From Actinomycetota bacterium (GTDB taxonomy: Bacteria > Actinomycetota > Acidimicrobiia > Acidimicrobiales > Ilumatobacteraceae), in contig RFQQ01000004.1 of NCBI GenBank assembly GCA_009924875.1, positions 1-32,501 of the forward strand: a stretch of 32,501 nt of DNA, given 5' to 3'. Positions 1 through 32,501 of the stretch are shown one piece after another. The number at the start of each line of letters is the position of its first letter. The stretch's first letter is position 1. The notes beneath the pieces were generated by a model. That model had not been told where the DNA came from. It saw only the letters and a list, made by a program, of their open reading frames with translations, and did no database searches. The translations under genes were made by a program, and so were the position numbers.

Positions 1-2
1 GG

Positions 3-401
3 AACTGCGCGGTCGCCGAGGTCCCCTTCGTCGATGTGGTCACCACCATGAGCGACCCCTCGCTCCCGCTCACCGTCACCGAGTGGGACGAGTGGGGAGA
101 TCCGCGCGTCGAACCGTGGGCGTCGTACATCGCCTCCTACTCGCCCTATGACAACACCGTCGATACCGGTCGTCCGGCGATGCTCGTCACCGCTGGGCTC
201 AACGATCCCCGTGTCGGATTCCATGAACCGGCGAAATGGGTCGCGCGAATGCGACACCTCGATGAGCAGCGCGGCGATGAGGCCGCCCGACCGCTCCTGC
301 TCCGCACCGAGATGGGTGCCGGGCACGCCGGACCGAGTGGGCGTTACTCGGCGTGGCGCGAGGAGGCCGAAACCCTCGCCTTCATCTTGTCGAACACCTG
401 A
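3..401 (+). CDS. ptrB: Oligopeptidase B / prolyl oligopeptidase family (S9), C-terminal part; 5' end outside window
   Basis: Frame open from base 3: NCAVAEVPFVDVVTTM...WDEWGDP...PAMLVTAGLNDPRVGFHEPAKWVARMR...EMGAGHAGPSGRY, typical of the protease II C-terminus. Confidence 0.85.
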   Translation, partial: NCAVAEVPFVDVVTTMSDPSLPLTVTEWDEWGDPRVEPWASYIASYSPYDNTVDTGRPAMLVTAGLNDPRVGFHEPAKWVARMRHLDEQRGDEAARPLLLRTEMGAGHAGPSGRYSAWREEAETLAFILSNT

Positions 402-414
402 GCGTCCCGAGACA

Positions 415-795
415 TCAACCCGTCGCCGCGGCGACGGTCAGCGCGATCAACAGCGCGTTTCGGGCCAGATGGCCAACACCCACCGGACGGCGGTCGAACG
501 AACCGAAGCATGCGCACACCGGAGGCGCCTCGTCACGTCCCATCGCCCGCAGAATCACCAATGAGAACCCGAGGATCAGCGTCACCATCGCGATCTGAGA
601 CCACGGGTTCGCCAAACCGACGGCGACAAGAGCGCCAAGGGTGATCTCCACGAACGGCACGGGTTGCGCGAGACGACGACCGACACCGAGCGCCGAGGCA
701 TCAGCGAGCCAGTTCGGTGAGGAGAGCTTCAACACCCCGGCCACGATCAGCGTCCCTCCCGCCAAGACACCAGCGAGGGCAATCAGGACGTCCAC
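415..795 (-). CDS. MauE/DoxX-like integral membrane protein
   Basis: 126 aa with about 4 hydrophobic segments and a CACFG motif (PPVCACFGSFDRRPVG) typical of MauE-like redox membrane proteins. Confidence 0.65.
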   Translation of the reverse strand: MDVLIALAGVLAGGTLIVAGVLKLSSPNWLADASALGVGRRLAQPVPFVEITLGALVAVGLANPWSQIAMVTLILGFSLVILRAMGRDEAPPVCACFGSFDRRPVGVGHLARNALLIALTVAAATG

Positions 796-798
796 CGT

Positions 799-1611
799 TC
801 AGCCAACTCCGAGCGCGATCGATGCTCCCTCGCGGGCAACCGTGATGCGCGGCTCGACCGAGTCGCGATGCGCCTCGACTAGGTCGTCGAGCTGGCGATC
901 GGTTCGATCCGGATCATGATGGAACATGACGAGATGTTTCGCCCCCGAGGCCCGCGCAACCTCGATAGCGAACTCCGGGGTGCAGTGACCCCAATCGGGA
1001 CGAGACGCGAGTTCCGCAGCCGTGTACTGCGAATCGTGAATGAGCAGGTCAACACCACGGCACACGTCGACAACTTTCGGGTCGGGACCTGAGCCGTCCA
1101 TCGGCTGCTGGTGGTCGCTGACGTAGGCCACGCTGACCCCGCAAACATCAAGCCGGTAGCCGAACGTTTTGCCAACGTGGCTGACCTCCACCGACGACAC
1201 CGACACACCGCTGATCACCACGGAGCCCCCATCGAGACCCACGAAGTCGGGTCGAGCCGGAAAGGCGTCGAGCCCCACCGGGAACATCGGTGCGCGGATA
1301 ATCGACGCCATCGTCTCATCGAGCGAGCCGCCATCGAGTGGCGAAGGCGCGCACACCGTGATGCGACTGTCCCCGTCGAGCATCGGAGGGAAGAACGGCA
1401 GCCCTTGGATGTGATCCCAATGGAGGTGGGTCACCAGACAGAGCACCTCGCGTCCCGCGGCAACCGAGGCATAGCGCGATCCGGTACCGAGGTCGAAGAG
1501 GATCAGCGGTTGATCAGGCGCGTCGACAACGACACACGAGGTGTTGCCCCCGTAGCGCGCCGTCTCCTCGCCGTGGCAGGCGGTCGAGCCCCGCACCCCG
1601 TGGAAGGTCAC
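799..1611 (-). CDS. MBL-fold metallo-hydrolase (RNase Z / phosphodiesterase-like)
   Basis: VTFHGVRGSTACHG...YGGNTSCVVV...LFDLGTGSR...LVTHLHWDHIQGLPFF; HxHxDH-type motif. Start uncertain (see findings). Confidence 0.85.
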   Translation of the reverse strand: MTFHGVRGSTACHGEETARYGGNTSCVVVDAPDQPLILFDLGTGSRYASVAAGREVLCLVTHLHWDHIQGLPFFPPMLDGDSRITVCAPSPLDGGSLDETMASIIRAPMFPVGLDAFPARPDFVGLDGGSVVISGVSVSSVEVSHVGKTFGYRLDVCGVSVAYVSDHQQPMDGSGPDPKVVDVCRGVDLLIHDSQYTAAELASRPDWGHCTPEFAIEVARASGAKHLVMFHHDPDRTDRQLDDLVEAHRDSVEPRITVAREGASIALGVG

Positions 1612-1722
1612 CGTGACCGACTTGTCTCCGATGCCCGAACGCTAGCGACGGTCCGGCGAGGCGCTCACCGACATCGGTCACACCCGCCCAACACGTCGCC
1701 ATCGGCGCGACCGCTCGTCGGT

Positions 1723-1728
1723 TAGCGT
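1723..1728 (+). promoter_or_regulatory. Putative -10 (TAGCGT), leaderless, 6 nt upstream of ATG 1735
   Basis: TAGCGT-cgcccc-ATG; same spacing as other first-in-operon genes in the window. Confidence 0.6.
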
Positions 1729-1734
1729 CGCCCC

Positions 1735-3174
1735 ATGGCCGCACCACCGCTCCCCAACGGCCTCGTTGCCGTCGTCAAGCGGGACTGCGAGACCTGTCGG
1801 ACCGTCGCGCCCGTCCTCGCCGAACTCGCCGAAGCCACGTCGCTGACCATCTACTCACAAGACGATCCGGCCTTCCCCGACGGCCTGGAGGTCACCGACG
1901 ACCGCGACCTGTCGGTGAGTTGGCACCACGACATCGAGACCGTTCCGACCCTCATCCGAGTCGGCGCCAACGGCGAAGAGGCGCGCACCGTCGGCTGGTC
2001 GCTTCAGCAGTGGCGAGCGCTGACCGGCATCGATCGACTCGCCGAGAACCTCGATCTTCCCGAGCAGCGTCCGGGTTGCGGATCGATGAGCGTCGACCCT
2101 GATCTCGTCGACACCCTGCGTGCCCGACACTCCGGATCGCTCCTTCGATCCCGACACCTCGACCTCGCCGAGGCCGAGGACGAATTCGAATACATGCATC
2201 GCATGGGGTGGAGCGATGGACTGCCGCTCGTGCCCCCAACCGCCGAGCGAGTGCTCACCATGCTCGAAGGCACCTCGAGACCACCCGACGAGGTCATCGC
2301 GATCGTTCCCCCCGACCTCATTCAGGCCACCGTCGAGAAAATCGCGATCTCAGCCGTCATGGCCGGCTGCCTGCCCGAACACCTCCCGTGGGTCATCACC
2401 GCGGTCGAGGCCGTGTGCAACGACGAGTTCAACATGCATGGCCTCCTCGCGACGACCATGCCCGTCGGGCCCGTCATCGTGTGCAGCGGACCGGGGACGG
2501 CTCGCATCGGGATGAATCCGGGGGTCAACGCGCTCGGACAGGGCAACCGCGCGTCGCTATCGATCGGTCGGGCGCTCCAGTTACTGGTGCGCAACCTCGG
2601 CGGAGGCCGACCCGGTGGCGTCGACCGGGCCACCCACGGCAACCCCGGCAAACTGAGTTTTTGCTTCGCCGAGCACCCCGGCCCCTTCGGTTCACTCGCC
2701 GCCAGCCGGGCTGATATCGACGAGTCGACCGATGCGATCACCGTGTTCGCCGGCGAAGGCCCACGCTGCATCGTGGATCAACTCTCGCGGAGCCCGGAGA
2801 GCCTGGCAGGGACCCTCGCCGAGAATCTCCGCGCCATGCATCACCACAAGTTGGCGCTCGCTTTCGACGCCATCCTCGTGCTCGGACCCGAGCACGTTCG
2901 AGTGTTCACCGAGGGCGGATGGGACCGAACGCGGATCGTCGCCGAACTCGAGGCGCGCCTGCAGTTGCCGTATCCCGACATCGTCCGAGGAGCCGGCGGT
3001 ATCGCGGAGGGAATCCCCGACGGTCTCGGCCTCGACACCCTTGCGAAGTTCAGCCCCGGCGGGCTGATGCTCGCCCATGCCGGTGGAGGCGCGGGCCTCT
3101 TCTCCATGTTGATCGCCGGATGGGTCAACGGCGCGTCCGGCAGCCGACCCGTCACCAGAGCGGTGCAATACTGA
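1735..3174 (+). CDS. Two-domain protein: N-terminal thioredoxin-like domain (CETC) plus ~340-aa C-terminal domain of unknown function; upstream partner of the UGSC selenoprotein
   Basis: VAVVKRDCETCRTVAPVLAELAE...VPTLIRVGANGEEARTVGW is Trx-like; C-terminal GWSDGLPLVPPTAERV...PPDLIQATVEKIAISAVMAGCLPEHLPWVITAVEAVCNDEF. 4-nt gap to the next gene. Confidence 0.85.
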   Translation: MAAPPLPNGLVAVVKRDCETCRTVAPVLAELAEATSLTIYSQDDPAFPDGLEVTDDRDLSVSWHHDIETVPTLIRVGANGEEARTVGWSLQQWRALTGIDRLAENLDLPEQRPGCGSMSVDPDLVDTLRARHSGSLLRSRHLDLAEAEDEFEYMHRMGWSDGLPLVPPTAERVLTMLEGTSRPPDEVIAIVPPDLIQATVEKIAISAVMAGCLPEHLPWVITAVEAVCNDEFNMHGLLATTMPVGPVIVCSGPGTARIGMNPGVNALGQGNRASLSIGRALQLLVRNLGGGRPGGVDRATHGNPGKLSFCFAEHPGPFGSLAASRADIDESTDAITVFAGEGPRCIVDQLSRSPESLAGTLAENLRAMHHHKLALAFDAILVLGPEHVRVFTEGGWDRTRIVAELEARLQLPYPDIVRGAGGIAEGIPDGLGLDTLAKFSPGGLMLAHAGGGAGLFSMLIAGWVNGASGSRPVTRAVQY

Positions 3175-3178
3175 TCCG

Positions 3179-3703
3179 ATGACGTCGAAAGTGTTGCTCG
3201 ATCCGACGTCGGAATCGGCCCCGGCGGAACGCCAGCGGATCGCCCGACCGGCGAACCTCGACGGACTCACCGTCGGCCTCCTCGACATCTCCAAACCCCG
3301 CGGTGACGTGTTCTTGGATCGACTCTCCGAGCACCTCGAGCGTCGAGGTGCGACCGTCAGGCGCTACCGCAAGCCAACCTTCGCCAAGCCGGCACCGGTC
3401 GATCTGCGCCATGAGATCGCCGGCCAATGCCATGTGGTGATCGAGGCGCTCGCCGATTGAGGCAGTTGCACGTCGTGCAGTGTGCACGACATCAGTGATC
3501 TGGAGATCCGAGGGGTGCCCGGGGTGTTCATCGCCTCAAGCGAGTTCGTCGACGCCGCCGTCGCGCAGAGCACCTCTCTCGGCTATCCGACGATGGCTCG
3601 CGTCTTCGTGCCGCACCCGATCCAGGACCGCACCGACGACGAGATGCGCGCCCACGCTGATCACGCGTTCGACGAGATCCTGGCCGCCATCACCTCTGGC
3701 TGA
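3179..3703 (+). CDS. UGSC-motif selenoprotein (174 aa, Sec94 encoded by in-frame TGA 3458-3460)
   Basis: ORFs 3179..3460 and 3482..3703 are in the same frame; the bridge reads gcc gat TGA ggc agt tgc acg tcg tgc agt gtg cac gac = A D U G S C T S C S V H D. Both sides continue one protein (…GLLDISKPRGDVFLDRLSEHLERRGATVRRYRKPTFAKPAPVDL… / …GVPGVFIASSEFVDAAVAQSTSLGYPTMARVFVPHPIQDRTDDEM…). SECIS-like hairpin directly downstream. Confidence 0.88.
3458..3490 (+). promoter_or_regulatory. Sec codon and putative bacterial SECIS element
   Basis: TGA (3458-3460); stem GTCGTGCA (3472-3479) / TGCACGAC (3483-3490), perfect 8 bp; apical loop GTG (3480-3482) starting 20 nt after the TGA. Confidence 0.8.
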
Positions 3704-3711
3704 CCGGGCGC

Positions 3712-4578
3712 TCACCCAAGTTCGACGTCATCGCCGACCCGTCGGCACAAGCCGTCCTCGACGAGGTCAGCGAGCAGCCGTTCGGCGACATCACGATCCC
3801 GCTCCATCACCGACGACACCGCGACCACCGGGAGCGGGCCCTCCACCAACGCAGCAAGCAACCGCCCACGCGCCTGACGATCACTCCCCTCGAATTTCGC
3901 TTGCCTCGAACTCACCCCTGCTGAGCCCCGAGCCGGATCAGGGTGTTCGGTCGAACCCGCCCAGGAGCACAACCGCAGCAGCGGACATGTCGAGCAGCCG
4001 GGTGACCGGGAGGTGCACACCGTCGCGCCGAAGTCCATGACGACCTGATTCCAGATCCAGCCGTCACCCGACGGAACGAGCGCGTCCGCGAGACCCTGCG
4101 CCTCCGTCGGCCGCAGTCGCTCCCCCACCAAACGGGCGAGTAGCCGACCGACATTGGTATCGAGCACGCCGACGTCGTGGTCGAAGGCGAATGCGGCGAC
4201 CGCTCTCGCCGTGTACGGGCCGACACCGGGTAGATCCATCAACTCCTCGATCGACGCCGGGAACCTTCCCTCGGCGGTGATCCGTCCGGCCGCTTCATGA
4301 AGGGAACGCGCCCGTCGTGGGTAACCGAGCCCCTGCCATAGTCGGAGCAGTTCGGCGAGCGGAGCCGAGGCGAGCGCCTCCGGGGTCGGGAATCGCTCCA
4401 TGAACATCTCCCAGCGCGGGATGATTCGTGCCACCTGCGTCTGCTGCGCCATCACCTCGCTCACGAGCACGCCCCACGGATCGCGGGTGCGCCGCCACGG
4501 CAGATCGCGCAGACGCGGACCACCCCAGGCGAGGAGGACCGGCACGACCTCCTCGGAGACCGTCGGCGTCCGTGTCAC
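3712..4578 (-). CDS. mutY: A/G-specific adenine glycosylase MutY-like
   Basis: WGVLVSEVMAQQTQVARIIPRWEMFMERFP, HhH LPGVGPYTARAV, LDTNVGRLLARL, Fe-S cluster C-x6-C-x2-C-x5-C (CTSRSPGCSTCPLLRLC). ORF extends to 4665; GTG at 4578 overlaps the upstream stop (GTGA). Confidence 0.9.
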   Translation of the reverse strand: MTRTPTVSEEVVPVLLAWGGPRLRDLPWRRTRDPWGVLVSEVMAQQTQVARIIPRWEMFMERFPTPEALASAPLAELLRLWQGLGYPRRARSLHEAAGRITAEGRFPASIEELMDLPGVGPYTARAVAAFAFDHDVGVLDTNVGRLLARLVGERLRPTEAQGLADALVPSGDGWIWNQVVMDFGATVCTSRSPGCSTCPLLRLCSWAGSTEHPDPARGSAGVSSRQAKFEGSDRQARGRLLAALVEGPLPVVAVSSVMERDRDVAERLLADLVEDGLCRRVGDDVELG

Positions 4579-5870
4579 GACGAGCGGTCGAGCTCGTCGT
4601 CGCCCTCGACGGGTCGAGTGGGCAGTGACTCGTCCGGGTGGCGACGACGACGGGAGCGATCCCAACTCTGGTGGCTCGGCCTGATGTACTCGCCGGTCAC
4701 GTCCCTGATCGGGAACCGCAACTGGAAGTCGATCTTCGACTCCCCGCGACGGGTCTCCTGCTCCGCGAGATCACGGAGCCTCATGAGCCGCTCGCGGCGC
4801 TCGATACTCCACGGACCAACGCGGAGCGTCGCGTAGAGAATTCCGCCGAGGATGATCGGGAAGAAGAACTGCGCGAATCGATAGGAGGCGACCCCGAGGG
4901 TCGCGGTCCGCAGCGGCACGCCGAACCCGCGCAACATGCCGACGTAACTGGTGTCGACGTAGCCAAGGCCTCCCGGCGTGATCGGGATGGCAGCGAGCAC
5001 ATTGGCGACACCGAAGGCGATCACCAGGGCGTCCAGATCGAGCGAGATGCCGAACGCCCTCACGAACACCCAGAGCGCCGCGGCGTCGAGCAGCCAGTTC
5101 AGCGCCGCCCAGAAGGCGACGCGGCCGAGGAGTTGGCGGTCGCTGATCAGCGCCTCGAGACGCTCGGCGAGCTGATGCACGATCCGCGCCGCACGGTCGG
5201 GATCAAGTCGCATACGCCTCGCCACCCATCGAACGAGACGCTCCGAACGACCCTGGCCCTCCATCAGGCCGAAGGTGAGCGCCCCGGCCAGACCCATCAC
5301 GAGAATGCCGACGAGGGCCGCACCGCCATAGATCGGGTTCACCCCGCGGATCGGAATCGACACGATCAGTCCCGTCCACAAGATGAGGTTCAACACAACC
5401 GCGGAACCGAGGCCGACCGTGGCGAGCGCGAAACCCGCGTCGGGACCACCTACCCCCGAGAGCGTCATGAGGCGATAGCCGAGCGCCGAACTGGCCGCGT
5501 TGCCTCCGGGCACGATGCTCGACAGCGCGCGCGTGCTCATCTGGATTCGAAAGAGCCTCCACCGAGAAAGTCCGAGCCCAGCGTCACCGAGCGCGGCTTT
5601 CATCAGGGGCGCGTAACACCACAGGGCGAGCACCTCGAGCAGAAGACCGAGGGCGAGGAGCGCGGGGCGGACATTTCGAATCTCATCGAGCGCCGCGCGA
5701 AAATCGGGAACGAGTGGGATGACGAACAGGTAGAGCACTGCCGCGAACACGACAAGTTTCAGGCTGAGTCGGAACCGGCGGCGACGCCGAGCGGTTTCGC
5801 CCGGCGAACGCTCGATCGCTGGGAGTTCGCCGGTGGGTAGCGGCGCGTCGTGTGTCTGTGGTCCGTCCAT
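4575..5870 (-). CDS. Lysylphosphatidylglycerol synthase TM / UPF0104 flippase-like membrane protein
   Basis: Multi-TM protein with IVPGGNAASSALGYRLM, ITPGGLGYVDTSYVGML, FRFAQFFFPIILGG-type motifs. ATG at 5870 (MDGPQTHD) preferred over the ORF start at 6098, which overlaps the next gene. Confidence 0.85.
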   Translation of the reverse strand: MDGPQTHDAPLPTGELPAIERSPGETARRRRRFRLSLKLVVFAAVLYLFVIPLVPDFRAALDEIRNVRPALLALGLLLEVLALWCYAPLMKAALGDAGLGLSRWRLFRIQMSTRALSSIVPGGNAASSALGYRLMTLSGVGGPDAGFALATVGLGSAVVLNLILWTGLIVSIPIRGVNPIYGGAALVGILVMGLAGALTFGLMEGQGRSERLVRWVARRMRLDPDRAARIVHQLAERLEALISDRQLLGRVAFWAALNWLLDAAALWVFVRAFGISLDLDALVIAFGVANVLAAIPITPGGLGYVDTSYVGMLRGFGVPLRTATLGVASYRFAQFFFPIILGGILYATLRVGPWSIERRERLMRLRDLAEQETRRGESKIDFQLRFPIRDVTGEYIRPSHQSWDRSRRRRHPDESLPTRPVEGDDELDRSS

Positions 5871-5931
5871 GCGCTCCCGGAGCGGGGGCTCCTGCGAACA
5901 CACTACGCACCACCCCGTCGCTCGGGGACGT

Positions 5932-6957
5932 TCACCCCAAGCGCGCGAAGAGGCGCTCCGCTTGCTCAGACGCCCTGGCGCGAACCTCCACGGGGTCAAC
6001 CCGTGTCGGCTGGCCGTCGGCGAACACGATGTCCCCGTCGACGATGACCTCCACCGGGCTGAGACCCGGTGTGAACGCGAGGTACCACGGGTCGACATCT
6101 CCGTGATGCCAAAGCACCGAGTCGTCGGCCGCCTCGGGCACCAAGTCGCGACCCGCTTCGAGCCAACTCCACGCCAGTTCGGGGCCGACGGTCACGTCAT
6201 GCTCCCGGGATCTCGCGTACGCGAGCCGGAACTCCTCGAGCATGTCGGCGCCGATTCCGTCGGTGCCGAGGGCGACAGGATTCGCGAATCGAGCGGGGGC
6301 GGCGTAGCCGACGGAGTTGTTCATGTTCGATCGCGGGTTGTGGATCACCGTTCCTCGCAACCCGTGGGTATCGCTCAGATGCACACCGTGCACGAGCAGC
6401 CAGGAGTCGTTGGTGAGACCCTCCAGGCGCCGCGGGGCATCACGATCCGCCGACCCCTCGGCGACATGGATGTGCACGCCGACACCGAACGACGACGCCA
6501 GTTCCGCGGCCCCAGCGAGCGTCTCATCGGTACAGGTGAACGCGGCGTGCACTCCGACCATCCCCCGACCGCCCTCGGCGAGGAATCGGCGGTTCTCCTC
6601 GAGTCCACGACGAGCGCCGTCGGCCCCATGCCGATCGGTGACGCCGTAGGCGCACACCACGCGAACGCCGACCTCGGCGCAGGCATCGGCGATAACGCTG
6701 AGCGAACCCTCGATGGCGTTCGGCGACTCGTGGTGATCGATGACGGTGGTACACCCCCGCTCCAGCGCCTCGAGTGCGCCGAGCATCGCCGACCAGCGAA
6801 TCATCTCGAGATCGAGCGCGGAGTCGAGACGCCACCAGATCAGTTCGAGGATGTCGGTGAACCCAGCGGGGGTCCGCGACGGGGCCGGCATCCCACGGGC
6901 GAGCGTCGAATACAGATGGTGGTGAGCACACACCATCCCGGCGCTCCGAGTCGTCAT
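5932..6957 (-). CDS. SsnA-like amidohydrolase (metal-dependent hydrolase superfamily), lacking the usual N-terminal segment
   Basis: GMVCAHHHLYSTLARGM, HIHVAEG, VHNPRSNMNNSVGYA-like, LGTDGIGADM; begins only 10 residues before the metal-binding motif. ATGA overlap with the upstream gene. Confidence 0.8.
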   Translation of the reverse strand: MTTRSAGMVCAHHHLYSTLARGMPAPSRTPAGFTDILELIWWRLDSALDLEMIRWSAMLGALEALERGCTTVIDHHESPNAIEGSLSVIADACAEVGVRVVCAYGVTDRHGADGARRGLEENRRFLAEGGRGMVGVHAAFTCTDETLAGAAELASSFGVGVHIHVAEGSADRDAPRRLEGLTNDSWLLVHGVHLSDTHGLRGTVIHNPRSNMNNSVGYAAPARFANPVALGTDGIGADMLEEFRLAYARSREHDVTVGPELAWSWLEAGRDLVPEAADDSVLWHHGDVDPWYLAFTPGLSPVEVIVDGDIVFADGQPTRVDPVEVRARASEQAERLFARLG

Positions 6958-7889
6958 TGAGCCTCCGAACGACGAACCACGCCGCGCGTCGAGGAGATGA
7001 GGCCGTAGTGCTCGGGCCGGCGATACCGCCCGAAGTCGAACAGCGTCTCCTTGTAGTGGCGGCAGAGATCAAGATCGCAGACCGCCGACACGACGAGATC
7101 ACCCGACACGGTCGCTTGAGCCACCACTTGACCCGACGGGGCGATGATCTGCGAGTGGGAAAGCGACTCCACGCCTTCCTCCACGCCTCCCTTGGCGACG
7201 CCGACCACCCATGTCCCGTTCTGGTACGCGCCTGACGCCATGACGAGGTTGTTGTGGAAGGACTGGAGAGGGTTCTGATCAGGATCGGGCGCGTAGTGGA
7301 GCGGCGTGTTGTAGCCGATCAACACCAGCTCGACGCCAAGCAGTCCGAGCACCCGATACGTCTCGGGCCACCTTCGGTCGTTGCACAGCGCCATACCGAC
7401 GACCCCGCCGAACGCGTCGTGCACCCCGAAACCGTCAGGGGACTCCTCGAAGTATCGGCGCTCGAGGTGCTGGAACGGCCTCCATGGCTCGTGCTCGTCA
7501 TGACCCGGGATGTGCACCTTGCGGTAGCGGCCAACGATCTCACCGCTCTCATCGACGAGCACATAGGTGTTGTAGCGATGACCATCCGCGGTCAACTCCG
7601 CGTAGCCGAGGCAGAAGCCGACACCAAGTCGGCGCGCCTCGTCGAAGAGCGGCTGGGTCGCCGCCGACGGCATCTCCCGTTCGTAGAAGTGATCGTGACC
7701 CCCTGGGTCCTCCGTCCACCAGCGCGGAAAGAAGGTGGTGAGCGCCAGCTCGGGGAAGACGATGAGACGGCATCCACGCGAGGCCCCCTCGCGAAGCAGG
7801 GCGATCAGTCGCTCGACCACCGCAGCTCTCGACTCGTCGCGGGCGATCGGGCCGAGCTGAGCTGCGCCGACGTGGAGTTCGCGGCTCAC
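6954..7889 (-). CDS. Carbon-nitrogen hydrolase (nitrilase superfamily), N-carbamoyl-D-amino-acid hydrolase-like
   Basis: Glu FPELALTTFFPRWW, Lys YRKVHIPG, Cys MALCNDRRWPETYRVLGL. Confidence 0.85.
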   Translation of the reverse strand: MSRELHVGAAQLGPIARDESRAAVVERLIALLREGASRGCRLIVFPELALTTFFPRWWTEDPGGHDHFYEREMPSAATQPLFDEARRLGVGFCLGYAELTADGHRYNTYVLVDESGEIVGRYRKVHIPGHDEHEPWRPFQHLERRYFEESPDGFGVHDAFGGVVGMALCNDRRWPETYRVLGLLGVELVLIGYNTPLHYAPDPDQNPLQSFHNNLVMASGAYQNGTWVVGVAKGGVEEGVESLSHSQIIAPSGQVVAQATVSGDLVVSAVCDLDLCRHYKETLFDFGRYRRPEHYGLISSTRGVVRRSEAQ

Positions 7890-9157
7890 CAGTCACCCCC
7901 ATCGGCGAGGTCGAGCATGACATCGGCCATCACCTGACATCCGGCCACGAGATCGGCGTCCTCAGTGAGTTCCGCCGGGTTGTGGCTGACACCCCCGATG
8001 CTCGGTACGAACACCATCCCAGACGGACACATCCTCGCGAGCATCTGCGCATCATGCCCGGCACCGGAGGGCATCCGCCGGACCGATAGCCCGCGAGCAG
8101 CAGCGGCGGCCTCCACTCTCGACACGATCCGCTCATCGAAGGCGACCGGTTCGAACCGCGCCAAACACTCGGTCTCCACGGTCACCCCGTGACGCTCCGC
8201 GACGCGCGCGAGCTCGGCGGCGAGTTCCTCCTCGGCTCGGCAGAGCACCACCTCGTCGGTGTTGCGGAGATCGACGGTGAACGTGGCGCGGGACGGCACC
8301 ACATTGACCAGATTCGGATGCAACTCGATACGCCCGACGGTTGCCACCTGCGGGGCGCCGAACCGGTCGGCGAGATCGTTCACGAAGACAGCGATACGCG
8401 CGAGGGCCGCCGCAGGGTCTCGTCGCATCGACATCGGTGTGGTTCCCGCATGGTTCGACTGGCCCGTGAAGGTCACGCGGGTCCACGAAATCCCCTGCAC
8501 CCCAGTGACCGCGCCGATCCTCAGGCCCTCGGCCTCGAGAACCGGTCCCTGCTCGACGTGCAACTCGACGAACGCGTGCGGAGGGGAACCCGGGCACGGC
8601 GAGGAACCGAGGTATCCGATGCGTTCGAGTTCATCGCGAACCGTTGGACCCGGACCGCCAGGATCAGCCGCGCGGATGTCGTGAGCCTGCTCGACGGTCA
8701 TCCCGCCCGCGTAGACGAGGCTGCCGAGCATGTCCGGAGCGAACCGGGCACCCTCCTCATCGGTGAAGAATCCGACGCCGAGCGGATGCCGAAGCTCGAG
8801 CCCGGCGGCGAGCACCGACTCGATCACCTCGAGCCCGGCCAGCACGCCGAGGTTGCCGTCAAAACGACCACCGGTCGCCACGGTGTCAATGTGCGAACCA
8901 CAGAGAACGGGAGCACGTCCTGAGCGGTGCCCGCAGCCCTCCCCCATCACGGCGATCACATTGCCGATCGCGTCGATCGACACATCGAGCCCGAGATCGC
9001 GCATCCAGCCGAGCACGAGGTCGCGGCCATCCCGGTCGGCGTCGGTCAGCGCGAGACGCGCGCTTCCCCGCTCCCCGGACGCGCCGGTGATCGGACCGAT
9101 CTCGGCCAAGGCTTCGAGGCGCTCGAGCAAACGCCCCCCGTCGATGTCGACATGCAC
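7886..9157 (-). CDS. M20-family Zn hydrolase: N-carbamoyl-L-amino-acid hydrolase / allantoate amidohydrolase / beta-ureidopropionase family
   Basis: VLCGSHIDTVATGGRFDGNLGVLAGLEVIE, FFTDEEGARF, ELHVEQGPVLE, GQSNHAGTTPMSMRRDPA, MPSGAGHDAQMLA, FVPSIGGVSHNPAE. Confidence 0.9.
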   Translation of the reverse strand: MHVDIDGGRLLERLEALAEIGPITGASGERGSARLALTDADRDGRDLVLGWMRDLGLDVSIDAIGNVIAVMGEGCGHRSGRAPVLCGSHIDTVATGGRFDGNLGVLAGLEVIESVLAAGLELRHPLGVGFFTDEEGARFAPDMLGSLVYAGGMTVEQAHDIRAADPGGPGPTVRDELERIGYLGSSPCPGSPPHAFVELHVEQGPVLEAEGLRIGAVTGVQGISWTRVTFTGQSNHAGTTPMSMRRDPAAALARIAVFVNDLADRFGAPQVATVGRIELHPNLVNVVPSRATFTVDLRNTDEVVLCRAEEELAAELARVAERHGVTVETECLARFEPVAFDERIVSRVEAAAAARGLSVRRMPSGAGHDAQMLARMCPSGMVFVPSIGGVSHNPAELTEDADLVAGCQVMADVMLDLADGGDW

Positions 9158-9163
9158 GAGCGA

Positions 9164-9169
9164 AGGTTA
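9164..9169 (-). promoter_or_regulatory. Putative leaderless -10 (TAACCT), 6 nt upstream of GTG 9157
   Basis: Minus strand TAACCT-tcgctc-GTG. Confidence 0.6.
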
Positions 9170-9198
9170 CGAGTCGCTTGACAAAGCGTCAAAGCACC

Positions 9199-9798
9199 TC
9201 ACTGGGCGAGATCCACCCACTTCGGCGCGACCTCACCATGGTCGCGATCCAGCAGCTCCATCGCCTCTGACACCGTCGCCGCCCTCAGCGCAGCCGCACG
9301 ATGGCGCTCCTTGAGGAGTCCGGACTCCACGGCATGGTCGAAGAAGTCGAACAGGCGGCTGTAGAAGCCCGCCACATCGAGCAGCACCACCGGATGCCGG
9401 TTCAAACCGAGCTGGGTCCAGGTCAGAATCTCGAGCACCTCCTCGAAGGTGCCGAAGCCGCCAGGCAACGCGACGAAGCCGGTGGCCAGCTCAGCCATCC
9501 GCGCCTTGCGCTCGTGCATCGAATCGGTCACCTCGAGCGAGGTCACCCGGTCGTGACCCAACTCGTGCCGGACCAGGTGCTCAGGGATCACGCCGATCAC
9601 ACGTCCGCCCGCGTCCATCGCCGCGTCGGCGACGACGCCCATTAGACCGACGTCACCGCCCCCGTAGACAAGGGTGCGTCCAGCACCCGCCAGAGCAGCG
9701 CCAAGTTCGGCCGCCGCCGCGGCGAACGACGGGTCGGTGCCCGCCGATGAACCGCAGTACACCGCGACCGGACCACCTGATCCGGATCGCTCAACCAC
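9199..9798 (-). CDS. LOG family / TIGR00730-type Rossmann-fold protein (cytokinin riboside phosphoribohydrolase-like)
   Basis: VAVYCGSSAGTDPSF, LVYGGGDVGLMGVVADAAM, MHERKARMAELATGFVALPGGFGTFEEVLEILTWTQLG. GTG 9798 preferred over the ORF start at 9861. Confidence 0.9.
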   Translation of the reverse strand: MVERSGSGGPVAVYCGSSAGTDPSFAAAAAELGAALAGAGRTLVYGGGDVGLMGVVADAAMDAGGRVIGVIPEHLVRHELGHDRVTSLEVTDSMHERKARMAELATGFVALPGGFGTFEEVLEILTWTQLGLNRHPVVLLDVAGFYSRLFDFFDHAVESGLLKERHRAAALRAATVSEAMELLDRDHGEVAPKWVDLAQ

Positions 9799-9805
9799 GC
9801 GAGGA

Positions 9806-9811
9806 ATCGTA
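9806..9811 (-). promoter_or_regulatory. Putative leaderless -10 (TACGAT), 7 nt upstream of GTG 9798
   Basis: Minus strand TACGAT then 7 nt then GTG. Confidence 0.5.
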
Positions 9812-9847
9812 GGCGAGCACAGATCGTGGTGCCGTGGAACCGGTCGG

Positions 9848-9853
9848 TAGTTT
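9848..9853 (+). promoter_or_regulatory. Putative leaderless -10 (TAGTTT), 6 nt upstream of ATG 9860
   Basis: TAGTTT-ttcccc-ATG. Confidence 0.6.
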
Positions 9854-9859
9854 TTCCCC

Positions 9860-11479
9860 ATGGATCACCCGACCCCCGACATGCTCGGCGCCGCCGCCGT
9901 CATCGACCTCGCGGACTCCATCATCGGCTCGGCGATCCGACGCCTCGGCGAGTCCGGTGGCCCCGATGTCCACCAGGTGTTCGCCTACGACCTCGCGCAC
10001 GCCGCCTCCGCAGCCGCCACCGCTCGCTCACTACTCGACTACGGATCGAAGGGCGACGTCGAAGCCTCGATCACCTGCGCCTTCGTCGCGGACATGGTGC
10101 ACGACCTCTCCTCGCGCCTCCTCGGCCGCGAGACCCAGTGGGGTGTCGAGGCCGGCGTACTCGAACCCGCCCATCATTTCGTGGCGCGCTACCGCGATCC
10201 CGAGTTCCTCGCCTCGCTCGCGGCCACGCCCGGCCCGCTGCATCTCAGCGACGACATGGACATGGTTCGCGACACCTTCCGCGCCTTCGCCGCCGATGTG
10301 GTGGCTCCTCACGCCGAACATGTGCACCGCACGAACGGCGACGTTCCCGAGGAGATCATCACGGGCCTCGCCGAACTCGGAGCCTTCGGACTGAGCGTCC
10401 CGAGCGAGTACGGCGGCTACAGCGAGGGTGGCCACGACGAGTACGTCGCCATGGTGGTCGCCACCGAGGAGTTGAGCCGAGCGAGCCTCGGTATCGGCGG
10501 CTCCCTCATCACCCGACCGGAGATCCTGACCCGCGCCCTCGTGAAGGGAGGCAGCGAGGAGCAAAAGCGCCACTGGCTGCCGAAACTCGCCGTCGCGGAG
10601 GTCATGCCCGCCGTCGCGGTCACCGAACCCGACTACGGCAGCGACGTCGCCAGCATCAAGGTGACGGCGACGCCGGCTGAGGGTCCCGAGGGTCGACCCG
10701 GCTACGTCATCAACGGCGTCAAGACCTGGTGCACGTTCGGTGCTCGAGCCGACGCTCTCGCCCTACTCGCTCGCACCGACCCCGATCGCTCCAAGACCCA
10801 CCGGGGACTCAGCCTCTTCATCGTCCCGAAGCCCCGCGGCGACGCTCACGGATTCGTGTTCTCCCAAGAACCAGTCGAGGTCGACGGCACCACGCGCACC
10901 GGACGCATGGAGGGCCGACCGATCGACACCATCGGGTACCGAGGTATGCACTCCTATGAGATCGCCCTTGAGGACTGGTGGGTGCCAGCGGAGAATCTCG
11001 TCGGCGAGGCCGAGGGTCTCGGACGCGGCTTCTACTACCAGATGGAGGGCTTCGAAAACGGCCGACTACAGACGGCCGCACGTGCGGTCGGGCTGATGCA
11101 ATCGGCCTACGAACTCGCCCTCGAGTACGCCGAGAACCGGAAGGTCTTCGACCACTCCATCATCGACTACCAGCTGACCCGCGCGAAGCTCGGTCGGATG
11201 GCTGTGGTGATCCAGGCCGCGCGTCAGTTCTCCTACGCCGTCGCCACGCTGATGGGCAAGGGCGAGGGCGCCACCGAGGCCTCCATGGTGAAGGCCTACG
11301 TCTGTAAAGCCGCCGAGTGGGTCACTCGCGAGGCGATGCAAATCCACGGGGGCATGGGCTACGCCGAGGAGTACACCGTGAGCCGACTCTTCGTCGACGC
11401 TCGAGTCCTCTCCATCTTCGAGGGCGCCGACGAGACGCTCTGCTTGAAGGTGATCGCGCGCCGGCTGACCGCGGACTGA
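9860..11479 (+). CDS. Acyl-CoA dehydrogenase with ~145-aa N-terminal extension, (2S)-methylsuccinyl-CoA dehydrogenase-like
   Basis: ACAD motifs AVTEPDYGSDVASIKVTA, NGVKTWCTFGARAD, MQIHGGMGYAEEYTVSRLFVDARVLSIFEGADETLCLKVIARRL; 539 aa with an extra helical N-terminal region. Confidence 0.85.
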   Translation: MDHPTPDMLGAAAVIDLADSIIGSAIRRLGESGGPDVHQVFAYDLAHAASAAATARSLLDYGSKGDVEASITCAFVADMVHDLSSRLLGRETQWGVEAGVLEPAHHFVARYRDPEFLASLAATPGPLHLSDDMDMVRDTFRAFAADVVAPHAEHVHRTNGDVPEEIITGLAELGAFGLSVPSEYGGYSEGGHDEYVAMVVATEELSRASLGIGGSLITRPEILTRALVKGGSEEQKRHWLPKLAVAEVMPAVAVTEPDYGSDVASIKVTATPAEGPEGRPGYVINGVKTWCTFGARADALALLARTDPDRSKTHRGLSLFIVPKPRGDAHGFVFSQEPVEVDGTTRTGRMEGRPIDTIGYRGMHSYEIALEDWWVPAENLVGEAEGLGRGFYYQMEGFENGRLQTAARAVGLMQSAYELALEYAENRKVFDHSIIDYQLTRAKLGRMAVVIQAARQFSYAVATLMGKGEGATEASMVKAYVCKAAEWVTREAMQIHGGMGYAEEYTVSRLFVDARVLSIFEGADETLCLKVIARRLTAD

Positions 11480-12199
11480 TCAGACGAGCAGCGCCGGAAG
11501 TTCCGCCAACGACGCGATCCGCATGAAGTCGGCCCCGATGTGGTCGTCGTACGGATCGACGAGCACCGGGTGAAGACCGGCCGCCCTGGCGCCACCGACG
11601 TCCATCACCACCGAGTCACCGACATAGAGGACTCGTTCCGGCGTCGTTTCCCGGTGGTGCTCCAGCGCGAAACCAAAGATGGCCGGGTTCGGCTTCGCGA
11701 CACCGACCACATGGGAGTCCACGATGGTTCGCATCTCGACACCGGCACCGGGGCCCCGCTGACAGATCCCCATGTGCGCGAGTACCCACTCGATCTGACC
11801 AGAGGCATTCGAGACGACCGACATCGGCACGCCAAGCCGCTCAAGTTCGCGGAGCGCCGCCACCGACTCGGGAATCGGCCACCTCCACAGCTCGGCGGTT
11901 CTCGTTCGATCGAGGAGCGACGCCGCGAGCAGACGGAGTTCAGCGTCCACCCCCACCGCGGTGACATAGGCGAGGTTGTACGAGTCCCAATCCGACTCCG
12001 ATGCCGCCGCGCGCGACTTCGCGGCCATGCCCGCATAGTGCGCCCGACGGTGATCGCCGATCTCCGTTGACCCGCCATACGCGGACAGCAATGGGGCAAG
12101 CACCGTCGGATCAGGAAGGACCAAGACACCACCAGCGTCGAAGAGCACCGCATCGAACGACGGTGACGCAGCCGCCGCTTCCGAGCCCACGATCTCCAT
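11480..12199 (-). CDS. HAD-superfamily hydrolase (subfamily IA)
   Basis: FDAVLFDAGGVLVLP, VSNASGQ, KPNPAIFGFAL, LYVGDSVVMDVGGARAAGLHPVLVDP. Confidence 0.88.
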   Translation of the reverse strand: MEIVGSEAAAASPSFDAVLFDAGGVLVLPDPTVLAPLLSAYGGSTEIGDHRRAHYAGMAAKSRAAASESDWDSYNLAYVTAVGVDAELRLLAASLLDRTRTAELWRWPIPESVAALRELERLGVPMSVVSNASGQIEWVLAHMGICQRGPGAGVEMRTIVDSHVVGVAKPNPAIFGFALEHHRETTPERVLYVGDSVVMDVGGARAAGLHPVLVDPYDDHIGADFMRIASLAELPALLV

Positions 12200-12207
12200 C
12201 CGCAGCG

Positions 12208-12213
12208 AGGGTA
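12208..12213 (-). promoter_or_regulatory. Putative -10 (TACCCT), 8 nt upstream of ATG 12199
   Basis: Minus strand TACCCT then 8 nt then ATG. Confidence 0.4.
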
Positions 12214-12239
12214 ACGAGCGAGCGGACGTCCGCGACCGT

Positions 12240-12245
12240 TACGGT
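12240..12245 (+). promoter_or_regulatory. Putative leaderless -10 (TACGGT), 6 nt upstream of ATG 12252
   Basis: TACGGT-ccggtc-ATG. Confidence 0.6.
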
Positions 12246-12251
12246 CCGGTC

Positions 12252-12536
12252 ATGGGCCTGTGGAACTGGGTGTTCGGTAAACACCCCCCGCGACCGATCG
12301 ACCCCGAACGCTCGGTCGAGGCGGCATGGCTACCCATGTGGCAGGCGCAACTCGTCATCCACGAGCTCTGGGAGCGTGACATCCCCTGCGTGATGAGCGA
12401 GGACTTCACCTCTCACCTGCGCTTCGGCGCGCGAGAGCCCATGGCCCGCATCTTCGTCATGGAGCCGCGGCTCGCCGATGCTGAGGACGTCATCACCGAG
12501 GTCACCGGACAGCGGCCGAAGCACCTCGGCATGTAA
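12252..12536 (+). CDS. Small conserved protein (94 aa), possibly DUF2007-type
   Basis: MGLWNWVFGKHPPRPIDPERSVEAAWLPMWQAQLVIHELWERDIPCVMSEDF...; preceded by a -10 motif at leaderless spacing. Confidence 0.65.
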   Translation: MGLWNWVFGKHPPRPIDPERSVEAAWLPMWQAQLVIHELWERDIPCVMSEDFTSHLRFGAREPMARIFVMEPRLADAEDVITEVTGQRPKHLGM

Positions 12537-12560
12537 TCGACCCCCCTCGACGTCACCGCC

Positions 12561-13112
12561 TCACAACAGTGCGCTCACCGCCGGGCAGTCCGGCCTCGGA
12601 GCCACGGACTCGATGAGGACGACACTCCCGTCGCTCCGCAGGCGCTCGCACACGAGCACGACCCCATCGCCGTCCACCTCCGCTATCGCAGCGGCGGACG
12701 CGAGCCGCGATCCATACGCCCTCGGCAACAGTGACCCGAGCGGAACGAGAACCGCATCGCCGAGCGATCCTGCTCCGGGTGCCAACAGGCCAACCGGAGA
12801 TCCGGGCCCATCGGTGAGCGCTGCAACAACCCTCACCAGGCCGGGATCGGCCGGCCGGGGAGCAGCCGCAGCGTGTAGCACCTCCTCGGACGCCGCTCGC
12901 TCATCGAGAGCGCCGACGATTCGACTGGCCGACCACCAGAGCTCCGGGCGACCCGCGAGGCGCTCGAGCAGCCGACGGGCCGTCGGCACCGCCTCCGGAC
13001 CGCCGAGTCCATGATCGGCGACCAGAAGGGCGAACGCCGTCGCCGCCTCCCATGGTCGATCGGCGCTCGAGGGGTCGCGCGCGACCGACCGCAGGTACTC
13101 AAGAGGGTGCAC
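12561..13112 (-). CDS. Hypothetical protein
   Basis: VHPLEYLRSVARDPSSADRPWEAATAFALLVADHG...; GTG 13112 chosen because TACCGT lies 6 nt upstream. Confidence 0.6.
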   Translation of the reverse strand: MHPLEYLRSVARDPSSADRPWEAATAFALLVADHGLGGPEAVPTARRLLERLAGRPELWWSASRIVGALDERAASEEVLHAAAAPRPADPGLVRVVAALTDGPGSPVGLLAPGAGSLGDAVLVPLGSLLPRAYGSRLASAAAIAEVDGDGVVLVCERLRSDGSVVLIESVAPRPDCPAVSALL

Positions 13113-13118
13113 GGCGCA

Positions 13119-13124
13119 ACGGTA
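13119..13124 (-). promoter_or_regulatory. Putative leaderless -10 (TACCGT), 6 nt upstream of GTG 13112
   Basis: Minus strand TACCGT-tgcgcc-GTG. Confidence 0.6.
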
Positions 13125-13186
13125 CCGATGGCATCGGGCGGCAACGGACCCGCCACCGGTGTTGGGGGCCGCACCCGTCGCATCGC

Positions 13187-13192
13187 TACGAT
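13187..13192 (+). promoter_or_regulatory. Putative leaderless -10 (TACGAT), 6 nt upstream of GTG 13199
   Basis: TACGAT-cgcggc-GTG. Confidence 0.6.
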
Positions 13193-13198
13193 CGCGGC

Positions 13199-13687
13199 GT
13201 GGCAAATCGACTCCCCGACGATCTCGTGCTGCACCCGATCGGCGCCGATTCACGACCCGTGGGCGAATTGCTCACGACTTTCCATCTCGCTCCGGTTGTG
13301 CTCGACCCGTACACGAACGAGAGCTCGTGGATCCTGAAGACCGCGGTACGGGTGCTCGACGCACTCCGAGGTGCTGACGCGAGGGTGAGTTTCGTTGTCA
13401 CGTCCGATGCCGACGACGCGCGGCGATTCCTCGGACCGATCGCCGACGACTTCCTCGTATTCGCGGACCCCGATCGAGTTGTGCCGAAGGCACTCGGTGC
13501 CACCACCCTCCCCGCATTCGCCTTCGTCCGCGTCGACGGCTCGGTCGAAGCCCTCACCGAGGGGTGGGACCCGGCCGGATGGCGTTCCGTCGCCCGGGCA
13601 ATCGCAGCCGCGACCTCGTGGAACCCTCCGACGATCCCGGGACCGAACGACCCGGCGCCCTTCGCTGGATCGCCCGTCACCGGCTGA
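13199..13687 (+). CDS. Thioredoxin-fold-like protein without any cysteine
   Basis: VANRLPDDLVLHPIGADSRPVGELLTTFHLAPVVLDPYTNESSWILKTAVRVLDAL...LGATTLPAFAFVRVDGSVEALTEGWDPAGWRSVARAIA; cis-Pro-like LPAF followed by a beta hairpin. Same frame as the 13052 ORF. Confidence 0.65.
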   Translation: MANRLPDDLVLHPIGADSRPVGELLTTFHLAPVVLDPYTNESSWILKTAVRVLDALRGADARVSFVVTSDADDARRFLGPIADDFLVFADPDRVVPKALGATTLPAFAFVRVDGSVEALTEGWDPAGWRSVARAIAAATSWNPPTIPGPNDPAPFAGSPVTG

Positions 13688-13712
13688 GGCCGGTTCGACG
13701 CTCGGAGGTCCG

Positions 13713-16217
13713 GTGACCGCCCTGCCTGACCTGCCGGTCACCGCCGAGATCGCCCGCGTCCGACGCGCCCTGAGCGAGTCGCGACGCTGCGTTCTCACGG
13801 CGCCCCCGGGGGCGGGCAAGACCACCCTGGTTCCCCTTGCCCTCCTCGACGACCTCCCGACCGGCGGACGCGTCGTCCTTCTCGAGCCTCGCCGCCTCGC
13901 CGCGCGAGCCGCGGCCCGACGTATGGCCCAACTGCTCGGCGAATCGGTTGGCGACACCGTCGGACTCCGCACCCGCGATGAGCGAATCGTCGGGCCCACA
14001 ACCCGAATCGAGGTGCTCACCGAAGGAGTGCTCACTCGACGCCTACAGAGCGACCCAGAACTCCCCGGCGTCTCGATCGTCATCTTCGACGAAGTCCACG
14101 AGCGCAACCTGACCACCGACCTCGGACTGGCGCTCTGTCTCGATGTCGCCTCGACCATCCGTCCCGATCTCGCCCTGCTTGCCATGTCGGCCACCGCCGA
14201 CACCGATCGGCTGAGTCGACTCCTCGATGGAGCGCCAGTGATCGTGAGCGAGGGGCGCACCCATCCGGTCGATCAACGCTGGATTCCCACCGCTCAGGGA
14301 ACTCGGATCGAGGACGCCGTTGTGGCAGCGACCGAACGAGCCCTCGCCGACAACTCGGGAGACATCCTCGTCTTCCTCCCCGGGATCGCCGAGATCATGC
14401 GGGTCGTCGATCGCCTCCGACTGGCCGTCGAGTCGAACGTGGACGTGCTTCCACTCGCCGGAAGTCTCACCCTCGAGGAACAGGACGCCGCGCTGCGCCC
14501 CTCGGGCGAGGGGCGTCGACGGGTGGTGGTCTCAACCGACATCGCCGAGACCTCACTGACCGTGGAGGGCGTGAGAATCGTCGTTGACTCCGGTCTCGCC
14601 CGCGCCCCGCGGCACGATCCAGCCACCGGCATGACGCGACTTACGACCGTCACGACGAGCCGTTCCTCGGCGACTCAGCGTGCCGGGCGCGCCGGCCGCG
14701 AGGCCCCTGGAGTGGCCTACGCCCTCTGGAGCAAGATCGAGCACGGCACGCGGCTCGCCCACCCGACACCCGAGATCAGCGAAGCCGACCTCGCGTCATT
14801 CCTCCTCGAGTCCCTGGCGTGGGGCAGCGAACCCGATGATCTCCGTCTCATCACCCCTCCTCCGGTGTCGTCGGTTCGGTCCGCACGGGCTCTCCTGATC
14901 GATCTCGGGGCGATCAACGCCGAAGGCGCCCTCACCGACGATGGCCGGCGGATGCTCACGCTCCCCTTGCATCCCCGCCTCGCCCGAATGGTCGTCCGGC
15001 ATCCCCATCCGATCTCATGCGTCCTAGCGGCGCTTCTCGACGAGCGCGACCCGCTGCGGGGCCGACGCGACGAACTGCCGGTCGACCTGGAGACGCGCGT
15101 GTCCCTCGTCCGCGGCGAGAACCCCTCCCTGCCAAACGGGGTTCGACCCGATCATGGTGCTCTGGATCGAATCCGACGCCGGGCCGCGGACCTCATGCGT
15201 CGCGCCACGATCGCCGGCACCCCATCGGATGCGCGGGCGGAGGATGCCGGCCGCGCGCTCATCGAGGCGTACGCGGACCGGATCGCCATGCGACGTCGGG
15301 CCGGACAATTCCAACTTCGCACCGGTGCCGGCGCCTGGATCCCCGAGACGGACCCGCTCGCCTCCGAGGAGTTCATCGTCGCCGCCGACCTCGACGGACG
15401 GCGCGACCGAGCACGGGTGCGCCTCGCGGCCGCCGTCGACGGGGCCGCCGTGATCCGACGATTCGCCGAGATCCCCGGACTGCTCAGCGAACGCCGTCGC
15501 CTCGACTGGGATGCCGATCGCGACGATCTCGTCGAAAGCGTCGAGCGACGACTCGGCTCACTGCGCCTCGGCACGACGACCGCGCGACCCGAACCCGGCG
15601 CCGAGACGACCCACGCGCTGATCGACCGGGTGCGGGTGACCGGACTCGCGGTACTGCCTTGGAACGGCGAGGCCCTCGGTCTCCGCGAGCGTGTTGGCTT
15701 CCTCCGAGCCCGACGAGGTGACCCGTGGCCGGACTGGAGCCGAGAGGGACTCATCGCCGGACTCGACGACTGGTTGGCGCCGTACCTGACCGGTGCGACA
15801 TCGCGAACCGATCTCGAATCACTCGATCTGACCATGCTGCTCCGAGCAATGCTGCCGTGGCCCGAGGGCGCCGACCTCGACCGATTGGCTCCGAGCGCCC
15901 TCTCGACACCGGCCGGTACCACTGCCCCGATCTCGTATGCCGACGGGCGGCCGGTCTGCGCTGTTCGGGTTCAAGACCTGTTCGGTCTTAGTGAGCACCC
16001 GCTCGCCGACGGCGAGCCACTCGTGCTCGAACTGCTCTCCCCCGCTGACCGTCCAGTCCAGGTGACCGCTGACCTCCCCGGGTTCTGGTCGGGCTCATGG
16101 TCTCAGGTGCGTTCCGACATGGCCGGGCGCTACCCCAAGCACCACTGGCCCGACGACCCGGCAACAGCCGAACCTCACCGACTGAAGCGCCCACCAGGAG
16201 AGCGAGGCGATCGATGA
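13713..16217 (+). CDS. hrpB: ATP-dependent helicase HrpB
   Basis: TAPPGAGKTTLVPLALL, IFDEVHERNLTTDL, AMSATADTDRLS, STDIAETSLTVEGVRIVVDSGLARAPRHDPATGMTRLTT, SATQRAGRAGREAPGVAY. Start GTG 13713 (VTALPDLPV). Confidence 0.9.
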   Translation: MTALPDLPVTAEIARVRRALSESRRCVLTAPPGAGKTTLVPLALLDDLPTGGRVVLLEPRRLAARAAARRMAQLLGESVGDTVGLRTRDERIVGPTTRIEVLTEGVLTRRLQSDPELPGVSIVIFDEVHERNLTTDLGLALCLDVASTIRPDLALLAMSATADTDRLSRLLDGAPVIVSEGRTHPVDQRWIPTAQGTRIEDAVVAATERALADNSGDILVFLPGIAEIMRVVDRLRLAVESNVDVLPLAGSLTLEEQDAALRPSGEGRRRVVVSTDIAETSLTVEGVRIVVDSGLARAPRHDPATGMTRLTTVTTSRSSATQRAGRAGREAPGVAYALWSKIEHGTRLAHPTPEISEADLASFLLESLAWGSEPDDLRLITPPPVSSVRSARALLIDLGAINAEGALTDDGRRMLTLPLHPRLARMVVRHPHPISCVLAALLDERDPLRGRRDELPVDLETRVSLVRGENPSLPNGVRPDHGALDRIRRRAADLMRRATIAGTPSDARAEDAGRALIEAYADRIAMRRRAGQFQLRTGAGAWIPETDPLASEEFIVAADLDGRRDRARVRLAAAVDGAAVIRRFAEIPGLLSERRRLDWDADRDDLVESVERRLGSLRLGTTTARPEPGAETTHALIDRVRVTGLAVLPWNGEALGLRERVGFLRARRGDPWPDWSREGLIAGLDDWLAPYLTGATSRTDLESLDLTMLLRAMLPWPEGADLDRLAPSALSTPAGTTAPISYADGRPVCAVRVQDLFGLSEHPLADGEPLVLELLSPADRPVQVTADLPGFWSGSWSQVRSDMAGRYPKHHWPDDPATAEPHRLKRPPGERGDR

Positions 16218-16939
16218 TCCTCGGACTCGAATGGTGGGTCGTCGTCGCCTGCCTCATGACGGTTGCCGTCGGCTCTTCGGTCCAAGCGACCATCGGCATC
16301 GGCATGGGCATGCTCGCCGCACCCGTCCTCGGTCTCGCCGATCCGGCGTTCCTTCCCGCGACGATCATGCTCTCCGTGCTCCCGCTCTCGGTCGGCGTGG
16401 CGGTCCGCGAATGGGATGCCGTCAACTGGACCGACGTCCGCGACGCGTTCATCGGCCGCGTGCCTGGCATCGCCCTTGGCGCGCTCGTCGTCGCGATGAC
16501 CGGGCCGCGGACGATCGCCATCATCGTCGGCCTGTCCGTCTTGACCGCGGTCGCTGTGTCCCTCACCGACTTCCGATTCCGCACCACCCCGCGCAACCTC
16601 CGTATCGCCGGGATCTTCTCGGGCATCTTCGGCACCGCCGCTGGTGTCGGAGGCCCGCCGATGGCCCTCACCTATCAGCACGAGACGGCCCGGGTCATGC
16701 GAGCCACACTCGCCGTGTACTTCGGCTTCGGGTCCACCTTGTCGATCCTCGCCCTCGCGGTGGCCGGTGAGGTCGGTCGGCGACAGCTCGAACTGAGTCT
16801 GCTCCTCCTCCCAGCGGTCATGGCCGGCCTCGTCCTCTCCAGACCCGTGATCGCCCGACTTCCCGAGGCTCGGGTCCGAGTCGCAGTGCTCGTGCTGTGC
16901 ACGATCTCATCGACCGCGCTGCTGATCGAGGCGCTGTGA
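16214..16939 (+). CDS. TauE/SafE-family sulfite/anion exporter
   Basis: MILGLEWWVVVACLMTVAVGSSVQATIGIGMGMLAAPVL...GTAAGVGGPPMALTYQ; ATGA overlap with the hrpB stop. Confidence 0.88.
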   Translation: MILGLEWWVVVACLMTVAVGSSVQATIGIGMGMLAAPVLGLADPAFLPATIMLSVLPLSVGVAVREWDAVNWTDVRDAFIGRVPGIALGALVVAMTGPRTIAIIVGLSVLTAVAVSLTDFRFRTTPRNLRIAGIFSGIFGTAAGVGGPPMALTYQHETARVMRATLAVYFGFGSTLSILALAVAGEVGRRQLELSLLLLPAVMAGLVLSRPVIARLPEARVRVAVLVLCTISSTALLIEAL

Positions 16940-16971
16940 GCAGACGACGACGCGCCGACAACCAGCCGACA

Positions 16972-16977
16972 TAGGGT
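16972..16977 (+). promoter_or_regulatory. Putative leaderless -10 (TAGGGT), 6 nt upstream of ATG 16984
   Basis: TAGGGT-tggacc-ATG. Confidence 0.6.
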
Positions 16978-16983
16978 TGGACC

Positions 16984-18645
16984 ATGTCCTCCGACGACGT
17001 CGACTTCACGGAACTCCTTCCGCTCGGTGAGGACACCACCGAGTACCGCCTGATCACGACCGAAGGCGTGGAGACCGTGGAGACCTCAGAGGGTCGCTTC
17101 CTCAAGGTGGACCCCTCGGCCATCAGGCGTCTTACCGCCGAGGCGATGCGCGAGATCGCCCACCATCTTCGAAGCGGGCACCTCGCCCAACTCCGAGCGA
17201 TCCTCGACGACCCAGAAGCCAGCGACAACGACCGGTTCGTCGCCCTCGATCTTCTACGCAACGCCGCGGTCGCCGCCGGCGGAGTCCTCCCGATGTGTCA
17301 GGACACCGGCACCGCGATCGTCAAAGCCAAGAAGGGCCAGTGGGTGCTCACCGGGGGCGGGGATGAGCGGGCCATCGCCGGAGGTATCCAAGACACCTAC
17401 CTCACGAGCAATCTGCGCTACAGCCAACTGGCACCGCTCACGATGTACGAGGAGCGCAACACCGGGACGAACCTGCCGGCCGAGATCAAAATCGCGGCGG
17501 TCGACGGGGACTCCTACAAGTTTCTCTTCATGGCCAAGGGGGGTGGCAGCGCCAACAAGAGCTTCCTCTATCAGGAGACCAAGGCGCTCCTGAACGAGGC
17601 GACGCTCATCCCGTGGGTCTTCGACAAGATGCAATCCCTCGGCACCTCGGCCTGCCCGCCCTATCACCTCGCGGTCGTCATCGGCGGAACCTCCGCTGAG
17701 TTGGCGGTCGAGACCGCGAAGTTGGCCTCGGCGCGATACCTCGACTCCCTGCCCACCACGGGCTCCGAGCTCGGCCACGGATTCCGTGACCTCGCCCTCG
17801 AAAGCCGACTCCTCGAACTCAGCCAGCAGACCGGCATCGGCGCCCAATTCGGCGGCAAGTACTTCTGTCATGACGTCCGAGTCATCCGCCTTCCACGCCA
17901 CGGTGCCTCCTGCCCGGTCGCGATCGCGGTGTCCTGCTCCGCGGACCGTCAGGCCCTCGGCAAGATCACCGCCGATGGGGTCTTCCTCGAGCAACTCGAG
18001 CACGACCCGGCGAGATTCCTCCCCGAGACCACCGACGAGGATCTCGATGACGCCGAGGTGGTGCGAGTCGACTTGAACCGCCCGATGAGCGAGATTCGCG
18101 CCCAACTCTCCGAACTCCCGGTTCGCACTCGGGTCATGTTGACCGGCCCGATGGTCGTCGCCCGAGACATCGCCCACGCCCGCATCAAGGAGCGCCTCGA
18201 CGCCGGTGAGCCGATGCCCGCCTACCTCGCCGACCACTGCGTCTACTACGCCGGTCCGGCCAAGACCCCCGAGGGAATGGCGTCAGGGTCATTCGGCCCG
18301 ACCACTGCCGGCCGGATGGACTCCTACGTCGAGCAGTTCCAGGCGGCCGGCGGCTCGTTCGTCATGCTCGCCAAGGGCAACCGATCGCGACAAGTCACCG
18401 ACTCATGTCACGAGCACGGCGGCTTCTACCTCGGGTCGATCGGCGGGCCCGCCGCCCGACTTGCGCAGGACAACATCACCTCCGTCGAGGTGCTCGAGTA
18501 CCCCGAACTCGGCATGGAAGCCGTATGGCGCATCGAGGTGCGGGATTTCCCGGCCTTCATCGTGGTCGACGACAAGGGCAACGACTTCTACGACCAGGTG
18601 CGCCGCGAAGCAGCGACACGCCCAACCGGGGTTTCGATCGGTTGA
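16984..18645 (+). CDS. Class I (Fe-S) fumarate hydratase
   Basis: [97 protein letters not shown]. Confidence 0.93.
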
Positions 18646-18649
18646 TCGC

Positions 18650-20266
18650 TCAGGCGAGCGCGACCAACTCGAGCCACTCCCGCGAGAAGTAGTCCACCTG
18701 CCCATCGGGCAGCAGCAGCACCTTCGTCGGCGAGAGCCGCTCGACGAATTCAGTGTCGTGACTGACAAGAATCACCGTGCCGGGCCAGGGCTCGAGGGCC
18801 TCCGCGACCGCTGAGCGCGACGCCGGATCCAAGTTATTGGTCGGCTCATCGAGAAGCAGCAGGTTGTTGCGGCCCGACATCAGCATCGCGAGGGCGAGCT
18901 TCGTCTTCTCCCCTCCTGAGAGGGTCCCCGCCCGCTGCATCACCTTGTCCCCCGAGAGCCCGAACATGCCGAGGAGGCCTCGAAGCTCGGTCTCGGTGAG
19001 CGCGGTGCCGACGGTGAGCGCCTGACGCATGTTGTCGAGCAGTGAGGCGTCGACGTCGAGATTGTCGTGCTCTTGGGCGTAGTAACCGGGCACCACGTTG
19101 TGCCCCCACTGAACCTCGCCGAGATCGGCGTCGGTCTCACCGGCCAGAATGCGAAGCAAGCTGGTTTTCCCGGCGCCGTTCAAGCCGAGCACGAGCAGCC
19201 GCTCCCCCCGCCCGATGTCGAACCCGACATCCTCGAAAACCTTCGGTCCGCCGTATCCCTTGCACAGCCCTGAGACCGTCAGCGAGGTGACCCCACTCGA
19301 CGGCGGATCGGGGAAGCGGACCCGCAGCGTTCGGTCGCGATCGGAGACCCGCACCCGCTCCGACTCGAGGCGGGCGATTCGACGCTCCATGTTGTGGGCC
19401 ATCGCGGCCTTCGTCGCCTTCGCGCCGAACCGATCGACGACGCGTTGCATGCGCGCCAACTCCCGCTCCTGCTGGGCCGCCGTCCGAGCGCGACGTCGCT
19501 CATCCTCCGCCCGCGCCGTCACGTACTGCGAGTACGTGCCGCGGTACTCGACGATGTGACCGGTGTCCGCCTCGCCGGGACGGTCGAGATGAAGTACTCG
19601 TGTGATGGCCTCGTCGAGCAACTCGAGGTCGTGGCTGATGACCAACAGGGCGCCCCGGAATCCGCGGAGGAATCCGAGCAGCCACTCTTTGGCATCGATG
19701 TCGAGGTGGTTCGTCGGCTCGTCGAGGCACAGCACCTCCGATCCGGCGAAGAGGATGCGCGCGAGTTCGACCCGACGACGCTCCCCGCCGGACAGCACGC
19801 CGATCGGTAGCTCCAGTCGGGCATCGGGCACGCCGAGACCAGCGGCGATCGACCGCGCCTCACCCTCAGCCGCGTATCCGCCCGCCGAAGCGAAGAGTTC
19901 CTCGGCCCGAGAGAACCGGCGCACCGCATCCTCCGACGGGGATTCCTCCATGGCGATCCGGAGCTTCTCGATCCGCTCCAACTGCTCGTCGATCGAGCGA
20001 CCCGACAGCACGTGGGAGATCGCCCGACGAGAGTCGTGGACCCCAGCGATACGAGGATCCTGAGGCAGGTAACCGAACGCGCCGCGGCGAACCACCCGTC
20101 CCGATGTCGGCTCCTCCTCGCCACCGAGCACCCGGAAGAGCGACGTCTTCCCGGCTCCATTGCGCCCGACAATGCCCACCTTGTCACGGGGCATCACCGT
20201 GAAGTCGGCGGACTCGACAACGGTGCGACCACCGATCTCGACGGTCAGCGACTGGGCCTGAAGCAC
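18650..20266 (-). CDS. ABC-F family ATP-binding protein (two NBDs)
   Basis: GRNGAGKTSLFRVL, LSGGERRRVELARILF, LDEPTNHLDIDAKEWL; second NBD GLNGAGKTSLLRIL, LSGGEKTKLALAMLM, LLDEPTNNLDPAS. Confidence 0.93.
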   Translation of the reverse strand: MLQAQSLTVEIGGRTVVESADFTVMPRDKVGIVGRNGAGKTSLFRVLGGEEEPTSGRVVRRGAFGYLPQDPRIAGVHDSRRAISHVLSGRSIDEQLERIEKLRIAMEESPSEDAVRRFSRAEELFASAGGYAAEGEARSIAAGLGVPDARLELPIGVLSGGERRRVELARILFAGSEVLCLDEPTNHLDIDAKEWLLGFLRGFRGALLVISHDLELLDEAITRVLHLDRPGEADTGHIVEYRGTYSQYVTARAEDERRRARTAAQQERELARMQRVVDRFGAKATKAAMAHNMERRIARLESERVRVSDRDRTLRVRFPDPPSSGVTSLTVSGLCKGYGGPKVFEDVGFDIGRGERLLVLGLNGAGKTSLLRILAGETDADLGEVQWGHNVVPGYYAQEHDNLDVDASLLDNMRQALTVGTALTETELRGLLGMFGLSGDKVMQRAGTLSGGEKTKLALAMLMSGRNNLLLLDEPTNNLDPASRSAVAEALEPWPGTVILVSHDTEFVERLSPTKVLLLPDGQVDYFSREWLELVALA

Positions 20267-20272
20267 CCGAGC

Positions 20273-20278
20273 AGGCTA
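20273..20278 (-). promoter_or_regulatory. Putative leaderless -10 (TAGCCT), 6 nt upstream of GTG 20266
   Basis: Minus strand TAGCCT-gctcgg-GTG. Confidence 0.6.
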
Positions 20279-20298
20279 CGAGCGCGCGCCGGCGGCGC

Positions 20299-21213
20299 TC
20301 ACTCGGTCACGATTGTCGGGAGAACGTCGTCGGTGAAGGTCGTCGGCAGGCACTCCCCCTCAAGACGACCCGGAGCCTCACCGAGGGCGAGGGCCACCTC
20401 AGCGACGATCCGCGTGCGGCCGGCCCCGGTCAGATGGATGCCGTCACCGCCCACAAGTCGCGGCTCAGCATCGGTCATATCGGCCCAGTCGAGCAGGTAG
20501 ACGTTCGGGTCTCCGTCGGCGATCGAGCGGATGATGTCGTTCACCACGGTTCGGGTCTCGGTGAACTCGCTCACGGTCAAGACCAGTACCGGCCGGGGCG
20601 CGAGCCGGTCGACGAGCTCCCGCATCTGGTCCTCGAAGTTCAGGTAGTCGCCGCGGAAGTTGCTCCCGAAGAACACGACAGCGGCGTCCCAGTCGGCCCC
20701 ATCACTTGGCGGCAGTCGTCGATTGAGCACCCGATGGGCGAAGTCGATGAAGCGCCCCGGTTCGGCATCCACCTCGACGTCCCAGCCCGCCTCGTTGAGT
20801 CGGTTGCACATATCACCGCCATAGCGCTCCGCCGTGGACGCCATGATCGAGTCGCCGATGACAATCACGCGATTGCCCTCGACCAAGTCGCCGAACGGCG
20901 CGAGTCCCAGGTCGGTTGGTCGAATTCCATCGCTGTCGACGACCACCGGCTCAGGTTCGGGTTCAGTCACGACGGGTGTCGTCTCCTCGGTCAACGGCTC
21001 GGCTGGCGGCGCGTCGCGATCGACCGGAAGACCGATGTCGCCGGGCATCTCACCGACCCCTGCCACCGTGCCCGCCCCGACCGTGACGGCACCAGTGGAG
21101 GCCGTCGTCGTCGAGCACGCGGCGAGCGCGAACGGGGCGATCGCGGCGAGGGCGGGCACCGCCAGCGATCGGAGACATGACGGCACACGACCATTGAACA
21201 GGACGCGCGGCAT
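20299..21213 (-). CDS. SGNH-hydrolase-like lipoprotein
   Basis: Lipobox-like FALAAC after a hydrophobic N-terminus; VIVIGDSIMASTAERYG; VVFFGSNFRGDY; DGIHLTGAGRTRIV. Confidence 0.8.
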   Translation of the reverse strand: MPRVLFNGRVPSCLRSLAVPALAAIAPFALAACSTTTASTGAVTVGAGTVAGVGEMPGDIGLPVDRDAPPAEPLTEETTPVVTEPEPEPVVVDSDGIRPTDLGLAPFGDLVEGNRVIVIGDSIMASTAERYGGDMCNRLNEAGWDVEVDAEPGRFIDFAHRVLNRRLPPSDGADWDAAVVFFGSNFRGDYLNFEDQMRELVDRLAPRPVLVLTVSEFTETRTVVNDIIRSIADGDPNVYLLDWADMTDAEPRLVGGDGIHLTGAGRTRIVAEVALALGEAPGRLEGECLPTTFTDDVLPTIVTE

Positions 21214-21287
21214 CGCGCCGTGTCACCGAGGTCGCAGCCGTGGTCGCGCTTGTCACATAGGGCACCGACCGATCGGCGATGGAGGGG

Positions 21288-21293
21288 TACCGT
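21288..21293 (+). promoter_or_regulatory. Putative leaderless -10 (TACCGT), 6 nt upstream of GTG 21300
   Basis: TACCGT-gtcggt-GTG. Confidence 0.6.
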
Positions 21294-21299
21294 GTCGGT

Positions 21300-22724
21300 G
21301 TGCCGCGGCCCTACGACCTCGTCATCATCGGGCTCGGCTCAGCGGGGCTGACCGCGGCGCGCTTCGCCTCCGCTGAGCTCGGCCTCCGAGTCGCGGCGGT
21401 CGAGCGCGACCGCGTTGGGGGCGACTGCCTGTGGAGTGGCTGTGTTCCCTCGAAGTCCCTGGCCCGATCGGCCCGCTCAGCCCACGAGGCTCGACGCGCG
21501 GTCGACTTCGGCGTCCGAACCGGTGAGATCACCGTCGATCTCCCGTCGGTCTGGCGTCGGATCCGGGATGTCCAAGGCATCATCGCGGCTGGCGACGACT
21601 CCCCCGAGCGCGTCACCGACTGGGGCGTGGATCTCTACAACGGCACGGCGTCGGTCACCGGAGCCCGACGGGTGACCGTCGACCTCGACGGCGAGGCCAC
21701 CGACCTCGATACGCGCAACATCCTGATCTGCACGGGATCTCGTCCTCGCATCCCCCACATCTCGGGACTCGCCGAGGTCGACTACCTGACCAACGAGTCG
21801 CTCTTCGCGCTCGACACCCCGCCGACCTCGACGATCGTCATCGGGGGTGGGCCGTTCGCCGTCGAAAGCGCTCAAGCCCTCAACCGGCTCGGCGTCGAGG
21901 TCACCCTCTTCGAGACGCTCGACCGCCTGCTCTCCCGAGACGAACCCGACCTCGCGGCCCGGGTCGCCGAGGTCCTGCGCGCTGAGGGGGTCGATGTACG
22001 ACTCAGCACCGCGGTGACCGGAGTCCGTCCCGACTCCGGCGGAGTCGCCGTCGAAACCGCCGACGGCGAGTCACGCGCGGCGAGCGTGCTCATCGCCACC
22101 GGGCGTACCGCCAACGTCGAATCGCTCGGACTCGACCGCCTCGGAATCGCCGCTGGTCCTGATGGCATCTCCGTCGACGCCCGGTCCCGCACGATCGTGT
22201 CCTCGGTCTACGCCGTCGGCGACGCAGCCGCCGGACGGTCGCTGTTCACCCACTCTGCTGCGCACGACGCCGTCATGGCGGTGAGAGACATGTTCCTCCC
22301 GGGGCGAGGCTCAGCCGCCACGCTCGTGCCCTGGGTGACCTTCACCGATCCCCAGCTCGCCCATGTCGGCATGACGGCGGCCGAGGCTCGGGAACGCTTC
22401 GGCGAGCGTCGGGTGCGAGTTACGCGCTTTGAACTCGCCGACACCGATCGCGCCCGGATCGATTCAACACCCGAGGGCATGGTCCTCGTCGTCACGGCGC
22501 GCGGGAAGATCGTCGGTGGTCACATCCTCGCTCCCGAGGCCGGAGAGATGATCCAGGAGTTGGCCCTCGCGGTGCGGTTCGCGATGTCGATTCGTGAACT
22601 CGGTGAGATCGTGCACGTGTATCCGACAATGTCGACCGGCATCTCCCAGATGGTCGCCGAGCAGGTGTTCCGTCGGATCAGGCGTCTTCGTCGAGTGGCG
22701 AAGCTCAGCCGGCTGATGGGCTGA
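21300..22724 (+). CDS. Class I pyridine nucleotide-disulfide oxidoreductase (mercuric-reductase/dihydrolipoyl-dehydrogenase-like)
   Basis: VIIGLGSAGLTAARFA, GGDCLWSGCVPSKSLARSAR (CxxxxC redox pair), GRTANVESLGLDRLG, YAVGDAA, VHVYPTMSTGISQMV. GTG 21300 preferred to the ORF start at 21279. Confidence 0.9.
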   Translation: MPRPYDLVIIGLGSAGLTAARFASAELGLRVAAVERDRVGGDCLWSGCVPSKSLARSARSAHEARRAVDFGVRTGEITVDLPSVWRRIRDVQGIIAAGDDSPERVTDWGVDLYNGTASVTGARRVTVDLDGEATDLDTRNILICTGSRPRIPHISGLAEVDYLTNESLFALDTPPTSTIVIGGGPFAVESAQALNRLGVEVTLFETLDRLLSRDEPDLAARVAEVLRAEGVDVRLSTAVTGVRPDSGGVAVETADGESRAASVLIATGRTANVESLGLDRLGIAAGPDGISVDARSRTIVSSVYAVGDAAAGRSLFTHSAAHDAVMAVRDMFLPGRGSAATLVPWVTFTDPQLAHVGMTAAEARERFGERRVRVTRFELADTDRARIDSTPEGMVLVVTARGKIVGGHILAPEAGEMIQELALAVRFAMSIRELGEIVHVYPTMSTGISQMVAEQVFRRIRRLRRVAKLSRLMG

Positions 22725-23970
22725 GCGCCGGATCGAGCTCCTCGAACGTGTCGATTCGTCGGATCGAGGGGAACAGCAGCGCAAATGCCCCGGCGATCAC
22801 CACCGTGGCGACACCGCCACCCGCGATCGCCCAAGGAACGCCGAGATAGCGGGCGGCGACTCCGCTCTCGAACGCCCCGAGTTCGTTCGACGCGCCGATA
22901 AAGACCCCCTCAACCGCCGAGACACGACCGAGCTGCTCGGGCGGAGTGACCAGGGGAACCAGCGAGCCCCGGATGAACATCGAGACCATGTCGGCGGCGG
23001 ACAGCACCACGAGAGCGAGGAACGCCACCACATAGCTCGTGGTCAAACCGAAGACGATGGTGCCGAGCCCGAATACGGCTACCGACACCAGCAAGGTCGG
23101 ACCGACCCGTCGTCGCACTGGGGCGATAGCGAGGATGACGGCCATCGTCGCCGCGCCGACACCGGGTGCCGCCCGCAGCCACCCGTAGGCGATATCGCCC
23201 ACTCCGAGCCGCTCCGCGGCCACGATCGGGATCAACGCGACCGCTCCCCCGAAGAGGACGGCGAAGAGGTCGAGGCTGATGGCCCCGAGCACGACCGGCG
23301 TTCGGCGAATAAACGACAGCCCCTCGAGGGCGAGTCGCAGACTCGGCCGTTGGGACGGGTCGGACCGATCGGTGGCAACCGCGGCGGCCCCCGGCCGGTA
23401 CTGGACAGCGAGAATCAACGGGATCGCGCCCGCGGTGAGCACCGTCGCCACGGCGTAGGCGACCCACGGATCGATGCTGTAGAGCAGCCCACCGAGGGCG
23501 GGACCGAGAATCGACGTTCCGGTGAAGGTGGCCGTCCACAGGGCGACCACGCGAGGGACGTCGGCTGGCGGAACCATGAGGGGCAGCACCGCCCGTCGGC
23601 TCGGACCGATCATCGCGTCGGCCGTTCCGATACCCACGGCGATGAGGAAGAGCAGCCACACGCGGTCACCATCGCCGAGGCTGAAGGCGACAAGGCCCGC
23701 CGCACAGGCGAGGCGGCCACCGAGGAAGGTTCCCGCGACGCGACGACGGTCGAACCGGTCGGCGATGTAGCCGCTCGGAAGCGCGAGAAGCAGACCCGGG
23801 ACGAACTGCGCGAGGCCGATCAAGCCGATGTCGAACGGGTTGCCCGTGAGGTCGTACACCTGCTTGAACAGGGCAGTGATCAACAGGTTGATCCCAGTCG
23901 CGGCGAGCGCCGTCGAGCCGAGGTACCGGCGAACTGGACGCTGACGGAGCACGGTCAGCGCTGTCGACAC
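22705..23970 (-). CDS. MFS transporter (EntS-like)
   Basis: TGNPFDIGLIGLAQFVPGLLLALPSGYIADRFDRRRV, multi-TM. GTG 23970 in frame, -10 7 nt upstream; ORF runs to 24024. Confidence 0.85.
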   Translation of the reverse strand: MSTALTVLRQRPVRRYLGSTALAATGINLLITALFKQVYDLTGNPFDIGLIGLAQFVPGLLLALPSGYIADRFDRRRVAGTFLGGRLACAAGLVAFSLGDGDRVWLLFLIAVGIGTADAMIGPSRRAVLPLMVPPADVPRVVALWTATFTGTSILGPALGGLLYSIDPWVAYAVATVLTAGAIPLILAVQYRPGAAAVATDRSDPSQRPSLRLALEGLSFIRRTPVVLGAISLDLFAVLFGGAVALIPIVAAERLGVGDIAYGWLRAAPGVGAATMAVILAIAPVRRRVGPTLLVSVAVFGLGTIVFGLTTSYVVAFLALVVLSAADMVSMFIRGSLVPLVTPPEQLGRVSAVEGVFIGASNELGAFESGVAARYLGVPWAIAGGGVATVVIAGAFALLFPSIRRIDTFEELDPALSPSAG

Positions 23971-23977
23971 CGGCGAG

Positions 23978-23983
23978 ACGCTA
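23978..23983 (-). promoter_or_regulatory. Putative leaderless -10 (TAGCGT), 7 nt upstream of GTG 23970
   Basis: Minus strand TAGCGT then 7 nt then GTG. Confidence 0.5.
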
Positions 23984-24103
23984 GCCCCAGGATCGCGTCT
24001 CCTTCGGTTTCGGGACGGTGACACACGCTACGGACGTGTGACGTTTCCTCGGCGATCTGATTGAGAATGGCGATTCCTCGCCCACGGGCTGATCAGGACG
24101 GGT

Positions 24104-24358
24104 ATGAACAGACCCGTGACCGACATGTCCCTCATCGCCGGAGGCGCCCTCGACGAGCGCTTCGCCACCGACGACACCACCGACCCTTCGGTCGACTGGC
24201 AGGCGGTCGTTCGCCTCGGGATCACGATGAGCACCACCGCCGCGGCCGCAGCCGTCGTCACCCACGCGTCGCTTGGACCGGTCGGCCAAGGGATGCTCGT
24301 GCTCACCGTGATCGGGGTCGGCTTCACCGGCTCCCTGCTGCGCACGCTTCGCGACTGA
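24104..24358 (+). CDS. Small hypothetical membrane protein (84 aa)
   Basis: Two hydrophobic stretches (VRLGITMSTTAAAAAVV, GMLVLTVIGVGFTGSLL); fills an otherwise empty gap. Confidence 0.5.
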   Translation: MNRPVTDMSLIAGGALDERFATDDTTDPSVDWQAVVRLGITMSTTAAAAAVVTHASLGPVGQGMLVLTVIGVGFTGSLLRTLRD

Positions 24359-24404
24359 TCCGAACATCTCGTCGGGCCAACGACCAACGTGCCACGATCG
24401 ACCC

Positions 24405-25112
24405 ATGTCGCACCGGCCCGTACTGCTCATCCACGGCGCTTGGAGTGGGCGATGGTGTTGGGCGGGGCTCCAGACCGAGCTCGAGCGACTCGGTGTTCCC
24501 TCGCACTCGATCGACCTCCCCGGCCACGGCGACTCTCCACTGGCGCTCGGCGACCTAGAGGGTGACGCGCGCGCGGCTGCCGACGCGGCCGCCGCAATCG
24601 GATCCGACGTCGTGCTCGTCGGGCACTCCTATGGCGGGGCGGTCATTACCGGCGCAGCCGCGCAGACCACCGTCTCCCACCTCGTCTACATCGCCGCCTT
24701 CGCCCTCGACGATGGGGAGAGCGTCAACGGTTTCCTTCGGGCGGCTCCCCGCCACCGGGTGGAACTCGCCGACGCGATCCGACCTGGGGAGGACGGAACG
24801 ACCACGCTTGATCCTGAACTCATCGGACCGCTCTTCTACCCCACGCTGAGCGAATCGGAGCGGGAGGCGCTCGCGGCGCGCCACTCACCGCAGCCGAACG
24901 CCGCGATGACCCAAGCGGTCGCCGGAAGCCCTCGTGCGTCGACCCGATCCACCTATGTGCTGTGCCAGCGCGATCGCACCGTGCATCCAGAGCACCAGCG
25001 GATCATGGCCGCACGTTGCGATGAGGTGATCGAACTCGACCGAGATCACTACCCCTACATCGAGGATCCGGTCGAGTCGGCGCGCATCATCGCCCAGATC
25101 GCAGCGCTCTGA
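24405..25112 (+). CDS. Alpha/beta hydrolase
   Basis: VLLIHGAWSGRWCWAGL, DLPGHGDSP, VLVGHSYGGAVITGAA. Confidence 0.88.
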   Translation: MSHRPVLLIHGAWSGRWCWAGLQTELERLGVPSHSIDLPGHGDSPLALGDLEGDARAAADAAAAIGSDVVLVGHSYGGAVITGAAAQTTVSHLVYIAAFALDDGESVNGFLRAAPRHRVELADAIRPGEDGTTTLDPELIGPLFYPTLSESEREALAARHSPQPNAAMTQAVAGSPRASTRSTYVLCQRDRTVHPEHQRIMAARCDEVIELDRDHYPYIEDPVESARIIAQIAAL

Positions 25113-25114
25113 CG

Positions 25115-25915
25115 ATGACCGGCGAACCCTCCGCGCTCTTCGAGGGGTCGGGAGATCGTTGGGCCCCGACCGAGCTCTCGGCCGGCCCGTGGGATCCCGC
25201 GCACTGTCACGGGGGCCCGCCATCCGCTCTCCTCGCCCGAGCCGTTGAGCATCACGACGCCGAGGGCGTTCAGTGGCAGGTCGCCCGCCTGACCATTGAG
25301 TTGCTCCGACCGATCCGAGTCGGCCACCCGCTACGAGTCACCTCGACAACCGAGCGCTCCGGCCGCCGAATCTCCGTGGTCACCGCGTCGCTTATCGACG
25401 GCGAGAGCGAGGTGGCCGGCGTCCGCGCGCTTCGCATCAGGCGCCGCGAGGACGACCTACCGGACGGGGTTGTGCCCCCCGGCTCGATGCCCGCCTCCGT
25501 CGAGGAGTCGCGGCCCGATGTCGCGGACTTCACCGATGACCGTCCGAGCTACGTCGGGCACGCCTGCGAGTTCCGCTTCGCGAGCGGTGGATGGAATTCT
25601 CTCGGCGCGTGCGCGGTGTGGATTCATCTACGCCACCCGGTTGTCGCCGGGGAGCACCCGAGCGGACTTCAACGGGTCGCCGCGGCCGCTGACTTCGGCA
25701 ACGGGGTCTCGGCCGATGTCGACTTCAACAGCTGGCTCTACATCAACCCGGATCTGACCATCCACCTCGCTCGACCGGCTCACGGCGAATGGATTGGCCT
25801 GAGCGCGTCATCGCATCTGGGTGGCACCGGCACCGGCCTTGCCCATTCGTTGTTGCACGATGACAACGGGCCGCTCGGGTTGAGTCTCCAGAGCCTGCTC
25901 GTCGAGCCGCGCTGA
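25115..25915 (+). CDS. Acyl-CoA thioesterase-like protein (double hotdog)
   Basis: WDPAHCHGGPPSALLARAVEHH...QVARLTIELLRPIRVGHPLRV...SASSHLGGTGTGLAHSLLHDDNGPLG; 2-nt gap to upstream gene. Confidence 0.85.
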   Translation: MTGEPSALFEGSGDRWAPTELSAGPWDPAHCHGGPPSALLARAVEHHDAEGVQWQVARLTIELLRPIRVGHPLRVTSTTERSGRRISVVTASLIDGESEVAGVRALRIRRREDDLPDGVVPPGSMPASVEESRPDVADFTDDRPSYVGHACEFRFASGGWNSLGACAVWIHLRHPVVAGEHPSGLQRVAAAADFGNGVSADVDFNSWLYINPDLTIHLARPAHGEWIGLSASSHLGGTGTGLAHSLLHDDNGPLGLSLQSLLVEPR

Positions 25916-25918
25916 GGT

Positions 25919-27910
25919 TCAGCGACGCGAGCGCGCCACCTCGACAACCGCGTCGATCGCCGCCGGATCTTTCAGCGCTCCACGGCTTGCGACTACATCG
26001 GGATCGGCGCCCAGCAGGATCTTCTTCACCGGCAGCTCCAACTTCTTGCCGCTCAGCGTTGTGGGGACTGCATCGAGACGGTGCACCTCATCGGGTACAT
26101 GCCGAGGCGACAACTGCGACCGGACAATGGTGCGGATCTCGGCGACAAGATCCGGCGCGACGACCGAACCCTCACCGGGACCGACGACGAAGAGCACGAG
26201 CAGTCCCGGATCGTCGCCGTCCTCGGCCTCGAGATGCACGACGAGTGAGTCCGCCACTCCGGGTACCGATTCGACGACCCGATAGATCTCCGCGGTGCCG
26301 ACCCGCACGCCACCACGGTTGAGCGTCGCGTCGCTGCGACCCGAGATGACGCACGATCCACGATCCGAGAAGGTGACCCAATCCCCGTGCCGCCACATCC
26401 CCGGGTAGTGCTCGAAGTAACTGGCCGAGTACCGGCTCCCATCATCGTCGCCCCAGAAACCGATCGGCATCGACGGCATCGGCTCGGTCACCACGAGCTC
26501 CCCCTGCGAGCCGACGACCTCCCGGCCGTCCTCGTCGAAGGCGGCCACCGCGCAGCCGAGATAGCGCGCGGGAATCTCACCGGTCCACACCGGCGTCATC
26601 GGACTGCCTCCGACGAAGGCGGAGGCGATATCCGTCCCCCCGGAGATCGGTGAGATCAGCGCGGTCGACGACACGTGCTCGTGGATCCAGCGGAATCCCT
26701 CAGGCGGCAGTGGCGCGCCGGTGGAGCCGACGGCGCGAATCGCCGAGAGATCGAACTGCTCCGAGGCCCGGAGGCCCGCGCGGGCGCAGGCCGTGAAGAA
26801 CGGCGCGCCGCCTCCGAACCAGGTCACCCGCTCCTCGGCCGCCAACCGCCAGAGCGTCTCGGTTCCATCGGCGTTGGGATCACCGTCGTAGAGCACGAGC
26901 GTCGAACCGTGGAGCAGTCCGGAGACCAGGTAGTTCCACATCATCCATCCGGTGGTGGTGAACCAGAAGAACCGATCCTCGGGCCCCATGTCGCCGTGGA
27001 GACCCTGGACCTTCAGGTGCTCGAGCAAGACGAGACCTTGGCCGTGAACGATCGGCTTGGGAAGACCGGTGGTTCCCGAGGAGTAGAGGACGTAGAGGGG
27101 ATGCTCCGCCTCACGACGCTCGAACGTGAGCGGGCTGTCCGTCGGCGCTTCCATCACCTCCGACCAGTCGAGCACTGGGACAGTGGCCACCGAGTCAGCC
27201 AGACCCCGATCGAGATAGGCAATCGAAATCACCGCGGACAGCGTCGGCAGCCCAGCACAGATCTCGGCTACCTCATCCTCGCGTCCGACGGCATGACGGC
27301 CGTAGCGATAGCCGTCGACGGCCAGCAGCACCTTGGGCTCCACCTGTGAGAACCGGTCAAGCACGGCGCGCACGCCGAACTCAGGAGCGCATGAGGTCCA
27401 CACCGCCCCGAGGCTCGAGGTCGCGAGGAAGGCAACGATCGTCTCGGGGATGTTCGGCAGATACGCCGCGACCCGGTCGCCGACTCCGATGCCAAGCTCG
27501 ACGAGCGCGGCGCGCGCTCGACGAACCGCGTCGATCAGCTCCGCGCCACTCATCTCGCTGCGATCCCGAGACTGAGAGCGAGAGATGATCGCCGGTCGAG
27601 ACGCTTCGAGGTTACGGAGACAATGCTCGGCGAAATTGGTGCGAGCGCCAGAGAACCAGCGAGCCCCCGGCATCACGCGTCGGTCAAGAATCTGCTCGAG
27701 CACGCCGTCTCCCGCGACATCGAAGAACTCCCAGACCGCCGCCCAGAACTCCTCGAGGCCGTCGCCGGCCGACCACGCCCACAGCGCCTCGTAATCGGGA
27801 AAGCTCCGGCCGGTACGACGCTCGCAAAGATCGATGAACGTTCCGAGCCTCGTTGACTGACGGGCGTCGGCGGGCGGGGTCCAGAGCACCTCAGGGTGTG
27901 TCGCGTTCAC
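25919..27910 (-). CDS. Acetoacetate-CoA ligase (acetoacetyl-CoA synthetase)
   Basis: TRLGTFIDLCERRTG...WFSGARTNFAEHCLRN...YVLYSSGTTGLPKPIVHGQGLVLLEHLKVQGLHGDMGPEDRFFWFTTTGWMMWN. GTG 27910; the 1094-aa ORF extension overlaps other genes. Confidence 0.92.
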   Translation of the reverse strand: MNATHPEVLWTPPADARQSTRLGTFIDLCERRTGRSFPDYEALWAWSAGDGLEEFWAAVWEFFDVAGDGVLEQILDRRVMPGARWFSGARTNFAEHCLRNLEASRPAIISRSQSRDRSEMSGAELIDAVRRARAALVELGIGVGDRVAAYLPNIPETIVAFLATSSLGAVWTSCAPEFGVRAVLDRFSQVEPKVLLAVDGYRYGRHAVGREDEVAEICAGLPTLSAVISIAYLDRGLADSVATVPVLDWSEVMEAPTDSPLTFERREAEHPLYVLYSSGTTGLPKPIVHGQGLVLLEHLKVQGLHGDMGPEDRFFWFTTTGWMMWNYLVSGLLHGSTLVLYDGDPNADGTETLWRLAAEERVTWFGGGAPFFTACARAGLRASEQFDLSAIRAVGSTGAPLPPEGFRWIHEHVSSTALISPISGGTDIASAFVGGSPMTPVWTGEIPARYLGCAVAAFDEDGREVVGSQGELVVTEPMPSMPIGFWGDDDGSRYSASYFEHYPGMWRHGDWVTFSDRGSCVISGRSDATLNRGGVRVGTAEIYRVVESVPGVADSLVVHLEAEDGDDPGLLVLFVVGPGEGSVVAPDLVAEIRTIVRSQLSPRHVPDEVHRLDAVPTTLSGKKLELPVKKILLGADPDVVASRGALKDPAAIDAVVEVARSRR

Positions 27911-27961
27911 CCTCCTAGTCTGACCGAGGCGCCACCCGACCGACGAGTGTGCGTCGACGAC

Positions 27962-27967
27962 TAGGTT
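27962..27967 (+). promoter_or_regulatory. Putative leaderless -10 (TAGGTT), 6 nt upstream of ATG 27974
   Basis: TAGGTT-cgagtc-ATG. Confidence 0.6.
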
Positions 27968-27973
27968 CGAGTC

Positions 27974-28657
27974 ATGGGCAGGATCGATCTCGACCATGAC
28001 GGCGTCTCGGGCTATCTGGCCGAATCGGTCACCGGCAGCGGGCCCGGCGTCATCGTCGTCCAAGAGTGGTGGGGACTCGATAGCGGGATCATCCAAATCT
28101 GCGATGAGTTGGCGGCCGCCGGCTTCACCGCCCTCGCCCCCGACCTCTACCACGGTGAACTGGCCGGGCATACCGAGATGGATCGCGCTGGCGAACTCAT
28201 GGCCGCTCTCCCTATGGATCGCGCCGCCGCTGATATGAGCGGAGCTGTCGATCACTTGGCTTCGCTCGAGTCGACCAGTGGAGAGGGTGTCGCCGTCATC
28301 GGGTTCTGCATGGGCGGCATGCTCACCTTCGTCCTCGCGGCGCTCCGCCCCGACCTCGTCAAGGTCGCCATCCCGTTCTACGGCTTCCCCTCTGGTGACG
28401 GTCAGCCGGACTACTCGCGTATCTCGGCGGTCATCCGCGGCCACATGGCCGAGCACGACGACTTCTTCCCCCCGTCGGGCGCCGCGGAACTCGAGACCAA
28501 GCTCCGCGCGGCCGGTGTGGACGCCGAGCTCACGGTCCACGAGGGCACCGGTCACGCGTTCATGGCCCCTCACGACGCGCTCGGTACCCAGCGCGCTGAT
28601 CTCGCCGCCGAGATTTGGCCGCAGGTGCACGACCTCATCCGGTCGACGATCCGTTAG
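27974..28657 (+). CDS. Dienelactone hydrolase family protein
   Basis: GVIVVQEWWGLDSGIIQICDELAAAGFTALAPDLYHGE, VIGFCMGGMLTF, HEGTGHAFM. Confidence 0.9.
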   Translation: MGRIDLDHDGVSGYLAESVTGSGPGVIVVQEWWGLDSGIIQICDELAAAGFTALAPDLYHGELAGHTEMDRAGELMAALPMDRAAADMSGAVDHLASLESTSGEGVAVIGFCMGGMLTFVLAALRPDLVKVAIPFYGFPSGDGQPDYSRISAVIRGHMAEHDDFFPPSGAAELETKLRAAGVDAELTVHEGTGHAFMAPHDALGTQRADLAAEIWPQVHDLIRSTIR

Positions 28658-29247
28658 GTCTGCCCGGTCTCCACTCGGTAGCAGCCGACCAGATGGTCGT
28701 CGGCGAGTCCCATCGACTGCATGAGGGCGTACATCGTGGTCGGCCCGACGAAGCGCCAACCCCGCCGACGGAGGTCGCGCGACAGCGCAACCGAGGTGTC
28801 GGTGATCGCCGGCACCTCTGACATTGTTCGCGGACGCGGCCGAGCTGGCTCTCGGAACCCCTCGAAGTAGCCGCCCAACGAGCCGAACTCGTCGATCAGC
28901 CCGGAGGCGAGCCGCGCGTTGGCGATTACCGACTCGACTTTGCCGCGATGGCGAATGATCCCCGGGTCGGAAAGCATCTCCGCGACTCGGCGGGCCGGCA
29001 TCGCGGCCACTCGATCCGGCGCGAAATCGTGGAACCAGTGTCTCAGTCGGTCTCGCTTGCGGAGCACCGTCAGCCAGCTGAGACCGGCCTGGAACCCCTC
29101 CAGGCTCACCTTCTCGAACCACTCGACATCCGTGACCGCCGGTCGTCCCCACTCGAGGTCGTGGTAGGCGATGTAGTCGTCGTGCCCGGCGCACCAAGCG
29201 CACCGCCGAAGCCCATCGTTCCCGGTGAACAGGTCGTTTTCCGACAC
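28654..29247 (-). CDS. tag: DNA-3-methyladenine glycosylase I
   Basis: RRCAWCAGHDDYIAYHDLEWGRPAVTDVEWFEKVSLEGFQAGLSWLTVLRKRD, RGWRFVGPTTMYALMQSMGLADDHLVGCYR. GTG 29247. Confidence 0.92.
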   Translation of the reverse strand: MSENDLFTGNDGLRRCAWCAGHDDYIAYHDLEWGRPAVTDVEWFEKVSLEGFQAGLSWLTVLRKRDRLRHWFHDFAPDRVAAMPARRVAEMLSDPGIIRHRGKVESVIANARLASGLIDEFGSLGGYFEGFREPARPRPRTMSEVPAITDTSVALSRDLRRRGWRFVGPTTMYALMQSMGLADDHLVGCYRVETGQT

Positions 29248-29254
29248 GCCGGCG

Positions 29255-29260
29255 ACATTA
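29255..29260 (-). promoter_or_regulatory. Putative leaderless -10 (TAATGT), 7 nt upstream of GTG 29247
   Basis: Minus strand TAATGT then 7 nt then GTG. Confidence 0.5.
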
Positions 29261-29292
29261 GGCCGGCCTTCGCACGCGAACCGCCGAGGGCG

Positions 29293-29298
29293 TAGCCT
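29293..29298 (+). promoter_or_regulatory. Putative leaderless -10 (TAGCCT), 6 nt upstream of ATG 29305
   Basis: TAGCCT-cacccc-ATG. Confidence 0.6.
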
Positions 29299-29304
29299 CA
29301 CCCC

Positions 29305-30939
29305 ATGCCGACGCCACGCGAGATCTGGGAGACCGAGTTCGGTGCCGCACCTCGACGCGACGCCGACTTCGAGACGATGTCGGGAATCCCCGTCGAGCCG
29401 GTCTACGGCCCCGACAACGGTGATTTCCCCGGCCAATTCCCCTACACCCGCGGCCCCTACGCGTCGATGTACCGGTCGCGGCTGTGGACGATGCGGATGT
29501 TCGCTGGGTTCGGCACCGCCGAGGACACCAACTGGCGCTTCAAGGAGATCATCCGCGCCGGTGGCGGCGGGCTCTCGACGGCGTTCGATATGCCGACCCT
29601 CCTCGGCATTGACTCCGACGACCCCATGGCGCTCGGCGAGGTGGGCCGTTGCGGAGTTGCGGTCGACACCCTCGCCGACATGGAGGACCTCTACGCCGAC
29701 ATCGACCTCGGCGAGGTCACCACCTCGATGACCATCAACTCACCGGCCGCCGTGATCTTCGCGATGTTCGTCGCCCAGGCCGAGAAAGCGGGCATCCCGC
29801 GCGCCCGCCTCGGCGGAACCCTGCAGAACGACATTCTGAAGGAGTACCAAGCCCAGAAGGAGTTCGTCTTCCCACCGCGGCAGTCAATGCGACTCGTGCG
29901 CGACACGATCGCCTTCACCTCGGCCGAGATGCCGAGATGGCACTCCGTGTCGATCTCGGGCTACCACATCCGCGAGGCCGGCTCGACGGCAGTCGAGGAA
30001 CTCGCCTTCACCCTCGCCAACGGGTTCGCCTACGTCGAGCTGGCGCTCGCCGCCGGCCTCCCAGTCGACGCCTTCGCCCCTCGACTCAGCTTCTTCTTCA
30101 ACGCTCACATCGACTTCTTCGAGGAGATCGCCAAGTACCGCGCGGCCCGGCGCATCTGGGCCCGATGGATGCGCGATCGCTACGGCGCCGAGGACCCTCG
30201 TTCGATGCAGTGCCGATTCCACACCCAGACCGCCGGTGTCTCCCTCACCGCTCAGCAACCTGAGTTGAACATCGCCCGCACCGCTATCGAAGCCCTCGCT
30301 GGAGTGCTCGGTGGCACCCAGAGCCTCCACACCAACTCGATGGATGAGGCGATGGCCCTCCCCACAGAGAAGGCCGCGCGGATCGCGCTGCGCACCCAGC
30401 AGATCATCGCGAACGAGACCAACGTGGCCCACGTCGCCGACCCGCTCGGAGGTTCGCATTACGTCGAGGCGCTCACCGACGAGGTGGAGCGCCAGGCCGA
30501 GGAGATTTTCGCCCACATTGAGGAGCTCGGATCCGGCTCGATGCTCGAGGGAGCGATCAAGGGGATCGAGGAGAACTGGTTCCAGGGTCGCATCACCGAC
30601 TCGGCGTTCGAGCTCGAGCGCAAGGTCAACGAGGGCCGCCGGATCATCGTCGGGGTCAACGCCTTCACGGAGGGCAACGATGAGGAGCAGATTCCGCTTC
30701 TGCGCATCACCAACGAGGATGAGCAGCGTCAGCGAAAGCGCCTCGACGCCGTGCGTGATCGACGCGATACGTCGAAGGTCGATGCCGTGCTCGCGCGGCT
30801 CCGTTCCGAGGCCGCCGACCCGGAGATCAACCTCATGCCGACGCTCATCGAGGCGGCTCAGGCCTACGCGACGCTCGGTGAGATCATGTCGGCCATGGGC
30901 TCAGTGTTCGGACGTCATGTCGAGGTGCCGACGTTCTAA
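29305..30939 (+). CDS. B12-dependent acyl-CoA mutase large subunit, isobutyryl-CoA-mutase-like by active-site residues
   Basis: [30 protein letters not shown]...[21 protein letters not shown]...[20 protein letters not shown]...[12 protein letters not shown]; no fused B12 domain. Confidence 0.93.
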
Positions 30940-30963
30940 GCGTCGGGTGAGGCGGGGATAGCG

Positions 30964-31365
30964 ATGGCGGGTGAGCGAATCCTGGTGGCCAAGGTTGGCC
31001 TCGACGGTCACGACCGCGGCGTGAAAGTTGTTGCTCGCATCCTCCGCGATGCCGGATTCGAGGTCATCTACACCGGGCTCTTCCAGACTCCGGAGACGGT
31101 CGCCGCGGCCGCCGTCGATGAGGACGTCGACGCGATCGGTCTCTCGATGCTGTCGGGGGCCCACATGACGCTCGCCCCGGCCGTCGTCGAGGCCGTCCGA
31201 GCGCGGGGGGCCGACATCCCGGTCATGGTCGGTGGCATCGTTCCCGACCACGACCTCGAGGAGTTGACGGCCGCCGGGATCAGCGCGGTCTTGACACCAG
31301 GATCGACGGCGGAGCAGATCATCGACGAAGTGCGGCGGGTACTCGACGCCGAGATGACAGGCTGA
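30964..31365 (+). CDS. Cobalamin-binding small subunit of acyl-CoA mutase
   Basis: [39 protein letters not shown] (DxHxxG), GGIVPDHD; 133 aa. Confidence 0.93.
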
Positions 31366-31368
31366 TCG

Positions 31369-32292
31369 ATGCCCCTCGACCCCGACGTCGCCGAACTCGT
31401 GAGGGTGCTCGCCGAGACGGGAGCCCCAGCGCTCTCCGATGGCACGGTGGAGGAAGCCCGTCGGAACTACGACTCGGCGCCGAAACCGAACCCGGACCCT
31501 CTCCCCCACGTCGTCGACCTCACCGTTGCCGGCTCCGACGGGGAGGTGCCCATACGTGTCTACGCGGCGGTCTCCGATCCGCGCGACCTCCCGGTGATCG
31601 TGTTCTTCCACGGGGGTGGATGGGTGCTCTCCAGCGTCGACGGACATGACCCGACAGCGCGTCGACTTGCAGTACTCACCGGCGCGCTCGTGGTCTCCGT
31701 CGATTACCGACTCGCACCCGAACATCCCTTCCCAGCTCCACACGACGACTGCTGGACGGTCACCGAATGGCTGAGCCGCGAGGCGGCATCCATCGGAGGC
31801 GATCCCGACAGGATCGCCGTGGCCGGCGACTCCGCGGGCGGGAACCTCGCCGCTGGCGTCGCGATACGAGCTCGTGACGAAGGTCTGACCCTCCGTCATC
31901 AGTGCTTGATCTATCCCTGTATCGACAGCGATCAGGCTCCCTACGCGTCAATGCGCGAGAACGCCGAGGGCTACTTCCTCACCGCGGCCGATATGGACTG
32001 GTTCTGGGACCGCTACGTCGATCCGACTCTCCGCGACGATCCTCGGGCGGTTCCTGCACGCAGTCGTGATCTCTCCGGATTGGCACCAGCACTGGTGCTC
32101 TCCGCCGAGTTCGATCCACTGCGGGACGAGGCGGAGGTATACGCGGCTCGCCTCGCTGCCGCCGGAGTGCCGGTTGAGATGGTCCGCACCCCTGGTGTGG
32201 TGCACGGATTCGTGACCCGCTGGCACACGATGTCTCGGGCGCATGAGGCTCATGAGGTGATCGCCACCGCCGTTCGCCGCGCCTTGGCATGA
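31369..32292 (+). CDS. Alpha/beta hydrolase, HSL (GDXG) family
   Basis: VIVFFHGGGWVLSSVDGHD, VDYRLAPEHPFPAPHDD, AVAGDSAGGNLAAGVA, PGVVHGF. Confidence 0.92.
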   Translation: MPLDPDVAELVRVLAETGAPALSDGTVEEARRNYDSAPKPNPDPLPHVVDLTVAGSDGEVPIRVYAAVSDPRDLPVIVFFHGGGWVLSSVDGHDPTARRLAVLTGALVVSVDYRLAPEHPFPAPHDDCWTVTEWLSREAASIGGDPDRIAVAGDSAGGNLAAGVAIRARDEGLTLRHQCLIYPCIDSDQAPYASMRENAEGYFLTAADMDWFWDRYVDPTLRDDPRAVPARSRDLSGLAPALVLSAEFDPLRDEAEVYAARLAAAGVPVEMVRTPGVVHGFVTRWHTMSRAHEAHEVIATAVRRALA

Positions 32293-32501
32293 CCGAGCTC
32301 CGCCGGAGTCTCGGCGTCGCCGATGCCGTGGTGATCGGCGCGGGCTCAATGCTCGGAGCCGGGGTGTTCGCCGTGTGGGGTCCAGCCGCCGATGCAGCCG
32401 GAGCCTGGCTGGTACTCGGACTCGCGATCGCGGGTGTCGTCGCGTTCTGCAATGCGACCTCCTCCGCCCAACTCGCCGCGAGGCATCCGGAGTCTGGGGG
32501 C
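32289..32501 (+). CDS. APC-family amino acid permease, N-terminal part (runs off window)
   Basis: MTELRRSLGVADAVVIGAGSMLGAGVFAVWGPAADAAGAWLVLGLAIAGVVAFCNATSSAQLAARHPESGG; ATGA overlap with upstream gene. Confidence 0.8.
   Translation, partial: MTELRRSLGVADAVVIGAGSMLGAGVFAVWGPAADAAGAWLVLGLAIAGVVAFCNATSSAQLAARHPESGG

Follow-up and report, generated by a model that had tools for sequence, protein, structure and literature searches.

The UGSC selenoproteins, catalogued as PF24696 and NF041046, form one of the most abundant selenoprotein families of aquatic metagenomes (PMC2398784, PMC9402790). In the 2008 survey, a UGSC protein was found fused to an unnamed domain called Unknown_1 (Zhang and Gladyshev 2008, PMC2398784). 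PMC5330540, citing an earlier report, describes a tRNA-Sec with the anticodon CUA for the Geodermatophilaceae and states that UGSC proteins decoded from UAG are known in this family. A second group that can be compared with UGSC is the GrdB/PrdB-like selenoproteins (PF07355, TIGR01917).

The window, i.e., the whole stretch of DNA analysed here, comprises 32,501 nucleotides from a member of the Ilumatobacteraceae. On its forward strand, positions 3179-3703 form a single frame of 174 codons, which opens with ATG at 3179 and carries a TGA at codon 94 (3458-3460); the sole other in-frame stop is the terminal TGA at 3701-3703. Residues 93-104 of the read-through protein are D-U-G-S-C-T-S-C-S-V-H-D, where U is selenocysteine (Sec). 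Cys97 and Cys100 are conserved, and the columns of the motif itself (U94-G-S-C97) are invariant in the homologue alignment A2. Both curated profiles recognise the protein well beyond chance expectation, PF24696 with 160.1 bits (cut-off 25) and NF041046 with 166.3 bits (cut-off 125), and the locus is clearly one intact gene of the known UGSC family, sharing its motif. The preliminary description was exact in its coordinates, frame and motif, and no further stop was found inside the 174 codons; its assignment to the UGSC-motif family is borne out by the profile scores. Its term "hidden" selenoprotein is apt for a naive gene caller, but not otherwise, since Pfam and NCBIfam already include the family. 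The apparent second start at 3482 is a GTG (Val102) within the UGSC frame and, thus, the start that a gene caller would choose past the TGA. While the family is already known, the conserved partner and the predicted fold are added here.

The more informative feature of the locus, overlooked in the preliminary description, is a conserved partner gene directly upstream. It occupies positions 1735-3174 of the same strand, encodes 479 residues and ends 4 nt before the UGSC start. At its N-terminus lies a thioredoxin-like domain with the motif C18-x-T-C21, both cysteines of which are invariant in partners of the window type. The C-terminal domain has an invariant Cys212 and is uncatalogued; Pfam, NCBIfam and PDB yielded no convincing match for it. 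Two candidate identities were rejected. Foldseek matches to class I fumarase are weak (TM about 0.2), and comparing its profile with that of fumarases from the same order gave a negative result; the partner profile also does not match that of GrdE.

All 22 wide loci compared have a partner homologue next to UGSC, at identities down to 29%, as do most UGSC copies in a wider set, many of those stretches being short. Starting from the partner, UGSC is the neighbouring gene in 71 of the 77 loci with room for it (69 in which codon 94 was scored, plus two cut by the contig end). The pairing spans actinobacterial, proteobacterial, acidobacterial, chloroflexi and other records. Three loci (L169, L174, L181) have UGSC and partner in divergent orientation, so the pairing is independent of one orientation, and in some paralogues they share a single open frame (with TGA in L084 and Cys in L090). 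Homologues with Cys retain the partner, except for one on a short contig (L250). In Blastococcus and Geodermatophilus, the Geodermatophilaceae gene treated in PMC5330540 lies beside the same partner; its Sec codon is TAG, in contrast to the TGA of the window. Where PMC2398784 noted the fusion to Unknown_1, there is here a conserved two-gene unit across several phyla. Unknown_1 and the partner are likely to be identical. No description of the pairing was found in the literature searched, and one may exist elsewhere.

Six partner loci with room have no adjacent UGSC. Among partner loci without a detected UGSC, L137, L210 and L211 were inspected, and L142, L144 and L180 stop at the contig edge. 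The three inspected loci have a full-length partner without a neighbouring UGSC, and in L137 a methyltransferase-like gene comes directly after it. Some partners of paralogues do not have the N-terminal thioredoxin-like domain, which is therefore dispensable in some cases. UGSC paralogues number up to ten in one genome (G083) and five in another (G111). Subtypes can be distinguished by motif (UGSCTSC, UGSCTSW, UGSCTSG and UGSCTP), with a partner copy accompanying each where this was looked at. Frequent neighbours in Acidimicrobiia, as judged by eye, resemble flavin reductase, MaoC-type dehydratase, acyl-CoA dehydrogenase, luciferase-like monooxygenase and SDR genes, a list that may simply mirror genome content.

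The fold of UGSC was published as likely thioredoxin-like (PMC2398784). In contrast, the structure predicted here (mean pLDDT 92) is a five-strand alpha/beta fold with Sec94 located between strand 86-92 and helix 95-110. In the PDB, the model chiefly resembles flavodoxin-, Rossmann- or lumazine-synthase-like structures, at modest TM-scores; none of the 50 matches listed is a thioredoxin. The fold is predicted to be Rossmann/flavodoxin-like and not thioredoxin-like; the thioredoxin-like domain sits in the partner, and no thioredoxin fold was found in UGSC itself.

When UGSC was compared with a profile of GrdB plus PrdB-like sequences from the same order, the match had a probability of 86% and an E-value of 5e-6, with Sec aligned to Sec, in one targeted comparison that covers only about 63 columns. 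The match to GrdB alone (four sequences) is weaker (7%, 0.005), and that to PrdB-like sequences alone gave 53% and 1e-4; unrelated comparisons (the partner against GrdE, GrdB, PrdB-like, fumarase and UGSC) gave 0.14-0.6. Both have Sec with a Cys about two residues downstream, followed by a helix and a G-[IV]-P stretch, and the PrdB-like members further resemble UGSC in a PHP-type stretch beyond these. However, UGSC falls below every curated cut-off for these proteins; TIGR01917, the GrdB profile, scores the UGSC protein at 14.7 bits against a cut-off of 602. No partner of the GrdE/PrdA type was detected for UGSC, nor was a GrdE-type pyruvoyl proprotein. The distant resemblance of UGSC to GrdB/PrdB is suggestive and not proof of kinship.

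The preferred explanation combines these features in a mechanism. SelB, guided by a hairpin just past the TGA, would insert Sec at residue 94, and UGSC and the upstream gene would act as a two-gene redox unit. Sec94 is predicted at the start of a helix of the Rossmann-like domain and forms a UxxC pair with Cys97; it might act as the nucleophile in reducing a small-molecule substrate, in the manner of the GrdB/PrdB selenoproteins. The oxidised Sec-Cys pair might then be re-reduced via the thioredoxin-like CxTC domain of the partner, where present, and the C-terminal domain of the partner, with its invariant Cys212, may bind or position the substrate. The whole explanation, a selenoprotein with SelB-inserted Sec94 that forms a small-molecule-reducing redox unit with its partner, is reasonably probable. 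The weak and short GrdB/PrdB match, the partner's lack of detectable kinship with GrdE, the partners devoid of the N-terminal domain and the six partner loci with room but no UGSC weigh against it. For the reductase mechanism, in which the partner would supply electrons and hold the substrate site, the chances are roughly even. More tentative, and a little short of even, is a broader suggestion: UGSC and partner would together make up a two-subunit enzyme of a new class of Sec (or Cys) reductases. This class would be distantly related to glycine and D-proline reductase, with duplications in some genomes serving different substrates, and the C-terminal domain of the partner would be a new protein family. 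The near-constant and sometimes fused thioredoxin-like partner, together with the GrdB/PrdB link, turns the "uncharacterised" UGSC into a testable two-protein unit.

Rather than being a specific small-molecule reductase, the unit could be a thiol-disulfide relay or an antioxidant module that acts on proteins or peroxides. The UxxC motif, the thioredoxin-like domain in the partner and the published guess of a thioredoxin-like UGSC fold (PMC2398784) are in line with this. It is nevertheless the less likely reading, given that UGSC is itself predicted to be Rossmann/flavodoxin-like, that the large conserved second domain of the partner, with its invariant residues, looks substrate-binding, and that as many as ten paralogues in one genome suggest diversified substrates.

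Another possible role is in selenium handling, for example, storing selenium or delivering it to the Sec pathway. The genes selA and selB adjoin the UGSC-partner pair in 10 of the 80 named loci, in two phyla, and in several genomes of the genus too; they are upstream of the pair in Acidimicrobiia and downstream in records labelled Pseudomonadota. Such linkage is simply expected for a Sec-dependent gene, and many loci lie away from sel genes. Moreover, versions with Cys that keep the partner exist. A role in selenium handling is therefore improbable, and the redox unit remains the preferred reading.

Codon 94 was scorable in 69 of the 80 named loci retrieved via the partner gene; it is TGA in 67 of these and TAG in two. 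The two TAG loci (L148, L160) are from Blastococcus and Geodermatophilus, with UGSC adjoining the same partner, and the codon fits the UAG-decoding tRNA-Sec reported for that family in PMC5330540. In the genomes around the window, nearly all full UGSC matches contain one TGA and a few have Cys, consistent with the known family, in which most members have Sec and a few have Cys. The expectation that homologues would have Sec or Cys at residue 94 is thus confirmed, with TAG replacing TGA in the UAG-Sec clade, and none of the homologues examined ends at this codon. The TGA is conserved in three syntenic orthologues of the same genus, and differences after it fall at third codon positions in 18 of 24, 22 of 27 and 22 of 32 cases; purifying selection is seen on both sides of the TGA. 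A distant relative in L257 (5795-6269, minus-strand reading) has UDGC in place of UGSC, in frame with its partner domain.

The Sec insertion signal expected downstream of the UGA is represented here by a SECIS-like hairpin with covariation at 3472-3490 on the forward strand. It begins 11 nt past the TGA and consists of an 8-bp stem, GTCGTGCA-GTG-TGCACGAC, with the loop GUG at 3480-3482; folding, synonymous-site constraint and compensatory changes all point to it. Among 108 unique copies, 98 have Ser at the loop codon and all of these use AGT; the stem Ser is encoded only by TCG or TCA, while six codons are used for the Ser just outside the hairpin. Across 49 sequences, standard pairs occupy 94% of pair cells and three pairs show changes in both strands of the stem, a degree of pairing and covariation that none of the 500 shuffles, which ignore relatedness, attains. 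When the hairpin alignment is slid to other offsets, only 3-57% of cells are paired. Pairing is lost in some lineages at the two outermost positions and at the closing A-U pair, leaving a hairpin core of about five pairs. The hairpin is missing from six Cys homologues. A 28-nt stretch containing it has a folding energy z of -2.37 against shuffles, whereas the 54 nt from the TGA onward (inclusive) have no excess (z 0.08). The case for the hairpin, thus, rests on conservation. A search of Rfam gave no SECIS-type match. At the level of sequence, the signal for recoding, the distribution of TGA, TAG and Cys at codon 94 and the constant association with the partner can be regarded as established.

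The genes for Sec synthesis and insertion are less straightforward. The bin containing the window, G000, is 0.99 Mb in size and 58% complete; SelA and SelD were not found in it, and there is no convincing SelB or tRNA-Sec. A tRNA-Sec-like match of 29.6 bits was discarded as background because such matches occur in all 14 control genomes, only five of which have them above the cut-off. The sel genes that the preliminary description had proposed to look for in the source genome are therefore lacking from the bin itself, but SelA is present in all 15 other genomes of the genus, and tRNA-Sec and SelB are above cut-off in most of them. SelD was searched for in 16 genomes and exceeds the cut-off in 14. 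In a syntenic relative, G012, the tRNA-Sec lies at 7383-7478 of L246, within a stretch (2891-11251) that has no match in the bin; on both sides of this stretch, a bin contig starts at its first base. For the selAB region of G012, which spans 14 kb, the bin likewise offers no real match. With the tRNA-Sec region falling between two bin contig ends and the selAB region absent, it appears that the sel genes of the bin were lost to assembly.

If the TGA were a real stop, the locus would be a pseudogene or two short genes, in keeping with the bin having no Sec machinery of its own. This is highly improbable, as the assembly gap can account for the missing sel genes, the TGA is conserved and followed by change biased towards synonymous sites and by a SECIS-like hairpin, TAG occupies the same codon in the UAG-Sec clade, and homologues with Cys are without the hairpin. 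Even more remote is the reading of TGA as another amino acid, such as Trp, for which no support was found (a frame that is open under a changed code proves nothing alone), since homologues alternate only with Cys, selA, selB, selD and tRNA-Sec are present in the genus, and TGA is an ordinary stop in genes of the window, for example, the partner and the terminator of the UGSC gene itself. The reading of TGA as Sec is supported by the homologue codons, the selection on both sides, the hairpin, the Sec machinery of the genus and the selA-selB genes beside the pair in some loci. Judging by sequence comparison, 3179-3703 is almost certainly a genuine UGSC selenoprotein gene with Sec at the TGA. The locus also illustrates that a gene split by TGA can be genuine even though its bin has no sel genes, when the assembly has lost these.

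Two observations on the Sec trait were made in passing. G021 has two TGA-containing UGSC genes as well as a tRNA-Sec, yet SelA gave no match there and no SelB match reached the cut-off; it is rated 90% complete, and the absence is perhaps mere incompleteness. In the same genus and family, short PrdB-like selenoproteins with the motif PVUPxC were found (L217-L231), a further sign of an active Sec trait.

Follow-up and report, generated by a model that had tools for sequence, protein, structure and literature searches.

Does the short hairpin that follows an in-frame TGA in an Ilumatobacteraceae gene act as a bacterial SECIS element, i.e. as the signal for reading that codon as selenocysteine (Sec)? 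The gene lies on contig RFQQ01000004.1, of which a stretch of 32,501 nucleotides (the window) was analysed. A plain ORF call splits the gene in two at the UGA. Reading through from the ATG to the terminal TGA (3701-3703) gives a protein that matches the UGSC family over its full length, and the matches to both NF041046 ('UGSC family (seleno)protein'; E = 4.2e-49, 166 bits versus a cut-off of 125) and PF24696 (E = 7.5e-47, 160 bits versus a cut-off of 25) span the TGA. This family was found to be among the most abundant selenoproteins in ocean metagenomes (PMC2398784); later reviews also include it (PMC13188914, PMC9312934). In comparison with the family as described (PMC2398784; NF041046; PF24696), the window's gene has the same UGSC motif, a full-length match and relatives in which Sec forms dominate, and no difference was found.

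The UGSC family occurs in about half of 397 sampled genomes of the order, with a single internal TGA in every match among the matches listed from that sample. Its frame is kept on both sides of the TGA in hundreds of genomes, and at the TGA site itself nearly all homologues carry TGA and a minority TGC or TGT. The window's relatives are Ilumatobacteraceae and Acidimicrobiia, the closest downstream regions sharing 93-94% protein identity; a single literature search found no dedicated selenoprotein study of Acidimicrobiia. Expansions of UGSC paralogues are seen in the order and phylum (10, 5 and 7 matches in genomes G047, G412 and G786 respectively), and most of the paralogues read in the first two contain an in-frame TGA. 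GrdB-family genes, searched as a second Sec gene, included none with an in-frame TGA.

The sequence-only reading had claimed perfectly complementary arms around a GUG loop 19 nt past the TGA, and both the sequence and RNAfold bear this out. The arms GTCGTGCA and TGCACGAC (Table 1) form 8 contiguous Watson-Crick pairs, bulge-free, around a triloop that begins at nt 20 after the UGA; RNAfold forms exactly this helix, and the window holds no second site where such arms pair around GTG. The codons said to lie under the hairpin need a small correction: those for S-C-S-V-H-D and the third base of the Thr codon are within it, and the preceding Cys codon is outside. Published criteria for bacterial SECIS elements are an apical loop of 3-9 nt whose first two positions include a G, as a rule with G or U next, an upper stem of 4-16 bp, a distance from UGA to apical loop of 16-37 nt and a free energy <= -7.5 kcal/mol (PMC13188914). 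The window hairpin lies within every one of these numerical ranges (3-nt loop, 8 bp, 19 nt and, for 3472-3490 alone, -10.9 kcal/mol), and it lies within coding sequence, immediately 3' of an in-frame UGA past which the frame stays open. It resembles the consensus of the bSECISearch model in its G-then-U 3-nt loop, stem, spacing and energy, and none of the features compared sets it apart; its stem is perfect and bulge-free, and among relatives its place varies less than the 16-37 nt range allows.

Table 1. Coordinates of the features discussed, numbered from the first letter of the window.
Feature	Position	Strand	Basis
UGSC-family putative selenoprotein gene, 174 residues, predicted Sec94 (UGSCTSCSVHD)	3179..3703	+	PF24696 and NF041046 matches across TGA
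In-frame UGA, predicted to be read as selenocysteine	3458..3460	+	TGA aligned in nearly all homologues, TGC/TGT in minority; position in AlphaFold model
Predicted SECIS stem, 5' arm	3472..3479	+	Covariation, synonymous constraint
Apical GUG loop, GU the probable SelB contact	3480..3482	+	Loop conservation in Sec homologues
Predicted SECIS stem, 3' arm	3483..3490	+	Covariation, synonymous constraint
Alternative hairpin TGCAC-GTC-GTGCA, judged not functional	3467..3479	+	No covariation beyond shuffles
Upstream partner gene, thioredoxin-like N-terminus	1735..3174	+	4 nt before UGSC start; homologue upstream at 60 of 62 loci

Taken from one sequence, the hairpin is suggestive: mildly unusual, short of proof. 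The 46 nt of 3455-3500 have no excess stability over shuffles (folding z-score -0.46), and perfect stems of at least 8 bp with loops of 3-9 nt have 14 placements in the window, some overlapping. When the 13-residue peptide GSCTSCSVHDISD was recoded synonymously, the identical 8-bp hairpin arose in 88 of 20,000 recodings (0.44%), a perfect stem of 8 bp or more, of whatever sequence, in ~3.3%, and a minimum free energy as low as the native one in 15%. The generic SECIS criteria alone are likewise passed at 289 of 1662 background positions (17%), and Rfam at its gathering threshold gave no match anywhere in the window. With single-sequence statistics this unimpressive, the case for a SECIS element rests on comparative data.

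We compared the codons of 108 non-identical UGSC genes belonging to the same subfamily. All 108 have ACG, TGC, AGT, GTG and GAC as codons +4, +6, +7, +8 and +10; codon +5 is TCG or TCA with few exceptions, and codon +9 either CAC or CAT. The hairpin codons have a mean relative codon entropy of 0.15, versus 0.88 at 55 other conserved residues, and synonymous freedom resumes immediately at codons +11 to +15. Partial synonymous constraint is also seen outside the hairpin, at codons -1 (3455-3457; GAT in 101/108) and +1 (3461-3463; GGC in 98/108), and may reflect the decoding context of the UGA. A lower stem between the UGA region and codons +13 to +15, present in some folds, was rejected, these codons being without synonymous constraint.

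The stem also covaries. Of the stem cells in 37 distinct 27-mers, 92.6% are paired; compensatory cells changed on both sides number 19 against 4.1 in shuffles, and the covariation score was reached by none of 500 shuffles; sliding the partner arm destroyed the signal. One recurrent replacement, TCG-CAC to TCA-CAT, keeps its pair by two synonymous changes, with the A opposite U in all ten A-bearing stems. When the tree is built with the hairpin left out, this G-C to A-U conversion takes six changes; in a sign test on independent pairs it is one-directional but too small for significance. In another replacement, TGC...GTG to TGG...GTC, a Cys-to-Trp substitution is offset by a synonymous Val change, turning a C-G into a G-C pair. 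The comparison of synonymous substitution and covariation in relatives that the sequence-only reading had called for thus finds hairpin codons nearly frozen and a stem with compensatory changes: the hairpin is under selection as RNA. That reading had also named the lack of a preserved hairpin in Sec-containing orthologues as grounds for dismissal, and we find it kept in nearly all of them. The same hairpin is found on contig L140, from Ilumatobacter nonamiensis.

The minority of homologues with Cys at the UGA position provide a natural control. We scored each context for a stem with five or more contiguous pairs, with GU near the start of the loop and the loop at nt 18-22 past the Sec or Cys codon. 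Of 149 distinct Sec-coding contexts, 136 have such a hairpin, against 0 of 25 Cys-coding contexts and a background of 130 of 4978 codons (2.6%) of the window's own genes; Sec genes keep the structure and Cys homologues have lost it, so that it depends on the Sec codon. Seven of 24 Cys genes pass the generic SECIS criteria, with hairpins that are differently placed or have non-GU loops. Ten of the 13 Sec exceptions form one paralogous clade (SGTVRD), most members of which can form a one-mismatch hairpin with a C-GUG-C loop. Nearly all Sec homologues have GUG, GUC or GUU as their loop, unrelated stems included, and one other paralogous group has a wholly different stem, GCCCGC...GCGGGC, around CGUGAU. 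If SelB recognises the loop, unrelated stems with a common GU(G) loop at a near-equal distance are to be expected.

Some homologues depart from these patterns. Two Sec-coding paralogues (L190, L192) keep the stem with a loop of UCG or CUCGU, which has no GU and is an exception to the loop rule. One Cys-coding homologue (L062:510-560) has a perfect 10-bp hairpin in nearly the same place, with a loop, CCUACU, that has no initial G; this may be a remnant, serve another role or be due to chance. The residues across the hairpin drift in Cys-coding homologues (L255-L279, from family f27 genomes and others; TAYSVHD, STRSMRD, TSWTVKD) and are mostly fixed as TSCSVHD or TSWSVHD in Sec forms. When 16 genomes of the genus were searched with a covariance model of the element, 15 gave a single strong match, the UGSC gene; since the model was built from such sequences, this shows specificity and is not independent proof. 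The same model has a weak match in the window at 25610-25637 (+ strand, E = 7e-4), which is not preceded by an in-frame TGA and for that reason was rejected as a second element and treated as probably chance.

The Sec machinery is carried by the genus. Fifteen congeners were searched: selB and tRNA-Sec were each found over cut-off in 14, and selA and selD in nearly all. In some of these genomes selA, selB, the tRNA and the UGSC gene are clustered; on one congeneric contig (G010:C408), selA, selB, tRNA-Sec (anticodon TCA), the partner gene described below and the UGSC gene lie together. A congeneric SelB has the SelB-wing_3 domain, the SECIS-reading part of known SelBs. The window's own assembly (990 kb, 58% complete) yielded no selA, selB or selD and no tRNA-Sec over cut-off. 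We attribute this to the 42% of the genome that is missing, which presumably holds selA, selB, selC and selD.

Preservation with compensation in Sec orthologues, absence from that place in Cys homologues, frozen codons and a genus equipped with the machinery support the SECIS reading, and from these sequence comparisons we regard the hairpin as almost certainly a bacterial SECIS element, serving a gene for a UGSC-family selenoprotein. On the transcript, the 8-bp stem would present its GUG triloop downstream of the UGA, where the C-terminal winged helix of SelB, carrying GTP and Sec-tRNA-Sec, would bind it. With the UGA in the A site, SelB would then deliver Sec there, so that this codon would be decoded as Sec94 and not as a stop.

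Three other explanations were weighed against this one. Self-complementary coding could make the hairpin a by-product of the conservation of TSCSVHD, with the UGA recoded by other cues. The peptide is indeed strongly conserved in Sec forms, and codon choice occasionally gives a long stem from it, but synonymous sites are held fixed across the hairpin and free beyond it, the synonymous TCG-TCA with CAC-CAT is among the compensatory changes, and Cys forms retain parts of the peptide with the hairpin lost. These data already contradict a by-product, which we think very improbable. Equally improbable is that the active structure is the overlapping hairpin nearer the UGA, which had been put forward as a possible competitor. 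It does exist in this sequence, and 87.6% of its cells still pair among the relatives; its covariation, however, is not above shuffles, in 10 of 37 distinct sequences a G in place of C at column 12 disrupts it, and codon +3 in its 5' arm varies freely between TGC and TGT.

The last alternative takes the UGA as a true stop, or as another residue through suppression or a variant code, leaving a truncated protein or a pseudogene. The Sec genes not found in the window's own assembly would fit this, but a frame conserved on both sides of the UGA, homologues with Cys at that very position, the UGSC gene's own termination in TGA and the tRNA-Sec carried by congeners all speak against it, and its probability is negligible.

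The SECIS element so identified is a well-supported but ordinary case, as both the bacterial signal and the selenoprotein family were already known. The SECIS of E. coli fdhF is an in-frame hairpin just 3' of the UGA with a GU-bearing apical loop and a bulged U in the upper stem. The window element is like it in position and in the GU of its loop, but has a GUG triloop and no bulged U, and its possible lower stem is without synonymous constraint. The selD sequence of a relative from the same order (L196) has a putative SECIS, CUCGGC-GGU-GCCGAG, just after its TGA, with a different stem and a GGU loop that begins at nt 16. It is possible, though we consider it rather unlikely, that the actinobacterial UGSC elements form a distinct bulge-free class, fixed at a single distance from the UGA (loop at about nt 18-22) and read by a divergent SelB, in which the demands of the RNA set some of the protein sequence; base pairing would then hold the second Cys or Trp of SCSVHD/SWSVHD, as Cys homologues drift to TAY, STR and others at these residues. 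Covariation together with the natural Cys control gives comparative proof of a SECIS in an abundant, uncharacterised selenoprotein family, whose cis-element is characterised here by covariation, and the natural compensatory mutants and the alignment could sharpen SECIS search models.

The protein itself is modelled by AlphaFold with a mean pLDDT of 95 as an alpha/beta structure with a flavodoxin-like order of elements. Residue 94 follows a beta strand and sits at the N-terminal end of a helix, a usual site for a reactive residue. A structure search gave just generic alpha/beta matches (query TM ~0.5) and no specific fold relative, so no enzyme function is inferred, and the PDB holds no sequence relative of the protein. 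The gene immediately upstream matches no Pfam or NCBIfam family over cut-off and has thioredoxin-type matches at its N-terminus, all of them weak, the rest of the protein being unassigned. Its homologue lies directly upstream of the UGSC gene in 60 of the 62 loci with enough upstream DNA, and this arrangement suggests, from sequence, that the two proteins may work as a redox pair.
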